Origin: Acidobacteriota bacterium
GTDB taxonomy: Bacteria; Acidobacteriota; Terriglobia; UBA7540
Direction: 5' to 3'
NCBI GenBank assembly: GCA_021838785.1
Contig: JAKCCV010000002.1
Coordinates: forward strand, 186,001-250,000
Length of the DNA: 64,000 bases
Position numbers and translations under genes: made by a program. The notes under the pieces are model-generated. The model made no database searches and was not told the DNA's origin. It saw nothing but the letters and a program-made list of their open reading frames with translations. Below are positions 1-64,000 of this stretch, one piece after another. Position 1 is the stretch's first letter; the number at the start of each line of letters is the position of its first letter.

Positions 1-285
1 CAGCAGGCCGTCGTCACGGACTTAGTGGAGCGAACGCTCGCCGCCGCCCGCGCGCGGCAAGTGAATTCAATCTTCGTCGCAGGCGGGGTAGCTTGTAACT
101 CGGCTTTGCGAGACCATTTCCGGGAAGCCGCGAACCCAAGCGGTTTTAAGGTTTTCTTCCCTTCCCCCAAGCTCTCTACCGACAACGCCGCGATGATTGC
201 ATCCGCCGCCTACTTCCGCCTACGGGCTGGCGAGCGCGACGGAGCGACCCTCACGGCGCACGCTTCTTTTCCACTGGGGGTATAA
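1..285 (+). CDS. tsaD: TsaD C-terminal fragment, tRNA t6A biosynthesis
   Basis: This is the last ~94 codons of the tRNA N6-adenosine threonylcarbamoyltransferase; the rest lies before the window. TsaD transfers the threonylcarbamoyl group to A37 of ANN-decoding tRNAs. The visible part carries the family's C-terminal ASKHA signature, with 'VAGGVACNSALR' (the adenosine/phosphate-binding glycine stretch) followed by 'STDNAAMIA', the metal/ATP-binding DNA motif typical of TsaD/Kae1. The frame is open from base 1 and ends at TAA. The partner ATPase TsaE is encoded about 6 kb away on the other strand (6487-7029). The assignment is confident although only the C-terminal quarter can be read. Confidence 0.93.
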   Translation, partial: QQAVVTDLVERTLAAARARQVNSIFVAGGVACNSALRDHFREAANPSGFKVFFPSPKLSTDNAAMIASAAYFRLRAGERDGATLTAHASFPLGV

Positions 286-512
286 CTTCCGCCACAAGAT
301 GGGTTAGACCCGGCAAGCGCGGGAGAGCTATACTTTCGAGCCGTGGGGCATTCGGAAACATCAACCAGGCGGGGAATGGTTCAGTCAAAGGGGCCCAGCC
401 CCGCCCCGTAGCGCGCCATCGGCCTTGAAGGGAGTTGACCGCTGGCGAGCGAAAGCCCATATAGAGTCAAGTACATGAAAAAATCGGCTATTTCAAAAAG
501 TAAGGAGGCACT

Positions 513-1490
513 TTGGAACCTGTTAATCGTCGAGATTTTATGAAATCGGTCGCGGTCGCCGGAGCGGTGGCGGCATCATCGTCTTCCGTCGGCGAGGCCG
601 AGGATGCTCCCACGGGCCCGGTTTTCCTATCTACGTGGCCTTTTGGTCAAGCCGCCAATGAGCGCGCCGCCGAGGTGTTTCACGCGGGTGGCAGTCTGCT
701 CGATGCGGTAGAAAAGGGAATCAACGTGGTTGAAGACGACCCGAAGATCATGAGTGTCGGTTACGGCGGTCTGCCCAACGAAGACGGCGTTGTCGAACTG
801 GATGCCGGAATTATGGATGGCACGCGGCACCGCGCCGGCTCCATTTGCAATCTTCATCACATCAAAAATCCCATCTCCGTCGCCCGGCAGGTGATTGAGA
901 GGACTCGGCACACCACGATGGCGGGAGAAGGCGCGTTTCTGTTCGCACTGAAAATGGGTTTTCACCCGGAGCAGTTGCTCACGCCCGCCAGCCTGGAGCG
1001 TTGGCTAAAATGGAAGGCGACACCCAACCATGTCACCTACTGGATTACGCCCGAGCATCACGACACCATCGGCATGGTGGCGACCGACGGGCAAGAACAC
1101 GTGGTCGCTGGATGCTCGACCTCGGGCCTGGCGTGGAAGATTCCCGGTCGCGTGGCTGACTCGCCTCTGGTCGGCTGCGGCTTTTATGCCGATGACAATG
1201 CGGGAGGGGCTTCCGCCACCGGCGATGGCGACTTGATGACCAACTACTGCACGAGCATTTCCATCGTTCGCATGATGGAGCGAGGCGCCTCACCTCAAGA
1301 GGCCTGCAATGAGCTCCTCCGCCACATGGCGCGGACGGATCCCAAGAATAAAGACAGCCAGTCGGCGGTGATTGCCATGAACCCTCGAGGGGAAGTCGGC
1401 GCCGCCTCCATGAACGCGCAATTTCACCTTCAGTATGCTGTTTGGAAGAATGGCCGCAGCCAACTGCTCGATTCAGTGATTCTTTATTAG
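513..1490 (+). CDS. Tat-exported N4-glycosylasparaginase (Ntn hydrolase)
   Basis: 325-residue protein of the glycosylasparaginase / isoaspartyl peptidase family, which hydrolyses N4-(GlcNAc)-asparagine or beta-aspartyl bonds after autoproteolysis. The N-terminus has a twin-arginine signal (RRDFMK at residues 6-11, then an Ala/Val-rich core), so the enzyme should be exported folded. The motif HDTIGM at 183-188 holds Thr185, the expected autoprocessing nucleophile. It is followed by 'STSGLAWK' and a GCGFYAD segment that match the substrate-binding half of the family. The start is TTG at 513, chosen because a perfect AAGGAGG (502-508) sits four bases upstream and it gives the intact Tat motif. 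The gene stands alone and converges on the next gene with only 13 bases between the stops. Confidence 0.9.
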   Translation: MEPVNRRDFMKSVAVAGAVAASSSSVGEAEDAPTGPVFLSTWPFGQAANERAAEVFHAGGSLLDAVEKGINVVEDDPKIMSVGYGGLPNEDGVVELDAGIMDGTRHRAGSICNLHHIKNPISVARQVIERTRHTTMAGEGAFLFALKMGFHPEQLLTPASLERWLKWKATPNHVTYWITPEHHDTIGMVATDGQEHVVAGCSTSGLAWKIPGRVADSPLVGCGFYADDNAGGASATGDGDLMTNYCTSISIVRMMERGASPQEACNELLRHMARTDPKNKDSQSAVIAMNPRGEVGAASMNAQFHLQYAVWKNGRSQLLDSVILY

Positions 1491-1503
1491 GCGGCCACAC
1501 CTT

Positions 1504-4500
1504 TTATCCAGCACTGGGCCCAGGAGAAGCGGCTACTCGCTCTGAACCGACGGCCAGCAACCACCAGAAGACGCCCAGCACGAGTAAAGCCAGGATGAGG
1601 CCATTCCAGCGATAAAAGGCCGCCGGCTGCGAAAACAAAAAGACGAGGGGGCGCGCAACCACCGCTGCGAATCCCGCTCCCAAATAAGCCACGATGTTGG
1701 AGCGATAGAATAGCGCGACCAGGAGCACGCCGACGGCCACGGGCACGGCGTTGAGCAGCCACCCGGCCACATATTCCGAGACCGAATGCGCGCTTGAGGG
1801 GCCAAGAGCCAGCAGCACTAACGCCAGTCCCGCCCAGAACCACCACGCCCGTCTCTGCCATCCAAGCTGCGCGCCATAAACAATCAACCCCACCGCTGCG
1901 GCGCCAAAAATCGCTTCCATGATAGCGCTAAGGAAGAACCCTCCGGCCGGGAAAATTGAATCCGTCAGGCTTGGAAACAACTGGATGCCCACCGGGGCGA
2001 CGGCGTGAAAGTGGTCAGAGAAAAGCGTGCTGAGGGTTCCCAGAGCGGCTCCTACCGCCAAAGTGAGAAGAATGACGATCACGGCGTCCCCACGCCAGGC
2101 GCGCCGGGCCGACGCCTTGACCACCTGCCACGCCGCAGGATAAAAACTGGCGGCAAGCCCGGCGACCAACCATCCGACCACGCCGAGTAGCAATGGCGCG
2201 ACCGCAAGCGAGGCGGCAATCTCAATCCAAAAGCTTGCAAGCGAAGTCGAAGTGGAATATTGCTCAAAAATGGTAGGGAGCCGATTCAGCTCGCCCAACA
2301 ATGAGGCGACCAGTAGGACGACCCCAACCCATGCCGCGCGTCGCCACGGAATCTTGCCCGCTCGCACTTGCTGCACAAACAGGATGATAAAGCCTCCTGC
2401 CAATCCCAAAAACAGCAATACCTTTAGCGCTGTGAGTACCGTGTTGCCCAAATGAGACGATTCCCGTTGGCGAACCCAGTTTTCCGGCAGCTTAAAATAC
2501 CGCGCCATGCCGATAACCTGATCCCCGGCAATGTTCACGACGATTCGATAATGCGCCCGATCTACGTTGCGCGGGTCGCCCTCTTTGGCCTGCCAGGTTA
2601 AGGTGTAATCTTCGCGGGCTTTTCGCTTGTGAGCCTCCGAATTCAGCAACGAAAACCCTTGCAGGTTATATCCTTGCTGCTCCAGATATTTTTCGGCCAA
2701 GGATTGAGCCTGAGCAGGCGTAAGCGAGGCGCCGGGGGCATCCTGATTGAGAATATGCTGGAAGTCAAACACCAGGCCGTTGGTGGCATCCACAAACACG
2801 CGGTATTCCTCGCGGTGGAGTGGGCGGAAAAATCGAACTTCCCAAAGCTCAAGCCGCGTGGCTTGCCGGTAAATTCGGTCCGCCTCCTGCACGGAGCGAC
2901 GCTGGAGCAGGTAACGCAATGCCAGCGGATTCACATTTTCATCTAACGCAGCGACGTGATGGAACTCTCCGACCTTGACTCCTTGCTTGAGCAGAAATTC
3001 GCTGGCCGCTTGGTCGGCTTCGGAGCGAGTGACACGCAGCTTAATCCCCTTGCCAAATCGGTAAGCGGGAATGAGTGCCAAGCCCGCCGAGACCACAATG
3101 ACCCCGACCGCCAGCGTTCGCCGGCGACCGGATAAGCGCGCATACTCGACCGCCGTAGATTCGGCGGACTCTTCCGCCGTCGCGGCTTCACTGCGTCGCT
3201 TAACGCCCGCCGCAGCGTTGGAGATAGCCGAGTCGTCACTAAAGGTGCCCGTCCGAAGATAAGCAACCAAGGCGATCCCCAGCGGGATAAGCATGATGCC
3301 CGCCGTCAACCCGCCGGAAATCATCAGATACCGGTTGTGCGACCGCAGCAGGAGGAACGCCGTATAGAGAGCATCCACCGAATAATGCCAGATCATCGTC
3401 GCCACCACCCCAAACCGCAGCATGAGGATTCCCACGATGATGCCGGCAAACCCAACTTCCAAGCCACGAATGAAGAACGGCTGATTGGGATAGGCGGAAT
3501 GCAAAAAGCCCCAAATGAACGCGGCCGCAATCAAACCGACGGGAAGTGAACGAAAAGTTTTCCGCAAAAAGGGAATGGCAAAAGCCCGAAACTGCAACTC
3601 CTCGTTGACCGCAGGGAAAAATCCCACAAAGAGGACAGAAACCCAAGGGATCGCTGTATTGAGCTGGTTTGAAAATGGAAGGTCGGAAGGCGCCCAGGCT
3701 CCCAGCCGGTTGGCAATCAAATAGAAAATGGTCTGATAAGCAAAAAAGAAAAACGTCATGGCGATGCCGACGACGTTGGCAATAAAAAATGACCGTGAAC
3801 GCAGGCCGGACCAGCTGAGCGTGCGCCGAATGGAAGGCAGTGTCGGATAGGAGGCGCGGTAAACCGGCTCGCAAGCCGCCACCACGAGGAAGATGGCGGC
3901 GCCCGTGCCGAGCGCGCTCAGTAGCGCGCCGATATAGTAATTGCCAATAAAGCTTGAATAGGAGGCGGTGGTGGAGTAACCGAACTTTTCTATTGAAAAT
4001 TGATTGAGCTGGCCGAGAAAATAAAGCACTGCCGCTACCGCGCCAAAACCAAACGACATCCGCATGGGAATATCGCGGTCGCGCAGGCGCCGAATCAAAA
4101 TCACTGCCATGGCCAAAATCAGAAGAAACCAGAACACCTGATCCACAAGCTGCGCATCAATGTTTCGAGATCGCAGGCGCCGATATCCCCGCTGCCAATT
4201 GTCGGGGATTTTGACATACTCGTGATAGCCTGCGACCTGGTCGCCATCTACCTCCACGGAGATACGGTAACTGCCATCCCCCAAGTGGACCGATTTCTCC
4301 TTCCAAACGAACCGGTGGTCAATCCGCACCACCTTGGCCGGATTTTTCCCCGCAGTGCGCTTTTCCGTAGCCGCCTCGACGAAGGACAAATCGCCGAGCT
4401 CGCGGTGCATGACGTGGGTCAGGAAATTTTCCGCGATGGCCTGAGCCTGGGATTGGGTCAGTTGAGCGCCGGGACGATCCTCGGGAATTTCATGCTCAAA

Positions 4501-4902
4501 TCCGACCACCTGGCCCAAGGGCGTCACATCCACGCGGAACTGCTCTTTTTGGAGCGGCTTGAACCACCGGTGGGCCCAGCGCCAAAGATGGATGGGGCCC
4601 GAAGTGAGTTGGTTCATTTTCGCCAAACCCTGGGTTCGTTCCAGGTAGAGTTTGGCCTCGTCGTCGTATTCGAAGATGGCGGCGTGACGATAGCCGGCAA
4701 GATGAAATCCGCGGTCGTGCAGAAACTTTTCAGCAATCGGCAGCGATTGCTGCTTATTGACGCGGAGCTGAAGCGAAGCTTCAGGAAAGGCGTGGGAAAA
4801 ATATTTAATGCCGAACACGAGGCAGGCCGCCGAAACGACCGCTGCCACGACGATAATCCGTAGGTCCGACCGCGTCAGCTTGTTGGGCATCTGCTCATCC
4901 AC
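1504..4902 (-). CDS. large duplicated CPBP-family intramembrane metalloprotease
   Basis: 1132-residue polytopic membrane protein. Residues ~18-240 form an N-terminal TM plus an extracytoplasmic region; residues ~255-550 are multi-TM and contain all three CPBP (type II CAAX protease-like) motifs: EELQFR (E434, E435, R439), FIWGFLH (H468) and HYSVD (H506, D510). Residues ~600-1120 repeat the same plan: the soluble part is clearly homologous (compare 'GAQLTQSQAQAIAE' with 'GASLTPAQAQSLAE', and 'YVKIPDNW' with 'YFKLPENW'). The second membrane half has lost the glutamate pair and histidines and is presumably inactive. Typical CPBP proteins have 200-300 residues, so this one is very large. The start is GTG at 4902, directly abutting a GGAGG; an ATG at 4890 is an alternative. 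Its substrate is unknown. Confidence 0.82.
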   Translation of the reverse strand: MDEQMPNKLTRSDLRIIVVAAVVSAACLVFGIKYFSHAFPEASLQLRVNKQQSLPIAEKFLHDRGFHLAGYRHAAIFEYDDEAKLYLERTQGLAKMNQLTSGPIHLWRWAHRWFKPLQKEQFRVDVTPLGQVVGFEHEIPEDRPGAQLTQSQAQAIAENFLTHVMHRELGDLSFVEAATEKRTAGKNPAKVVRIDHRFVWKEKSVHLGDGSYRISVEVDGDQVAGYHEYVKIPDNWQRGYRRLRSRNIDAQLVDQVFWFLLILAMAVILIRRLRDRDIPMRMSFGFGAVAAVLYFLGQLNQFSIEKFGYSTTASYSSFIGNYYIGALLSALGTGAAIFLVVAACEPVYRASYPTLPSIRRTLSWSGLRSRSFFIANVVGIAMTFFFFAYQTIFYLIANRLGAWAPSDLPFSNQLNTAIPWVSVLFVGFFPAVNEELQFRAFAIPFLRKTFRSLPVGLIAAAFIWGFLHSAYPNQPFFIRGLEVGFAGIIVGILMLRFGVVATMIWHYSVDALYTAFLLLRSHNRYLMISGGLTAGIMLIPLGIALVAYLRTGTFSDDSAISNAAAGVKRRSEAATAEESAESTAVEYARLSGRRRTLAVGVIVVSAGLALIPAYRFGKGIKLRVTRSEADQAASEFLLKQGVKVGEFHHVAALDENVNPLALRYLLQRRSVQEADRIYRQATRLELWEVRFFRPLHREEYRVFVDATNGLVFDFQHILNQDAPGASLTPAQAQSLAEKYLEQQGYNLQGFSLLNSEAHKRKAREDYTLTWQAKEGDPRNVDRAHYRIVVNIAGDQVIGMARYFKLPENWVRQRESSHLGNTVLTALKVLLFLGLAGGFIILFVQQVRAGKIPWRRAAWVGVVLLVASLLGELNRLPTIFEQYSTSTSLASFWIEIAASLAVAPLLLGVVGWLVAGLAASFYPAAWQVVKASARRAWRGDAVIVILLTLAVGAALGTLSTLFSDHFHAVAPVGIQLFPSLTDSIFPAGGFFLSAIMEAIFGAAAVGLIVYGAQLGWQRRAWWFWAGLALVLLALGPSSAHSVSEYVAGWLLNAVPVAVGVLLVALFYRSNIVAYLGAGFAAVVARPLVFLFSQPAAFYRWNGLILALLVLGVFWWLLAVGSERVAASPGPSAG

Positions 4903-5010
4903 CCTCCGCTCGCAGGGAAACCGTCATCCACGCCAGAATAAAGGCACGTCGCCTTTCGAACAGTCAATCTCTCAACGCGCCAACAGCGTGCGGCCTACCG
5001 AGCATGGACA

Positions 5011-5481
5011 TCACCTCAGCCGCTTCATCATCAGCCAAGCTGAGAGGTCTCTCCCATAATAATTTGGAAGCTGCTCTACTTTTTGATACCCGCGAGCCTC
5101 ATAGAATCGCTGGGCGAGCAAGTTCTCCTCGGCAGTTTCAAGATAAAAGAATTCGATGCCTGCCCCTCGCGCCCACTCCTCCGCTGTGTCCATCAGCGTG
5201 CTGCCAATTCCCCGGTGGCGCCACCGGCCAAGGACGTCAATCGTAATCACATGGCCGATTTTGCGCCCTTCGCGGCCGGCGACGACAAATCCCACGATTT
5301 CCTTCTCCGCCTCCGCCACCCAAGTCTTGGAACCTTTCTGCTCAATGAACCCCGATAACTCATCGCGCGAGTAAGCGATACCTCGCGGAAAGCAGAGCTG
5401 GTCAATCATGTAAAGCGTGTCGAGATCGGAAGGGCAAAAAGGTCTGATGACCTTGCGGCCACGAACTGCGAGCTCCTTCAT
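5011..5481 (-). CDS. GNAT-family N-acetyltransferase, RimI-like
   Basis: 156-residue protein with a single GNAT fold. The acetyl-CoA pyrophosphate-binding motif A is visible as 'RWRHRGIGSTLM' (R/Q-x-x-G-x-G form), preceded by the beta-strand 'VITIDV', and the C-terminal motif B region 'AQRFYEARGY' is classic for the RimI type. RimI-like enzymes acetylate protein N-termini or small amines; the substrate here cannot be deduced. The ATG at 5481 gives a normal GNAT N-terminus beginning just before 'IRPFCPSDLDTL'. It is followed downstream, on the same strand, by the CPBP protease gene after ~110 bases. Confidence 0.85.
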   Translation of the reverse strand: MKELAVRGRKVIRPFCPSDLDTLYMIDQLCFPRGIAYSRDELSGFIEQKGSKTWVAEAEKEIVGFVVAGREGRKIGHVITIDVLGRWRHRGIGSTLMDTAEEWARGAGIEFFYLETAEENLLAQRFYEARGYQKVEQLPNYYGRDLSAWLMMKRLR

Positions 5482-5544
5482 GGCGCGCTTCTCGACCTCA
5501 CCTGCGTTTCGGCCTCGGCGTGTTCGATGTCGGGCCTTGCCAGT

Positions 5545-6042
5545 TTACCGTCCCTCCGCCCGTCGCATGCTCGCCATCAGGTCTTGGGTGACTTTCTGGG
5601 CCGTCTGACGCAGAGCTTTGCGGAGTGGCGGAGGGTCCAACGGCAGCCGAATCTCATCCTGCCAAATGGCGGCGCCCGTCACCCGGTTGCTGAGAAATAC
5701 CTCCGAGTGAAGCAGCTTGAGATGAGTCGCGTCCAAGCAAGTGCCGCTCAGCACGGCATCCGCCTGTCTTTTATCCACTGCTAGTCGGAACCGTCCCAGC
5801 TTGCTGAGATCGTCGGCGATCTTGATGCCCAACCGGTTTTCGATAGGTTCGATAAAGATGGTGTGAACCCGCATGAGGGCGCGAGCGTTCATCGTGAATG
5901 AGGTATTGGGCATCCGGGAAGAGCCCTTCCCGCCGCGCAGGGTTGGGCGTTGGTCAGCTTGCGGGTGTGGAAGCGCCAAGCCGATGCCTAACGTCGCCCA
6001 ACAAAGAATGGCCGTCGTGACGAGCCAAGTCATTTGCTTCAT
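5545..6042 (-). CDS. small exported protein of unknown function
   Basis: 165 residues with a cleavable-looking signal peptide (hydrophobic residues ~5-24, ending near LALP). The mature part contains 'TIFIEPIENRLGIKIADDLSKL' style alternation (a short segment is quoted in pieces: TIFIEPI, IADDLSKLGRF, DAVLSGTC) which resembles small periplasmic proteins that report on outer-membrane or lipoprotein assembly, but I do not recognise a named family. There is one mature Cys. It lies upstream of the GNAT gene on the same strand with a ~60-base gap and downstream of another small exported gene, so the three may be co-transcribed. Function is unassigned. Confidence 0.6.
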   Translation of the reverse strand: MKQMTWLVTTAILCWATLGIGLALPHPQADQRPTLRGGKGSSRMPNTSFTMNARALMRVHTIFIEPIENRLGIKIADDLSKLGRFRLAVDKRQADAVLSGTCLDATHLKLLHSEVFLSNRVTGAAIWQDEIRLPLDPPPLRKALRQTAQKVTQDLMASMRRAEGR

Positions 6043-6099
6043 CTTTCACCTCACCGGTCGGCCCATGGGGCCTGCGGGCGCGGCCGACTCCCATCCCTC

Positions 6100-6417
6100 T
6101 CAACCCGCGCCGAGTTGCTTGTAACCTTCCCGCAAGATCCTTTGCCGGTCCTTGAGCTTCTGCCGCTCGTCCTTCTGCCGATTGCGGAGCCGTCGCTCCT
6201 CCCGCTTCATTTTATGTTCCATTTGGATCCGCACGGCCTTGGGCAGCCGTTCGTTCTTAAACATCTGCTTTTCGTACTTGATTTTCAGCTTGAAGTTCTT
6301 CATCTCCTGCTTTTGTCGCTGCTTCAGGAGCGACTTCTCAGTTGACCGCTTGGGTGCGGCCGTGGCCAGTCCTGCCCACAAACCTGCCACGACCATCAGC
6401 ATCAGACTTTTCCGCAT
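6100..6417 (-). CDS. small Lys/Arg-rich exported protein
   Basis: 105 residues starting at the ATG at 6417, chosen because GGAGGAGG lies 4-5 bases upstream. A longer in-frame start exists at 6435. After a signal peptide (MRKSLMLMVV..., ending at TAAA) the mature protein is almost entirely charged: long stretches of K, R, E and Q predicted to be one continuous helix or coiled coil (for example 'LKQRQKQEMKNFKLK' and 'MKREERRLRNRQKDE'). The net charge is strongly positive. Such proteins are common as uncharacterised secreted products in acidobacterial genomes; a role such as envelope or nucleic-acid binding would be speculation. It lies directly upstream of the 165-residue exported protein. Confidence 0.6.
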   Translation of the reverse strand: MRKSLMLMVVAGLWAGLATAAPKRSTEKSLLKQRQKQEMKNFKLKIKYEKQMFKNERLPKAVRIQMEHKMKREERRLRNRQKDERQKLKDRQRILREGYKQLGAG

Positions 6418-6486
6418 TTCGCCTCCTCCGACCACCGGTTTCTGGCGTCCACGTTTCTCTTGCGATCGGCCCCCACGTGCAGGATA

Positions 6487-7029
6487 TTACCGAACCTTGG
6501 TGTCACTTGCAACGCTGCCTGGCCAGCGCTCGTCCAGCTTCCAATTAAAAGCTTCCAGCCTCAATCGGCGAGCAGAATCGTTGACCAATTCAATTTTAAT
6601 GTCGAGCCGCACGGTCGTCGGCGCGACGTCAAGCTTTCTGCCCCATTCCACAATGAGGACGGCGTTTTGGTCCAGCGCCTCGTCAAGACCCAAGGTCGCA
6701 ATCTCCTGCGCCGTTTCGATGCGGTACAGATCCGCATGATAAACCTTGGGGGCGTTCCCGTATTCGTGGACAAGCGTGAAAGACGGGCTGGTGACTTCTT
6801 CTTCGCGGCCCGCGCCAAGCCCGGAGACAATCCCTTTGGTCAGGGTCGTTTTGCCGCTGCCCAATTCTCCATCAAGAATCACCAGGCACCCGTCGGGGAG
6901 ATGGCGAGCAAGCCAGCGACCGAGCTCAACGGTTTCCTCGGGAGAATGCGTACAAAGTTCGATAACCGTGGATTTTGCTTCGCTGCGATGGCCGCCAGCT
7001 TCCGACCACGCTGTTTCCGCTCTGCTCAT
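6487..7029 (-). CDS. tsaE: tRNA threonylcarbamoyladenosine biosynthesis ATPase TsaE
   Basis: 180-residue P-loop ATPase that cycles with TsaB-TsaD in t6A37 synthesis. The Walker A motif is 'GELGSGKTTLTKG' at about residues 55-67, followed by the family signature 'TSPSFTLVHEY' and the Walker B-like 'LIVEWG', all in the positions usual for TsaE (YjeE). The N-terminal 'SPEETVELGRWLA' is also characteristic. Its ATG overlaps the stop of the upstream nnr gene by four bases (ATGA), so the two are translationally coupled. This pairing of a metabolite-repair enzyme gene with tsaE is a well known neighbourhood (yjeF-yjeE) in many bacteria. Confidence 0.95.
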   Translation of the reverse strand: MSRAETAWSEAGGHRSEAKSTVIELCTHSPEETVELGRWLARHLPDGCLVILDGELGSGKTTLTKGIVSGLGAGREEEVTSPSFTLVHEYGNAPKVYHADLYRIETAQEIATLGLDEALDQNAVLIVEWGRKLDVAPTTVRLDIKIELVNDSARRLRLEAFNWKLDERWPGSVASDTKVR

Positions 7030-8603
7030 AGATGAGAATCCTCAAGCTCACGGAAGGCCGCCGGAAGGCACTCGATGATGTCACCCGCCATCAGCGATGC
7101 TTCGCCTTTTTCTCGCGCCGCCCCGTCGCCGGCCAGACCATGCAGATAAACTCCGGCCACCATAACGGAGGTCACCGGCCGCTTCGGGTATTGAGCCAGC
7201 AAGCTCGCCAAGATGCCCGTCAGAACGTCGCCGGAACCGCCCGTCGCCATGCCGGGATTGCCCGTAGGATTGACCCATACCTGGCCGTCCGGGGCGGCAA
7301 TCACCGTGCGATAGCCCTTCAAAACCAAATAAACACCGTGCCGCAGGGTAAACTCGCGCGCCACCTCAACGCGCCGGCGCAGAATCTCTGACACCTTCAG
7401 GCCCGTTAAGCGAGCGAACTCCCCTGGATGCGGCGTGAGGACGCGCACCCTGTCTGCGGTTACAAGCGTCTCAATACAACCGGCAAAAGCATTCAGGCCA
7501 TCCGCATCCAGAACCATCGGTACGCGGTATCGGTTGACCGCCTGGCGAATAAATTCCGCCGTCTCCGGCTGCAATCCAAGGCCGGGGCCGACAGCCAAGA
7601 CATCTTTGCCTTCCACCACTCTGTCGAGCCAGCCGTGCTCCAACGCCTGAAGTGAGACGGTTCCCGCTTCAGTCTCCGGCAAGGGCTCCGTCATCACCTC
7701 CATGGAGTAGGAAGCCACCATGGGAAGCGCACTCTTGGACGTTGCCACCGTGGCCAGACCGACGCCGGAACGCAGGGCCGCCCTCGCGCACATGGCCGCC
7801 GCTCCGCTTTTTCCGACCGAGCCGCCCACAATCAGCGCATGGCCATAGGTTCCTTTGTGAGTGTCGCGCCGCCTCCGTTCGGCCAACCAAACAACATCCT
7901 TGCGCTCGGTCAAGTTCAGAAAAAGCGAGCCATCCGAATCCAGCAACTCAGGCGGCGTGCCAATGGGCTGGACAATCCATTTGCCCATTTGCTCACAGGC
8001 GGGCGGGAAAACGTGCGCGCGTTTCGGCGCGGTGAAGGTCACACAACTGGCGGCACGGACGTGTTCCCCAATGATTTCACCGGTATCCGCGGAAAGGCCG
8101 GAAGGCACATCCACCGCCACTATCTGTGCACGCGGGAAAACCCGAGGCAGGCTCCGCACAACCTCCAGCAGAAAGCCTTCGAGCGGTTTGTTGAGGCCCG
8201 TGCCGAGCAAGGCATCCACCAGAAGAGTGGAATCGCCGAGCGTCACCGTGGCTTCGCTCCAGGTCGCAAGATCCTGGACGACGCGGATCGGCACCAATTC
8301 AGCGAGGCGCCGGTAATTGACGGCCGCATCGCCTCTCAGCAATCCCGGATCGGCCAGCAGGAGAACTTGTGGAATGATTTGCTGTTGAAAAAGGTGTCGC
8401 GCCGCCACCATGCCGTCGCCGCCATTGTTGCCTTTGCCGCAGAGGACAACAATGTTGCGTCGCTCGAGCGGGCCAAACTGCTCCACGAGAAACTGGGCCA
8501 CGGCGCGCCCCGCGTGTTCCATCAACTCGAGGCTAGGAATGCCGGCCTGCTCCGTCGTGAGCCGATCAATGCGCGCCATTTCGGCCGCCGTCAGCACCTT
8601 CAT
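7026..8603 (-). CDS. nnr: bifunctional NAD(P)H-hydrate epimerase/dehydratase
   Basis: 525-residue fusion that repairs damaged nicotinamide cofactors. Residues ~1-215 form the YjeF_N epimerase domain, with 'VLCGKGNNGGDGMVAARHL' as the NAD(P)HX-binding glycine motif and 'DVPSGLSADTG' as the ligand loop. Residues ~230-520 form the ribokinase-like ADP/ATP-dependent dehydratase domain, with 'VGPGLG', 'LDADGLNA', 'LTPHPGEFARL' and the C-terminal catalytic 'GSGDVLTG'. The overall length and domain order match E. coli NnrD/E (YjeF). The gene is followed by tsaE through an ATGA overlap and preceded, after three bases, by the potassium-channel gene, so all three probably form one operon. Confidence 0.95.
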   Translation of the reverse strand: MKVLTAAEMARIDRLTTEQAGIPSLELMEHAGRAVAQFLVEQFGPLERRNIVVLCGKGNNGGDGMVAARHLFQQQIIPQVLLLADPGLLRGDAAVNYRRLAELVPIRVVQDLATWSEATVTLGDSTLLVDALLGTGLNKPLEGFLLEVVRSLPRVFPRAQIVAVDVPSGLSADTGEIIGEHVRAASCVTFTAPKRAHVFPPACEQMGKWIVQPIGTPPELLDSDGSLFLNLTERKDVVWLAERRRRDTHKGTYGHALIVGGSVGKSGAAAMCARAALRSGVGLATVATSKSALPMVASYSMEVMTEPLPETEAGTVSLQALEHGWLDRVVEGKDVLAVGPGLGLQPETAEFIRQAVNRYRVPMVLDADGLNAFAGCIETLVTADRVRVLTPHPGEFARLTGLKVSEILRRRVEVAREFTLRHGVYLVLKGYRTVIAAPDGQVWVNPTGNPGMATGGSGDVLTGILASLLAQYPKRPVTSVMVAGVYLHGLAGDGAAREKGEASLMAGDIIECLPAAFRELEDSHL

Positions 8604-8606
8604 GGC

Positions 8607-9632
8607 TCAAGCCCCTGCAAGCGCCTCCAGCCCCTTGAGCGTGTGCGTGTCGCCCAGAACAATCAAACAATCGCCGGCAGAGATTTTTTCCGTCCGCTTC
8701 GGATTGAAATCAATTTTCCCATTGGCGCGCCGAACCGCCAGCACGATCGCTCCACGTTCATGGCAGAATTCAGTGTCACAGAGCGCCTGACCGGCCAATC
8801 GCGAGGCTTCCGTAACACGAATTTCTTCAATTTGAAGATGCAGGTGATTTTCGCTGAGCGGTGAAAACGCCAAATCAATAAACTGTTGGACATTCGGCTG
8901 CGTCATGGTCCGCGCCATGCGCAGCCCGGCGTAACCGTAAGGAAACACCACGCTGGTAGCGCCGGCCTTCAACAGTTTGGCTTCGGCGCCTTCCTCGCTG
9001 GCGCGCGCCACAATGGGGAGATGAGGAGCCATGCCGTGCGCCGTCAGCACAATATAAACATTCTGCGCATCGGAGGTCACCGCACTGGCCAAGGCGCGGG
9101 CCTGGTCGAGCCGAGCCTGGCGAAGCACGTCTTCGCTCGAAGCGTCTCCAATCAGAACCGGAAAGTTGTGCTCGAGAGCCCAGCGCGCTTTCTCGGCGTC
9201 TTTTTCGATGATGAGCAGGGGAAGGCCGCGCGAGGCCACTTCCGTCGCCACGCGGCGTCCCACGCGACCGACGCCGCAGATGATGAAGTGATCTTTCAGG
9301 CGGGAGATTTCCTTTTCCATGCGGCGACGTCCGAAGAATGCGCCGAGTTCGAATTCTATCACCGTCCGGGTCAGGGTTCCAATGGCAAAAGCCACCACCA
9401 CGCCGCCCAGCAGGATGAGGAGAATATTGAACTCCTCGCCGCGCGGCGACAGTTTGTTCTCCGGCCCGGCGCCGATGGTCGAAACCGTCATGAGGGTCGT
9501 ATAGAACGACTCGAACCAAGGCCAACCCTCAATGATGTGGAACCCAACCGTCCCGATGCCAAGCATCAGCAAGACCAGAGACAGGATCAGAGCTCCGGTT
9601 CGCAGACCCGTGTTCCGTTCCTCGTGCTTCAT
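8607..9632 (-). CDS. two-TM potassium channel protein with RCK domain
   Basis: 341 residues: TM1 at ~12-34, a pore loop at ~40-58, TM2 at ~68-92, then a cytoplasmic TrkA-N/RCK Rossmann domain ('FIICGVGRVGRRVA', with the acidic end 'IIEKDAEKA') and a TrkA-C domain at the C-terminus ('RLAGQAL...', 'GDCLIVLG'). This is the MthK/Kch architecture for ligand-gated K+ flux across the inner membrane. The selectivity filter reads STIGAG at 51-56 rather than TVGYG/TVGFG, with Ala at the aromatic position, so ion selectivity is uncertain. It lies three bases upstream of nnr. An alternative reading is a channel-like sensor no longer conducting K+. Confidence 0.85.
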   Translation of the reverse strand: MKHEERNTGLRTGALILSLVLLMLGIGTVGFHIIEGWPWFESFYTTLMTVSTIGAGPENKLSPRGEEFNILLILLGGVVVAFAIGTLTRTVIEFELGAFFGRRRMEKEISRLKDHFIICGVGRVGRRVATEVASRGLPLLIIEKDAEKARWALEHNFPVLIGDASSEDVLRQARLDQARALASAVTSDAQNVYIVLTAHGMAPHLPIVARASEEGAEAKLLKAGATSVVFPYGYAGLRMARTMTQPNVQQFIDLAFSPLSENHLHLQIEEIRVTEASRLAGQALCDTEFCHERGAIVLAVRRANGKIDFNPKRTEKISAGDCLIVLGDTHTLKGLEALAGA

Positions 9633-9801
9633 GAAAGGCTCAAGGGAACGTCAGCCGACGGCGTCGCGGGTTTTTACCCCGGCCACGCCTCACGCGAGGC
9701 GCGTATCCACACCTCTAAAATCCTTGGTTTCCTGGTCTCGGCGCGTCGGTCAAGCGACGAGTTCCACAGGGGCAGGCGCTTCTCGGCTTGCCAGCCCTTC
9801 G

Positions 9802-10554
9802 CTACAGCATCCAACCGCCGCTGACGTTCAGCACTTGCCCGGTCACGAAGGCCGCCTCCTCGGAGGCGAAGAACTTAACGGCCTGAGCCACATCCTCCGC
9901 CGTCGCCGGCCGGCCCACAGGGAAGCGGGCGTCGCTAATCCGCTCGGCTTCTTCCAAGGATAGTTCCTTATCATCCATCGTCGCCGGATTCACTACGTTG
10001 ACGGTAATCCCGTAACGAGCCTCTTCCAGCGCCAAAGAGCGGCTGAAGGCCACCACGGCCGCTTTCGCGGCGGCGAATGCGGAAATTTTCGCTTGGCCGA
10101 AGGCGCGCTCCGCCCCAACCGCGCCCACATTGATAATCCGGCCCCAACGCTGATGCCGCATGATCGGCAGCGCGCCTTTGCACGTATGGAACACACTCGA
10201 AAGATTGGAATGGAAGATGGCCTGCCATTCGCTGAAGGTTGAGTCGAAGACAGGCTTCCAGTCAAAGTTTCCCACGTTGTTGACCAGGATATCCAACCTG
10301 CCGAAATGACGCACAACTTGGTCCAGCATTTCAGCGACACGAGCCGGATCGGTAACGTCCGTCGCAATGGCGAGGCTCTCCGTTCCGAGCGAACGCAGTT
10401 CGCCTAACACTCGTTCCGCCGAGATCTTGTTAGTTCGATAAGCGATGGCCACTCGAAGGCGAGCCCGGCCGAGCTCCACAGCAATGCCCCGGCCAATGCC
10501 ACGCGACGCTCCGGTAACCAACGCGACTCGGTTCTGGGTAGCCAATCTGTTCAC
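9802..10554 (-). CDS. atypical short-chain dehydrogenase/reductase (SDR)
   Basis: 250-residue classical SDR of FabG type. Cofactor motif TGASRGIGRG is at 14-23, NNVG at 92-95 and the structural Asn in 'HSNLSS' at 117. The catalytic positions are changed: the Ser of 'NIGS' is Ala145 (NVGAV) and the Tyr of YxxxK is Phe160 (FAAAK), with Lys164 kept; the codon is TTC, two substitutions away from TAT. The C-terminal 'GITVNVVNP' and 'FVTGQVLNVSGGWML' are normal for the family. The start is GTG. It may bind NAD(P) without classical reductase chemistry, or use a different acid/base. It is surrounded by unrelated genes on the same strand. Confidence 0.85.
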   Translation of the reverse strand: MNRLATQNRVALVTGASRGIGRGIAVELGRARLRVAIAYRTNKISAERVLGELRSLGTESLAIATDVTDPARVAEMLDQVVRHFGRLDILVNNVGNFDWKPVFDSTFSEWQAIFHSNLSSVFHTCKGALPIMRHQRWGRIINVGAVGAERAFGQAKISAFAAAKAAVVAFSRSLALEEARYGITVNVVNPATMDDKELSLEEAERISDARFPVGRPATAEDVAQAVKFFASEEAAFVTGQVLNVSGGWML

Positions 10555-10746
10555 CTCAACACGAAGGCCCTCGCGCCCATGACCGCTGACCTGCCGACAT
10601 GGGCCGCCGGCCGTATCACCTTAAACGCCTCACAGTTTAATGGACTTCGCAACCGGTCACAATAAGGGCGTCTTCCGCCTGCCGGCAGACGCTCACCCGC
10701 CCGCGCCGCGCCGCCTGAATTGTGCGCCGACAAACTCCGCTCCCCG

Positions 10747-12945
10747 TCAGGTCGAATGCGCAACGATGAGCGTCATATCGTCTTGCAGCACCGGCGAGCC
10801 CGTCCATTCGTTCACGGCCTGATAAATCTGCCGCGCGATTTCGTCGGGAGAATCCGCGGTCATTCGCTGCACCGCTTCTGCCAGACGTTGTTCCCCAAAT
10901 TCTTCCTCAAAAGAATTCTGAGGCTCGGTAATGCCGTCCGTAAAAGCTAGCAGTAAATCGCCGGGCTGGAGCTTCACTTCCCCTTGCTCGAAGCAGCTAT
11001 CGGGGAACAACCCCAAAGCTGTACCTCCAACGCCAAGGCGCTCAACTTTACCATTACTAAAAAGCATGGGGGGCGGGTGGCCCGCATTGGTGTACGTCAA
11101 TCGCCGCGAGCCGGGGTCATAAACGGCATAGAAGAAAGTTGCGTATTTTTCCGCCGGCGTGGTCTCGTAAAGCTGACGGCTCAGTCGGCGAACCGTTTCC
11201 GCGGTTGAGAGCAACATGCCGGCGGCACGGCCATCTCCACCGCTCGAGGCGTAGAGCTGCGCTCGGATCGCAGACTGAATCGTAGCCATCAGAAGCGCGG
11301 CGGAGATTCCCTTCCCACTCACGTCGGCCAACACAATCATCACGTGTTCTCCACCCACCTGCAAAAAATCATAGTAATCGCCGCTCACCCCTTGAGCGGG
11401 AATACAGGCTCCATAGAGTTCAAGGCCGGGAACTTTTGGAATGTGATGCGGAAACAACTGTTCCTGAACGTGGCGCGCGATCTCGAGCTCATTTTGGAGG
11501 CGCGTCTTCTCTTGTACCTCGCTCAGCAATCGGCCAATTGAGGTGGTCATGGTGTCAAAAGCCACCCCGAGGGCGCCCAATTGATCGCGCGCTGGAAGTC
11601 CGATTCGGTAGGACAAATCGCCGGCTTTCACTCGTTCAGTGGCGTCATAAAGCCGGTTCACGGTGCCGGTAATGGAGCGCGTCAGCCGCAACCCCATGAC
11701 TACGGACAGCAATTCAATGATGAGCAGGGTGACGGCAATCGTCACAAAAACCGTAATGTACACATGCGAATAAACCCCTAACGTTCCGAGCAAGCGACGG
11801 TTCAGCGTGGCCAACCTCGACCGCACATAGACAAATACCGGCGCTTGGAGTGTTTGACGGGCGCTGCCACCCCAGACAACCGGATCGAGCGCCGAGGCAC
11901 CCAGAACCGAGAGGTCGAAAAATCCCTCGGAGGGCGGCAACGGAACTGAACTGGAGGTGATGGTTTCGGTAGGCAGGGATTCGCCCGAGGAGGTGCGCAC
12001 TTGGAAAGAGGGGCGAGGGGTTGAGGAGCCGGTCAAAGCCCGGCCGGCAATCCCCGGAACCAATACCCCCACGGGTCCGACGCCTGCGCCCACCAGGTTC
12101 AAGAGTGCCGGAGTAAAGGGTTGCGACAGAATGACCGTCAATTCGCCGACGGGCGTCGGACCATGATCCATGGATCGAAGCAAGAGGCGGCCGTGATCGT
12201 ACACCACTCCCGCAAATTCCTCTTGATGAAACCAGGCGGGAACGCCGACCGGGTGCGGCAGCGGTGTCCCATCCAGAAGATAGGCGCGCGCCCGTTTGTC
12301 CAGGTGGATGGTGATTTGAAGGCCGGGATAGGCTGCAGCATGCTGTTCCAGCTCCGTGCTGAAAAGCTGGCGCAAGCGGGCCAACAATTCCTTGGGCGTC
12401 CGAGCTTGAGTCATGTGAGCTTCGTGTCCGATCACGCGGCTGACTTGCCGAAGTTCATCCACCTGATCGTGCAGCCTTAAGGTGACCAGATAGGCCGCGA
12501 ACTGGCCGTTGATCATGGTCACGGCAAGACCGACCAATACCAGAATTAAAACCACAGGAATGACGGCAACGAAGACATAGGCCAAGGCTAGGCGACGGCT
12601 CAAACGCCACAGCACCCGATCCTTAAACAACCGGACCAAGCGAAGAATGAAATAAATGCCACACGCGACCGCGCAGCCCCAAAAAATCAGCCAAAGCGCC
12701 GCGGGCACACCCCCAGAAAGCCGATCTGTAATCTCCAAAGCCGCCCCGTAGGCTATCGTCCACACGCTCCAGCGAACCATGCCGTGGGCTCGATATTCCT
12801 GGCGAAGAGATTGGAAGATTTGGCTCAGCATGGGGGCTGACGGAAAAAGCTTGAGACCTTGAGCGAGCGGAATGGAACGGCTTGAGGCTTTCCCCAGGCG
12901 GCTACCTTGCGATTGTGGGCGAGAGACATTGGACCACACCGTCAA
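10747..12945 (-). CDS. membrane SpoIIE-family protein phosphatase with HAMP domain
   Basis: 732 residues. After a cytoplasmic lead there are TM segments near residues 65-115 and ~130-165, a long extracytoplasmic sensor region (~170-395), another TM (~400-425), a HAMP linker ('GLRLTRSITGTVNRLYDA', quoted in part) and a C-terminal PPM/SpoIIE phosphatase domain. That domain shows 'GDYYDF', 'VLADVSGKGISAALLMA', 'YTNAGHPPPML' and 'FTDGITEPQN', the metal-binding aspartates of the RsbU class. It probably dephosphorylates an anti-anti-sigma factor in response to an envelope signal. The start is TTG at 12945 with AAGGA seven bases upstream, overlapping the stop of the upstream permease gene (TTGA). 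No RsbW or RsbV gene is visible nearby. Confidence 0.88.
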   Translation of the reverse strand: MTVWSNVSRPQSQGSRLGKASSRSIPLAQGLKLFPSAPMLSQIFQSLRQEYRAHGMVRWSVWTIAYGAALEITDRLSGGVPAALWLIFWGCAVACGIYFILRLVRLFKDRVLWRLSRRLALAYVFVAVIPVVLILVLVGLAVTMINGQFAAYLVTLRLHDQVDELRQVSRVIGHEAHMTQARTPKELLARLRQLFSTELEQHAAAYPGLQITIHLDKRARAYLLDGTPLPHPVGVPAWFHQEEFAGVVYDHGRLLLRSMDHGPTPVGELTVILSQPFTPALLNLVGAGVGPVGVLVPGIAGRALTGSSTPRPSFQVRTSSGESLPTETITSSSVPLPPSEGFFDLSVLGASALDPVVWGGSARQTLQAPVFVYVRSRLATLNRRLLGTLGVYSHVYITVFVTIAVTLLIIELLSVVMGLRLTRSITGTVNRLYDATERVKAGDLSYRIGLPARDQLGALGVAFDTMTTSIGRLLSEVQEKTRLQNELEIARHVQEQLFPHHIPKVPGLELYGACIPAQGVSGDYYDFLQVGGEHVMIVLADVSGKGISAALLMATIQSAIRAQLYASSGGDGRAAGMLLSTAETVRRLSRQLYETTPAEKYATFFYAVYDPGSRRLTYTNAGHPPPMLFSNGKVERLGVGGTALGLFPDSCFEQGEVKLQPGDLLLAFTDGITEPQNSFEEEFGEQRLAEAVQRMTADSPDEIARQIYQAVNEWTGSPVLQDDMTLIVAHST

Positions 12946-14504
12946 GATTTGTCCTTCGAGACGGGTATCCCCTCCTGTGCCTGTCGGACCTTGCTGTGAG
13001 AGCGGCTATAAAAGAAGTAAATGAATAGCCCGATGATGAGCCATACCACCAACCGGATCCACGTCACCAAAGGGAGACTGGCCATCAGGGCCAGGGAAAT
13101 CAATGCCCCAAGAATAGGAATCAACGGAACCCAAGGCGTTTTGAACGGTCTTTTCAGGTTTGGCCGGCGGATGCGCAGCACCCAAACCCCGCTACAAACA
13201 ATCACGAACGCCAGCAACGTGCCGATGTTGACCAACTGCGCCAACTCGCTGATATCCAATACGGAGGAGAAAAACGCCGCGAACACGCCCACCACCATCG
13301 AGGTAATCCACGGCGTGCGAAAACGCGGATGCACGCGGCTGGCCCATGCAGGAAGCAGTCCGTCCCGTGACATTGAATAGAGCACTCGCGATTGGCCGAA
13401 CAGCATCACCAGCATGACACTCGCCAGTCCCGCCACGACACCCGCGTCCACGAGCACGCTGCCCCAATGGATTCCAATCGCATCCACCCCAACGGCCACG
13501 GGGTCTGCCACATTCAAAATCTTGTAAGGGACAATCGCCGTCAGCAGGCCCGCCACGACGATGTAAAGCACCGTGCAAATGAGCAATGAACCCACGATCC
13601 CGATCGGCATATCCTTCTGAGGGTTTTTGGCTTCTTGGGCCGAGGTGGAAACGGCATCGAAGCCGATATACGCGAAGAAGATCACGGCCGCTCCCCGCGC
13701 GATCCCCGACCATCCGAAGCTGCCAAAGCTGCCGGTGTTGGGAGGAATGAAGGGATGCCAGTTTTGCGCCGCGGCCGCCGTGTGATGCAGCACGTAGGCA
13801 GCCGCCAAGCCGATGAACACAAACACGACTGCCAGCTTGATGGTCACCATCACCGAATTGAGATTGGCGGACTCCCGAACGCCCAAAATGAGAACCGCCG
13901 TCACCACCACCACCGCAAGCAAGGCCACCAGGTTCAGATGCCCGATGACGAGGGGCAAAGAGGAAGGATTCACGTGGGCGGCGCGCAAGGCCGGCAAGAT
14001 GGTTCCGAGCGGCGACCACCGTCCTTGATACAGCACCATCTCCGTGCCCGGCGGGGCCGTCCACTGAGGGGGCAGCGCAATGCCAAAATCCCGTAGCAAG
14101 CTGACAAAGTATCCGCTCCATCCGGAGGCGACCGTCGCCGCTCCAAAAGCATATTCCAGCACCAGGTCCCAGCCGATGATCCAGGCAAAAATCTCGCCCA
14201 AGGTCGCATAGCCGTATGTGTAAGCCGAGCCGGCAATCGGAATGAGCGAAGCGAACTCGGCGTAGCACAAGCCCGCAAAGGCGCTACCCAGGCCCGCCAG
14301 AATGAAGGAGAGCACAATGGCTGGCCCCGCATACATGGCCGCGGCTTGGCCCGTGAGAACAAAAATGCCGGTTCCGACAATGGCGCCGATGCCGAGCGTA
14401 ATCAGATTGAAAGGACCGAGGGCTCGCTTGAGGGTATGCTCGCCCTCCTCCTTCGACTCCGCCATGATTGTGTCCAACGGCTTGGTAATCAGCAGCTTGG
14501 ACAT
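12942..14504 (-). CDS. APC-superfamily amino acid permease
   Basis: 520-residue transporter with about 12-14 TM segments. The N-terminal family signature 'IGAIVGTGIFVLTG' (TM1 substrate-binding loop) and 'SAYTYGYATLGE' in TM3 mark the cationic amino acid transporter/YfnA branch of the APC superfamily. A large loop after TM3-4 and the typical C-terminal TM13-14 pair ('WVPLIPILGALISL') suggest a CAT-like 14-TM form. The direction (proton-linked uptake) is inferred from family knowledge. The ATG at 14504 precedes 'KEEGEHTLKRALGPF', the usual cytoplasmic N-terminus. The gene is coupled to the downstream phosphatase by an overlapping start and follows a second APC gene by ~70 bases. Confidence 0.9.
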   Translation of the reverse strand: MSKLLITKPLDTIMAESKEEGEHTLKRALGPFNLITLGIGAIVGTGIFVLTGQAAAMYAGPAIVLSFILAGLGSAFAGLCYAEFASLIPIAGSAYTYGYATLGEIFAWIIGWDLVLEYAFGAATVASGWSGYFVSLLRDFGIALPPQWTAPPGTEMVLYQGRWSPLGTILPALRAAHVNPSSLPLVIGHLNLVALLAVVVVTAVLILGVRESANLNSVMVTIKLAVVFVFIGLAAAYVLHHTAAAAQNWHPFIPPNTGSFGSFGWSGIARGAAVIFFAYIGFDAVSTSAQEAKNPQKDMPIGIVGSLLICTVLYIVVAGLLTAIVPYKILNVADPVAVGVDAIGIHWGSVLVDAGVVAGLASVMLVMLFGQSRVLYSMSRDGLLPAWASRVHPRFRTPWITSMVVGVFAAFFSSVLDISELAQLVNIGTLLAFVIVCSGVWVLRIRRPNLKRPFKTPWVPLIPILGALISLALMASLPLVTWIRLVVWLIIGLFIYFFYSRSHSKVRQAQEGIPVSKDKS

Positions 14505-14576
14505 CCACGACCTCCCACCCCGCCATGCGCACCCGGCTTTACATAGGACACCATGAACCTCCTCTTTCCTCGGCCA

Positions 14577-16019
14577 TTACCTTGCCGCAGACCTTTGCGC
14601 CGCTCTCCGTCGCCAACCATAGTAAACGGGAACCCCAATCGCCACAATGCCCAATCCCGCCACGCTCCGCCCCGCTTTATGGGTCAACAACGCCCACTCG
14701 ATAAAAAGCGCGAAGATAATATACAGCGCGGGAACAATCGGGTATCCCCAGGCGCGATACGGTCGGGGAGCGTCCGGCCGCGTTCGCCGCAAACGGAAAA
14801 GGCCGAGAATCGTCAAGATGTAAAACAGCATCACCGCAAAAATGACGTAGTCCAGCAGATCGTTGTAAGTCCCGGTCAACGTCAGCAGCGACGCCCAAAC
14901 TGCCTGCACCATCAGCGAAACCGCCGGGGTCCGATACTTGGGGACGACGCTGCCGACCCGTTCAAAGAACAGGCCGTCGCGCGCCATGGCGTAGTAAACC
15001 CTGGCCCCGGCCAGCGTCATGCCGTTAATGCAACCAAACGTAGAGATGACGATGGCCGCCGCCATGAGGTCCGCGCCTTTCCCGCCCAGCATCGCTTCCA
15101 TCGCCGCCGTCGCCACGCGATCATCCGGCGCATGTTGAATGCTGGAAAACGGCAGGACGCGCAGATAAACCCAATTGCAAAAGAAATAAATCGCGCACAC
15201 CACCGTCGTCCCCAAAAACAGCGCCAGCGGCAGGTCGCGCCGAGGGTTGATGATCTCTTCACCCGTGAACGTGACGTTGTTCCACGCATCCGATGAGAAC
15301 AGCGGTCCCACCAGTGCCACGGAAAGAAGCGTAAACGTGGAGACATTCCAATGCGCGCCGCTCCAGAAATTTTCTGCCACCGGTCGCGCGCCGGCATGAC
15401 GGTCGGCCCACCACCAGCCGATAATCACCAAACCCAAAAGCGCAGCCACCTTTAAGGTGGTAAAGAGGTTCTGAAGTCGCGCCCCGGTGCGCACCCCAAA
15501 AACGTTGGTGACGCCCAAGCCGAGCAATGCCAGAATGGCTACCAATTGCTGGGTTGAAAACGTTAACCCCACAGAATGGCCAAGCACGCTCAGCCTTCCC
15601 CAATCCAACAAATAGTTCCGATTGGAGATCCAGGGGAAATACACGCCCAAAAACTTGCCAAAAGCCACCGCGACGGCGGCGATGGTCCCGGTTTGAATCA
15701 CCAGAAAGAGCGTCCACCCATACAGAAAGCCGAACAGCGGACCGAACGCTTCCCGCAAATAAACGTACTGGCCGCCCGCCTTGGGCATCATCGCTGCCAA
15801 CTCACCGTAAGTGATGGCCGCCGCCACCGTCATCCCGCCGCTGATAACCCAAGACAGAAGGAACAATCCGGGCGATTTCAACTCTCGAGCGATTTCCGCG
15901 GCCACGATAAAAATCCCCGACCCGATCATCGAGCCCATGACGATGGTCGTGCAATCGAACAGGCCGAGGCTTCTGGCCAAAGTGGGCGCCAAATGGCGCG
16001 AATCTTCGGCATTTTTCAT
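14577..16019 (-). CDS. APC-family amino acid transporter
   Basis: 480-residue 12-TM transporter. TM1 holds 'IVMGSMIGSGIFIV', TM3 'KAGGQYVYLREAFGP', both typical of the LAT/YkbA-SteT-like branch of APC transporters that exchange or import neutral amino acids. The last TMs 'FALFIEWALLTHKAG' and a basic tail (RRRAAQR) end the protein. It is a different subgroup from the adjacent permease (only the TM1 motif is shared), so this is not a recent duplication. The ATG at 16019 gives the normal ~20-residue cytoplasmic lead. It sits between thiE and the other permease on the same strand. Confidence 0.88.
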   Translation of the reverse strand: MKNAEDSRHLAPTLARSLGLFDCTTIVMGSMIGSGIFIVAAEIARELKSPGLFLLSWVISGGMTVAAAITYGELAAMMPKAGGQYVYLREAFGPLFGFLYGWTLFLVIQTGTIAAVAVAFGKFLGVYFPWISNRNYLLDWGRLSVLGHSVGLTFSTQQLVAILALLGLGVTNVFGVRTGARLQNLFTTLKVAALLGLVIIGWWWADRHAGARPVAENFWSGAHWNVSTFTLLSVALVGPLFSSDAWNNVTFTGEEIINPRRDLPLALFLGTTVVCAIYFFCNWVYLRVLPFSSIQHAPDDRVATAAMEAMLGGKGADLMAAAIVISTFGCINGMTLAGARVYYAMARDGLFFERVGSVVPKYRTPAVSLMVQAVWASLLTLTGTYNDLLDYVIFAVMLFYILTILGLFRLRRTRPDAPRPYRAWGYPIVPALYIIFALFIEWALLTHKAGRSVAGLGIVAIGVPVYYGWRRRAAQRSAAR

Positions 16020-16120
16020 GATCGAACTCGTGGTCGCTGTCGGCGCCGATGGCCGGCGCGCGTTGGAGCGCTCGCTTCCCTCCGCCCCGCATGAGTCGCC
16101 GGCGCCTGCGGCGAGCGACC

Positions 16121-16768
16121 TTATGGCTCCAAAGCGCGCAGAAATTCCTCGGCGCGCCGGCCGATGTCCGGCGCCTCCATCAGGTCGCGGATCACGGCGA
16201 CCGCGTCGGCGCCCGCTTCGAGCACCGAGGGCACATTCTGTAGCGTGATGCCACCAATCGCTACCAACGGCTTCCGGACGACGCGACGAACTTGCCGCAG
16301 ACCCTCCAACCCAACAAGGGGATCGGGACGTTCTTTCGAGGCCGTGGAAAAGATGGGCCCGATGGCCACATAATCCGCCGAGGAGGCCTCCGCCTGTTCA
16401 GCCTGCGCCACGTTGTGCGTGGAAAGCCCCAAAACCTGATGCGGCGCCAGCACTCGCCGAGTCAGCTCGACGGGCAAATCTTCCTGGCCCACGTGCGCTC
16501 CCGTCGCGCCAACGGCCCGCGCGATGTCGGCGCGGTCATTGATGAACAATAGGCAGTGGCTGCCCTCGATAGTTTCAGCAATCGCTTGGCTGCTCTCAAA
16601 AATTTCTCGGGAAGAGCCTGTCTTATCGCGGTATTGAATCAGGCGCACGCCAGCCCGAACCAGCGCTTGCGCCACTTCTTCCGGCCGTCTCCCACCCAGG
16701 GTTGGTCCGGCGATGATGGCGTAGAGGCGTGGAAACGACGGAGTCGTGAGAGGTCGGGGAAGGCGCAT
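16121..16768 (-). CDS. thiE: thiamine-phosphate synthase
   Basis: 215-residue TIM-barrel enzyme that joins HMP-PP and the thiazole phosphate to thiamine monophosphate. Recognisable elements: 'LIQYRDKTGSSREI' (pyrophosphate contact), 'LFINDRADIA', 'GAHVGQEDLP' with the catalytic loop, 'VGLSTHN', 'YVAIGPIFSTASK' and 'VAIGGIT'. The canonical 'IQLR.K' is IQYRDK here, within normal variation. Its ATG overlaps the TGA of accC by one base (TGATG), so it is translated as part of the acc operon. The kinase for the next step, ThiL, is encoded at 47178-48167. No TPP riboswitch signature was seen near either gene. Confidence 0.93.
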   Translation of the reverse strand: MRLPRPLTTPSFPRLYAIIAGPTLGGRRPEEVAQALVRAGVRLIQYRDKTGSSREIFESSQAIAETIEGSHCLLFINDRADIARAVGATGAHVGQEDLPVELTRRVLAPHQVLGLSTHNVAQAEQAEASSADYVAIGPIFSTASKERPDPLVGLEGLRQVRRVVRKPLVAIGGITLQNVPSVLEAGADAVAVIRDLMEAPDIGRRAEEFLRALEP

Positions 16769-18120
16769 CAGGGGCGTCCCGAAGCGTTGGTCGAGAACCG
16801 GCTAAGAAATCCTGTGTCGAAATCCCCGGCGCAAAAATCCGGGTCGGCCATAATCTTCTGCTGCACCGGAATCGAGGTCGAGATTCCCTCAACGATGAAC
16901 ATATCGAGCGCGCGCTTCATGCGCTGGATCGCCTCATTCCGGTCGTGGCCGTGTACAATCAGCTTGGCAATCAGCGAATCATAATAGGGCGGAATGACGC
17001 ATTCAGAATACGCCGCCGTGTCCACGCGCACTCCAATTCCTCCCGGCACGTGAAAGCCCGTGATTTTTCCCGCCGACGGAGCAAAGGTGTGCGGGTTTTC
17101 GGCATTGATGCGGCATTCAATGGCATGACCCCTCAATGCCACCGTCTCCTCTTCCATCGGCAGCGACGCCCCGGCCGCGATTTGAATTTGCAGTTTCACC
17201 AGGTCCAGGCCCGTCACCATTTCGGTCACGGGATGTTCCACTTGGATTCGAGTATTCATTTCCAAGAAGTAGAGCTGGCGGTTTTCATCCATCAGAAATT
17301 CCACGGTCCCCGCGCTGGTATAGCCAATCTCCTGCAGGGCGCGCACAACTTTGGCCCCGGTTTCCCGCCGCAACTTTTCATCCACCTGAGAAGAGGGCGA
17401 CTCTTCCACAATCTTCTGGTGCCGCCGCTGAATCGTGCACTCCCGTTCGCCCAAATGAACCACCTTGCCCGTGTGGTCTCCCAAGACCTGAAATTCGATG
17501 TGGCGGGGTTTCTCGATGCACTTTTCCAGATAAACATCCGGGCAACCAAACGCCGCCTGAGCCTCATTCCGAGCGGTTTCAAAAAGATGGGGCAACTCGC
17601 CGGCGGTCCGTGCCACGCGCATTCCCCGCCCTCCACCGCCCGCCGACGCCTTGATCATCACAGGGAACCCGATCTTCTCCGCTTCTCGTTGGGCATCGCC
17701 CACGGTGGCCACGACTTCCGAGCCCGGCAAGATGGGAAGATTCAACTCCGCCATCCGCCTCCGTGCTGCGTTTTTGTCCCCCATGAGTTGGATGACTTCC
17801 GGCGTTGGGCCGATAAAAGTGAGGTTGGAGGTCTCGCAGACTTCGGCAAATTTCGGATTTTCCGCCAGAAAACCGTACCCCGGATGGATGGCCTCGGCGC
17901 CCGTGATTTCCGCCGCTGAAATGATCGTCGCAATGTTCAGGTAGCTTTCCGTGCTGCGTGGCGGCCCGATGCAGACTGCTTCGTCAGCAAATCGAACGTG
18001 AAGCGAGTACCGATCCGCCTCCGAATAAACCGCGACCGTCGGAATCCCCAGTTCCTTGCAGGCGCAAATGATCCGTAGGGCGATTTCGCCGCGATTGGCG
18101 ATCAGAATCTTTTTGAACAT
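16768..18120 (-). CDS. accC: acetyl-CoA carboxylase biotin carboxylase subunit
   Basis: 450-residue ATP-grasp enzyme that carboxylates biotin on AccB, the first step of malonyl-CoA synthesis. Motifs from the N-terminus: '[14 protein letters not shown]', '[11 protein letters not shown]', the glycine-rich ATP loop '[12 protein letters not shown]' at about 159-170, '[11 protein letters not shown]', the catalytic '[10 protein letters not shown]' and '[14 protein letters not shown]', and the C-terminal 'YDSLIAKLI'. Length matches E. coli AccC (449). It is followed by thiE with a one-base overlap and preceded by accB after ~170 bases. This region also contains a long antisense frame that is only a shadow of the gene. 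Confidence 0.97.
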
Positions 18121-18288
18121 GGCTTAGAAGCCACGGCCTCCGACTCAAAGCCCCGGCCGCCTCTGCGGTAAGTCCCACTCCGTGGCGCGCGGGCGAACCT
18201 CGCGCTCCTTAACCCGCGTTCCGTCTCGCCTTGCAACCGCCAGAGAGAACGAAGGCCTTGGACGCTGTTTCATCGTCAAGGGTCGTCT

Positions 18289-18831
18289 TCACTTTTTCAC
18301 CGAAGGCTTAATGGCGAAAAGGGACTGGCCGTACTCAACAGGCTGGCCATTCTCAGCGTAGATTCGCACAATCTCCCCGGCCACTTCGGATTCGATCTCG
18401 TTCATCAGCTTCATAGCTTCAATGATACACAACACTTGTCCCACCTGGACCGTATCACCCAGCTTGACGAAGGGTGGGGCGTTGGGCGCGGAGGCGCCAT
18501 AGAACGTGCCGACAATAGGAGACTTGACGATGTAAAGACCCTCCGTGGATTCCTCCGCCGTCGCCTCAGCCGGGGCCGGCGTTCCGTGCGTCGGCGGTAG
18601 AAAGGGCGCCGGCGTTTCGGCCGTCGGCGCTGGAACCGTTGGGCCAGCCGCAGCCCGCGCAGCCGTCCGAACCGGTTCCCCACCCTGACCGCGCCGAATC
18701 CGGATCCGCATGCCCGATTTTTCCATCTCAAATTCGGCAATTTCGCGGTCCACCAATAGGTCAATCAGCTCTTGAATTTCCTTGAGGTCCCAAGAACCTT
18801 CCTCGCGACGCCCTGGGGTCTTGTTAGCCAT
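18289..18831 (-). CDS. accB: biotin carboxyl carrier protein of acetyl-CoA carboxylase
   Basis: 180 residues. Residues ~15-50 form the conserved N-terminal dimer segment ('LKEIQELIDLLVDREIAEFEMEKSG', quoted in parts: EIQELIDLL, FEMEKSG). Residues ~60-105 are a Pro/Ala-rich flexible linker, and ~105-180 form the biotinyl domain. The biotinylated lysine lies in EAMKLMNEI, and the thumb loop 'APNAPPFVKLGD' is present. The ATG at 18831 is preferred over a TTG one codon upstream; GAGGAG lies five to six bases before it. The order accB-accC on the same strand is the normal operon for the biotin carboxylase half of the enzyme. Confidence 0.95.
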   Translation of the reverse strand: MANKTPGRREEGSWDLKEIQELIDLLVDREIAEFEMEKSGMRIRIRRGQGGEPVRTAARAAAGPTVPAPTAETPAPFLPPTHGTPAPAEATAEESTEGLYIVKSPIVGTFYGASAPNAPPFVKLGDTVQVGQVLCIIEAMKLMNEIESEVAGEIVRIYAENGQPVEYGQSLFAIKPSVKK

Positions 18832-18968
18832 CAATGCTCCTCAAAAAACATCCCTCTCGGCAAAATCTCTGCAACCAAGAACCCGCTTCTCTACAAACTT
18901 CCTCTCTCCAATAACGAAGACCGGCGCGCGGGCGGCACCTCGTCACGCTCAAACTGCCCTCGCCCACG

Positions 18969-20021
18969 CTATTCTAAAATCCATGAATCCTTTGAGGCAC
19001 CGGTCAATATTTCCTGCCCTCGGGGCGTTACAAGCAGGGTATCCTCAATGCGAACGCCTCCCACGCCTTCCAGATAAACCCCCGGCTCAACGGTAATCAC
19101 ATGGCCCGCCCGCAGCTTCGTCCGCTCGAGCTTGGCAATGCGCGGATCTTCGTGTATTTCGATGCCAACCCCGTGACCCGTGCTGTGTGTAAAGAACTTG
19201 TCAAGGTGGCGCTCAGCTAAAACCCTCCGCGCACACATATCAACCCGCCTTGCCTCGACGCCGGGCTCCGCGCCCTGAATAGCCTTCAGTTGGGCCGCCT
19301 GGACAGCTTGGAAGAGCCTCCGGATTCGCCTCTCCGGCCGTCCCAAATAAAGGGTTCGCGTCAGGTCCGAGGCGTAACCACAGAGTATAGCACCCAGGTC
19401 GAGGATAACCAAGTCTCCATTTTCCAACAACTTGGAAGAGGGCCTGGCGTGCGGGAGCGCCGTCCTAGAGCCCGAAGCAACAATCGTCTCGAATGCGGGA
19501 GCCTCCGCGCCTTCACGCTTCATCCGGTATTCGATTTCCGCCGCCACGTCCAGCTCTTTCACGCCAGGCCGGACACGGGGGAGGACTTCCTCATACACCT
19601 TCGAGGTAATGGCGCAGGCACGGCGAATCGTCTGAATCTCCTCTTCATCCTTGACGGCTCTTAGAGCCCGCCCAATCTTTCCCTCTGCAACCCACGTCAC
19701 CGTCTTGCCGGCTTCCTGCCGAAGTTGAAGAAAATCCCGGCAGCTCAAATGACCGTCCTCATATCCTACTCGCTGACGGCCGCCGCGCCTTAGCCAACGC
19801 CCGGCAAATCGAATGAGGCCGGTCCTAACCTCCACCACCTCAATTCCCCGCGCTTGTTCGCGAGCCTGAAGGGTATATCGAGGATCCACCCAGAGAACGG
19901 CTTCCGGGCCTTCGACATAAGCAACGCCCGCACTGCCGCGGAATCCGGTGAAATAGAAGATATTGGCCGGATCGGTGAGCAGCATCGCTTGAACCCGTCG
20001 GGATTGGAGCGCTTGGGCCAA
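18969..20021 (-). CDS. pepP: Xaa-Pro aminopeptidase (M24 family)
   Basis: 350-residue 'pita-bread' metallopeptidase that removes N-terminal residues preceding proline. The N-terminal creatinase-like domain (to ~residue 130) begins with 'LLTDPANIFYFTGFRGSAG'. The catalytic domain carries the two-metal ligands: Asp in 'VILDLGA', Asp in 'CGYASDLTRT', His in 'THSTGHGVGIEIHE', Glu in 'VEPGVY' and Glu in 'GGVRIEDT'. The start is given as TTG at 20021. The frame stays open for 14 more codons to an ATT at 20063 preceded by a GGGGGAG, and the residues in between look homologous to longer family members, so the true start may be upstream. It follows the pil operon terminator. Confidence 0.9.
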   Translation of the reverse strand: MAQALQSRRVQAMLLTDPANIFYFTGFRGSAGVAYVEGPEAVLWVDPRYTLQAREQARGIEVVEVRTGLIRFAGRWLRRGGRQRVGYEDGHLSCRDFLQLRQEAGKTVTWVAEGKIGRALRAVKDEEEIQTIRRACAITSKVYEEVLPRVRPGVKELDVAAEIEYRMKREGAEAPAFETIVASGSRTALPHARPSSKLLENGDLVILDLGAILCGYASDLTRTLYLGRPERRIRRLFQAVQAAQLKAIQGAEPGVEARRVDMCARRVLAERHLDKFFTHSTGHGVGIEIHEDPRIAKLERTKLRAGHVITVEPGVYLEGVGGVRIEDTLLVTPRGQEILTGASKDSWILE

Positions 20022-20076
20022 AGCCTGCCGCCGAGCGTAAAAGCCGTGATTCTCTTCTCGAATGGCGCTCCCCCGT

Positions 20077-20110
20077 CAAACAAAACGGGAGGAGACTTGC
20101 ATCTCCTCCC
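20077..20110 (-). terminator. intrinsic terminator of the pil operon
   Basis: Perfect 9-bp inverted repeat, GGGAGGAGA (20087-20095) and TCTCCTCCC (20102-20110), with a 6-base loop. On the minus strand it is followed by GTTTTGTTTG. It starts 36 bases after the pilQ stop and just before the pepP gene, so it should end the pilMNOPQ transcript and separate it from pepP. Confidence 0.85.
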
Positions 20111-20145
20111 TCTGAGCGTGGAACCGACAATCCGAAGGATGAAGG

Positions 20146-22167
20146 CTAGCTGGGAAGGACCCGCGGGGTTACAAAGAAGAGCAACTCCTGATCGTTGCTG
20201 GTGGTGTCCGTGTTCTTGAAAAGATGACCAAGGATTGGAATCGTCCCCAGCCACGGCACCTGTGTCAACGATTTGGAACGGCTCGTCACATTCACCCCGC
20301 CGAACACCACCGTTCCTCCGTTCGGGACCAAAACTTGCGTGGTGGCGGATTGAGTGGCAATGCTGGGTCCGGCCGAGGTCAACGCCGGTCCCGGAGTCGC
20401 GTTGGTGATCTGGATGGTCAGGAAAACGTTCCCGTCCGCCGTGACTTGCGGCGTCACCATGAGCTCCAGCGAGGCCTGGACGTACTGGATGCTGATGGTA
20501 TTGTTAATCGTCGTCTGAATCGGAATTTGCGTCCCTTGAATGACCGTCCCTTCCACGTTGTTTTGCGTCACGATGGACGGGCGAGAGATTGTTTTGGCCT
20601 CATCTCGAGTCTCTGCTGCGGCGATAGCGGCATTCAGGACATAACGGGCCCCCGCATTCGAGATCACAAACACGCCGAACCCACCCGCCGTCCCTGTGGT
20701 CACAGTCGGCGGACGCACGCTGGTGGCGCCCACGCCCTGGCCTGTTGCGCCTCCCATGATCGTTGAGCCGGAGGTGTTCGTCAACGCCGTCGAGAGAGCC
20801 GTTTGCAGGTTGCGCGCAAAATCCGACGTGACCCGAACGATGCGGGCTTGGATAGATACCTGCGCCGCCCTGGTATCCAGCTTGTTGATGACGTTCTCAA
20901 TCATCGGAATGCGCTGGGGGATGTCGGAGATAATCAGCGTATTGGTGCGGTCATCCACCAGCACGCTGCCGCGCGGGCTGAGCGCCCCGCCACCCACCCA
21001 GGATTTCAGCAGCGTCGCAATGGTGGAAGCCTTGGCGTAACTGATGCGGCGAAACACCGTCACCAGCGGCGCCGCTTCCATCTTGGCTTCCGCCATTTTT
21101 TGGGCTTCAGACTGCTCGGCTTGCAGGGTGGAAAGTTTGGCGATGCGAAGGACGTTGCCCTGGAGCTGCTCCCCTAAGCCGTTATCTCGCAGCACAATCG
21201 CCAAGGCCTGATCCCAGGGCACGTCGTCCAGAACCATCGTGACGGTGCCCGTAACGTCCGGGTCCACGATCACGTTCAAGCCACTAATTTCGTGAATCAA
21301 GCGGAAAAAGTCCTTGAGGTCCACATTTTTCAGGTCGAGCGAAATAGGTTGTCCGGTGTACTTCGGACCGCTTGCGCTGGCGCTTTGGGGCTGCCCGGGC
21401 ATGGGGGTTACACTAGCTTCGAGCGAGCCTGCCAGTACCTCCGCGGCGGAGGTCGCCTTAGCCGTTTCTGACACTTCAGGAGCCGGATCCGACGCAGGGT
21501 CGGCCGCCGTGTTGGCGGGAGGGTCAGCAACCGGCGATATCTCCACTCGCTCCGTTGTAGGCTGGAGCGAGGCAACCTCGGCGGGCGCGACTTGCTCAGC
21601 CGGTGCCGGGTTTGCCCCCCCATTCGACCGAGCCAAGCTGCCGGCCGATGGCGAGGGGACTTCGCCCACACTTTCGCGCTTCGTCAGCGTAATTTCAATG
21701 CCCGAATCGCTCGGACGCACCGCGTATTGCGGCTGACCAGCAAGGTCGGCCACCACGCGCACGACCCCGCCGTCCTTGTTACTAAACCGCGCCATCCGCA
21801 CGTCGGTCACAAAAGGAGCTTCCGACTCATATTTCCAATGATCAGAAACATTGCGGGCGCCGTCCAGATCCACCACCAGGCGCCGTGGATGGGTCAACTC
21901 AAAATAGTGGTAGAGTGGGCGGCGGTCCGTTTCAACCCGGACGAGGGTCTGTTGGCCGTGTTGCGCCGTTTGAATGGCGACATCAGAAACCCTCACCAAA
22001 CCCGGCAGTGCCCTCGCCGATTCGCTGGAACCCCGGCTAGGGGCGCGTGAACCGACTCCGCTGGAGCCCGGCGAAGCCCAGGTTAACGCGCTAGAGAGCC
22101 CCGCCACCAGGAGGATTTGGCCTGCCCAAAGGCCCCACGTTCTTACGACATTGGCATCTCGTCTCAT
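20146..22167 (-). CDS. pilQ: type IV pilus secretin PilQ
   Basis: 673-residue outer-membrane secretin through which the pilus exits. Order: signal peptide (~residues 13-31), an AMIN peptidoglycan-binding domain (~60-150, 'YHYFELTHPRRLVVDL'), an Ala/Pro-rich linker (~165-265), an STN/N0 domain ('ISLDLKNVDLKDFFRLI'), an N1 domain ('VDDRTNTLIISDIP') and the C-terminal secretin beta-barrel domain ending in 'NDQELLFFVTPRVLP'. The family hallmark 'VPWLGTIPILGHLFK' is present near the end. Its ATG overlaps the pilP stop by four bases. It is the last gene of pilMNOPQ and is followed by a strong terminator. Length is typical. Confidence 0.95.
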   Translation of the reverse strand: MRRDANVVRTWGLWAGQILLVAGLSSALTWASPGSSGVGSRAPSRGSSESARALPGLVRVSDVAIQTAQHGQQTLVRVETDRRPLYHYFELTHPRRLVVDLDGARNVSDHWKYESEAPFVTDVRMARFSNKDGGVVRVVADLAGQPQYAVRPSDSGIEITLTKRESVGEVPSPSAGSLARSNGGANPAPAEQVAPAEVASLQPTTERVEISPVADPPANTAADPASDPAPEVSETAKATSAAEVLAGSLEASVTPMPGQPQSASASGPKYTGQPISLDLKNVDLKDFFRLIHEISGLNVIVDPDVTGTVTMVLDDVPWDQALAIVLRDNGLGEQLQGNVLRIAKLSTLQAEQSEAQKMAEAKMEAAPLVTVFRRISYAKASTIATLLKSWVGGGALSPRGSVLVDDRTNTLIISDIPQRIPMIENVINKLDTRAAQVSIQARIVRVTSDFARNLQTALSTALTNTSGSTIMGGATGQGVGATSVRPPTVTTGTAGGFGVFVISNAGARYVLNAAIAAAETRDEAKTISRPSIVTQNNVEGTVIQGTQIPIQTTINNTISIQYVQASLELMVTPQVTADGNVFLTIQITNATPGPALTSAGPSIATQSATTQVLVPNGGTVVFGGVNVTSRSKSLTQVPWLGTIPILGHLFKNTDTTSNDQELLFFVTPRVLPS

Positions 22168-22694
22168 CGTCCCTCTCCAGCCGCCGGACCCAATGATTTC
22201 ACCACTTGGATGGTGGTGAGCCGGCCGTTTGCGTCCAGATGGTTCTCCTTGAAATAGACCTCGCGGGATGTAATCTTTTCTACTGTTCCATCGTAAAGCT
22301 GGTCGTTAACCTTCAGGAAATAGGCGCGATTCGTGAAGTTCGTCACCACGGCAATCATCTCCCCCGTGCGATCCTCACGGACAATCCCTTCCAACCTGAG
22401 CTGGCTGATAATCAAGCCTCGTTTGCCCGGCGGCAGCGGCCCTGTCGGCACCACGGTGCCACCCGGTGGCGGCGGAGGGGGAATATAAAAGGGATCTCTT
22501 TTACCCGCGCCGAGCGGCCGCAAAACCGTTGGTGTGGCGCCGTGCTTCATCTGCGGCATGGAGGCGCCCGGGGCCGCGCCAATCGGCACGGGCATCCACG
22601 CCGCCAAGCTCACCAACCCCAAAATAAAAACCCCTACCGACCCCACGGATGGATGGCTTCTCCGCCGGCAGGAACCAGGCGTTACTTGGCTCAT
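22164..22694 (-). CDS. pilP: type IV pilus alignment lipoprotein-like protein PilP
   Basis: 176 residues with an N-terminal hydrophobic signal/anchor (~residues 19-40), a Pro/Gly-rich spacer ('YIPPPPPPGG') and the compact beta-domain of PilP ('LRLEGIVREDRTGEMIAVVTN' region, 'AYFLKVNDQLYDGTVEKI', 'EVYFKEN'). PilP links the inner-membrane PilNO complex to the secretin. There is no clear lipobox at the signal end, unlike the proteobacterial lipoprotein, so anchoring may be through the uncleaved helix. The ATGA overlap with pilQ and the 10-base gap after pilO place it firmly in the operon. Confidence 0.88.
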   Translation of the reverse strand: MSQVTPGSCRRRSHPSVGSVGVFILGLVSLAAWMPVPIGAAPGASMPQMKHGATPTVLRPLGAGKRDPFYIPPPPPPGGTVVPTGPLPPGKRGLIISQLRLEGIVREDRTGEMIAVVTNFTNRAYFLKVNDQLYDGTVEKITSREVYFKENHLDANGRLTTIQVVKSLGPAAGEGR

Positions 22695-22704
22695 AATCCC
22701 CTAC

Positions 22705-23328
22705 CTATCTCCGTGCGGCAGCTCCAGCCGCGGGTTTCCCGCTCGCCGCCGCCGGAGCGTTGTAATAAGTCGTGATAACACAATTGGCCCCGACGGTCTC
22801 GCGGGGTGAAACCTGGTAATTGCCCATGCCCCCGCCCGGAGGGGACCCTAACGTCAGCCCGGAAACCGTCACAATCCGCTGCTCCTGCGCCAAACGGTTA
22901 AAAAAGTTGAGCAAACCGTAATAGGTTCCGTCCAAATGCACGCTAAAGGGCAATTCGACGTACATGGGCTGTTTAACCGCGGCTTGGGCGACGAAGGAGC
23001 GAACGTGAACCCCTGCGTCCACTCCTGCTTGATAGACCGTCTGCACGAACACATCGGTATCCGGATGGTCCGGGACAATCGAGCGAAGCGTTGCCAATTG
23101 CAGCGTCAACTGTTGGATTCGGCTCAGGTATTCGGCTTGCTCCTGCCGGAAAGCTTCGTTTCTGTCGTTTTGGGCCTTCAGGGTGGCTACCTGCGCCTCC
23201 AGCGTGTTGCGCTGCGTCACCTCCGGCAAGGCGTAGTACCAGAAGATAATCGCGGCCACCACCACCGCCAATGCAATCAGAATTGCAGCTTGAACGCCTG
23301 CCGAAAGCTCATTGAAGCTCTTCGCCAT
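22705..23328 (-). CDS. pilO: type IV pilus inner-membrane protein PilO
   Basis: 207 residues: one TM (~16-34) near the N-terminus, a coiled-coil stretch (~40-85, 'LEAQVATLKAQNDRNEAF'), then a ferredoxin-like periplasmic domain ('PYSVHLDGTYYGLLNFFNRLA' type, here 'LPFSVHLDGTYYGLLNFFNR'). PilO heterodimerises with PilN to form the alignment subcomplex. The C-terminal tail is Ala/Pro-rich and basic. The gene lies nine bases after pilN and ten before pilP. The assignment rests on operon position, topology and the conserved 'HLDGTYYGLL' motif. Confidence 0.9.
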   Translation of the reverse strand: MAKSFNELSAGVQAAILIALAVVVAAIIFWYYALPEVTQRNTLEAQVATLKAQNDRNEAFRQEQAEYLSRIQQLTLQLATLRSIVPDHPDTDVFVQTVYQAGVDAGVHVRSFVAQAAVKQPMYVELPFSVHLDGTYYGLLNFFNRLAQEQRIVTVSGLTLGSPPGGGMGNYQVSPRETVGANCVITTYYNAPAAASGKPAAGAAARR

Positions 23329-23337
23329 GCCCCTCTC

Positions 23338-23976
23338 CTACTTGCCTGCCGGATGCCCGGCCGCGCTAGGCCGAGCCGGCCCGTTCGACCCCGCCGGTTG
23401 CGGTGGTGCGGGAGGCTTATATTCACATTCGAGCCTGAATTGGTAGCTGACTTCATTTTGCCGGTTGTTTTGGAAGTACTGCTCCAGCAACACATGAGTG
23501 AACCGAGGCGAACTCTGAAGCGTGCGCATGAAGTTGGCGATGGAGTCCACGCGGTTGGCAATCCCTTGAATGTGCAACGTATGGCCCGTCGGCTGAATGG
23601 AGGTCAGGTAAAGGTCGTGGGTCATGTTGACCACGTTGCCGATCCACGTCATCATGTCCACAGGGCCGGTGCGGCTGCTTTGAAGCTTCTGAATCGTGTT
23701 GATCCGCTCCTGAAGTTGCGCCAACTGCTTCTGATAAAGGATATTTTGCGCCTGCACACCCGCCAACTCCCGTTGCCGTGTCTGCTGGCGCGCCAGGGCC
23801 GCCTGCTCCTGCTTCACTTCGTTACCCCAGTAATAGTAAAGAAAGCCCACAATGCCGAGCGAAACCACCAGCGCCACCACCAGGATGATGACCTGTTGCG
23901 TCACAGGGGACGGCGCGCCCGCGGGCCGCGCCACCGCTCCCGCCGTCGGCTGCCCAAGTAGATTGATTTTCATCAT
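23338..23976 (-). CDS. pilN: type IV pilus inner-membrane protein PilN
   Basis: 212 residues beginning with the short cytoplasmic PilN tail 'MMKINLLGQ' (the conserved INLL motif that binds PilM). A TM follows at ~29-49, then a coiled coil (~50-100, Gln/Arg-rich) and a ferredoxin-like domain ('GHTLHIQGIANRVDSIANFMR'-type core, quoted as GHTLHIQGIANRV). The C-terminus is a Pro/Ala-rich tail. The ATG at 23976 overlaps the pilM TGA by four bases, so PilM and PilN, which bind each other at the INLL motif, are translationally coupled. Confidence 0.93.
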   Translation of the reverse strand: MMKINLLGQPTAGAVARPAGAPSPVTQQVIILVVALVVSLGIVGFLYYYWGNEVKQEQAALARQQTRQRELAGVQAQNILYQKQLAQLQERINTIQKLQSSRTGPVDMMTWIGNVVNMTHDLYLTSIQPTGHTLHIQGIANRVDSIANFMRTLQSSPRFTHVLLEQYFQNNRQNEVSYQFRLECEYKPPAPPQPAGSNGPARPSAAGHPAGK

Positions 23977-25028
23977 GGCGTATCAAAGCTCCTCAACGCC
24001 AAGCCCACCGCCACGCTCAGGGCGGGCGCGACTTCGGCCGTGTAGGCGTGGTCAAATTTTCCAGAACTAATGCTCACCCGCTTGAAAGGATTCATAATCT
24101 CAACAGGAATCTTGAACTCCTCTTTGAGCAAGTCCACCAGCCCTTCGATTCTCGCCGTTCCGCCCGAAACATAAATGGCTTGGATGTTATCCGTGGAAGT
24201 TGTCTGGCGGAAGAAATCAAACGTCTTCTGAATCTCTAAAAGCAGAATTTCGGAAACCGACCGGATGTGTTGGGTCTTCGCCTCGGGCTGAACGTTGGGC
24301 AGCGATTGGCCCCGCTTCAGCTTTTCCGCGTCTTCGTAACTCAGGTCCAGCTCCTTTTGCAGCGTGTCCGTGTATTGATTTCCCCCAACGGAAACATCGC
24401 GCGTAAATAGCGGCGTTCCTCCCCGCACGATGTTAATGTTCATAATGCTGGCGCCGATGTTCAGTAGCGCCGCCATCAGGTCCGGCGGAGGCTCGTAATT
24501 CATCTCAAAGGCATTCTGCACGGCGAAGGCGTCAATATCCACCACCACGGGCACCTTGCCAGACTGGCTGAGCACATTGGTGTGATTGAGAATCTTTTCT
24601 CGTTTGGCTGCCACCAGCATCACATCCATGGCGTTGCCGGTGGGCGCCGGGCCAAGCGTCTGCCAGCTCAGATTGACGTCCGCTACGTCAAACGGGATGT
24701 ACTGCTGGGCCTCATAAGAAATGGCGGCCGCCACCTCCTCCTCATTGGCAGCCGCAATCGCCACTCGCTTCACGATGACGGAGTGCCCGGATACCGATGT
24801 GGCCACTTCCCTGGTCTTGATGTTGTTTTCAGTAAAAAGTTTTTCGATGGCGCTCGAAACCGACAAAGAATCCATGATGGAGCCATCCACCACTACGTCC
24901 TGCCCCAGCGGTTCAAGCCCCAAATTGAGGAGCTGGTAACTGGTTCCCCTTTTTTCCAGTTCCACCAATTTCACGGCGCTGGAACCGATATCTAACCCAA
25001 CCAGTCTTTTGGCTTTTGAGCCGAACAT
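23973..25028 (-). CDS. pilM: type IV pilus assembly ATPase-fold protein PilM
   Basis: 351-residue actin/FtsA-like cytoplasmic protein that binds ATP and the N-terminal tail of PilN. Visible elements: 'VGLDIGSSAVKLVEL' (phosphate 1), 'VVVDIDAFAVQNAFE' (phosphate 2 region), 'ALLNIGASIMNINIV' and 'IYVSGGTARIEGLVDLL' (adenosine motif). The ATG at 25028 is chosen because GGGAG lies eight bases upstream and the protein then begins with the usual 'MFGSKAKRLVGLDIG'; a GTG nine codons upstream is open but has no such support. It is the first gene of pilMNOPQ, preceded by a ~300-nt leader and the promoter at 25341-25370. Confidence 0.95.
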   Translation of the reverse strand: MFGSKAKRLVGLDIGSSAVKLVELEKRGTSYQLLNLGLEPLGQDVVVDGSIMDSLSVSSAIEKLFTENNIKTREVATSVSGHSVIVKRVAIAAANEEEVAAAISYEAQQYIPFDVADVNLSWQTLGPAPTGNAMDVMLVAAKREKILNHTNVLSQSGKVPVVVDIDAFAVQNAFEMNYEPPPDLMAALLNIGASIMNINIVRGGTPLFTRDVSVGGNQYTDTLQKELDLSYEDAEKLKRGQSLPNVQPEAKTQHIRSVSEILLLEIQKTFDFFRQTTSTDNIQAIYVSGGTARIEGLVDLLKEEFKIPVEIMNPFKRVSISSGKFDHAYTAEVAPALSVAVGLALRSFDTP

Positions 25029-25055
25029 TAGCCACGCTCCCTGACGCGACTCCAC

Positions 25056-25574
25056 CCCGTTCCTCGCGTCGAGTTACCGCTCAACCTTCGCGCCGCATCC
25101 TTTCGCCTGACATCCGCCCGCTTTCTGCCTGCACCGAGACGCCCATGCCGCCCACCCCGCACCATCTTACCGCCTGCCCTGCAATTGTAAAGGCCCGATG
25201 GGCGCCATCTGTAAGCCCGTCGGCGGTCGGAATTCCGGTGGCCTTGGGAAGGCCGTCATCTGATGCATCAGAAAACTGGTCTAGCTGGCGCTGGACGTTC
25301 TCTAACGATCCCACCTGACAACAACGACCACTGCGCTCGGCTTATACCGCTTCCGCTAGCCTCATGTCAAGTGTTTTTTTGCCTGCCGTCGCTCAGGCTA
25401 GGGCGCGGGAGGAGCGGGTCGTCTCCCGGCGCGACAATCTGTGCCGTCGGCGCCTGAGGGCGGAATCGCCGGCCACATCTGCCGCTACGCTCACTTCTCC
25501 AAGCCTGGCGACGGCTGATGATGGGTTAGCTCCAAAGACCAAAGTTGGCATCTAAAACAATAGAGGGCTCGATC
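25056..25574. other. divergent intergenic region, pil leader
   Basis: About 520 bases between pilM (minus) and the VWFA gene (plus). On the minus strand it contains a consensus promoter (25341-25370) and a ~300-nt untranslated leader before pilM. Within the leader an open frame of 77 codons (25081-25314, GTG start, no Shine-Dalgarno) is present but matches nothing I recognise. The half nearest the VWFA gene (25371-25574) holds no convincing plus-strand promoter. Confidence 0.6.
25341..25370 (-). promoter_or_regulatory. sigma-70 promoter of pilMNOPQ
   Basis: On the minus strand: perfect -35 TTGACA (25365-25370), an 18-base spacer and -10 TATAAG (25341-25346). Transcription should start near 25334, about 300 bases before the pilM ATG at 25028, which leaves an unusually long 5' leader for an assembly operon. 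Confidence 0.75.
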
Positions 25575-26543
25575 ATGGAACGTCGGAAAATAAGGCGTCG
25601 GCTTGTTGGAATCTCACTGGTGTTGTTCGGTAGCTGGGCATTCGCGATACCGGGCTTTGCGGGGCAGAGCGGCTCAGCACGTTCGGACCTCGCCCGAGTA
25701 ATTGTAACCGTCAGCGGAGCGCGCCACGCTCCCCCTCCCAAGCTCCATCGGCAAGACGTCATGGTCTATCAAAACGGAAAGCGCCGGCCCGTCGTATCGT
25801 GGACCCCGTTGACGCAAAACCCCGAACATCTCGACTTCGCCGTGCTGATAGACGATTCCCTCCGCGCCACCGTGGGTCTGCAATTTCACGACCTTCGGGC
25901 GTTCATCCGCTCGCTGCCTGCCGGCTCCAAAGTCGCGCTGGCTTATGGGAAATACGGCTCAGCCGTGTTTGCCGCGAGCTTCACGACGGATCGAGAAGCC
26001 GTCCTCCGCGCGCTCCGTCTGCCGACCGGACGAGCCAGCCTCGGCTCCAGCATCTATATGGCCCTCGACAGCCTCATCCGTAAATGGCCTCACGACGGTG
26101 CCGCGCGCGAGGTGTTGCTGGTCTCGAGCGGCATTGACCTTTACCGCGGCATTGAGGAGTCCGAACCTACCGACGCCAACATGGATCTGATGCATGCTAT
26201 TGGCATGGCTCAGCGTTACCATGTCACCGTGCATACCATCTTTGCCCAAAGCGCGGGCTTCGAGGGGAGGAATTACTTCCTCATTAACAACGGGCAAGGC
26301 TCGCTCGGTCGGCTGGCCTTCGAGACCGGAGGCGCATCGTTTGAAGAAGGGTTTCAAACGCCCATTTCCTTTGCGCCCTATCTCCGCCAACTCACGGAAC
26401 TCCTGCACCGACAATTTCTGCTGACCTTCCGCCTCGCGCCTGCCAGGCAAGCCGGCTTTGAGCCGCTTCGCGTGACCACGGAGGTTCCCGGGGCGGAACT
26501 CATCGCGCCCGACCGAGTCTTTGTCCCGGCCGCCACTCCCTAA
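25575..26543 (+). CDS. exported VWFA-related protein, acidobacterial type
   Basis: 322 residues. A basic n-region and hydrophobic signal peptide (~10-29, ending AFAIPGFAG) are followed by a beta-domain with the motif 'VMVYQNGKRRPVVSW' and then a von Willebrand factor A domain whose first metal-binding loop reads 'LIDDSLRA' (a weak DxSxS). This arrangement matches the VWFA-related proteins that are abundant in acidobacteria, whose function is unknown. The ATG at 25575 has GAGGG seven bases upstream; a TTG at 25545 is open but would put ten extra residues before the signal. It ends convergently with the glycosyltransferase gene, the two stops sharing CTAA at 26540-26543. Confidence 0.82.
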   Translation: MERRKIRRRLVGISLVLFGSWAFAIPGFAGQSGSARSDLARVIVTVSGARHAPPPKLHRQDVMVYQNGKRRPVVSWTPLTQNPEHLDFAVLIDDSLRATVGLQFHDLRAFIRSLPAGSKVALAYGKYGSAVFAASFTTDREAVLRALRLPTGRASLGSSIYMALDSLIRKWPHDGAAREVLLVSSGIDLYRGIEESEPTDANMDLMHAIGMAQRYHVTVHTIFAQSAGFEGRNYFLINNGQGSLGRLAFETGGASFEEGFQTPISFAPYLRQLTELLHRQFLLTFRLAPARQAGFEPLRVTTEVPGAELIAPDRVFVPAATP

Positions 26544-27733
26544 CCGGCTTGACTGCCGGAGGGCGCTGGCGCCCTGTGTTTTTTTTGCAAGATCTGTGCC
26601 AATATCCCAGGAATTTCAAGGACGGCCCGGTTCTTCAAGACGCGGACGTTGGCGGCGTACCGCTCGAACACCTCCGGCTCGCACAACCGCTCGACCGCGC
26701 CGGCAACTTGCCGGAAGCTTGAGAGGACAATCCCCAACCCCTTTTCCCTGACCCAATCCGTGTTATAGCGTTCCTGCGGCAGCGTCCAGGCGTTCCGCTC
26801 CACAATGACCGGCAATCCCATCTGCAAGGCTTCGCTCAGGCTGCCGGGGCCCGGTTTGCCGATGAAGAAATCGGAAATCCTCATGAAGTCCTGCACCCGC
26901 TGCGTGTAGCCTTCAACATAAGTCGGCAAGCGCAAGCGCATCCGCCCAAGCCGCGCCCGCAATCCTTCATCCTTTCCACAGAGAAAGATCAACTGGAGAT
27001 TTTTAAGGCCGTCGAGTCGCCTGGCAATGTCCACCATGACCCGCGCCCCTTGTCCTCCGAACATCACGAGACCCGTCCGCCGCGCCGGCTCAAGCCCCAG
27101 CGCTTGCCGCTCTCTGGTCACCTCGCCGTTCGCTGTCCGGTAAAAGGCGGGATTCAGAATCATTCCCGAAGTGTGAAACACACGCTCCGCCGGGTGCCCC
27201 ATGCCAAGCGCCTGCTCGACCGCCCGGTCCGTGCCGCAAATCAGATATTCCGATTCCGCCTCGATCCAGAAATGCGGCGGATAATCCGCCATGTCCGTCA
27301 GGATGGTAACAAAAGGACTGGACGGCAAGGCGCGCCGCACACTTTCCGCCAGAGACCGATTGAAGTTGGGAATGAGCGAAACCACCATATCCGGCCGCGA
27401 GGCCCGCCACCGCCCCTCCAGCAAGCGCACAATGTGGGGATGATAGAAGCGAATCGCGGCTTGAAACACCGCCAACAGTTGGGCCGCGCCCAGCGTCCAG
27501 CGCTTGGCCAGCATCGCATTGTAGATGTCTTGAACACGATACCCCGTGAGCCGCCGGACAAGGTCAATTTCATCGAGAAATTCCTGAAGATTCAGCAAGG
27601 AGATTTCCCAAGGCCGCCCAGCATCCTCGATGGCGGCCGAGAGCGCTTGTGTCGCCGAGCGGTGCCCTCCGCCCGCTTCAAAGTAAACAAAGGCGATTTT
27701 TAACCTTTCCGTTTGCGGGTTTGGACACGTCAT
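26540..27733 (-). CDS. MGDG-synthase/UgtP-like glycosyltransferase
   Basis: 397-residue GT-B enzyme of the family that glycosylates diacylglycerol (MGDG synthase, processive UgtP) and is related to MurG. The N-terminal domain opens with 'FVYFEAGGGHRSATQALSAA' (shown as FEAGGGHRSA), the acceptor-binding glycine loop. The C-terminal domain has 'VMFGGQGARVM', 'IGKPGPGSLSEALQMGLPVIV', the donor-binding signature GPGSLSEA in the position of MurG's GGxT/S-x-x-E. 'LTDMADYPPHFW' replaces the usual 'TDFxxHxxW'. A glycolipid product is inferred from the family; cytoplasmic face of the membrane. The last codons overlap the terminator and stop of the convergent VWFA gene. Confidence 0.85.
   Translation of the reverse strand: MTCPNPQTERLKIAFVYFEAGGGHRSATQALSAAIEDAGRPWEISLLNLQEFLDEIDLVRRLTGYRVQDIYNAMLAKRWTLGAAQLLAVFQAAIRFYHPHIVRLLEGRWRASRPDMVVSLIPNFNRSLAESVRRALPSSPFVTILTDMADYPPHFWIEAESEYLICGTDRAVEQALGMGHPAERVFHTSGMILNPAFYRTANGEVTRERQALGLEPARRTGLVMFGGQGARVMVDIARRLDGLKNLQLIFLCGKDEGLRARLGRMRLRLPTYVEGYTQRVQDFMRISDFFIGKPGPGSLSEALQMGLPVIVERNAWTLPQERYNTDWVREKGLGIVLSSFRQVAGAVERLCEPEVFERYAANVRVLKNRAVLEIPGILAQILQKKHRAPAPSGSQAG
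26560..26586 (+). terminator. intrinsic terminator of the VWFA gene, inside antisense coding
   Basis: Hairpin AGGGCGC/GCGCCCT (26560-26575, 2-base loop) followed by GTGTTTTTTTT on the plus strand, 17 bases after the VWFA stop. The sequence also encodes the C-terminal residues of the minus-strand glycosyltransferase (its Lys-Lys comes from the T run), so one stretch serves both genes. Confidence 0.85.
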
Positions 27734-27824
27734 CGGAGATGAGATGATACGCTGGCGGCGCTCGCCGATATCCTCTCACGTTTTTGGCTTGGGTCTCAAG
27801 TGCCCGTGAAGCACGAAAAAGCGC

Positions 27825-30800
27825 TCAGTTGACGACCAAGGTCAAATTGATTTGATGGCTGAGGGAACCGGAGTTCGCTTGGATGCTCAGCGTGTACGTA
27901 CCCGCCGGGGTGGGAGGGTCGGCAGGTGGATCCGGCGGCGTGCCACCTCCTCCGCCGCCGCAGGATGACAGCATGACCGCCAAAACCGTCGTCAGAACGA
28001 CACTCTTCCCCAGGCCCAGCTTCCGCCGCGAACGCGCGCGGAGCCCCAATGTAACGAGCAGGGCCATCCAGAACAGCGCCCACAGCACCTTGAACCCCTT
28101 CTCGGAGGTCAGCGGGAGCACCGGCGCCCGCGGTCCCTTGCGCGGCGGGTTCATGGCCGTCGTGGCCACGGAGACCGCCACGCTCACGGCGTCGGTGCCA
28201 TCCAGATTAACCGAAGCTGGGTTCAATTCGCATGTCGCCGCCGAAGGAGCTCCCGCGCAGGTAAAGTTCACTCCGCCCGTGAAGCCATTGAGCGGCGTCA
28301 CCGTCAGGCTATAATTCGCCGTCCCCCCGGCGGCAATCGTGGCCGAATTTGAGGGCGAAGAGAGGGAAAAATCAGCAAAACGAATCGAAAGCGGCAGTGA
28401 AACCGATTGCGACCCGCTGCTCCCCACCACGCTGAAGCTAAACGAACCACCGCCCACCTCGGTCAAATTGCCGACCGTCAAGGTGCTCGATCCTCCCACC
28501 GTCAACGAGGTCGGATTAAATGAGCAACTGGCCGGGGCCGCATCCGCGCACGTCAGGTTGATGCTTCCGTTAAAGCCAAATGCCGACGACGCGCTGAGTT
28601 GAAACGTTGCCTGGCTGGCTCCCGCCGTAACCGTCGTCGAGGCGGCATTGGCGGTCAGCGCAAAAGCCGCGACGCCGCTTCCCGTGAGCGCTACGCTTTG
28701 CGGGCTTCCTGCCGCGTTATCGGAAAACGTCAGCGTGCCGCTTCGCGTTCCCGTCGCTGTCGGGCTAAACGTGACCTGAATCGCGCAATTGGCCCCGGCA
28801 GCCAAGTTTGAGCCGCAGTTGTTGGTTTCCGCGAAATCGCCACTTGCCGCAATGCTCGTGATCGCCAGCGCCGCGTTGCCGGCATTGGTTAACGTGACGG
28901 TTTCAGGCGCGCTTGTGGTTCCCACCCCTTGATTGCCAAAGCTGAGGCTCGCGGGCGCGAGCGAAACGGCCGGAGCCGTGCCCGTCCCGCTCAGCGTCAC
29001 GCTTTGTGGACTGCCCGCCGCGTTATCAGTCACCGTGAGCGTTCCTGAAAGTGATCCCGCCGCCGTCGGGCTAAAAATCACTTGAATGGCGCAGTTGGCT
29101 CCGGCCGCCAAGCTCGACCCGCAGTTGTTAGCTTGGGAAAAATCGCCGCTGACGCTCACGCTCGTAATGCTCAAGCTCGCCGTTCCCGTATTGGATAGAG
29201 TCACCGTTTGGGCCGCGCTCGAAGTTCCCACGCCCTGAGTGCCAAAGCTGAGGCTGGTCGGCGCAAGGGCCGCCTCGGGAGCCGTGCCCGTGCCGCTCAA
29301 TTCAATGCTTTGCGGGCTGGCGGGCCCTGAATCGGTAATCACCACTTGGCCCACGCTTGCTCCGGCGGCCGTGGGTTGAAACGTCACCGAGATCGTGCAA
29401 CTGCTTTCTGGCGTCACCGTGCCGGGGCAGTTGTCAGTTTCCGAATAGGTCCCCTCGGCTTGCACGCTCGTCAGGTAAAGCGGAGTTCCGCCCGTATTGG
29501 TCAACGTCACCGATTGCGCCGCGCTCGTCGAGCCGACCTCCACGGAACCAAAGTCTAAGCTGGTCGTAGAGAGCGTCACGGCGCCGCTGGTGCCGATGCC
29601 GGTTAAGCTGAGGGTCTGCGGGCTGGAAGCCGCATTATCGCTCAGCGTCAGCGTGCCGGTGCGCGTCCCTACGCTTGTGGCTGTAAACGTGACGCTGATG
29701 TTGCAGCTTGTGCCAGCGGCCAGGGTCGAGGGACAGTTGTTCGTTGCCGCAAAATCACCGCTCGTCGAAATGCCTGAGATTTCAAGACTTTGGCTCCCCG
29801 CATCCATCACCTGGACGTTTTGCGCAAGGCCGGTTACTCCCACTTCCTGGTCGCCAAAGCTTACCGGGTTGGGCGTGACGGCCACCCCCGGCGCGTTCTC
29901 AGGACCAATCTTGGCGATAAAGCCGTCATAGGCCCCGCCGGCGTAGGCGGTTTGGTAAGCCCCCGGCGTGGTCGGGAAGTTGGTCGAGAACGTCTCCCCC
30001 GCCACGTAAGCGTTGCCGGAGGAGTCCACGGCAATGTCATTACCGAAATCATCTCCGGTGCCGCCCAGCCAGGTTGCATAGAGCAGCCCAGAACCCGACG
30101 GATTGAAAGCCGCAATAAAGGCATCGTAAAAACCGGCGTCCGCCGCCTGGAGCGGGTCCACGGCCGGAAAGCCAACCCCGTAGGCATTCCCCGTGATATA
30201 GGCGTCTCCCGAACTATCGAGGGCTATGCCGTTCGCGACCTCGGGATCAATCCCTCCAAGATACGTGGAATAGACCAGCGAATTCCCCGCCGCGCTTAAT
30301 TTGGTGACAAAGGCATCGTACGAGCCGCCGTAGGTATTCTGGTAGGCATCCGAGGTCACCGGAAAATCCGTTGAGGTGGTCCAACCGGCAATGAACGCTT
30401 CATCGGAAGCGTCAACGGCAATCGCGTCACCGTAGTCGCCACCCGTCCCTCCGAGATACGTCGAATACACCAGCGCCGAGCCGGTGGGGTTGAGCTTGGC
30501 GATAAAAGCGTCAAAGCAACCACAGGACCCGCCGGCGTATGCCGCTTGAAACGGATTGGCCGTAGGAAAGTTGGTGGAATTGGTTTGCCCGGTCACGTAA
30601 GCGTCGCCTGAAGAGTCCACGGCGATGGCCGAGGCGCGATCTTCGCCGCTACCTCCCAAAAACGTCGAATACACCAGGCTCGTTCCCCCGGGGCTGATTT
30701 TCGCCACAAAGGCGTCATACGGGCCGCCGCCGAAGCTCGGCTCATACGCGCCGCTCGTGATGGGGAAATTCGATCCCGAGGTGAACCCCGTCACATAGGC

Positions 30801-32261
30801 GCTGCCGCTCGAATCCACCGCAATGCCCATGCCGTAATCGTCGCCCTGCCCGCCCAAATAGGTGGAATAAACCAGACTCGAGCCGCTCGGCCCGAGCTCC
30901 GTGATGAAGGCGTCGTAGCACGGATAAGGATTGGTGGTTGAGCCGCACGTTCCCCCGCCGAGCGAGGGCTGAAGCGCGTTCGCCGTGGGAAAATTCGATG
31001 AGTTCGTGTACCCGACCACGTAGGCGTCTCCCGACGAATCCAGTGCAATGTGCGTGCCGCGGTCGTCGCCGCCGCCGCCAAGATACGTTGAATAGACAAG
31101 CCCTGTGCCCTGCGGGTTCAGCTTGGCCACAAAAGCGTCAAAGCACGGCGCCGCGCTCATATCCGTGTTGCAAGCCCCGACGCCGTAGGCGCCGTCCACC
31201 GCCGAAACCACCGGAAAATCGGTCGAGGTGGTGGCGCCGGTAACGTACACGTCGCCCGCGGAATCCACCGCAATGCCCGTCGCGTCGTCAAACGCCGAGC
31301 CGCCAAGATACGTCGAATAGACCAGAACCGGGTCAATCACCAGCGGCCGCAAGGGATCGTAGCGCCCCACCCTGAAACCCACGGCGTGCTTTCCCAAAAG
31401 CACGAATCGCCCCGTAACGTATTTCCGGCCTGCGCCCTCCTGATACACGACGGGCTTGCGGAATCGCGCCTCGCCCGCCACGGTTTCGACCACCAAGTCG
31501 CCGTCCGACGCGAGGCGCAGCCTCCCTCCCTTTACGACCATCCGAATTTGCTTGGCGCTTGCCCCGACCGCCAACCGAAAGTCATACTCCAATTGTTCCT
31601 GACGACCGTGGTACACCAAATCAATTCCCGGATAAACGTCCCGATATTCCACCCGCGCGTAGGTGGGAACATTGCGGCACCACTTTTTCGGATTGTTCCC
31701 AATGAAGTAGTTCGCCTTGCCCGGCAATTCCTCTTCGCCCTCCACCGTCGCCGCTCGATTCGCCCCCATGAGCTTCAGTCGAACCACGGCAGTGACGGCT
31801 GGCTCGAGACGAGTGCCTTGCCCAGCACCGGTTGTCGTTGGCAACCGGCGGCTGCCCTTCTGACCACGCACCACTACCCACGGACCACTGCTCTTATGAC
31901 TCCTTACTTGCAGTTCCGCTCCGCCTTCGGTCAGCCACAGCGCGTAGCCGGCGCCTTGAGCCACAAACTTCACGGCGGGGTCGAATTGCCCCACGTTTTT
32001 TTCAAACACCATCGGCAGCCGCGCCAGCCTGGCCGCGATCGCCTTCTTGCCGGCCTCGGGCCGGGTCGTTATCGTCACGCCCGCCTTCACGTCGGCCGTG
32101 CCGCCGGCGGTAGCGCCGGCCTTCAGGCCGGCACCGTGCGCCGCCGCCCGCGCCACGAGCGCGCTCAACACAACGAACAGCGCCACCCCCAGCCCGCCCG
32201 TCACGGCAAAGCCGATCCACTCCCATCGTGACGTTGATTCGGAGGTTGGATACAGGGCCAT
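27825..32261 (-). CDS. giant SBBP-repeat / choice-of-anchor-D surface protein
   Basis: 1478 residues. An N-terminal TM/signal anchor (~17-37) is followed by a beta domain with 'GNNPKKWCRNVPTYARV' and 'LVYHGRQEQLEYDF', common at the start of such proteins. Next come seven SBBP beta-propeller repeats ('VYSTYLGG...VDSSGDAYVTG', residues ~325-790) and four choice-of-anchor-D Ig-like repeats (~800-1200, each with 'SFG.Q.VG' and 'NNC...CAIQV'). Two further Ig-like domains follow, then a TM ('LWALFWMALLVTLG'), a basic stretch, a second hydrophobic segment ending in SSCGGGG, and a last small beta domain. Exposed, probably adhesive or matrix function is inferred. An SD (GAGGAGGG) precedes the ATG at 32261. 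Confidence 0.85.
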   Translation of the reverse strand: MALYPTSESTSRWEWIGFAVTGGLGVALFVVLSALVARAAAHGAGLKAGATAGGTADVKAGVTITTRPEAGKKAIAARLARLPMVFEKNVGQFDPAVKFVAQGAGYALWLTEGGAELQVRSHKSSGPWVVVRGQKGSRRLPTTTGAGQGTRLEPAVTAVVRLKLMGANRAATVEGEEELPGKANYFIGNNPKKWCRNVPTYARVEYRDVYPGIDLVYHGRQEQLEYDFRLAVGASAKQIRMVVKGGRLRLASDGDLVVETVAGEARFRKPVVYQEGAGRKYVTGRFVLLGKHAVGFRVGRYDPLRPLVIDPVLVYSTYLGGSAFDDATGIAVDSAGDVYVTGATTSTDFPVVSAVDGAYGVGACNTDMSAAPCFDAFVAKLNPQGTGLVYSTYLGGGGDDRGTHIALDSSGDAYVVGYTNSSNFPTANALQPSLGGGTCGSTTNPYPCYDAFITELGPSGSSLVYSTYLGGQGDDYGMGIAVDSSGSAYVTGFTSGSNFPITSGAYEPSFGGGPYDAFVAKISPGGTSLVYSTFLGGSGEDRASAIAVDSSGDAYVTGQTNSTNFPTANPFQAAYAGGSCGCFDAFIAKLNPTGSALVYSTYLGGTGGDYGDAIAVDASDEAFIAGWTTSTDFPVTSDAYQNTYGGSYDAFVTKLSAAGNSLVYSTYLGGIDPEVANGIALDSSGDAYITGNAYGVGFPAVDPLQAADAGFYDAFIAAFNPSGSGLLYATWLGGTGDDFGNDIAVDSSGNAYVAGETFSTNFPTTPGAYQTAYAGGAYDGFIAKIGPENAPGVAVTPNPVSFGDQEVGVTGLAQNVQVMDAGSQSLEISGISTSGDFAATNNCPSTLAAGTSCNISVTFTATSVGTRTGTLTLSDNAASSPQTLSLTGIGTSGAVTLSTTSLDFGSVEVGSTSAAQSVTLTNTGGTPLYLTSVQAEGTYSETDNCPGTVTPESSCTISVTFQPTAAGASVGQVVITDSGPASPQSIELSGTGTAPEAALAPTSLSFGTQGVGTSSAAQTVTLSNTGTASLSITSVSVSGDFSQANNCGSSLAAGANCAIQVIFSPTAAGSLSGTLTVTDNAAGSPQSVTLSGTGTAPAVSLAPASLSFGNQGVGTTSAPETVTLTNAGNAALAITSIAASGDFAETNNCGSNLAAGANCAIQVTFSPTATGTRSGTLTFSDNAAGSPQSVALTGSGVAAFALTANAASTTVTAGASQATFQLSASSAFGFNGSINLTCADAAPASCSFNPTSLTVGGSSTLTVGNLTEVGGGSFSFSVVGSSGSQSVSLPLSIRFADFSLSSPSNSATIAAGGTANYSLTVTPLNGFTGGVNFTCAGAPSAATCELNPASVNLDGTDAVSVAVSVATTAMNPPRKGPRAPVLPLTSEKGFKVLWALFWMALLVTLGLRARSRRKLGLGKSVVLTTVLAVMLSSCGGGGGGTPPDPPADPPTPAGTYTLSIQANSGSLSHQINLTLVVN
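28670..29890 (-). repeat. four choice-of-anchor-D repeat units
   Basis: Four ~100-codon tandem units inside the large surface protein, each with the pattern SFG-x-Q-x-VG, NTG, NNC and a C-x-I-x-V strand. The two units nearest the C-terminus are the most alike ('SLSFGTQGVGTSSA' and 'SLSFGNQGVGTTSA'), which points to recent duplication. Confidence 0.8.
29960..31335 (-). repeat. seven SBBP beta-propeller repeats
   Basis: Seven repeats of ~60-70 codons beginning 'VYSTYLGG' and containing 'AVDSSGDAYVTG' and 'NFPT', which fold as blades of a seven-bladed propeller. The unit count fits one complete propeller. The last blade toward the C-terminus is the most divergent (LYATWLGG). Confidence 0.8.
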
Positions 32262-32746
32262 CGTCCCTCCTCGGGAGAATTCGCTAGCTACTTTCTGGTT
32301 AATAAATCGGCGGGACTGAGGGCAGGATGAGAGAAATTTGGGAGGAAAATTGGGCGGATTTACAACTCAGGGCCCACACACGGTCAAGCCGCGTTTGGAA
32401 TAACAGATGCAGAGCCAGCGGCACGGCCATCTTGGCCGTGTTGCAGCATGAGCGGGACGTCCGTGCCACATCGGACACGGTAGCGGTAATCTCGACGCGT
32501 AAAGCAAGGTGGCTACAGCGCCGTGAGCCCGATTGCGGCAGTCACGCGCAGAATCCTAATCCGCGAGTTGGCCCACGTCGCTCTTGGCCGCTGCGCCGGG
32601 CAACGACTTTCGGACCCCGAGATACCGTCGGCCAACCGAGCGCCGCCGACGGCCCGCTTTTCGGCCAGCCGACGAAACCTTGAGATGTCATTCGGGCTAT
32701 GGTAGGATTGGGGATTCTCCAGCGCAACGAAAAGCCGTCAAGGGAA
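32262..32746. other. intergenic region with hairpin element
   Basis: 485 bases between two divergent genes. No convincing gene: the 118-codon plus-strand frame (32327-32683) is Arg-rich, low-complexity and contains the translated hairpin repeat at 32422-32475. No strong promoter was seen for either gene. Confidence 0.5.
32422..32475. repeat. paired-hairpin intergenic element
   Basis: Two consecutive hairpins. The first is a perfect 8-bp inverted repeat CACGGCCA-TCT-TGGCCGTG (32422-32440). The second is GTCCG/CGGAC further downstream. The layout, and the translated pattern (LAVLQHERDVRATS), resemble widely dispersed extragenic repeats seen in related high-GC genomes; no second copy was found in this window. 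Confidence 0.45.
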
Positions 32747-33619
32747 ATGCCGTTCGCAATGTCACAGACTCAGAAAACCGAAGCGGGAACGCGAAGCCTG
32801 AGCCTTGCGCACAGTCCGGACTCGGATGATGCGTTTATGTTTTATGCGCTGGCGACGCGGAAGATTCCAACCGGCGCACTGCAGTTCACCCACCACCTGG
32901 AAGACATCGAAACGCTGAATCGGAAGGCTCAGCAAGGCCTTTACGATATCACGGCCATTTCTTTCCACGCTTATGCGTACCTCGCCGACAAATACTTGTT
33001 GCTTCCTTCCGGCGGAAGTTTTGGCGATGGCTACGGTCCTCTGGTCGTGGCACGGGCGTCGCTCGACCCGATGGACCTCAAAGGCAAGCGGGTGGCTGTT
33101 CCGGGAACGATGACCACCGCCTGCCTGGCGCTGAAGCTTTATGAACCTTCCGTTGAGCTGGTCGTGATTCCTTTCGACAAAATTTTGTCGAAGGTCGCGG
33201 CGAAAGAAGCCGACGCCGGCGTGGTTATTCACGAAGGCCAGCTCACCTACGGAACCTACGGATTAAAAAAAGTTCTGGATTTGGGCGAGTGGTGGAAGCG
33301 AGAAACGGGGTTGCCCCTTCCGCTCGGTGGCAACGCCGTGCGGCGCTCGCTCGCGCCCGAAACGTGCAGCGAGGTTAATCGGTTGCTGAGAGCCAGCATC
33401 GAATTCGCGCTGGAGCATCGGCGCGAGGCGTTGGCGTATGCGCTGGAATTCGCCCGTGGCCTAGATGCCGTCAACGGCGACCAGTTTGTCGCCATGTATG
33501 TGAACCGGTGGACGGTGGACTGCGGCGAGGCAGGGCGGCGGGCCGTGCAATTGCTGCTGGATCGAGCCGCCGCGAGCCGCATTGTGCCGGCGGTTGTGCG
33601 GGCCGAATTTGCCGAGTGA
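32747..33619 (+). CDS. MqnA/MqnD-family protein (probable futalosine pathway)
   Basis: 290 residues with the two-lobe fold of the MqnA/MqnD/periplasmic-binding family. MqnD makes 1,4-dihydroxy-6-naphthoate in the futalosine menaquinone pathway. Hallmarks: 'LAHSPDSDDAFMFYAL' at the N-terminus (MqnD usually has SPCPND-T-F), 'TAISFHAYAYL', 'GYGPLVVA', 'VAVPGTMTTACLAL', 'DAGVVIHEGQLTY' and 'PLGGNAVRR', close to the MqnD consensus. There is no signal peptide, consistent with a cytoplasmic enzyme. The Cys-Pro-Asn to Asp-Ser-Asp change makes the exact reaction uncertain. Start is ATG 32747 or 32759; AAGGGA lies just upstream. The metE-like pair follows after 85 bases. Confidence 0.75.
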   Translation: MPFAMSQTQKTEAGTRSLSLAHSPDSDDAFMFYALATRKIPTGALQFTHHLEDIETLNRKAQQGLYDITAISFHAYAYLADKYLLLPSGGSFGDGYGPLVVARASLDPMDLKGKRVAVPGTMTTACLALKLYEPSVELVVIPFDKILSKVAAKEADAGVVIHEGQLTYGTYGLKKVLDLGEWWKRETGLPLPLGGNAVRRSLAPETCSEVNRLLRASIEFALEHRREALAYALEFARGLDAVNGDQFVAMYVNRWTVDCGEAGRRAVQLLLDRAAASRIVPAVVRAEFAE

Positions 33620-33704
33620 AACAGGTGGGAGGCAGGGCGCACCCGGTGCCAGGGAAAGTCGCATCAAGTCGTCGGGGGAATAGCCGAACGGGAGCAGAGG
33701 CAAA

Positions 33705-34694
33705 ATGGGTTTGAGACTTGCGAACCACAGTAGTTACCCGCGGATTGGTGAGAGCGCCGAAGGGCAGTTGCTGCGCCGCACCATCGCGCAATGGGAAAAA
33801 GGCGAAAAGACTGACGCGGATCTCCGCGCAGCGGAGAATCGCATGACCGAGTTGGCCATTGAGGAGCAGGTCGCCGCGGGTCTCAACGTGGTGACGGATG
33901 GACAGATTCGATGGTACGACGCGATTTCCCACCTAGCCGGCAAGCTGCAAGGCGCCCGCATCAATGGCCTGTTGCGCTTCTTTGACACCAACACCTACTT
34001 TCGGCAGCCGGTCATCACGGGGCGGCTGGAGCGCACGGGACCGATGGTCGTGGAGGAGTACCGCTTCGCGCAGCAAAAAACATCGCGACCGGTGAAGCCG
34101 GTCTTGACCGGACCTTACACCTTGGCCAGATTGTCGGTGGCCGAGAACGGAACGGCGAGCCTGTTTGAAAACATGTTGGAGGACTACACGCGCGTGTTGG
34201 CCGAAGAGATAGCTGCTCTGGCGGCCGCTGGCGCCCGGATGATCCAGGTGGATGAGCCGTATTTGCTGAAGCGACCGCAGGATTTTCCGGCGCTCGCACG
34301 GGCGCTCGACGAACTGGCCGCGCGCAAGGGCTCGGCCCGGCTCAGTCTGGCGCTTTATTTCGGTGATGTCACGGCGCTGTATGAGCGCCTCCAGAAGCTG
34401 CCCGTGGACGAACTGGTGCTCGACTTCACGTACAGCCCGCGGCTCGTTGACGCGATAGCAGCCGGCGGGTCCGACAAGGAGCTCGGTTTGGGCTTGCTGG
34501 ACGGGCGCAACACCCGGCTCGAGGACGTGGGCACAACGACGCGGCAACTTGAAAGAATCCTCAAGGCGATGGGATCTGTGAGCGCCACACTCATGCCCTC
34601 TTGTGGCCTCGAATATCTGCCGCGCGACCGGGCGCAATTGAAGCTCAAGCATCTTTTGAGCCTCCGTCAAGCCTTGGAGGGAAGCCGCGTATGA
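33705..34694 (+). CDS. MetE-like barrel protein lacking zinc ligands
   Basis: 329-residue TIM barrel homologous to cobalamin-independent methionine synthase. It starts 'LANHSSYPRIGESAEG', like the N-terminal MetE domain ('FPRIG'), has 'VTDGQIRWYDAISH', 'PVKPVLTGPYTLARL' and 'MIQVDEPYLLKRP', and ends 'LMPSCGLEYLPR'. The His-x-Cys zinc motif is missing: the region reads 'RLSLALYFG'. The Glu ligand is Asp240 and only Cys300 is retained. It therefore resembles the degenerate N-terminal half of MetE as a free subunit. It overlaps the next gene by ATGA, so the two barrels are made together. AGAGG precedes the ATG. Confidence 0.8.
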   Translation: MGLRLANHSSYPRIGESAEGQLLRRTIAQWEKGEKTDADLRAAENRMTELAIEEQVAAGLNVVTDGQIRWYDAISHLAGKLQGARINGLLRFFDTNTYFRQPVITGRLERTGPMVVEEYRFAQQKTSRPVKPVLTGPYTLARLSVAENGTASLFENMLEDYTRVLAEEIAALAAAGARMIQVDEPYLLKRPQDFPALARALDELAARKGSARLSLALYFGDVTALYERLQKLPVDELVLDFTYSPRLVDAIAAGGSDKELGLGLLDGRNTRLEDVGTTTRQLERILKAMGSVSATLMPSCGLEYLPRDRAQLKLKHLLSLRQALEGSRV

Positions 34695-35683
34695 GCCGAG
34701 AAAAACTTCAGCAACTGGGCCTTGAACTTCCGGTTCTTCCCACGACCTCGGTGGGAAGCTTTCCCAAACCCGATTATTTGATGAAGGCGCGCTCCGAATA
34801 CGCAAAAGGGAAAATCAGCCGTCAAGAACTTGAGGAGGCTGAGCGGCGCGCCACGGAGTTCTGGATTCGCCGGCAGGAAGAACTGGGAGTGGATATTCTT
34901 GTGGACGGGGAAATGTATCGCGGCGACATGGTGGCTTATTTCGCTGAGCACATGCCAGGCTTTGAATCGGGCGGCCTGGTGCGGTCCTACGGCAATCGGT
35001 ACTACCACAAACCCATCATCGTCGGTGAGGTGAAATGGCCGGGGCCGATTACCGTCGAGTGGTGGAAATTTGCTCAAGGCCTCACTCAACGGCCGGTGAA
35101 AGGCATGTTGACCGGAGCCTATACGGTGATGGACTGGTCGTTTAATGAAGCCTATCCTGACCGGCGAGCCGCCTGCTTGGCCTTGGCGCGAGAGATCCGC
35201 AAAGAAGTGGAAGCTTTGATTCAGGCCGGCGCCAAGATCATTCAAATTGACGAGCCGGCCATCTCCGTGCGTCCGGAAGAGCTCCCGCTTGCCATTGAAG
35301 CCATGCACCTCACCACGGACGGCTTGCCGGCCTATTTTGTCACCCACATTTGCTACGGAGCCTTCGAGCAGATTTATCCCGACATGCTGCAATTGCCCGT
35401 GGACAATTTTGATCTTGAAATGTCGAACAGCGGGCTGGATATGCTGGCGCTGTTTCGCCAGCATCCCTATAACAAAGACCTCAGCTTCGGGGCGGTGGAC
35501 GTTCACAATCATCAAGTCGAAGCGCAGCCCGTGGTCGAAGAGCGCCTGCGCCAGGCCCTGGAGGTGCTGCCGAAGGAAAACCTTTGGGTGGACCCGGATT
35601 GCGGCCTCAAGACTCGTTCGGTGGAAGAGGCCACAGAGAAGATTCGGGTGCTGGTGGCGGCCGCGCGCGCGCTTCGCAACTGA
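34691..35683 (+). CDS. core MetE methionine synthase (C-terminal barrel only)
   Basis: 330-residue zinc-dependent methyltransferase matching the catalytic barrel of MetE. N-terminal 'PTTSVGSFPKPDYLMKAR' and 'VDILVDGEMYRGDMVAYF' are typical. The zinc ligands are all visible: His219 and Cys221 ('THICYG'), Glu243 ('DLEMSNS') and Cys304 ('DPDCGLKTR'). Homocysteine-binding 'IIQIDEPAISVRPE' is present. Full MetE has ~750 residues and an N-terminal domain that helps bind methyl-folate; without it, 'core MetE' enzymes are thought to take the methyl group from a corrinoid or another donor. The start is ATG at 34691, fused by ATGA to the upstream barrel. The methyl donor is unknown. Confidence 0.88.
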   Translation: MSREKLQQLGLELPVLPTTSVGSFPKPDYLMKARSEYAKGKISRQELEEAERRATEFWIRRQEELGVDILVDGEMYRGDMVAYFAEHMPGFESGGLVRSYGNRYYHKPIIVGEVKWPGPITVEWWKFAQGLTQRPVKGMLTGAYTVMDWSFNEAYPDRRAACLALAREIRKEVEALIQAGAKIIQIDEPAISVRPEELPLAIEAMHLTTDGLPAYFVTHICYGAFEQIYPDMLQLPVDNFDLEMSNSGLDMLALFRQHPYNKDLSFGAVDVHNHQVEAQPVVEERLRQALEVLPKENLWVDPDCGLKTRSVEEATEKIRVLVAAARALRN

Positions 35684-35707
35684 ACGGTCGCCGGGTTCTC
35701 CGCTTGG

Positions 35708-36946
35708 ATGGTGATGACCCGTTCTCCAAAAACGCGGCGCATTCCTTTTACCTCCCAACAAATCAAAATTCTTGGCACGCTGGCAAGCGCCGTGGGCCTG
35801 CGAATGCTGGGCTTGTTCTTGGTGCTTCCGGTCTTCACGCTTTATGGGCTGGAGTTCACGCACTCGCGCTTTTTGGTGGGGTTGGCCTTTGGTTGCTACG
35901 GCCTCACGATGGCGATTTTTCAGATTCCCTTGGGGCGTCTTTCGGACCGCATTGGCCGCCGGAAAGTGTTGCTGTTGGGTATGGCGCTATTTAGCCTAGG
36001 CTCGTTCCTGTGCGCCTTGCCTGACCGTTTTCCCGCCAGCGCCCAGATCTTTGTGTTGATCTTCGGCAGGCTGGTTCAGGGATGCGGGGTCATTACCTCC
36101 GTGGCTTTTGCAACCGTGGCCGACTATATCCCGGAAGACAAGCGCTCAACGGCCATGGCCTTCCTGGGCATTCCCATCGGCGTCGCATTTATTCTAGGCG
36201 TCATTGGAGGACCCATTCTGGCCGGAGCGCTGGGCCCGGCGTCTCTTTTCTGGCTGACAGGAATTCTTGGGCTGGCGACGCTTTACCTGCTGGGTCGCTT
36301 TCTTCCCAAAGCGGCGCTGGCTCAATCCCAACCCCGCTCCATCCGCGAGATTTTGAAAAGCCGGGCTCTGTTACGACTCGATGCGAGCGGACTTATTATG
36401 AATTTTTTCATGGCCACCTTTTTCTTCTATTTCCCTCTGATCGTCACGGGGCAGCATCACCTACCGATGAGCCATTATTACACCTTGCTCCTGCCGATGG
36501 TCTTTTTGAGCGCCATCACCATGTTCGCCATCACCCGCGGCGCGGATCGCGGCTGGGGAAGGCCGCTCGCGGCGCTGGCCTTCCTGACATTTGTTCCGAG
36601 CGCCATCATCCTGTTTCGCCCGGCGACGTTCGGATTTGATCCGGCGCGCCTGACCGCGGTGGTCACGGGCGGCACGCTGTTTTATGTGGGTTTCACCGGG
36701 CTTGAGCCGATTTTGCCCTCGATGGTCAGCCGCGCTGCGCCGGAGAACGCTTACGGCACGGCGCTCGGAATCTACAATAGCAGCCAGTATTTGGGAAGTT
36801 TTGCGGGCGGTTCCGTGGCCGGCGCACTCGCGCACCTGCATCAGCCGGGGGCCATGATGGGAACGCTCATTGCGGTGGCGATTCTAGGCTCATTGCTGAT
36901 GTGGAGGACAAAAGAGCCCTCACGGCGCGAGCCCAGCCCGGAATGA
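35708..36946 (+). CDS. YajR-like MFS transporter
   Basis: 412 residues, 12 TMs, major facilitator superfamily. TM1 has 'SAVGLRMLGLFLVLPVFTLYG', strongly like E. coli YajR ('SLRMLGMFMVLPVLTTYG'), and loop 2-3 carries motif A 'GRLSDRIGRRKVL'. 'LQGCGVITSVAFATVAD' and 'AMAFLGIPIGVAFILG' complete motif B/C regions. It lacks the C-terminal cytoplasmic YAM domain of YajR and stops shortly after TM12 ('EPSRREPSPE'). The substrate is unknown; drug or small-metabolite efflux is the usual annotation. ATG at 35714 is an alternative start. The gene follows core metE after 24 bases. Confidence 0.88.
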   Translation: MVMTRSPKTRRIPFTSQQIKILGTLASAVGLRMLGLFLVLPVFTLYGLEFTHSRFLVGLAFGCYGLTMAIFQIPLGRLSDRIGRRKVLLLGMALFSLGSFLCALPDRFPASAQIFVLIFGRLVQGCGVITSVAFATVADYIPEDKRSTAMAFLGIPIGVAFILGVIGGPILAGALGPASLFWLTGILGLATLYLLGRFLPKAALAQSQPRSIREILKSRALLRLDASGLIMNFFMATFFFYFPLIVTGQHHLPMSHYYTLLLPMVFLSAITMFAITRGADRGWGRPLAALAFLTFVPSAIILFRPATFGFDPARLTAVVTGGTLFYVGFTGLEPILPSMVSRAAPENAYGTALGIYNSSQYLGSFAGGSVAGALAHLHQPGAMMGTLIAVAILGSLLMWRTKEPSRREPSPE

Positions 36947-36967
36947 ACCCCACACCGCAGCTCATGG

Positions 36968-37807
36968 CTATAGCTCCGTTTCGAGGTGAACCCCGTAAAC
37001 ATACCGATGGCTTCCCTCCATCGGCCGCCGCCAGACAATTCTGGCCGTCACTTCCTCTTGACGACCTCCGGACCAATATCCCAGGGTCAGGCCCATAAGC
37101 TGACCCGGCTCCATCGCGACCTCAGAGACAAAGCAAACGCCGGTTCGGGAAAGATTTTCAGTGCGCGCCACCGCAATCCGGCCATCTTCGAGCCGAATCC
37201 GAACCGGCAAGCGCACCGTGTGCCGTCGAGCGCGGCGCCGTTCCTTGCCCGCCGCGCTAGGGATGATTTCGGTGTCGGCCTCGGCGGCTCCAAAGCGCCA
37301 TGAGGTGGCGCGCCCGCATTTCCAGCAGCGACGGCTGAGAGCCTCGGCTGAAGAGAGCAAGCGGTACTCCTCAATCGTCAGCTTGGCGAGTTCGCGCGTC
37401 GAGCAGGTGGCGCATGCGAGCAAGGCATCCACATGCTCTTGCTCGGATGGGGTGGCCTCGCGGTTGGGGAAGGAAATGCCCCAAATCTCCACGTTAGGCT
37501 CAAGGCACTCCACGCCCCACTCCGGGCCTTCGCCTAAACTTCTTCCAACCGCGCCCACCACCCGAAACGGACAGGAGGCACCGTTCTGAAGGTTGGTGAT
37601 GGTAATGCGTTGGTCGGCAAACAAAACCTGATTTGCGGAAATCCTTGCCCCGTGACGATTGATGACAAGGGTAAAATTCCGCTCGCGAAACTCTTTACCT
37701 TGGCGATCCCTTCCGCTAATTTCAATGGGGATTCTGAGAAAAACTCGCTCGCTGCGCCTTCCATAGCTCGCGGTTATTGTTTGCCGTTCCGGTTGCCCAC
37801 TCTCCAC
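36968..37807 (-). CDS. tandem PilZ protein with two CxxC pairs
   Basis: 279 residues. The first PilZ-like domain (residues ~17-110) starts RRSERVFLR but has 'VINRHGARI' where D/N-x-S-x-x-G is expected, so it is probably degenerate for c-di-GMP. The second (~188-275) has RRARRHTVRLPVRI and 'ENLSRTGVCF', the RxxxR and (D/N)xSxxG binding motifs. Between them lie Cys132-x-x-Cys135 and Cys161-x-x-Cys164, which could bind zinc. The start is GTG at 37807 with a strong AGGAGGT five bases upstream. It converges on the MFS gene and is divergent from the esterase. A c-di-GMP effector role is inferred. Confidence 0.8.
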   Translation of the reverse strand: MESGQPERQTITASYGRRSERVFLRIPIEISGRDRQGKEFRERNFTLVINRHGARISANQVLFADQRITITNLQNGASCPFRVVGAVGRSLGEGPEWGVECLEPNVEIWGISFPNREATPSEQEHVDALLACATCSTRELAKLTIEEYRLLSSAEALSRRCWKCGRATSWRFGAAEADTEIIPSAAGKERRRARRHTVRLPVRIRLEDGRIAVARTENLSRTGVCFVSEVAMEPGQLMGLTLGYWSGGRQEEVTARIVWRRPMEGSHRYVYGVHLETEL

Positions 37808-37940
37808 AAAGACCTCCTATTTCCTTATCTATCGGCAACTCAACGGGATCCCATGAGTGGACAAGCGGTTACCAAGCTTGGTGGACCCAGCCGAGTTTTC
37901 CGCCAGTTCGCGCAGAGTAAGCAGCGGCGGACGCGCCAAT

Positions 37941-37969
37941 TTCCGGCGCCGCGCCTTGTGGTATATACT
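37941..37969 (+). promoter_or_regulatory. putative promoter of the esterase gene
   Basis: A -10 hexamer TATACT (37964-37969) lies 24 bases before the esterase start, with a weak -35 (TTCCGG, 37941-37946) at 17-base spacing. Only the -10 is convincing. Confidence 0.45.
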
Positions 37970-37992
37970 AACGGCTCCGAAGGAGGCTCCGT

Positions 37993-39192
37993 ATGCATCG
38001 AGTGTCGCCGCTCATTGGCTGCCAGAAATCCGTATGGGTTGCCTTGTTGCCCTTCTTGATGGCGAGCGTGACTTCCCTCCGGGCCCAGAACGGCGGTGCG
38101 CCCAGGGCGAGTCATCCGCCTCAAGCATTCTTTTTTCCCTGGCTTCTCCACTCGCCGCAAGTCCATGCGAATGACAAAGTGACTTTCCGTTTTCGCGACC
38201 CGAACGCCCACAAGGTTGTCCTGCTGCTGGAAGGAGCGAAACCGGCGCCGATGAAAAAGGGTGACCACGGCATTTGGAGCGTGACTGTGGGCCCGCTTCA
38301 ACCGGAGTACTACGGCTATTCGTTTTTGGCGGATGGCGTGAGTCTCATGGATCCGTCCAATCCGCTCATCAAGCCCAACCTCTTGAATCCTCAAAGTATG
38401 GTGTATGTGCCGGGCCCCTCCACGCTACCCTGGCAGATGAACAACGTGCCCCACGGCGTCGTGCACCATCAGTTCTTCCACTCTGACGTGGTGGGGGATA
38501 ATCGCGATTTTTACGTTTACACGCCGCCCGGCTACAATCCTCGCGGAAGAAAGCGCTATCCGGTGCTCTACCTGCTGCACGGCTTAAGCGACGGGGCCGA
38601 CGCGTGGACGGCCGTGGGCCGCGCCAACATCATCCTCGACAACCTGATTGCGCAAGGCAAGGCCAAGCCGATGATTGTCGTGATGCCGCTCGGTTACGGC
38701 GCGCCCCAGATTCTCAAGCCAGGCAAGCTGGGCAATATGGCGCTGGCCAAGGAGAATCTGACCAAATTTTCCCAATCCCTCATCACCGAGGTGATGCCGC
38801 GGGTGGAGAAGGATTACCGCGTTTTGAAGGGCCGCGCCAATACGGCCATTGCCGGCCTCTCGATGGGCGGCGGGGAGTCGCTCTTTGTCGGTCTCAATCA
38901 CTTGAATCGCTTTGCTTGGGTTGGCGCTTTCAGCGCCGGGCTTCTTCCTGATCTCAATCAGGAGTTTCCTCGCCTCAGCGCCCGGGATAATGCCCGGCTG
39001 CGACTGCTTTGGGTTGCTTGCGGCGAGCAGGACACTTTGGTGGGCCCGTTCAACGTCAAGCTCCGCGCCTGGTTGCGGAAGAAGGGCGTTCACTTCACCA
39101 AAATTGAAACACCGGGAGTCCACAGTTGGATGGTTTGGCGGGGCAACTTGGTCGCTTTCGCGCCGCTGCTCTTTCGGAAGCGTTCTCGCTAA
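37993..39192 (+). CDS. exported esterase with N-terminal CBM48-like domain
   Basis: 399 residues. A signal segment (~12-30) is followed by an immunoglobulin-like CBM48/E-set domain ('VTFRFRDPNAHKVVLLLEG', 'YYGYSFLADGVSLMDPSN') and an esterase-D type alpha/beta-hydrolase domain. Catalytic elements: 'LLHGLSDGADAW' (oxyanion loop), nucleophile elbow 'GLSMGGG' (Ser), and 'CGEQDTL' followed by 'GVHSWMVW' (acid and His). The combination is typical of secreted xylan or feruloyl esterases and of enterochelin-esterase-like proteins. ATG at 37993 has AAGGAGG six bases upstream. The gene stands alone with its own promoter. Confidence 0.88.
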   Translation: MHRVSPLIGCQKSVWVALLPFLMASVTSLRAQNGGAPRASHPPQAFFFPWLLHSPQVHANDKVTFRFRDPNAHKVVLLLEGAKPAPMKKGDHGIWSVTVGPLQPEYYGYSFLADGVSLMDPSNPLIKPNLLNPQSMVYVPGPSTLPWQMNNVPHGVVHHQFFHSDVVGDNRDFYVYTPPGYNPRGRKRYPVLYLLHGLSDGADAWTAVGRANIILDNLIAQGKAKPMIVVMPLGYGAPQILKPGKLGNMALAKENLTKFSQSLITEVMPRVEKDYRVLKGRANTAIAGLSMGGGESLFVGLNHLNRFAWVGAFSAGLLPDLNQEFPRLSARDNARLRLLWVACGEQDTLVGPFNVKLRAWLRKKGVHFTKIETPGVHSWMVWRGNLVAFAPLLFRKRSR

Positions 39193-39377
39193 GGGACGGC
39201 ATCGGCTCGCGACCGTGCAAATGGATGACGGATTCCTGATAAGCTCAGCGCGCTTCGGCCCCGGTCTTGCCGCAGGGATGTGGCCACGGTCTGCCGACCG
39301 CCCGTCGCGGATGAAACCTTGCCGCTGCTGACGCATCTCATCATCAAGAAGCTGATTTCGTAGAAGAGTGGATCGCG

Positions 39378-39572
39378 ATGCCTATTTACGAATACCGTTG
39401 CAGCCAATGTAAGAAAACCTTTGAGAAGTTGATTCTCGGTCGAAGCGGAGGCCCACCGGTCTGCCCAGCGTGCGGCTCCAAGAAAGTGGACCAGCAGTTT
39501 TCGCGTTTTAGTTCGTCGGGCTCATCGGCGAGCGGCGCGACGCGAAGCTGCGCGCCTGGCGCTTCAACCTGA
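39378..39572 (+). CDS. FmdB-family zinc ribbon protein
   Basis: 64 residues beginning MPIYEYRCSQC, the definitive FmdB opening, with a second 'CPACG' pair to form a Cys4 zinc ribbon, followed by a Ser/Gly-rich tail. Proposed as a transcriptional regulator in methylotrophs, but for most homologues the role is unknown. The ATG at 39378 lies within an otherwise open plus-strand region and is followed by a terminator immediately at the stop. It is placed between the esterase and the TIM-barrel gene, without operon partners that help to define its job. Confidence 0.85.
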   Translation: MPIYEYRCSQCKKTFEKLILGRSGGPPVCPACGSKKVDQQFSRFSSSGSSASGATRSCAPGAST

Positions 39573-39579
39573 AGCTTTT
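39561..39579 (+). terminator. intrinsic terminator of fmdB-like gene
   Basis: GCTTCA (39561-39566), three-base loop, TGAAGC (39570-39575), then TTTT. The second arm contains the gene's own TGA stop, so termination overlaps the end of the frame. Confidence 0.6.
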
Positions 39580-39706
39580 AACCCCGCCGCCGTTGGCGGC
39601 GCAGAACCCACTCAGGCCTGGCCTGTCCGGTGCGCGGCGGATCCCAGCCGAGGAATTCATCAAAAACGCTCGACGCTGTCCCGCGTGAGCCTGGAGGAAA
39701 CGCCCG

Positions 39707-40600
39707 ATGAAAATTAGCTGTTGCTGGCTCTACGCCATCAGCAAATACGGTTATCCGCCTTCCTTGGAGAACACCTTTAAGGTGCTCAAGGAAATGAAGT
39801 CGCTCGGCTTTGACTATGCCGAGCTGGAAGGCGTGCGGCGTGAAAATCTGATGGCCGTTTATGACAACCGTCGCGAGTTGGCCAAGGTGGCGGACGGCGA
39901 AGGCTTGAAAATCATCAACTTCTGTCCCATTCTCCCAGGCTCCGTCAGCCTCAGCCGCCGCGAACGCGAGGAAGCCTGGGATTTGTTCAGCCGGGGCGTT
40001 GAAATTGCCCACGACTTTGGCTGCGTGACGATTCAAGCCGACAGTTTCACCCCGCCGCTCAAATTTCGCGGCGAGTCGCCGTACCAGGAAAGCATCCGTT
40101 ACGGCAAGCATTTTACGGTCGAGATTGACCCTGCCTTCGAATGGGGGCGCTTGTGGGACGCCATGGTGGAAAGTTTCAGCCGCTTTGCGCGAGAAGCCAA
40201 ATCGGCCAAACTGAAGTTTTGTGTTGAGCCGCGGGTCGGCGAACTGCTTTCCAACACCGACGCCATCCTGCGCATGATGGACGCGGTCGGCGATGAGAAT
40301 TTTGGCGCCGTCTTGGATACGGCGCACCTCAATGCTCAAAAAGAAATCCTCGCGCTGAGCGTGGAAAAACTCGGCAAGCAAATCTTTTTTGTCCACGCCG
40401 CCGATAACGATGGCCGCGTCAACGATCACTACGCCGCCGGACGCGGTACAGTGGATTGGGAGGGCGTCTTCCAGGGCCTCAAAAAGCACGGCTTTTCGGG
40501 CTATGTCGCGGTGGACGTCGGCATGGTGCCCGACCTCGACGCGCAATACCGAGAATCCATCGTGTTCCTCCAAAAAATGGCGGCTAAGTACCAGATCTGA
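39707..40600 (+). CDS. sugar phosphate isomerase/epimerase-like TIM barrel
   Basis: 297 residues of the xylose-isomerase-like AP-endonuclease-2 superfamily. 'FDYAELEGVRRENL' (the first metal-loop strand), 'VTIQADSFTPPLKF', 'KFCVEPRVGELLSNTDAI' (Glu ligand), 'GAVLDTAHLNAQKEIL' (Asp, His) and 'FFVHAADNDGRVNDHY' with 'DHYAAGRGTVDWEGV' (His and Glu) supply the divalent-metal site seen in tagatose-3-epimerase and hydroxypyruvate isomerase-like proteins. The family is very broad in acidobacteria and substrates vary. It is a soluble protein with no signal peptide. The ATG at 39707 is preceded by GGAGGAAA. Confidence 0.82.
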   Translation: MKISCCWLYAISKYGYPPSLENTFKVLKEMKSLGFDYAELEGVRRENLMAVYDNRRELAKVADGEGLKIINFCPILPGSVSLSRREREEAWDLFSRGVEIAHDFGCVTIQADSFTPPLKFRGESPYQESIRYGKHFTVEIDPAFEWGRLWDAMVESFSRFAREAKSAKLKFCVEPRVGELLSNTDAILRMMDAVGDENFGAVLDTAHLNAQKEILALSVEKLGKQIFFVHAADNDGRVNDHYAAGRGTVDWEGVFQGLKKHGFSGYVAVDVGMVPDLDAQYRESIVFLQKMAAKYQI

Positions 40601-40679
40601 CCGCCCGGCCAATCTTACCGCCACCCACGTCGTCCGGGCGGCGGCTTAGGACGACGCTGGGCGTTTGAGCCAAGAGTGC

Positions 40680-41144
40680 TCAGCCTTCTTCCTTCAGCGC
40701 GTCGAGCACTTGGCCGATGTGCCCCTCCACCTTGACTTTTTCAAACACTCGGCGAACACGACCCGTGGGGTCAATGATGAAGGTGGTTCTGACAATGCCC
40801 ATCTTCTTCACGCCGTACATATTTTTTCCCTGCCACACGCCGTAGGCCTCCAGCATTTTGTGCGACGTGTCCCCGGCCAGCGGAAAATTCAGCTTGTATT
40901 TATCCCGGAATTTGGCCAGCGCCGCCACGCTGTCGGCGCTCACACCCAGTACTTGTGCGTTCAGTTTCTCCAGTTCTTTTTTGGCGTCACGGAACTGGTT
41001 CGCCTCGCTTGTTCAGCCGGGAGTGTCCGCCTTTGGGAAAAAGTAAAGGACCAACGTCCGGCCCGCGAAATCCTTCAACTGAATGTTCTTGCCTGTATCC
41101 GACGGCAGCCTGAAATCAGGAGCTTTCTCTCCGACCTTTAGCAT
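40680..41144 (-). CDS. selenocysteine peroxiredoxin (Bcp/PrxQ-like), in-frame TGA
   Basis: 154-residue thiol/selenol peroxidase of the AhpC-TSA/Bcp family if TGA at 41015-41013 is read as selenocysteine. Residues 1-43 give 'MLKVGEKAPDFRLPSD' (the usual Bcp opening) up to 'FFPKADTPG'. Position 44 is TGA, where every family member has the peroxidatic Cys (TPGCT). The frame continues without a gap into 'TSEANQFRDAKKELEKL', 'QVLGVSADS' and 'GKNMYGVKKMGIVRTTFIIDP', the full normal C-terminal half. The resolving Cys five residues on is Asn49, so it would be a one-chalcogen form. Ordinary ORF calling gives only a truncated C-terminal half from 40943. A stem-loop lies directly after the TGA. A nonsense mutation or sequencing error is the alternative. 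Confidence 0.8.
40983..41015 (-). promoter_or_regulatory. candidate bacterial SECIS hairpin after the TGA
   Basis: On the minus strand, eight bases after TGA, a hairpin begins: stem GGCG/CGCC (41001-41004 with 40983-40986), an internal A/GA mismatch, two more pairs (AC/GU) and a 7-base apical loop CAGUUCC. The loop begins 16 bases after the UGA and contains a G-U pair of bases, as in SelB-binding bSECIS elements. The stem is short, so this is a candidate only. Confidence 0.5.
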
Positions 41145-41346
41145 CGTGCTCTCCCCAAGAGGTGTGAAGTTCAAGTGAATTATAACTTATGCGAGGGTTC
41201 GTTTTGCGATCCGTCACGAGACGAGCGCGAGGAGAAGGAATGGTACTTGGAAACAGTTTCATTTTCCCTTGACCCAGGCTCCACGGGAGGCTAGTATCTC
41301 CCTTCTTTCGAGCTTCGGCATCTTGAGCCACGAGGAAAGAGGACTC

Positions 41347-43299
41347 ATGTTGAGGGAAGATTCCGATGGAATAAGCCGCCGAGATTTTCTGAAGGGGATG
41401 GGGACGGCAGGCGGGGCGGCCGCTGCTTCGCCTCTGCTCGGACTTGGCGCTGCGACGCCGCGGCCCGAGGCGGAGGAGTCAAACACGGTTCGATCGCACA
41501 CCCCCGGCGCCATGCGCCCGCAGCAGAACGAGTTTCGCAATCTGCTGGACCTTTCCGGTTTATGGCAGTTTCAACTCGACCCCAAAGACCAAGGCGAAAA
41601 CGACCGATGGTTTAATGGTTTGCCCTCGCCCCAACCGATTCCCGTTCCTGCCAGTTGGAATGAGCTATTCGACGACGCCGCCAATTATCTCGGCTTCGCT
41701 TGGTACGCCCTCGAGACCTATATTCCTAAAACTTGGGATGGCCAGAGGATTTTCCTCCGCGTTTATTCGGCCACCTACGCCGCCAAAATTTGGCTTAACG
41801 GAGAATTCGTTGGGGAGCATAAGGGCGGGCATCTGCCCTTTGCGTTCGAGATTACGCGCGGCGCGCGCCTTGGTCAATCGAACCGCATCGCCATTCGGGT
41901 TGAGAACTTCCAGAAGCCGGACCGTGTACCGCCCGGTCCTCCCACGGGGCGGGGCCTACAATTCCTTTCCAGCTATCCTGCCACCACGTATGACTTTTTT
42001 CCTTACGCCGGCATAGACCGGCAAGTGGCGCTCCACACTTGCCCTCCAACCCACGTTGAAGATATCACAGTCACCACGCGCATTGTGGGGAGCGATGGTT
42101 TGGTGACCGTGGCCGCCCGCGCCACGGGCAACTGGAGCGGCAAGGGACGGGCTGAGGTGGCCACCGATGCCGGCCCGGTTACGGCGGACTTGAACTTTGA
42201 AAAAGGCGAAGCCCAAAGCGAACTGCGACTACCCTCGGCGCATTTCTGGTCGCCCGATCATCCGCATCTCTATCGGCTCACCGTGAGTCTGCTCGAATCC
42301 GAGCGGCCTTTCGACGCCTACGCGCTCCACATCGGTGTCCGCACCATTGAGGTGCAGGGAGACCGATTGCTGTTGAATCATCAGCCCATCATCCTCCACG
42401 GGGTGGATAAACACGAGGATTTTCCTCTCCACGGCAAGGGGCTGTGCGTCCCGCAGCTCGTGCGAGATTACCAGTTGTTGAAATGGATGGGCGTGAACGC
42501 TTACCGCACCTCGCACTATCCCTATTCGGAAGAAGCTATGGAGTTGGCCGACCGCATCGGCATTTTGATTTTGGATGAAATCCCGGCCGTGGGCTTGAAC
42601 TTCAGCCGCAGCCAGCAGGACATCGAGGCCTGGACCGCGATGGCCCAAAGCCAGCTCCGTGATCTGATTGCGCGCGATAAAAATCACCCCAGTGTCATCA
42701 TGTGGTCGGTGGCCAATGAGCCGGGAGCCGGCCCGCGTCGGCGCGGAGGCGGACACAATCCGCGTGCCGTCGCGGCGGGCGGCGCTTACTTCACCAAAAT
42801 GGTTGCCTTGGCGCATCAGTTGGACCCGAGTCGTCCGGTCATCTTTGCCTCCGTGCAAGGCGGGCCGCGAGAATGGCTGAAATACGTGGACGTCATTGGC
42901 ATCAACCGCTACTTTGGTTGGTACTCGGACGGCGGCCGGCTGGAGTTGGCCGAGCAGTTGCTCGCCAAGGACCTCGATGCCATCCATGCCCTCTACAGTA
43001 AACCCATCATTCTGACCGAGTTCGGTGCGGATACGATCGCAGGGTGCCACAGCTTGCCGCCTCAAATGTGGAGTGAAGATTATCAGGCCGATTTGCTCGG
43101 CCGATACTTGGATGTGGCCGAAAAAAGACCCTTCATGGCGGGAACGCTCGTATGGTGCTTTGCCGATTTCCGCACGGGGCAAAACATCATTCGAGCCGAA
43201 GGAATGAATCAAAAGGGCGTTTTCACTCGAGACCGGCGTCCCAAGCGAGCCGCCCACCTTCTCCGGTCGCGCTGGCATCCATCAAAACCTGTGGCTTGA
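41347..43299 (+). CDS. Tat-exported GH2 glycosidase (beta-galactosidase/glucuronidase type)
   Basis: 650 residues counted from the ATG at 41347, chosen because it is preceded by an AGAGGA stretch and leaves a clean Tat signal (SRRDFLKG at residues ~10-17). The order is sugar-binding jelly-roll ('LSGLWQFQLDP', 'VYSATYAAKIWLNGEFVGEH'), Ig-like GH2 domain and TIM barrel. The catalytic acid/base is Glu458 in 'SVANEPG' and the nucleophile is Glu558 in 'ILTEFGAD'. 'HGVDKHEDFPLHGKG' and 'GVNAYRTSHYPYSEE' match bacterial beta-glucuronidase/galactosidase. The periplasmic enzyme probably degrades plant-derived oligosaccharides. The gene is divergent from the peroxiredoxin gene. Confidence 0.9.
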   Translation: MLREDSDGISRRDFLKGMGTAGGAAAASPLLGLGAATPRPEAEESNTVRSHTPGAMRPQQNEFRNLLDLSGLWQFQLDPKDQGENDRWFNGLPSPQPIPVPASWNELFDDAANYLGFAWYALETYIPKTWDGQRIFLRVYSATYAAKIWLNGEFVGEHKGGHLPFAFEITRGARLGQSNRIAIRVENFQKPDRVPPGPPTGRGLQFLSSYPATTYDFFPYAGIDRQVALHTCPPTHVEDITVTTRIVGSDGLVTVAARATGNWSGKGRAEVATDAGPVTADLNFEKGEAQSELRLPSAHFWSPDHPHLYRLTVSLLESERPFDAYALHIGVRTIEVQGDRLLLNHQPIILHGVDKHEDFPLHGKGLCVPQLVRDYQLLKWMGVNAYRTSHYPYSEEAMELADRIGILILDEIPAVGLNFSRSQQDIEAWTAMAQSQLRDLIARDKNHPSVIMWSVANEPGAGPRRRGGGHNPRAVAAGGAYFTKMVALAHQLDPSRPVIFASVQGGPREWLKYVDVIGINRYFGWYSDGGRLELAEQLLAKDLDAIHALYSKPIILTEFGADTIAGCHSLPPQMWSEDYQADLLGRYLDVAEKRPFMAGTLVWCFADFRTGQNIIRAEGMNQKGVFTRDRRPKRAAHLLRSRWHPSKPVA

Positions 43300-43452
43300 C
43301 GGTCGTTGGGGCATGGTCTAACGATCGAAGGGTCGGGAGACGGCGACGTCGCCGGCTTGTGCCGGCGCGCCGCTTGACCCTGGCCCAAGACCACGGCTCT
43401 GTTTCCGAGGGCTCTCAGCCCGCTCGCCCCGTCGCCCCAAGTATGAAATACT

Positions 43453-44550
43453 GTGTTTGTGACGACCGACTCGATTCAATCGAACGTGCCTCTCAAGCCT
43501 TACACGACTTTCAAGATCGGAGGGCCGGCCCGCTTCTTTACCGAGGCTTCCACGCCCGAGCAATTCCGTCGAGCCTTCGCTTTCGCCAGGGAGCAACGGC
43601 TTCCGATTTTCATTCTTGGAGGAGGCAGCAATATTCTGGTGAGCGACGAAGGGTTTGACGGCTTAGTCATTCATCCCACCCGCAGCGGCTTCCAGGTCGA
43701 GAATCGCGGTGACGGCACCTTTTCCGTGTGCATTCAAGCCGGCGAGGTGTGGGACCAAGCCGTGGAAAAATCGGTGGAGCGCGAGCTGTGGGGCATTGAG
43801 AATCTCTCGCACATTCCCGGGCAGGCGGGCGCGGCTCTGGTTCAGAATATTGGTGCTTACGGGCAACAGGTCAGCGATGTTTTTGAAAGCGCCGACGTGG
43901 TGGAATTGAATACAGGCGCCGTGCGGACGCTCGGTCCCTCGGACTGCCGATTGGGCTATCGCACGAGCATTTTCAACTCCGACGCTCGAGGGAAATATCT
44001 TATTCTTTCGCTCCGCCTGCGCCTGAGCGCACGCGGTCAGCCCAACCTCACCTACCCCGACGTGCGCGAGCACTTCAGGCGACTCGGCGTCAGCACTCCC
44101 GGACTAGCGGAAATCCGCCGCGCCATTATCACGATCCGCGATCGCAAGTTCCCTTTCCCGCGCGAAGAAAGGGGAGGCAACGTCGGGTCATTCTTCAAAA
44201 ACCTCCAACTCCGGCCGATGGAGTTTGAGGCGCTGCGCGCGCGCCTGGCGCGGGAGTTCGCCCCCTCGGTGCTGGAGCGATTACAAGAAATCCGCCAACG
44301 CTCGCTCTCGGATTTAATCAAAATCCCGAGCGCCTTTCTGATAGACATCTGCGGCTTAAAGGGCTTTCGAATCGGCGGCGCAGAAGTCCATCCGGGCCAA
44401 CCTCTGGTCCTGATGAATTGCGGCCACGCCACGGCTCGCGACGTGCTCGCTCTCGCCCGCCACGTGCAGCACACCGTTTACTCTCGCACGGGGATGACGC
44501 TGGCCCTGGAGCCCCAACTGGTGGGTTTTTCGGACGAAAACCCAAATTGA
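43453..44550 (+). CDS. murB: UDP-N-acetylenolpyruvoylglucosamine reductase MurB
   Basis: 365-residue FAD enzyme that reduces UDP-GlcNAc-enolpyruvate to UDP-MurNAc. Type I MurB features are visible: 'LKPYTTFKIGGPARFF', the FAD-binding 'FILGGGSNILVSDEGFDGLVIH', 'GIENLSHIPGQAGAALVQNIGAYGQQ' (quoted in part), 'CRLGYRTSIFN' and the catalytic 'GGNVGSFFKNL' (Ser) near residue 237. The C-terminal 'LIDICGLKGFRIGGAEVHPGQPL' completes domain 3. The start is GTG at 43453 without an obvious Shine-Dalgarno; an ATG ten bases upstream is out of frame. It is followed after ~50 bases by the PBP1A gene on the same strand. Confidence 0.92.
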   Translation: MFVTTDSIQSNVPLKPYTTFKIGGPARFFTEASTPEQFRRAFAFAREQRLPIFILGGGSNILVSDEGFDGLVIHPTRSGFQVENRGDGTFSVCIQAGEVWDQAVEKSVERELWGIENLSHIPGQAGAALVQNIGAYGQQVSDVFESADVVELNTGAVRTLGPSDCRLGYRTSIFNSDARGKYLILSLRLRLSARGQPNLTYPDVREHFRRLGVSTPGLAEIRRAIITIRDRKFPFPREERGGNVGSFFKNLQLRPMEFEALRARLAREFAPSVLERLQEIRQRSLSDLIKIPSAFLIDICGLKGFRIGGAEVHPGQPLVLMNCGHATARDVLALARHVQHTVYSRTGMTLALEPQLVGFSDENPN

Positions 44551-44598
44551 CGGGCGTGCCCTCCACGTTTATAATCAACGAGGAAAGGCATTCTGGGC

Positions 44599-47016
44599 GT
44601 GTCGGCGTCAACTCCGCTCAAACCCACGGCTCACTCCCCCCACCGTCCTCCGACGCCGCCGTCGAGCACGCGCAAGGTCCTGGGCCATTTTGTGTTTATC
44701 GTTTTGATTTTCCTCGCCGCCGGCGTCGGCGTGCTTGGGGGCTTGGTGTTCGTCTATTCGACGGACCTGCCGCAAATTCAGTCGCTGGAAAATTACCACC
44801 CCGACGTCATGACCGAAGTCTATGCGGACGACGGCCAACCCATTGCTCGCTTCGCGCTCGAACGCCGAGTCATGGTTACGTACAATCAGATTCCGCCGTT
44901 GCTGCGCAATGCCGTGATCTCGGTGGAGGACCGCCACTTTGAAAGCAATTGGGGCGTGGATTTGCTGGCCATCGTGCGCGCGGGCCTGGTGGACATCATG
45001 CAGTGGCGGAAGGCCGAAGGGGCCAGCACTTTAACCCAACAACTGGCGCGCATGCTTTTTCTTTCGAGCGAGAAGACCTTTCGCCGGAAGTTCCGGGAAG
45101 TCTTACTGGCCATTCAGATTGAGCGGCATTTCACCAAACCTCAAATCTTCACCATGTATGCCAACCAAGTGGATCTGGGCTCCGGCAACTACGGTTTTCA
45201 GGCTGCCTCTGAATTCTTTTTTGGCAAACCGATCAGTCAATTGACGCTACCGGAAGCGGCGCTGCTGGCCGGCTTGCCGCGCTCGCCCACTTATTATTCG
45301 CCGATCCTGCACCCCCATCACGCTTTGGAGCGCCGCAATGAAGTGCTGGCCGCCATGCTCGAGAATGGCAAAATAACGCGCGCCCAATATTTGCAGGCTC
45401 GTCGTGCTCCTCTCGGCCTCCACATCCAACATTGGAACAACAATTTAGCTCCTTACTTTGTGGAAGAGGTCCGCCAATTTCTGGAGAATAAATACGGCGC
45501 TCGCGTCGTGGAAACCAAGGGGCTGCAAGTTTACACGACGCTGGACGTGAAGCTTCAAAAACTGGCGACCCACGCTCTGCGGCAGGGATTGCGCGACTAT
45601 GACAAGCGGCACGGCTGGCGCGGCCCCAAACTCAACATTCTCAAAACGCCGGTGCTTCTCCGGAACGGCCGGCCCGCCACGCTTCAAACATATGTCAACC
45701 CAGACTGGCGCCATCGAATTCGAACCGGCAAGTTGGTCCATGGCCTGGTGATGAACGTTCGGCCGGGTTACGCCACGGTGCGGTTCGGCCATCTGACGGC
45801 GCGGCTGTTGCCGCCGGATTTCGCCTGGACCGGCATTTCTGACCCCCGGCAAATCTTCCACCGGGGCGATGTGGACCTCTTCCGAATTCACAAAATCTCC
45901 GGCCAGACGGCGCAGGCGACGCTCGATCAAACGCCGGCCGTGCAAGGTGCGATTGTCGTCATTGACAACGCCACCGGAGAGGTTCGCGCCATGGTGGGCG
46001 GCTACAGCTTTGCCACCAGCAAGTTTAACCGCGCCACGCAGGCGCTGCGGCAAGTGGGATCTTCCTTCAAAATCTATGTCTATGCTCAGGCTTTACTCGA
46101 CGGTATGTCTCCTTTCGACACCATTCTCGATGCCCCCGTCAGTTTTCAAACCGTTTCGGGCGTTTGGTCGCCCCACGACTACGATTACAAATACGAAGGC
46201 CGGATTACGCTGCTTCGGGCCTTGGCAGAATCGCGCAACGTCCCCGCGGTCAAGTTGCTGCGTCGCGTGGGTATCCACAACGTGATTCGGCTGTGCCGCG
46301 AGTTTGGCATCACATCGCGTTTGGTGCCGGACCTGCCTTTGGCTCTGGGCGCCTCAGATCTCACGCTGCTCGAGCATGCCTCGGCGTTCAGCACTTTCCC
46401 CGACGATGGCGTCCACATTGCCCCGCGGATGATTCTCCGCGTGACCGACTATCATGGCCGGGTCTTGGATAATTTCCCTCCCCAGGTCACCGACGTGCTG
46501 CCGGCCGGCGTGGCCCGTCTGGAGACCTCCATGCTGCGGCAGGTCTTCATGTCCGGCACGGCGGTGCGTGCCCGCGCTTTAGCGGAAAGGTATCCGCTCG
46601 CCGGCAAAACCGGTACCACCAACAATTGGACCGATGCTTGGTTTCTCGGTTTCTCGCCGTCGCTGACTTGCGGAGTGTGGGTAGGTTACGATGACGACCG
46701 CTCGCTCGGGCCGGGCGAAGAAGGCTCGCATGTGGCCCTGCCGATTTGGGTGGATTTGATGAGCCACGCGCTCGCCGGCCAGCCCGTCCAGCATTTCCCG
46801 GACTCGCCTTTGCTGACCAATCCCGAGCAAGTGCAGGAAATCCTCGCCAGCGCGGGGCCCTCCGGGTTGCCTTCCGCAACCTCCTTGGCCTCGGCGCCTG
46901 CCACAACCATCAGCGGTTCCCCCTTGCCGGCAAACACCAATCTTCCTTCATCGCCACCGCCTCCGGCTGCCGCGACCGTTCCCGCGCCGGCTTCGCCTCG
47001 CCAGGCCGCGCCGTGA
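44599..47016 (+). CDS. penicillin-binding protein 1A (GT51 + transpeptidase)
   Basis: 805 residues. A Pro/Ser-rich cytoplasmic tail, one TM (~32-53) and then the GT51 glycosyltransferase domain with catalytic Glu110 in 'VISVEDRHFESNWGVD' and 'GASTLTQQLARMLFLS', followed by a linker and the transpeptidase domain. The latter shows 'VGSSFKIYVYAQAL' (SxxK), an SxN-like 'SRNVPAVK' and 'GKTGTTNNWTDAWF' (KTGT). The C-terminal ~55 residues are Pro/Ala-rich. It polymerises and crosslinks peptidoglycan. GTG at 44599 is the start. Placement next to murB is consistent with cell-wall synthesis. It converges on thiL. Confidence 0.93.
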   Translation: MSASTPLKPTAHSPHRPPTPPSSTRKVLGHFVFIVLIFLAAGVGVLGGLVFVYSTDLPQIQSLENYHPDVMTEVYADDGQPIARFALERRVMVTYNQIPPLLRNAVISVEDRHFESNWGVDLLAIVRAGLVDIMQWRKAEGASTLTQQLARMLFLSSEKTFRRKFREVLLAIQIERHFTKPQIFTMYANQVDLGSGNYGFQAASEFFFGKPISQLTLPEAALLAGLPRSPTYYSPILHPHHALERRNEVLAAMLENGKITRAQYLQARRAPLGLHIQHWNNNLAPYFVEEVRQFLENKYGARVVETKGLQVYTTLDVKLQKLATHALRQGLRDYDKRHGWRGPKLNILKTPVLLRNGRPATLQTYVNPDWRHRIRTGKLVHGLVMNVRPGYATVRFGHLTARLLPPDFAWTGISDPRQIFHRGDVDLFRIHKISGQTAQATLDQTPAVQGAIVVIDNATGEVRAMVGGYSFATSKFNRATQALRQVGSSFKIYVYAQALLDGMSPFDTILDAPVSFQTVSGVWSPHDYDYKYEGRITLLRALAESRNVPAVKLLRRVGIHNVIRLCREFGITSRLVPDLPLALGASDLTLLEHASAFSTFPDDGVHIAPRMILRVTDYHGRVLDNFPPQVTDVLPAGVARLETSMLRQVFMSGTAVRARALAERYPLAGKTGTTNNWTDAWFLGFSPSLTCGVWVGYDDDRSLGPGEEGSHVALPIWVDLMSHALAGQPVQHFPDSPLLTNPEQVQEILASAGPSGLPSATSLASAPATTISGSPLPANTNLPSSPPPPAAATVPAPASPRQAAP

Positions 47017-47177
47017 CAGGTTCCCGCGGGAATTTCTGAAAGCCGCCGCTCGCGCCCGTAAGCACTCCGCCAGGGTTGGCGCGTTAATTACCAAGGATGC
47101 TTCCCTGGGACGCCCTCCAGCGGCTGCATCCCATGCTCGACCACTTTCCGAGCAGCATGACCGCAAGGGAAGCCGAT

Positions 47178-48167
47178 TCATCGTTTCCGAAAATGATCGT
47201 AACCCAGGGGTTTAAGCGGAACCGCTTGGCCATCTTCTCGAACCAACCGTAATTCACGCGAGGCCGTGATGGCGCCGAGACAATGGATGGGAATGCCCTG
47301 AAAGGACCCTGGCAATCGGCTGGCTTTGTTCAGCGGTACCGTGAACAAAAGTTGGTAGTCCTCGCCTCCGTGCAGCGCCAGAACCTCGGCCAACTTTCGG
47401 GGAACCCCCGCCGGGCCGGAAATTTGCCTTTCCACAATCCGCGCGCCTACGCCGCTTGCCTTGGCGATTCGTGAAAGGTCCAGGGCAAAACCATCGCTCA
47501 CGTCTATTGCGGCCGACGCTATCCGGTGGCGCGAAAGAAACCGTCCTAGCGCGCACTGCGGCTCCGGGTAGAGGTGCGCTTCAACCGCCGCCGCCCGATG
47601 TTCCTGGCTCAAGTTCCGTTCCAGCGCTCGCCGGGGATGTCGCAGGCATCGCAAACCGAGTTCCGACTGCCCTAGCCGCCCGCTGACATAAATCAAATCC
47701 CCTGCTCTTGCGCCGGAGCGAGTAAGTGCGTAACCTCGCCTGACTTCTCCCACCACGGTGACGTCAATCGCTGCACGATCTTTCACCCTCGCCGTATCCC
47801 CGCCGATCACCCTGACCCCAAAGCGCGCGGCCAGCTCTGCCAAACCCTTGTAAAACTCTTCCAGCCAACGGCGTGTCAGCTTGTTCGAGATGGCCAACGA
47901 GACAAGCGCAAAACGTGGCGCTCCCCCCATTGCCGCGATATCACTCAGCGAGCGGGCGAGCGCCCGATGCCCCACAACCCTCGGCGAATGCCACCGCGCG
48001 GAGAAATGCACGCCTTCGATGGAAAGGTCCGCGGTGAGCAAGCAGTCGAAGTCGCCGCGGATCCGCACCACCGCTGCGTCATCACCAATTCCCACCGGTG
48101 CGGAGAACCCAGCCGATGGCAGCCGCTTCCGAAGCCAGCGAACAAATTCATCCTCGTTATGGAACAT
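47178..48167 (-). CDS. thiL: thiamine-monophosphate kinase
   Basis: 329-residue PurM-like kinase making thiamine diphosphate. Recognised motifs are 'GIGDDAAVVRI' at the N-terminus, 'DLSIEGVHFSARWHSPRVVGHRAL' (quoted in part, metal/ATP-binding), 'ALARSLSDIAAMGG' (a ThiL signature), 'GGDTAR', 'DVSDGFALDLSRIA' and the C-terminal 'HGGEDYQLLF'. It is 3' adjacent to the PBP1A gene on the opposite strand. ThiE lies 31 kb away, so the thiamine genes are scattered. The ATG at 48167 begins 'MFHNEDEFVRWL', normal for the family. A TATACT on the minus strand at 48323-48328 may be its -10 element. Confidence 0.93.
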   Translation of the reverse strand: MFHNEDEFVRWLRKRLPSAGFSAPVGIGDDAAVVRIRGDFDCLLTADLSIEGVHFSARWHSPRVVGHRALARSLSDIAAMGGAPRFALVSLAISNKLTRRWLEEFYKGLAELAARFGVRVIGGDTARVKDRAAIDVTVVGEVRRGYALTRSGARAGDLIYVSGRLGQSELGLRCLRHPRRALERNLSQEHRAAAVEAHLYPEPQCALGRFLSRHRIASAAIDVSDGFALDLSRIAKASGVGARIVERQISGPAGVPRKLAEVLALHGGEDYQLLFTVPLNKASRLPGSFQGIPIHCLGAITASRELRLVREDGQAVPLKPLGYDHFRKR

Positions 48168-48728
48168 GATTCATCCGTTTTCCGCTCATCTGCAAAGGGC
48201 GCTCTGCAATTCCCATCTCGCGCATAATAATTGCTGCTGGTGCTTGCTCGGCTCGAAATTGTCGGCTCACCCCCCGAAGCTATCTTCACGCGTCGAAACA
48301 GCCCGCGCTCCCGAGCGATCATAGTATATATTCCACCCTGCAGGGGCAACGGGCCACTCTTCCCCCGGGCGACGGGCCGGTGCTACTAAATTGAATAACG
48401 ACAGCCGTAAGCAAGCATCTGCTGGTCAGTGCGCCCAGGACGTGTCAGTAATGTCAACACCCTCCAACCGGCTGTCTGGTCAAAGCGTCGAGCGCCTGAC
48501 GGTAGGCCGTGGGCGATTCCAATCGTTTGTAGGACACGCGCTTGCAACCAGTTAACGCTTTCAGGCAATCTTTTAGAATGTAAGGGCCTTTTTGTTCGGC
48601 TGAAAACTCATTGGAGACATCAAGAATCCTATGATGGCCGATAATCGTCAGTTCCGTTTCAGCCGCCGCTGAGGCCGATACAGCAGCAGGTGCTCAAGCA
48701 GCCCGCAAATCTCAACGAGAGGTAACGC
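48168..48728. other. intergenic region
   Basis: 561 bases between divergent thiL and the FG-GAP gene. Only small Arg-rich frames without ribosome sites were seen. Possible minus-strand -10 TATACT at 48323-48328 for thiL (no good -35). A GAGAGG Shine-Dalgarno precedes the downstream ATG at 48729. I see nothing else. Confidence 0.5.
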
Positions 48729-50015
48729 ATGTTGGTCAGCTGTCAACCATCGAATGGCAAAACAAGACGTGAGTTTCTGCGTGGCGCGTTGGGTTGGACG
48801 GCGGCCATGGCCGTGAGCACTCGCGTGAGAGGGCAAAATCCACTTACGGCAACGAGCAGGCCGCCGATTCAATGGAAAGCACACCCTGTGGCGTCCATCC
48901 CCGAGGGCTACCAAGTGGCCGTGGCCGATGTAAATGGCGATGGGAAGCCGGATATCCTGGCTCTGAGCTCAGGAAGAAACATCGTGGCGTGGTACGAAAA
49001 CCCCTCATGGAAAGCCCATACCATTACCTCGGCGACCCACGCGAACATCGCTCTTGCGCCGCTGTTTAAGCCGGAGTATCCGGCCGAAGGTGTCGCGCTG
49101 GCGAGCGACTTTGATTTGCGCCGCACAGACGTCGGTGGAAACCTCTGGTGGGCAACGCCAGCGGCTTCTCCGCAAAATTCGTGGCGGCTATCGTTCATTT
49201 CCAGTATTCCGACCTCGCATCGCCTCCGTTGGGCTGACCTTGATGGCCGCGGACAGCTGGAGTTGGTGGATGTGCCCCTCGTCGGCGCAGGCGGCACGCC
49301 CCCCGACTATGACGTAGGAGCGCCTATCACGTGGTTTCAAATGCCCCACGGTTTTCTCACACCGCACGCCTCAAGCCGAGACGAGGAGAACGCGGTGTGG
49401 TTCCCCTACCTCATTGACGACTCCTTGACCGTCGTGCATGGAGCGCTTGTGATGGACTGGAACGGCGACGGGCGGGACGAATTGCTCACGGCCAGCTTTG
49501 AAGGAGTTACCCTCTTTGAGAGCACCGGTCAGGTGCCCAACCTAGATTGGAGCCGAATCCATCTGGTCTCCGGGGACCAGACGCCCGGTCCGCGCCGTGG
49601 CTCCAGCGAAATCGGCGTCGGAAAGGTCGCCGGCCGCCGTTTCCTAGCTACCATCGAGCCCTGGCACGGCGAGCAAGTGGTCGTCTATACCATGCCGCCG
49701 GATGATTCCTCCGGCTTGATTTGGAATCGCCACGTGATTGATGATTCCTTTCACAGTGGCCATGCGCTGGTCTGCGGGGACCTGGATGGCAACGGCAACG
49801 ATGAGATTGTGGCCGGCTACCGAGGGCCTGGGACGAGCCTTTACGTCTATTACCCGGCGGACCGTTCGGGCGAGCGCTGGGAGCGTCAGTTGCTCGACGA
49901 CAAGATGGCGGCCTCGTGCGCCGTCCTGGCGGACATCAACGGTGACGGCCGATTGGACATCGTGGCCATTGGCTCCTCGACCGCGAACATCAAATGGTAC
50001 GAAAACTTGGGATGA
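48729..50015 (+). CDS. Tat-exported FG-GAP/VCBS repeat protein
   Basis: 428 residues with a Tat signal ('TRREFLRGALG', residues ~12-22) and repeated FG-GAP calcium loops, for example 'VADVNGDGKPDILAL', 'DWNGDGRDELLTA', 'DLDGNGNDEIVAG' and 'DINGDGRLDIVAI'. These make a beta-propeller of the integrin-alpha type, exported to the periplasm or cell surface. No enzymatic domain is seen. Start at ATG 48729 with GAGAGG six bases upstream. The upstream Met-rich N-terminus (MLVSCQPSNGK) is slightly long before the RR motif. It is similar in plan to, but separate from, the CRTAC1 gene at 54327. The island begins after it. Confidence 0.85.
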   Translation: MLVSCQPSNGKTRREFLRGALGWTAAMAVSTRVRGQNPLTATSRPPIQWKAHPVASIPEGYQVAVADVNGDGKPDILALSSGRNIVAWYENPSWKAHTITSATHANIALAPLFKPEYPAEGVALASDFDLRRTDVGGNLWWATPAASPQNSWRLSFISSIPTSHRLRWADLDGRGQLELVDVPLVGAGGTPPDYDVGAPITWFQMPHGFLTPHASSRDEENAVWFPYLIDDSLTVVHGALVMDWNGDGRDELLTASFEGVTLFESTGQVPNLDWSRIHLVSGDQTPGPRRGSSEIGVGKVAGRRFLATIEPWHGEQVVVYTMPPDDSSGLIWNRHVIDDSFHSGHALVCGDLDGNGNDEIVAGYRGPGTSLYVYYPADRSGERWERQLLDDKMAASCAVLADINGDGRLDIVAIGSSTANIKWYENLG

Positions 50016-50054
50016 TTCCAGTCGCCTCTGACAGTCCCGCATGTCGTGCCGAGT

Positions 50055-50318
50055 CTAAAGCGTTTCCCCGTTGAGGCATTTGCGGATAATTTCCTCAACC
50101 TCGCGCCAGGGCACATAAATCCGCGAGCCTACACGCAAAGAATAGGCTCGGCCGCTCTCGAGCCAGCGATAAAACGTTGAACGAGCAAGACGCCCACCCG
50201 TTCGCTGGCGGAGAATATGCCAAGCCCGCGACGGAGACAATAACGGACCCTGCGCCGAGAGACGATAGGCTTTCCCTTGGCCCGCTTCAGGGCGAGAACC
50301 TTGAGTGATGGCTTGCAA
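50055..50318 (-). CDS. excisionase-like helix-turn-helix protein
   Basis: 87 residues. The central segment 'ARSTFYRWLESGRAYSLRVGSRIYVPWREVEEII' (quoted in part: STFYRWLESGR, VPWREVEEII) is the winged helix of excisionase/MerR-like DNA-binding proteins that recognise attachment sites or promoters. The start is TTG at 50318, supported by GAGGTG four bases upstream. It is followed on the minus strand by nothing else; the genes beside it are also accessory in type. No integrase gene is in the window, so a role in excision is only a possibility. Confidence 0.65.
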   Translation of the reverse strand: MQAITQGSRPEAGQGKAYRLSAQGPLLSPSRAWHILRQRTGGRLARSTFYRWLESGRAYSLRVGSRIYVPWREVEEIIRKCLNGETL

Positions 50319-50524
50319 TGGTCACCTCGTTTCGTGAATCGTCGGATCGCCAGGCTACGTAGGCTTGTGAGGGCAGTGCTATTGCACCCTCTGAAGGCGC
50401 GAATATCCGTTGCCGGCTGGTGCTGTCGGCAGAGTTCATCAACCGTTGCCCGGCTCGCGCCTTCGGTTTTGCCGACCATCCTCCAGCAGGCCGAGTTGGC
50501 AAGCAGCAAGGTCGTCGGCTTCAG

Positions 50525-50905
50525 CTATGCGGAATCGTCACTCTGAAATCGTTCCCACAACTCGGCCAAACGGCGTCGGTCGCGGGAGTGCGGATCGGGT
50601 TCACCATAAGAATCCGGCAGACCAAATCGCCCCCGCTCCATGACCGCCCATGAAGGTTGGTGGGAACGAAAGAGCTGAGGCTCGGCTTGCTGACTCTCAT
50701 GATAACGACAGCGCCGGCTGGAGGCAGAGGCTAAAGGGAAAACGCATCCTCGCTCCTGGCAGCGTGGCCCGGTAAAAGAGAGGTTGGAGTTCGCAACTGG
50801 CAACGCCACGGGGACCTGAGAACTGGAGAAGAAAACCGGCGCGGACGGGGCCGCAGGAAAGGTTGATCGGCAAAAAAAATTAATGTCTTTCTTGCTGGAT
50901 TGCAT
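50525..50905 (-). CDS. small orphan protein of the accessory region
   Basis: 126 residues from the ATG at 50905, which has GGAGG six to seven bases upstream (a GTG two codons earlier is open). The N-terminal half is Ser/Pro-rich; the C-terminal half has 'CRYHESQQAEPQLF', 'QPSWAVMERGRFGLPDS' and 'DRRRLAELWERFQSDD', which reads like a conserved small acidobacterial protein rather than random sequence. Several Cys and His could bind metal. It does not match a family I can name. It is in the island between the HTH gene and the region with the orphan promoter, and may be the first gene transcribed from that promoter. Confidence 0.5.
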   Translation of the reverse strand: MQSSKKDINFFCRSTFPAAPSAPVFFSSSQVPVALPVANSNLSFTGPRCQERGCVFPLASASSRRCRYHESQQAEPQLFRSHQPSWAVMERGRFGLPDSYGEPDPHSRDRRRLAELWERFQSDDSA

Positions 50906-51540
50906 TGTCACCCTCCATTAACAAAGTGTTGGAACGCATTTGCAGATGCCTAAAGTCTTCTAAGGCGGCTGGCCCTGGGGCCAGACGTGAGATCCGACGA
51001 TGGTTAAAGAGGCGGCGGGAGCGGACTTGCTAAAGAGCCCCTCACATTGAGCCCTGGAGGAGTAGGAAGCGAAAGTGCGGCCCTGAGTTTTAATTATCAG
51101 CTCGGCAGGTATCCAAGGGAGGCACCGAAAGCGGGAACCTCGGTTAACAAGGGCTTGCCGTGCTCGGCTGATTACTCCTTGAGTACCGTAAATAATAAGT
51201 AACAGAAGCAAAAACACCGATTCGTTAACCGTGGCCACGGCTCCAAACACCCTTCAGCACTTACTGGGAATGATAACGCGCCCCTGAGATCTGAATTCCC
51301 CGAGGAATAAACAGGTAGTTGGGCTTGTGACGGTATCTCTGATGACCTGCCTCAAATGGCAACCTACCTCGAGTCAGCCGGAGGAGGAAACCCTCAAAAT
51401 GAGGAGCACCTACCTTCCGCCTTCCGCCGCCCGCTTCCCTATCGTAATTCATTTTAACCCATGCAGAGCGGCGTGTCAAGGGTCGTAATCGTTTTGGCAC
51501 TGTCAATGATTCGTGTTGAAAAACTCTGAAGGGTCTCCGG
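50906..51540. other. island intergenic region with orphan promoter
   Basis: 635 bases with no supported gene. It holds the near-consensus minus-strand promoter (51451-51479), a perfect inverted repeat CTGGCCC-TG-GGGCCAG (50969-50984), a 12-bp palindrome CCGTGGCCACGG (51231-51242) and a short repeat: AGGTAG (51313 region) pairs with CTACCT (51364 region). Two open frames (50960-51250 and 51261-51548, minus) lack ribosome sites and look noncoding. An untranslated structured RNA is possible. Confidence 0.45.
51451..51479 (-). promoter_or_regulatory. near-consensus sigma-70 promoter in the island
   Basis: Minus strand: -35 TTGACA (51474-51479), 17-base spacer, -10 TAAAAT (51451-51456). It points into the 50906-51445 region that has no clear gene, and toward the 126-residue orphan gene some 540 bases downstream. 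Confidence 0.7.
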
Positions 51541-51750
51541 TTAAACATTTTCAGCTCCCAGCAAGTAGAGTCCGAGGGCCCGAGCGGCGTGTTCGGGACT
51601 CAGAAAATTGGGGAAGCGGCCCAAGAAGCGCCGCAGATTGCGAAAGAACCCTTCAGCTAAGTTGGCTGTTTTCAGGCGATAGGTCCAGGTTTCGAGGCCC
51701 TGCTTCAGCAACGTGATTGAGGCATGAAAACCTTGCCCAAAGGCCCGCAC
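51541..51750 (-). pseudogene. transposase C-terminal remnant
   Basis: The minus-strand frame ends 'TANLAEGFFRNLRRFLGRFP' then 'SPEHAARALGLYLLGAENV', the C-terminal end of a bacterial DDE transposase ('TTN...E...FFR.LRR', mutator-like). Only ~65 codons remain and the frame runs 5' into the end of the endonuclease gene, so most of the transposase has been lost by deletion. No inverted repeats delimiting a complete insertion sequence were found. It marks a past insertion next to the restriction-modification genes. The exact family is unresolved. Confidence 0.6.
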
Positions 51751-51754
51751 CAGC

Positions 51755-52723
51755 TCAGGCAATGCGGAGCGTGTAGTGGAACAGCTCCTCGAAAAATTTC
51801 CTGCGAACTCTTGGATCACGGAGGAGTTCGACCAGATTAAAAACCTTCTTTACCAGGCGGTCATTGGCGATCCGCCGTTGGAGCTCTGGCGTGAACACAG
51901 CTCCCAAATAGAAGTTCTCGCATTGAGGGCTGGCCTGTATCGCGTGCTGGAAGGATTTGGTCGCAGCGCCGTAACGTTCCAGTGCTCCCGCCGGGTCAAT
52001 GCCGCCCTTGATCTCGATGACGGCGAGGAGCGTGTTGCCGCGCGTGAACGCCACGTCAGGTTCAGAGCCAAACCTCATGGTAACCCCGCCGTGGAGCCGG
52101 AACACGTTTCCTGAAACCTCGGCCGTTCCCTTGGGGATCGGCGGCTCGGCTATGAGGTTCTTTGCAATGAGCCACTCCAAAACCATGCTACGAAGCCTCT
52201 CCTCGGCGATACTCCCTACCTTGTTTCTCATGATTCCATCGAGTGTGATGCCGAGGGTAGCAACCACAGTGCGATAGCCATTATCGAGCGTCCATTCTGT
52301 CGAATTATTGATAATGGAGCAGATGAAGGCGTTGTAGGTACGGGCCATTTTCAGAGCCTTGGCTCGACTGAGGGTGGCGCGTGAACTGCCGCTTTCGAGC
52401 GCGTCCGTCGCGCCGAAGTAGTCTCGGACGGCTTTGAGGGATAGGCCGCAGAGCCCACGGTAATAGATGCTTGTGGAGGGCGCGGACAGAAGAACGTCAG
52501 GATGGCAAAAAACCAGCTTGGGGTCGTGGAGTTTTCTGGTGACGACGTACTTCCAGACTTCAGCATCAATGAGGAGATTGCTGAGCGGTTCCCACTCGAG
52601 TGCGCGATTGAATTGCCGGATGCGCTCAATTGCCCGAAGGTCAGCTCTCTTTTGGAGAGAGCTGACGATGAGCAGCGATTTAACTCGACGTAACTCGTCG
52701 GTGTAAGGGTCGAGTTTTGCCAT
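51755..52723 (-). CDS. type II restriction endonuclease, PD-(D/E)XK
   Basis: 322-residue soluble protein whose C-terminal third has a PD-(D/E)XK nuclease site: Pro222-Asp223 ('GSEPDVAF') and Glu237-x-Lys239 ('VIEIKGG'). The upstream helical half ('LYYRGLCGLSLKAVRDYF' region, quoted as YYRGLCGLSLKAV) is reminiscent of the XcyI/Cfr9I group, which cut CCCGGG. I am not sure of the family or the recognition site. The ATG at 52723 follows the methyltransferase stop by 15 bases, so methylase and nuclease are one operon, methylase first, which is a common protective order. Confidence 0.75.
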   Translation of the reverse strand: MAKLDPYTDELRRVKSLLIVSSLQKRADLRAIERIRQFNRALEWEPLSNLLIDAEVWKYVVTRKLHDPKLVFCHPDVLLSAPSTSIYYRGLCGLSLKAVRDYFGATDALESGSSRATLSRAKALKMARTYNAFICSIINNSTEWTLDNGYRTVVATLGITLDGIMRNKVGSIAEERLRSMVLEWLIAKNLIAEPPIPKGTAEVSGNVFRLHGGVTMRFGSEPDVAFTRGNTLLAVIEIKGGIDPAGALERYGAATKSFQHAIQASPQCENFYLGAVFTPELQRRIANDRLVKKVFNLVELLRDPRVRRKFFEELFHYTLRIA

Positions 52724-52738
52724 TGCGTCCCCGCGCGG

Positions 52739-54202
52739 TTATCGGGGTAACGGGCCGGAAGGCTTCGACCAGACATAGACGCACTTGCGAAGCTCTTCGC
52801 GACCGTGCAGCCCCATCTGCTGGCTGCTGTTACCCTTTCCTTTTGGCAAGATCCAAATCGCTTCAACCTTGAGGCCGGCCTTCTCGGCGATTTCTGACAG
52901 GATCAGGTCCACAGGAACGTGCGCACCCTGATACCGGACATTGTCGTTGACCATGACGAACGGAGATCCCGGCTTGAGTACGCGCGCGCACTCGAAAATC
53001 GCAAACGCGAGTTCGAGAAAGTAGTTGCGAATCATTCTGGGAATGCCGTTGTTGTTCAGCTTCCCTTCCCGCTTGCAGCGCTCAAGAAAAGAGAGCGTTT
53101 CGCAGAGAACCCTTTGGGAGGCCACGGCTTCCCTGGCCCGATTCAGGGAGTCATTGGGAAATTTGGCGCCGAGACTATCCTTCTCCCGGTTTTCAACCGT
53201 CGAAGTCAGCATCGCCTGGCGTAACTGGCCGATCTGTTCCTCGCCAACGCCGAGCATGGCGAGTTCCAGCGCGTAGGTTCTCGTATAGTCATAACGATTG
53301 CAGTAAGGAGGCGACGTAATTATTCCATCGAAAGAACCCGGGGCCAACGTGGGGAGGACGTCCAAGCATGATCCCCTGAGAATCTCGATAGGGGCTGATG
53401 GCATTGCGAGAGTCGGGCTCCTAAACAGTAGGTGGCCCGCAGACAAGTCGTGGGCGATTTGGCCAAGCTTCTCCGAAATCGCTCGCGTAAAGGACGGTAT
53501 AGGACCTTTGTGGAACGGCTTCGCGCCCGCGCGTCTACCAGAGCGCGAGTCCCAGCGCAGGTACTGTCCGTCCTTGCGGGTGAAGCTCACGGCCTCGAGC
53601 ACGCAGAGAGCGGCGAAGCGGAGGACCCGCGCCAGGAGCTTGTCCTCCACCCGTTCCACTTCATAAAGGTACCGCGCGAGGTCCCGCTCGGTTTCCGGGG
53701 GAAACGCTCCCGCCGTGATGCGGAGATGTAGGAATGGTTTTTCGGGGCCGGTGCAACGCCAGGGGCTCCTTTCCGAAAAGGCTGTGATCTCCCTCGCCAG
53801 GTTCTCCCGGTCGGCGGCGAGCAGCAACTTCCTCACCTCAATGATTTCTATCCCAATGGGCAAAAGCTCGATGCCGACGGAGCGGAGGCCCCGCTCGTGC
53901 GCGCAGAATAGGGCTGTGCCCAAGCCGGCGAAGGGGTCGAGAAGGCAGCCACCTTGCGGGCCCACCTTGGAGAGTACGTAACGGACCAGCGAGGCCGAGA
54001 AGCCCTCCTTGTATTTGTACCAGCGGTGCTCGCTCTCGCTCCTGTTGGCCTGAAAGCTCACCAAGGCGCGGGTGAGATCCGGGTTCACCCTGAGCTTGTC
54101 GGAAAGCTTGGCTCGGAGCAATCCCTCCTCGCGCCGAAGGGTTGAAAGCGCCTGGTCGGGCGACGGCGTCTTCGGGAAGGAAGTCAGAACACCTGTTGCC
54201 AT
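52739..54202 (-). CDS. DNA methyltransferase of the type II system (SPPY class)
   Basis: 487 residues. S-adenosylmethionine-binding motif I is 'DPFAGLGT' at 89-96 and catalytic motif IV is 'TSPPYCNRYDYTRTY' (SPPY at 297-300), which normally marks N4-cytosine or related amino-methyltransferases. A ~200-residue segment between them probably holds the target recognition domain. A further 'LEPGSPFVMVNDNVRYQG' strand (here 'LKPGSPFVMVNDN') is typical. It protects host DNA from the endonuclease encoded 15 bases downstream. Large size compared with ~300 residues for M.XcyI leaves the specificity open. The ATG at 54202 lies downstream of the CRTAC1 terminator. Confidence 0.88.
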   Translation of the reverse strand: MATGVLTSFPKTPSPDQALSTLRREEGLLRAKLSDKLRVNPDLTRALVSFQANRSESEHRWYKYKEGFSASLVRYVLSKVGPQGGCLLDPFAGLGTALFCAHERGLRSVGIELLPIGIEIIEVRKLLLAADRENLAREITAFSERSPWRCTGPEKPFLHLRITAGAFPPETERDLARYLYEVERVEDKLLARVLRFAALCVLEAVSFTRKDGQYLRWDSRSGRRAGAKPFHKGPIPSFTRAISEKLGQIAHDLSAGHLLFRSPTLAMPSAPIEILRGSCLDVLPTLAPGSFDGIITSPPYCNRYDYTRTYALELAMLGVGEEQIGQLRQAMLTSTVENREKDSLGAKFPNDSLNRAREAVASQRVLCETLSFLERCKREGKLNNNGIPRMIRNYFLELAFAIFECARVLKPGSPFVMVNDNVRYQGAHVPVDLILSEIAEKAGLKVEAIWILPKGKGNSSQQMGLHGREELRKCVYVWSKPSGPLPR

Positions 54203-54229
54203 TCCGCCTGAATCTTACCAGAGCCGCAG

Positions 54230-54247
54230 AAAACCGCAAGCGGTTTT
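54230..54247 (-). terminator. intrinsic terminator after the CRTAC1 gene
   Basis: Inverted repeat AAAACCGC (54230-54237), two-base loop, GCGGTTTT (54240-54247). The symmetric A/T ends allow termination in both directions. It sits between the minus-strand CRTAC1 stop (54327) and the methyltransferase start (54202). Confidence 0.65.
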
Positions 54248-54326
54248 GGGCGACGATGGCGGCAAACTCTGGCGCATCGGGGCGCGTGAGCAGCCTCGGG
54301 GCGTTGCGCGGGAAGGAGCGGGGTGG

Positions 54327-56135
54327 TCAGCGGTACTTGTAATGGACTTGAGGGAAGTGCGCGGGGACGATGCCGGCATCTTCTTTTACGGAAATGATTC
54401 GGTCCACAGGGAGATTCGAGAGGCGGGTGACGGCGCCGCTTGGCCACGTGATCTCGAGCGCATCCACGCTCGTTCGCTGGCCGAGCCCAAAGTGGATGCG
54501 CGGATCTTGCGCCGACATGTAACTCATGCCGCCCTTGGCCTGCTTGGTCTGGGTGAACCCTTCGGAGGTCAGCTTGAGCAGCGAGCCGTTGCCATCGCGG
54601 TTGGAGCGGGTTCCGATCAGGTGGACCTTCAGCCAATGGTTGGCGTTGCCGCCGTCGTTGCGAAGCAACTGAGGGAAATCGCCGCGGTCGTTGGTCACGA
54701 TGTCGAGGTCGCCATCGTTATCGAAGTCGGCCACGGCCAAGCCGCGACCCGCCACCGGGTGGTTGAAGTCCGCTCCCAGATATTTGGAGACCTTCGCAAA
54801 CCTGCCGTTGCCGAGATTGCGATACATCAACATGGGTTCTTTGTAGTGAACCTCGGTGTGATAGAGGCGGATGTTGTCCACCATGGCGCCGTTCAGTTGG
54901 CAAATGTCGTCCCAGCCGTCGTTATCGTAGTCCATAAACTTCATCGCCACGCCACTGAGCAAAATCGCGGTGTTGCCAATGCCAGAGGGATAGGTGTCAT
55001 CGTTAAAGGTGCCGTCGCCGTTGTTGCGATAAAGGCGGCTGAGTTCAAAATCGAGGTGGGTGATGTAAATGTCAAACCAGCCGTTGCCAAACAGGTCGGC
55101 GGCGTCAATGCCCATGCCGGCTTCGTAGCGACCGTCCTCGCTCGCGGCGATGCCGGAAATGAAGGAAACATCCTTGAAGGTGCCGTCGTGCTGGTTGATG
55201 AAAAGGAAATTCGGCCAGGTGTCGTTGGCAATGGCGATATCGGGCCAACCGTCGTTGTTGAAATCCGCCGTGACCACCCCCATGCCCTTGGCTTCAGGCT
55301 TGCCGACGCCGGATTTGAGACTAACGTCGGTAAAGGTTCCATCGTGATTATTGTGGAAGAGCGCGATGTGCTGGCCTCTATAATTGTCGGGATGGCAGTA
55401 GGCGCGATAGCCGGGGCGGTGCTCGCCGCACCAGATGTTGTTTTGAGGCGACCAATCAATGTAGTTGCACACCACCAGGTCGAGCCAGCCGTCCTTGTCG
55501 TAATCAAACCAGGCAGCGCTGGTGGACCATTGGCCGGCATCCGCCACACCCGCCCGGCCCGTCACGTCGGTGAAGGTGCCGTCGCCGTTGTTGTGGTAGA
55601 GAATGGCGCGATCGTAGCCGGTGACGTAGAGGTCTGGATAACCGTCATTGTCGTAATCGCCGACAGCCACGCCTTGGCCGTAGTGGCCTTCGCCACCCAC
55701 CCCGGCCTTGGCCGTCACCTCGGTGAAGGTGCCGTCGCCGTTGTTGTGGTAGAGCGAAGAATGGAGCGGTCGTGGCGGCGTGTACACCTGGGTCGCCGCC
55801 GACTGGACAAAGTAAAGATCGAGCAGGCCGTCTTGATCGTAGTCAATCCAGCCGACGCCCGTGCCCATCGTCTCCAGATAATACTTTTCGGGGCTTTCCG
55901 TGGAATCCTGCTGAAAGGTAATCCCCGCTTGCTGGCGAATGTTGGTGAAGGTGACTGGAATGATAATGGGCGGAGCCGCTGGAGATTCGGCCGCACTGAG
56001 GAATAAGCCCTTTGAAAAGACGCCGCCAGCCGCGCCAAAAGCCGAAAGCTTCAAAAAATCACGGCGCGAGCCCCGCGTTTTCTTCTTACCGGAAGTCCCG
56101 ATGCCCAAGACCTTTGCTCGTTCCCCCCAAACCAT
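54327..56135 (-). CDS. Tat-exported CRTAC1 family protein (FG-GAP + ASPIC)
   Basis: 602 residues. Tat signal 'SRRDFLKLSAFGAAGG' at ~23-38, then FG-GAP repeats such as 'IDYDQDGLLDLYFV', 'VGDYDNDGYPDLYV', 'FDYDKDGWLDLVV' and 'ADFDNDGDLDIVT' that bind calcium as a beta-propeller, and a C-terminal ASPIC/UnbV domain ('GFTQTKQAKGGMSYMSAQDPRIHFGLG' quoted in parts; 'ITWPSGAVTRL'). This architecture is abundant in acidobacteria and is thought to act at the cell exterior. Start ATG at 56135 with a TATAGT only seven bases upstream. A 644-codon frame on the plus strand is the mirror of its repeats and is not a gene. Confidence 0.88.
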   Translation of the reverse strand: MVWGERAKVLGIGTSGKKKTRGSRRDFLKLSAFGAAGGVFSKGLFLSAAESPAAPPIIIPVTFTNIRQQAGITFQQDSTESPEKYYLETMGTGVGWIDYDQDGLLDLYFVQSAATQVYTPPRPLHSSLYHNNGDGTFTEVTAKAGVGGEGHYGQGVAVGDYDNDGYPDLYVTGYDRAILYHNNGDGTFTDVTGRAGVADAGQWSTSAAWFDYDKDGWLDLVVCNYIDWSPQNNIWCGEHRPGYRAYCHPDNYRGQHIALFHNNHDGTFTDVSLKSGVGKPEAKGMGVVTADFNNDGWPDIAIANDTWPNFLFINQHDGTFKDVSFISGIAASEDGRYEAGMGIDAADLFGNGWFDIYITHLDFELSRLYRNNGDGTFNDDTYPSGIGNTAILLSGVAMKFMDYDNDGWDDICQLNGAMVDNIRLYHTEVHYKEPMLMYRNLGNGRFAKVSKYLGADFNHPVAGRGLAVADFDNDGDLDIVTNDRGDFPQLLRNDGGNANHWLKVHLIGTRSNRDGNGSLLKLTSEGFTQTKQAKGGMSYMSAQDPRIHFGLGQRTSVDALEITWPSGAVTRLSNLPVDRIISVKEDAGIVPAHFPQVHYKYR

Positions 56136-56230
56136 CCCCTACTATAGCGCGGATAGTCGGCTCGGCTCAACCGTCGTTTTGGCGGGGAGGATGTTTTGAG
56201 AGGTCGGCGGTGGGGGCGCGGCGGCTGGGG

Positions 56231-56539
56231 CTAACCACCGCCTGGGGTGAGGAACTCAAGGCCGGCATGTTGGGACGGCGGCTCTCCGACCAGGCCCACC
56301 CAAACTACACGGGCCTTCTGCGCGAAGCGCGAGCCTTCCGCCGGAATGATCTGGACGACCTGCCCCGCCTCAAATTCCGGCGTGGCCATCACGCGCACGC
56401 CGCGACCGGAAAGGTCCAGGATGATGGAATCTCGCAAAACCATCTGCCCGTGGTATTCGAGCATCAGGCGAACGGGAACGTTGGCTTTGGTACGAACCGA
56501 ACGACGCGGGGTAGCGTAAGGAGGGCTGACGGTACTCAT
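56231..56539 (-). CDS. single-domain PilZ protein
   Basis: 102 residues starting ATG 56539 with AGGGA seven bases upstream (a longer frame to 56602 has no such site). The PilZ fold is complete: 'RRSVRTKANVPVRL' (the RxxxR c-di-GMP switch), 'LDLSGRGVRVM' ((D/N)xSxxG), 'VVQIIPAEGSR' and 'VVWVGLVGEPPSQHAGLEF' (closing strands). It has no output domain, so it would act as an adaptor that binds c-di-GMP and a partner. A consensus promoter lies 35-63 bases upstream of the start. It is upstream of nothing else in its direction. Confidence 0.85.
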   Translation of the reverse strand: MSTVSPPYATPRRSVRTKANVPVRLMLEYHGQMVLRDSIILDLSGRGVRVMATPEFEAGQVVQIIPAEGSRFAQKARVVWVGLVGEPPSQHAGLEFLTPGGG

Positions 56540-56573
56540 TTCGGCTTCCCTGGCCACTGTTAACTGCGCAGTC

Positions 56574-56602
56574 ATCATACTGAGGGAAGCTAAGGGTGTC
56601 AA
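56574..56602 (-). promoter_or_regulatory. consensus promoter of the PilZ gene
   Basis: Minus strand: -35 TTGACA (56597-56602), 17-base spacer, -10 TATGAT (56574-56579). The predicted start site near 56567 gives a ~28-nt leader before the PilZ ATG at 56539. Confidence 0.75.
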
Positions 56603-56919
56603 CCGTCATTCTGAACGTGAAAAGGCCGAGCGTCCTGGGCGAGGTCTTTTTCACGCCGCGAGGGTCCCCTCTGGCGGAATCCATCCGAGGCGTCAGTTTT
56701 CACACTTCCTCCCTTTCTCTTTTGCTGCCCTCTTCTTTCTGAATTCTCATTGCCACTTTTTCACGGAAGAATTTCGCGCGCCGTTCTAAAATTTCTCCAG
56801 CACCGATCGCCCGCGCGGAATGAAACAAACAAGGGAGCGGAACTCATGGCTGCGGGGCCGCGCGAGGGCCCGCGGAACCCCGCCATCGCCCGCCTGAAAT
56901 CCTTGGGATGCCATCCGGC
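56603..56919. other. intergenic region with hairpin and mini-ORF
   Basis: 317 bases between pilZ and lipB. There is a stem-loop with CGTGAAAA (56616-56623) pairing with TTTTCACG (56648-56655), just upstream of the PilZ promoter. A 25-codon plus-strand frame (56846-56923) has AAGGGAG eight bases before its ATG, but encodes a low-complexity Pro/Arg peptide. I see nothing else. Confidence 0.45.
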
Positions 56920-57579
56920 TTAGCTGGGAACCGCATCCTTCTGGACTGAAAGCTCAAAGACTTCACCGAAGCGCTCCACAACGCGCTCGGAAACCTTCTG
57001 GATGGCGATTGGATGGCCGAGCAGCTTTTCAAGTGACGTGACCCCTTTGTCGCGCAGCCCGCAGGGAATAATCCAGTCGAAATAGCGAAGGTTGGTATTC
57101 ACGTTGAAGGCGAATCCGTGCGAAGTGACCCAGCGGGAAATATGCACGCCCATCGCTGCCAGCTTGTCGGAACCGACAAAGACTCCGGGCACGCCCGCCA
57201 ACCGCCCGGCAACAACCCCAAAATCAGCGGCCGCTCGGATTAAAACCTCTTCCAGCGAACGCATGTACCAGGCCACGTCGCGGCGGTGCTGGCGCAGGTC
57301 CACGATGGGATAGCCGACGATTTGCCCGGGACCGTGATAGGTCACGTCGCCGCCTCGGTCGGTTTCATAGACTTCGGCGCCCATCTCCTTGAGCTTGGCG
57401 GGAGTGAACAGCACGTTCTCGCGCCGCGCGCTCCGCCCGAGCGTATAAACGTGCGGGTGCTCGACGAGGAGCAACGTGTCCGGAATTTGGCTCGCCTGGC
57501 GCGCCGCCACGCGCTCCCGCTGCACGGCAAGCGCGTCGGCGTAAGGAAGCAAGCCCAGGTTTTCAACGTAGCAGATCAT
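56920..57579 (-). CDS. lipB: lipoate biosynthesis octanoyltransferase LipB
   Basis: 219-residue enzyme that moves octanoyl from ACP to lipoyl domains. Family features are 'LLLVEHPHVYTLGRSA' (acyl-binding), 'GGDVTYHGPGQIVGYPIVDL' (quoted in part), 'GVFVGSDKLAAMGVHISRWVTSHGFAFNV' with the catalytic Lys ('SDKLAAMG') and 'DWIIPCGLRDKGVTSL' with the catalytic Cys. Length and motifs agree with E. coli LipB (213). It lies 85 bases downstream of lpd on the same strand; lipoylated complexes and lipoamide dehydrogenase are functionally linked. LipA was not seen. Confidence 0.95.
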   Translation of the reverse strand: MICYVENLGLLPYADALAVQRERVAARQASQIPDTLLLVEHPHVYTLGRSARRENVLFTPAKLKEMGAEVYETDRGGDVTYHGPGQIVGYPIVDLRQHRRDVAWYMRSLEEVLIRAAADFGVVAGRLAGVPGVFVGSDKLAAMGVHISRWVTSHGFAFNVNTNLRYFDWIIPCGLRDKGVTSLEKLLGHPIAIQKVSERVVERFGEVFELSVQKDAVPS

Positions 57580-57664
57580 GGAAGCAAGTCCCAGGTCGAA
57601 GGCCGAGAGCCGAAAGCCGCTCCTCAGATTCCTGACGTGCGACCCTCAACTCTTGCGCCGGCCT

Positions 57665-59071
57665 TCAAATATGAATCGCCATTCCGTGCACGGCGTGGGC
57701 GGCCTCGGACACCGCTTCGGTCAGCGTCGGGTGGGGATGGATGGCGCGCTCCAAATCTTCCACGGTTCCTTCCAGCCGCATCGCCAGGACCGCTTCCGCA
57801 ATCAGTTCCGTCACCCGCGGGCCGATCATGTGAACGCCCAAAATCTCCCCGTACCGTTCGTCGCTCACGATTTTGATAAATCCTTCCTGATCTCCCAAAA
57901 TCGCCGCCTTGCTGTTGCCGGCAAACGGAAACTTTCCCACGCGCACTTTATGTCCGGCTCCGCGCGCTTTACGCTCGGTCAGGCCCACGCTGGCGACTTC
58001 GGGTTCCGTGTAAGTGCAATTCGGAATTTGATTGTAGTTGATGGGCTCCGTGGCCTTGCCCGCGATATGCGTCACCGCCACGAGGCCTTCGGCCGAGCCG
58101 ACGTGCGCGAGCAGTGGACTTCCCGCCACAATGTCTCCGATCGCGTAAACGTTCGGCTCCGCCGTTTGCATGTATTCGTTGACCTTCACAAACCCTCGCT
58201 CGAGCTGCGCCCGCGTGCGCTCAAGGCCGATGTTTTGCGTGTTGGGCGAGCGCCCCACGGCGACCAGGCACGTCTCCGCTTGGAGCTTCTGCGGTTGGCC
58301 GTCGGCAGATTGCCAATCCACCGTCACGCCCGTGGCTGTCTTGGCAACCTTCTCCACCTTGGCGCCCAGATGCAACGCGATGCCCTGCTTCTTGAACGCT
58401 TTCTCGAGCTCGGCCGAAATTTCTTCATCTTCCAGCGGCACCGCGTGGGGCAGCATCTCGAGAATCGTCACCTGGCTGCCGAACCGATGAAAGATCGAGG
58501 CAAATTCCACGCCCACGGCCCCCGCCCCGATGATGACCATAGATTTCGGAACGCTCTTGAGCTCCAAAATTTCTTTGTTGGTTAAAATGAATTTGCCGTC
58601 CGCCTGAAGGCCCGGCAGCATCTTGGCTTCCGACCCGGTCGCCACCACGATGTTTTTCGCCTGGATTTCGCGTTGCTGATTTTTGTCGTCGGTCACGCTC
58701 ACGCGGCCCGGCCCGGCAATGCGTCCGAAGCCCCGAATCCACTCCACCTTATTTTTTCTGAAAAGAAATTCGATGCCCTTCGAGAGCTTCGTGACGACTT
58801 TGCTTTTGCGCGCCAGCACCGCCGCCCAATCTACCGAAAACCCCTTGGTCTCAATCCCAAACTCTTTGGAGTTTTGAAAGCGGTCATAAAGCTCGGCGTC
58901 AAAGAGCAGCGCCTTGGTCGGAATGCAGCCCACGTGCAAGCAGGTTCCGCCGAGCTTGTTGTCGCGCTCGACGACCACCGTCTTGAGCCCCAGTTGCCCG
59001 GCTCGAATAGCCGCCACATAACCGCCGGGTCCGCTGCCGATGAGGGCTACGTCGTAGGTCGTCTCCGCCAA
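57665..59071 (-). CDS. lpd: dihydrolipoyl dehydrogenase
   Basis: 468-residue FAD disulfide oxidoreductase that reoxidises dihydrolipoyl groups of pyruvate or 2-oxoglutarate dehydrogenase. FAD-binding 'ALIGSGPGGYVAAIRA' at the N-terminus, redox disulfide 'GGTCLHVGCIPTKALL' (Cys-x4-Cys), NAD-binding 'VIIGAGAVGVEFASI', and the C-terminal catalytic 'HPHPTLTEAV' (His-Glu pair) are all intact. The ATG at 59071 starts 'MAETTYDVALIGSG'. It sits between frr and lipB on the minus strand, 226 bases after the frr stop, so it may have its own promoter. Confidence 0.95.
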   Translation of the reverse strand: MAETTYDVALIGSGPGGYVAAIRAGQLGLKTVVVERDNKLGGTCLHVGCIPTKALLFDAELYDRFQNSKEFGIETKGFSVDWAAVLARKSKVVTKLSKGIEFLFRKNKVEWIRGFGRIAGPGRVSVTDDKNQQREIQAKNIVVATGSEAKMLPGLQADGKFILTNKEILELKSVPKSMVIIGAGAVGVEFASIFHRFGSQVTILEMLPHAVPLEDEEISAELEKAFKKQGIALHLGAKVEKVAKTATGVTVDWQSADGQPQKLQAETCLVAVGRSPNTQNIGLERTRAQLERGFVKVNEYMQTAEPNVYAIGDIVAGSPLLAHVGSAEGLVAVTHIAGKATEPINYNQIPNCTYTEPEVASVGLTERKARGAGHKVRVGKFPFAGNSKAAILGDQEGFIKIVSDERYGEILGVHMIGPRVTELIAEAVLAMRLEGTVEDLERAIHPHPTLTEAVSEAAHAVHGMAIHI

Positions 59072-59297
59072 GATGACACCTCCCGTACGTCCTTTAATGG
59101 ATGATAACGCCTGCTGAGCGATGGCGGCGTGCTCGCAATCGGTGCGGGATGGAGAGGCTCAGCCGCTGCTTCTCGTCTGCCGTCTTTATCGCCGGAGAGC
59201 CCTCTCACGCCCGCTCACGTCCCGAGCCTGCCCGACGCTCCTCGTTCGGTGCGTGGCTTCCTCGGCCTTGCTTGATTTGCCATCCACCCAGTGCGCT

Positions 59298-59858
59298 TCA
59301 GCGTAACTCCAGAATCTCTCGCTCCTTGGCCTTGCCTTGCGCTTCCAGCTTCTCCGCAAACTCGTCGGTCATTTTCTGGATTTCTTCCAATGCTCGCCGT
59401 TCCTCGTCTTCGGAGATTTTCTTTTCCTTCAGCAGCCGTTTCAGCTCCTCATTGGCGTCACGGCGAATGTTGCGCACGGCGGTGCGATGATTTTCGAGCA
59501 CTTTGTGAACGTGTTTGACCAGCTCCTTGCGGCGTTCTTCGGTTAAAGGAGGAATGGGCACGCGGAGCATTTTGCCGTCATTCACCGGATTCAGGCCAAG
59601 GTCAGAGGAACGAATGGCCTTATCAATCGCCGGCAGCAAGGAGGGATCCCACGGTTGAATGGTCAGCAGATTGGGTTCCGGCACGCCCAGCGTCGCCACT
59701 TGGTTGAGCGGCGTCGGGGTTCCGTAGTATTCCACCCGGATGTGGTCCAGCAACCCCAGCGAGGCGCGTCCTGTCCGCACGCCCGCCAGTTCCGCCCGTA
59801 AATCGTCCAGGGCTTTCGCCATGCGACTCTTGGTCTGGGTCAAGGTTTCTTTGATCAT
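59298..59858 (-). CDS. frr: ribosome recycling factor
   Basis: 186-residue three-helix-bundle factor that, with EF-G, splits post-termination ribosomes. It opens with 'LTQTKSRMAKALDDL' and contains 'LAGVRTGRASLGLLDHIRVEYYGTPTPLNQVA' (quoted in part; the hinge between helical and beta domains), 'QPWDPSLL', 'PPLTEERRKELV' and 'AVRNIRRDANEELKRL'. Length is canonical (185). It follows pyrH by 23 bases, completing the tsf-pyrH-frr order found in most bacteria. Confidence 0.97.
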   Translation of the reverse strand: MIKETLTQTKSRMAKALDDLRAELAGVRTGRASLGLLDHIRVEYYGTPTPLNQVATLGVPEPNLLTIQPWDPSLLPAIDKAIRSSDLGLNPVNDGKMLRVPIPPLTEERRKELVKHVHKVLENHRTAVRNIRRDANEELKRLLKEKKISEDEERRALEEIQKMTDEFAEKLEAQGKAKEREILELR

Positions 59859-59881
59859 CGGATGCCCGCTCCCTCAGCTAT

Positions 59882-60598
59882 TCAGGATCCCACGGTTGAG
59901 CCTACCTTTTCTCCCAACACCACGCGCTTCAAATTGCCCGGCACATTTAAATTAAAAACAATAATGGGCAGGCTATTGTCCATACACATCGAGATCGCGG
60001 TCGTGTCCATCACCGAGAGCCCTCGCGAAAGCACCTCTCGATAGCCGATGCGCGCGAACATCTTGGCATTGGTGACCTTCGCCGGGTCGGCATCGTAGAT
60101 ACCGTCCACTTTGGTAGCTTTCAGGATGACATCGGCTTTGATTTCCGCGGCCCGCAGCGCCGCCGCTGTGTCGGTGGAGAAATAGGGGCTGCCCGTCCCG
60201 CCCGCCAACAGCACCACGCGGCCCTTTTCAAGATGCCGAATGACGCGTCGGCGGATAAAAGGCTCGGCAATCTCGCGCATCTCAATCGCCGTGACGACCC
60301 GCGTGTAAGCGCCCGCTTTCTCAAGGGCATCCTGGAGCGCCAAAGCGTTGATGACCGTAGCCAACATGCCCATGTGGTCGGCCACCACGCGCTCGATGCC
60401 GTGTTGGGAGGCGGCGACGCCGCGAATGAAGTTCCCCCCTCCCACCACCACGGCCACTTGCACGCCCAGGCCGCACACCTCGTGAAGCTCCTGGGCAATC
60501 CGCGCGGCGACGGAGGGATCCACCCCAAACCCTTGCGCCCCGATCAACGCCTCGCCGCTCAGTTTGAGCAGAATGCGCTGAAAGACGGCTTGACTCAT
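59882..60598 (-). CDS. pyrH: UMP kinase PyrH
   Basis: 238-residue hexameric amino-acid-kinase-fold enzyme that phosphorylates UMP to UDP. '[10 protein letters not shown]' (phosphate-binding start), '[11 protein letters not shown]' (glycine loop), '[19 protein letters not shown]', '[20 protein letters not shown]' (quoted in part) and '[12 protein letters not shown]' are the PyrH signatures. Length equals E. coli (241). It sits between tsf and frr on the same strand with short gaps (32 and 23 bases). Feedback by UTP is expected from the family. The ATG at 60598 is preceded by a normal spacing. Confidence 0.97.
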
Positions 60599-60630
60599 GG
60601 TTTATTTGGGTGGGTCCTAGGCGTCGCGGT

Positions 60631-61278
<648 letters not shown>

Positions 61279-61349
61279 TCTCGCTCCTCGCACCCATGCG
61301 GGAAGCTGCTGGGCACTGGGCCCTCCCCTTCATTGGGTTTTTCGGGTGG

Positions 61350-62354
61350 CTAAAAGTCTTCTTCGGGGCTCAAACCTCCGCTTGCTTCTTCCGCTTTGCC
61401 GCGCGGCTTGCCGACAAGTTTCTTCTTCCCTTTGGGGAGACGAACCCGCCCTTCCAGTTCTTCTTCGGCGGCGCGCACGGACGGCGGAAGAGCTGCATTG
61501 TCCACCGACTCCGCCTCCTCGGTGCCTTCCCCATAGCCTTCGCCGGTGAGTTCGGCCGCGAGTCCGCCGCTTTCCTGGCCGGCGGCGATGGAGGCGGCCT
61601 CGCGGGCTGCTTCCAATTCCTCCGCTGCCTTCTCCGCCGCGAGTTTCTCCTCTTCCAACTGCTTCTGAATCGCTTCTTGCTTGCCTTCCAAAATGGCGTC
61701 GGCAATGCGGGAGGTGAATAATCGAATGGCCCTCAAGGCATCGTCGTTGCCCGGGATCACCCAATCCACCAGTTCGGGGTCGCAGTTGGTGTCCACCACT
61801 GCGACCACGGGAATCCCTATCTTTTTGGCTTCGCGCACGGCAATTTCTTCTTTGCTCGAGTCCACAACGAACAGCACGTCCGGCAGGCCCGGCATGTCTT
61901 TGATCCCGGCCAGGTTCTTCTCCAACCGCTGGCGTTCCCGCTCCAGTCGCTGGACCTCCTTCTTCGTGAGCAAGTCATACCGCCCGTCGCGGCTCATCTC
62001 TTCCAATTCGCGCAGTCGCTGAATGGATTTTTGAATGGTGGCGTTGTTGGTGAGCAAGCCGCCCAGCCAGCGATGATTGACGTAAAACATGCCGCACCGC
62101 TTGGCTTCCTCGGCGATGGCTTCCTGGGCTTGACGCTTGGTTCCTACAAAAAGAATATTCTTGCCATCGCGACCCTGCTCGAAGAGAAAGGCGGCGGCTT
62201 CCTTGAAAAACTTCAGCGTCTTCTGGAGGTCAATAATATGAATGCCGTTTCGCCGCCCGTAGATGTATTCTTTCATCTTCGGATTCCACCGGCGAGTCTG
62301 GTGTCCAAAGTGGACCCCGGCCTCCAGGAATTCTTTCATCGTGATGTTTGGCAA
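61350..62354 (-). CDS. rpsB: 30S ribosomal protein S2 with C-terminal extension
   Basis: 334 residues. '[22 protein letters not shown]', quoted in part, '[15 protein letters not shown]', '[12 protein letters not shown]' and '[13 protein letters not shown]' are diagnostic. Normal S2 ends near residue 230-250; here residues ~227-334 form an extra segment, helical Glu/Ala/Lys-rich first, then Pro/Lys ('[15 protein letters not shown]') and an acidic end. The start is TTG at 62354, with AGGAG five bases upstream; the first internal ATG is residue 6. It precedes tsf by 71 bases, the standard rpsB-tsf operon. The extension is probably a surface tail on the small subunit. Confidence 0.93.
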
Positions 62355-62444
62355 TTCGTCTCCTGACCTCCCCCATCCGTTCTTTCTCTTAACAAACGAT
62401 GCTTTCAGCCTTCAAGTTCGCCGCCTCGGAAGCTGAACCTTGCC

Positions 62445-62840
62445 TTACCGCTTCGAGAACTGGAACCGTTTGCGAGCGCCTTTTTGCCCGTACTTTTTGC
62501 GCTCTTTCGCGCGGGGATCTCGGGTCAAAAGCCCGTTTCGGCGTAACACCGAGCGCAATTCAGTGTTGTAGCGAAGAAGGGCGCGGGCAATTCCCAGCCT
62601 TGTGGCTCCGACTTGGCCGTGAATACCGCCGCCCTCCGCGTTGACGAAAATATCAAACTTGCCCTGCGTCTCCGTGACTATCAAGGGTTGCTGAAGCTCG
62701 ATCCTCATGGAATTCAGTGGAAAATATGCTTCGAGCGACTGGCCGTTGACTTCACATTTCCCCGTGCCTGGGCGCAGAATGACTCTTGCCACGGAAGTTT
62801 TTCGCCGTCCCGAAGCCCAAATCTCTCCCGAATCGTTCAC
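62445..62840 (-). CDS. rpsI: 30S ribosomal protein S9
   Basis: 131 residues from GTG at 62840, supported by AAAGGAG six bases upstream. The longer frame to a TTG at 62861 lies over that Shine-Dalgarno. Family motifs: 'WASGRRKTSVARVIL', 'GGIHGQVGATRLGIARALL' (quoted in part) and the C-terminal tail 'KYGQKGARKRFQFSKR', whose last Lys-Arg contacts P-site tRNA. It follows rplM by 28 bases, the universal rplM-rpsI pair. Length fits E. coli S9 (130). Confidence 0.96.
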   Translation of the reverse strand: MNDSGEIWASGRRKTSVARVILRPGTGKCEVNGQSLEAYFPLNSMRIELQQPLIVTETQGKFDIFVNAEGGGIHGQVGATRLGIARALLRYNTELRSVLRRNGLLTRDPRAKERKKYGQKGARKRFQFSKR

Positions 62841-62868
62841 CTCATGCTCCTTTGACCTCAAGATTCCT

Positions 62869-63309
62869 TCACGCCGAGCGCGTTAGGTTGACCGGGGACG
62901 GTTTCTGAGCCTGATGCGGATAGGAGGCCCCCGCGTACACTTTCAACCGCGTGGCCAACCGCGCCCCCAAACGAGTTTTCGGCAACATTCCCAGAATCGC
63001 CTCCCGCACCACCTGCTCGGGCTTTGTGGCCAGTAGTTGGTCGGCCCGCACTTCCTTCAACCCGCCCGGATAACCCGTGTAATGCCGGTAAATCTTCTGC
63101 TCGGCTTTCCGTCCCGTTAAGCGAATTTTGTCGGCATTGATGATAATTAAGCCTTGGCGATGGTCGGCCTGTGGCGTCCATGCGGGTAAATTCTTCCCCG
63201 TCAGAACACGCGCCGCCCGCGCCGCCAGCCGCCCCAAAACGGCTCCCTCCGCGTCCACCAGATGCCATTCGACTTGGCGATGACTCGCCCCCAAAAATGA
63301 CGTTTGCAA
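62869..63309 (-). CDS. rplM: 50S ribosomal protein L13
   Basis: 146 residues. 'WHLVDAEGAVLGRLAARAARVLTGK', quoted in part, 'DKIRLTGRKAEQKIYRHYTGYPGGLKEV' in part and 'ILGMLPKTRLGARLATRLKVYAG' are the classic L13 blocks. The start is TTG at 63309, with AAGGAG six bases upstream; the first ATG in frame is far inside the conserved core, so TTG is the true start. It is the first gene of the rplM-rpsI cluster and follows the promoter at 63345-63373 with a short leader. Length is normal (142-148). Confidence 0.96.
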   Translation of the reverse strand: MQTSFLGASHRQVEWHLVDAEGAVLGRLAARAARVLTGKNLPAWTPQADHRQGLIIINADKIRLTGRKAEQKIYRHYTGYPGGLKEVRADQLLATKPEQVVREAILGMLPKTRLGARLATRLKVYAGASYPHQAQKPSPVNLTRSA

Positions 63310-63344
63310 GCTACACTCCTTCGTTGAAAACTCGCAATCTACTA

Positions 63345-63373
63345 TGTTTAACTGAACCCCCGCCGATTGTCAA
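63345..63373 (-). promoter_or_regulatory. promoter of the rplM-rpsI operon
   Basis: Minus strand: -35 TTGACA (63368-63373), 17-base spacer, -10 TAAACA (63345-63350). It lies about 36 bases before the rplM TTG. Confidence 0.65.
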
Positions 63374-63484
63374 CCTTCGGGCTGCCCAAAAACCAAGATG
63401 GATGGGAGACATTCGATCGCTCGCCTCCCGCTTGGGTGAGCGTCGTGTCTGCTCTTTTGCATTGCAATCGCGATTTTTCGGTGG

Positions 63485-63513
63485 TTGACACTTGGTATGT
63501 GTTGCAGCAGAAT
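63485..63513 (+). promoter_or_regulatory. promoter of the terminal GH2 gene
   Basis: Plus strand: perfect -35 TTGACA (63485-63490), 17-base spacer and -10 CAGAAT (63508-63513), 27 bases before the ATG at 63540. Confidence 0.6.
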
Positions 63514-63539
63514 CACGGATTCAAAGTGAGGTTGTCCCT

Positions 63540-64000
63540 ATGAAGAGTATGCTATCTCAACCCCCATCGCATCCCCTGACTCGGCGTGAGCTGTTGCAGC
63601 TTACGGCGGGGCTCAGTGTGAGTTCGGCGCTTCCGGCAGTTGGCCTGCGCGCGCAGTCTCCTACGGCACTTCCGGCTGGTGCAACGGGCGTGCTTTCCCT
63701 GGATTTGGGAGGCGAGATGTGGGCCATGTACGAAGAAGGCCAATCGAAGCCTCTGCCGGCCGCCGTGCCGGGCAGTACTTACACGACCCTGTTGCAGGCC
63801 GGCAAAATCCCCAATCCTTTTTACGGGGAGAACAATGGCAAGGTTCAGTGGGTGGCGGAGAGGAACTGGATATTCGAACGCACCTTCGAAGCTGACAAGA
63901 AGATGCTTTCGAAACGTCACGTGGAGCTGGTATGTCACGGCCTGGACACGCTGGCCACGGTGTGGGTCAATGGCCACCCGGTGGGTCGCGCGGACAACAT
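63540..64000 (+). CDS. Tat-exported GH2 beta-mannosidase-like protein, 5' part
   Basis: The first 153 codons of a gene cut by the window end. The ATG at 63540 has GTGAGG nine bases upstream. The N-terminus carries a Tat signal ('TRRELLQLTAGLSVSSALPAVG', RR at residues ~15-16). The mature start 'LSLDLGGEMWAMYEEG', 'AAVPGSTYTTLLQAGKIPNPFYGENN' (in parts) and 'LVCHGLDTLATVWVNGHPVGRADN' match the sugar-binding jelly-roll domain of GH2 beta-mannosidases ('VPGTVHTDLL...IPDPFYG.NE', 'F.GLDT.A.V.LNG'). The catalytic part is outside the window. Glycan degradation in the periplasm or outside is inferred. Second exported GH2 gene here. Confidence 0.85.
   Translation, partial: MKSMLSQPPSHPLTRRELLQLTAGLSVSSALPAVGLRAQSPTALPAGATGVLSLDLGGEMWAMYEEGQSKPLPAAVPGSTYTTLLQAGKIPNPFYGENNGKVQWVAERNWIFERTFEADKKMLSKRHVELVCHGLDTLATVWVNGHPVGRADN

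Follow-up and report, generated by a model that had tools for sequence, protein, structure and literature searches.

The minus strand of the window, i.e. the whole 64,000-nucleotide stretch of acidobacterial DNA that was analyzed, carries a peroxiredoxin-like frame of 154 codons with a lone internal TGA at codon 44, which raises the question of how this TGA is read. The gene has no co-oriented neighbour, being flanked by a convergent and a divergent ORF (Table 1). The initial annotation described one complete frame with a TPG-U-T motif, Asn at residue 49 and 154 residues in total, conserved on both sides of the TGA without any change in length, and all of this holds: PF00578 matches residues 4-132 (139 bits), and the alignment to solved Bcp/PrxQ proteins (E 1e-34) is gap-free around the TGA. 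The Bcp/PrxQ assignment is also borne out by the NCBIfam Bcp model NF006960 (158.4 bits, above its cut-off of 140), and P37, T41, residue 44 (Cys or Sec) and R119 are invariant across 24 aligned sequences. AlphaFold, run on the window and locus proteins, returns a model with a pLDDT of 95 that superimposes on PrxQ/BCP structures with TM values of 0.92-0.97; the top match, 9a4d, is an integrative model and the next ones are crystal structures, with TM values of 0.92-0.94 to Burkholderia 5enu and to 5iiz, as expected for a PrxQ-type peroxiredoxin fold. The 154-residue translation is entirely free of cysteine. Residue 49, the +5 resolving-Cys position in helix 2 of many PrxQs, is Asn, and a resolving Cys of the Xanthomonas PrxQ Cys84 type is missing as well; most PrxQs, though not all, have a resolving cysteine, so that its absence is not decisive for membership. 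Judged from these comparisons, the frame encodes a Bcp/PrxQ-type peroxiredoxin that would differ from its relatives of the E. coli Bcp type (NF006960), Xanthomonas PrxQ and 5enu by having Sec in place of the peroxidatic Cys. Eubacterium acidaminophilum PrxU, of the NF040737 family, carries Sec. The likeness to PrxU put forward in the initial annotation stands as an analogy between Sec peroxiredoxins but not as family membership, as the PrxU model returns 59.3 bits against a cut-off of 270 and the two belong to different peroxiredoxin subfamilies.

Table 1. Features of the putative selenocysteine peroxiredoxin locus; positions are those of the window, and base numbers within the element are counted past the TGA.
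Feature	Coordinates	Strand	Details or basis
Predicted Sec-containing Bcp/PrxQ peroxiredoxin gene	40680..41144	-	ATG 41144, stop TGA 40682..40680, 154 residues, Sec at 44
Codon 44 TGA, probably read as selenocysteine, peroxidatic position PxxxTxxU	41013..41015	-	Ortholog codons in the order
Codon 49, Asn replacing the +5 resolving cysteine	40998..41000	-	Translation and alignment
Candidate recoding element, bases +4 to +43 past the TGA	40970..41009	-	Frozen synonymous positions
Hairpin A, covarying putative SECIS core	40983..41004	-	9-12 pair 27-30, 14-15 pair 23-24, conserved GUU 18-20
Helix B, CCAGUUC (15-21)/GAACUGG (37-43)	40970..40998	-	CAG-at-codon-50 lineage only
Sugar-phosphate-isomerase-like ORF	39707..40600	+	Convergent neighbour; name read off translation
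Glycosidase-like ORF	41269..43299	+	Divergent neighbour; name read off translation

The scan of relatives, with one genome per species, comprises 80 loci. In close acidobacterial relatives the identical codon is almost always TGA, and the position is kept in relatives from 95% to about 40% identity; Sec forms from Neomarinimicrobiota, Chloroflexi and other Acidobacteriota also have their TGA there, and 60 wider homologs have Cys at this position. A search of 40 genomes from the window's own order returned 35 orthologs, with TGA at codon 44 in 30 and TGC or TGT in the other five. Random stops elsewhere in the gene, which the initial annotation would have taken as the mark of a pseudogene or an error, are not seen in close relatives, where codon 44 alone varies between TGA, TGC and TGT. 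On the evidence of these assembled sequences, the conservation of TGA at one and the same codon goes far beyond chance. A separate case is L139, a Cys-type PrxQ whose in-frame TGA is at an unrelated site close to the N terminus (DGEUQT), which may be an error, a pseudogene or something else. Two alphaproteobacterial Cys PrxQ genes (L037, L041), devoid of the +5 resolving Cys, group next to the Sec clade of Acidobacteriota (support 90) and are possibly transferred and reverted copies. The resolving Cys is missing in 30 of 44 Sec genes versus 6 of 62 Cys genes; we make no claim of a link between Sec and its loss, as well-supported branches provide only four independent pairs, which fall short of significance in a sign test.

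The selenium machinery named in the initial annotation as a check (selA, selB, selC and selD) is entirely present in the source assembly (3.42 Mb, 38 contigs, 98.45% complete). SelA scores 570 bits, SelB 352 bits and SelD, whose gene has its own in-frame TGA, 374 bits. The tRNA-Sec (74.9 bits; reported by ARAGORN as tRNA-SeC, anticodon TCA) exhibits G73 ahead of CCA, a long variable arm and a UCA anticodon, and it is the sole UCA tRNA among eight tRNA-Sec-like candidates fetched from the genome, the other seven being ordinary Ser, Leu or Cys tRNAs. Both selA and tRNA-Sec are found in 18 of 18 genomes of the order with completeness of at least 90% and contamination of at most 5%. Of side interest, a gene for a thioredoxin-like protein (L001 1881-2480) is located near the tRNA-Sec of the window's genome. 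Reading of the UGA as another amino acid, for example as Cys by a selC*-type tRNA-Cys(UCA), or its unspecific readthrough, would agree with the Cys carried there by homologs, and selC* tRNA-Cys bearing a UCA anticodon are known from other phyla (PMC7609411). However, selC* tRNA-Cys carries U73 (PMC7609411), unlike the only UCA tRNA identified here, which has the G73 and long arms of a tRNA-Sec; moreover, selA and selD are intact, and the revertants of the order use TGC or TGT, a change that would be pointless were UGA already read as Cys. We consider this alternative very unlikely.

A mark of recoding lies in the codons that follow the TGA, measured as codon differences per pair of sequences encoding the same residue. 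Among 21 Sec relatives, this value is 12.9% at codons 46-58 (bases +4 to +42) versus 46-58% over most of the gene, and it reaches 56.5% at the same codons in a Cys-only control clade. The Sec clade was split by codon 50, which is CAG in 23 species and GAG in seven. In the CAG species, the differences drop to 0.035 at codons 46-50, 0.111 at codons 51-54 and 0.000 at codons 55-58, compared with 0.56 upstream and 0.48-0.59 downstream of the element, and 14 of the 23 share an identical 39-base stretch; in the GAG species, freezing is confined to codons 49-51. The edges of the constraint are sharp, codons 45 (0.55) and 59 (0.42) being free. Sec members have a mean of 0.35 synonymous changes at codons 46-58, whereas the remainder of the gene would predict 3.8. 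Because this synonymous constraint is absent from the Cys control clade, it indicates an RNA-level element directly past the TGA, unusually frozen over ~40 nt. Rfam search reports no match to it, and a mobile or viral repeat was rejected for lack of any viral-contig match and for its single copy in each fetched locus.

The same constraint bears on the two remaining alternatives. Termination at the UGA would leave a peptide of 43 residues, with the C-terminal part made separately from an internal start. This would fit the 87-aa GTG-started ORF (40943..40680) that ordinary ORF calling yields, but the fold could not be maintained by either piece, the TGA lies inside the peroxidatic motif and the constraint runs through it, making this reading extremely improbable. 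When a metagenome-derived genome shows one in-frame stop, an error is often to blame. At codon 44, however, the chance of a pseudogene or of a sequencing error, both envisaged in the initial annotation, or of an assembly error is vanishingly small: dozens of species, each assembled separately, share this TGA, the codons on either side are under full purifying selection, and the synonymous sites that follow are frozen.

The conserved TGA, the Sec machinery and the RNA-level constraint thus support the initial proposal of a selenocysteine peroxiredoxin: the gene almost certainly encodes a one-selenocysteine Bcp/PrxQ enzyme, with UGA 44 decoded as Sec via the downstream RNA element. Decoding would fall to SelB carrying Sec-tRNA(UCA), directed by the RNA element that occupies the ~40 in-frame bases past the UGA. 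The Sec44 selenolate would attack H2O2 or an organic hydroperoxide, and the resulting selenenic acid would be reduced by an outside thiol, either thioredoxin or a small thiol. Since the protein has no cysteine at all, such a one-Sec enzyme would be in need of an external thiol, the chain itself offering no resolving thiol to complete the cycle. Sec insertion itself, the peroxidase activity and the electron donor are what we infer from this arrangement.

Two competing helices can be drawn within the element. Hairpin A, in its full form, pairs bases 9-12 with 27-30 and 14-17 with 21-24. It corresponds to the hairpin that the initial annotation placed eight bases past the TGA with a loop 16 bases away; GGCG indeed follows after eight bases and the loop runs from base 16, the other helix, B, being its competitor. 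Pair 14-24 of hairpin A occurs as A-U, C-G, G-C, G-U and U-A, and in Sec genes base 24, at the third position of the Arg52 codon, changes together with base 14 (40/49 Watson-Crick versus a shuffled mean of 19.6, a value reached by 0 of 5000 shuffles, which leave relatedness in, the nested L014/L158 clade having changed both sides); the corresponding figures for Cys genes are 29/50 versus a shuffled mean of 29.5. Hairpin A as a whole also outscores every slid version. In diverged relatives, it folds as a clean bSECIS whose GUU loop lies 17 bases past the UGA, within the published rules (loop of 3-9 nt, G in the first two loop bases, 16-37 nt from the UGA, MFE <= -7.5; PMC13188914). In the window's lineage, the two top pairs are gone (C16-C22, A17-C21), and helix B then becomes possible. 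Of the bSECIS character suggested in the initial annotation, the energy stands (MFE -8.3 in the window), whereas the loop and G rules are only partly satisfied, hairpin A having no G in its first two loop bases and a spacing of 15 nt and helix B a 15-nt loop; both rules are satisfied in relatives such as L035 and L144. As folding energy is no better than that of codon-shuffled controls, hairpin stability was dropped as evidence, and synonymous constraint and covariation were used instead.

Helix B pairs in every CAG-lineage species and is invariant, and covariation cannot test it because its pairs never vary. A candidate covariation in L014 was rejected, since its sister L158 is devoid of helix B and the lone compensatory change may be due to chance. 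Helix B is compatible with the foot of hairpin A if the two form a pseudoknot, for which a rough, self-made energy sum beats 98% of the codon-shuffled versions of the window. The CAG-lineage signal might then be an H-type pseudoknot rather than an ordinary bSECIS hairpin, starting eight bases past the UGA, with GGCG/CGCC crossed by CCAGUUC/GAACUGG and an A-rich third loop; we regard this as a tentative and rather unlikely reading. If true, it would account for the freezing far past hairpin A, including the third-position A's of lysine codons, and would represent a distinct bacterial SECIS class derived from an ancestral hairpin. Sec PrxQ genes of other groups (L050, L056, L049, L055, L058) have downstream hairpins that differ from hairpin A in position and sequence.

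The history of codon 44 was followed on a DNA tree built without this codon and without the element. Within the order, the tree needs four Sec/Cys changes; with the outgroup it needs five, of which well-supported branches force four, one possibly being the outgroup pair L109/L145. The latter two genes, which lie outside the order, form a second sister pair of one Cys and one Sec gene (support 100/97) and have kept the resolving Cys. The five Cys genes of the order are nested among Sec genes and still have a residue other than Cys at the resolving position. In those of the CAG lineage, the element is at different stages of decay, with 0 synonymous changes in L024, 2 in L155, 4 in L156 and 6 in L023. 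Since L023 and L156 may share a single event (support 90/56), the sequences point to three to four Sec-to-Cys reversions within the order, the direction being taken from the nesting and the leftover element rather than from a rooted model. Three of the five Cys-codon genomes (G443, G464, G465) still have selA and tRNA-Sec, and neither was found in the assemblies of the other two (G462 and G470, only 88% and 77% complete). According to a 2026 review, prokaryotes have seldom exchanged Sec for Cys, and mostly in FdhA and SelD (PMC13188914); in contrast, this peroxiredoxin would have switched three to four times in one order, with differing stages of decay, making the order a natural experiment on selenium loss.

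The enzyme type is not new, as Sec-containing COG1225 peroxiredoxins with a TxxU motif have been known since 2005, from 43 Sargasso Sea sequences (PMC1088965), 12 bacterial genes (PMC1794560) and 78 organisms (PMC5029168), and the Sec-containing COG1225/PF00578 peroxiredoxins have been reviewed (PMC13188914). The window protein shares with them the family, the TxxU site, the predicted peroxidatic Sec and a putative SECIS directly downstream, but differs by having no cysteine at all and by an element that is near-invariant across most of the order and fits the bSECIS rules inexactly. No report of a Sec PrxQ for this order was found in the open-access literature. What is new, and unexpected to a specialist, is the frozen ~40-nt element together with the repeated reversions accompanied by its decay. 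The gene, split in two by ordinary calling, is restored across an order of uncultured Acidobacteriota, and its frozen element lends itself well to asking which features bacterial SelB must recognize. Also part of what is new are three additional predicted Sec genes of the AhpC/TSA family in the window's genome (L097, L098, L099; G000 C31:24343, C28:84842, C38:135445). These PF00578 proteins attain none of the curated NCBIfam cut-offs, and each has a single in-frame TGA at a redox position (FTAGUT, HWUPFC and FTPVUQ, respectively). Lastly, selD (L093 1483-2523; G000 C36:63703-64629) appears to be a selenoprotein gene itself, with the motif AAGUAAK and a strong hairpin past its TGA (-19.6 kcal/mol).
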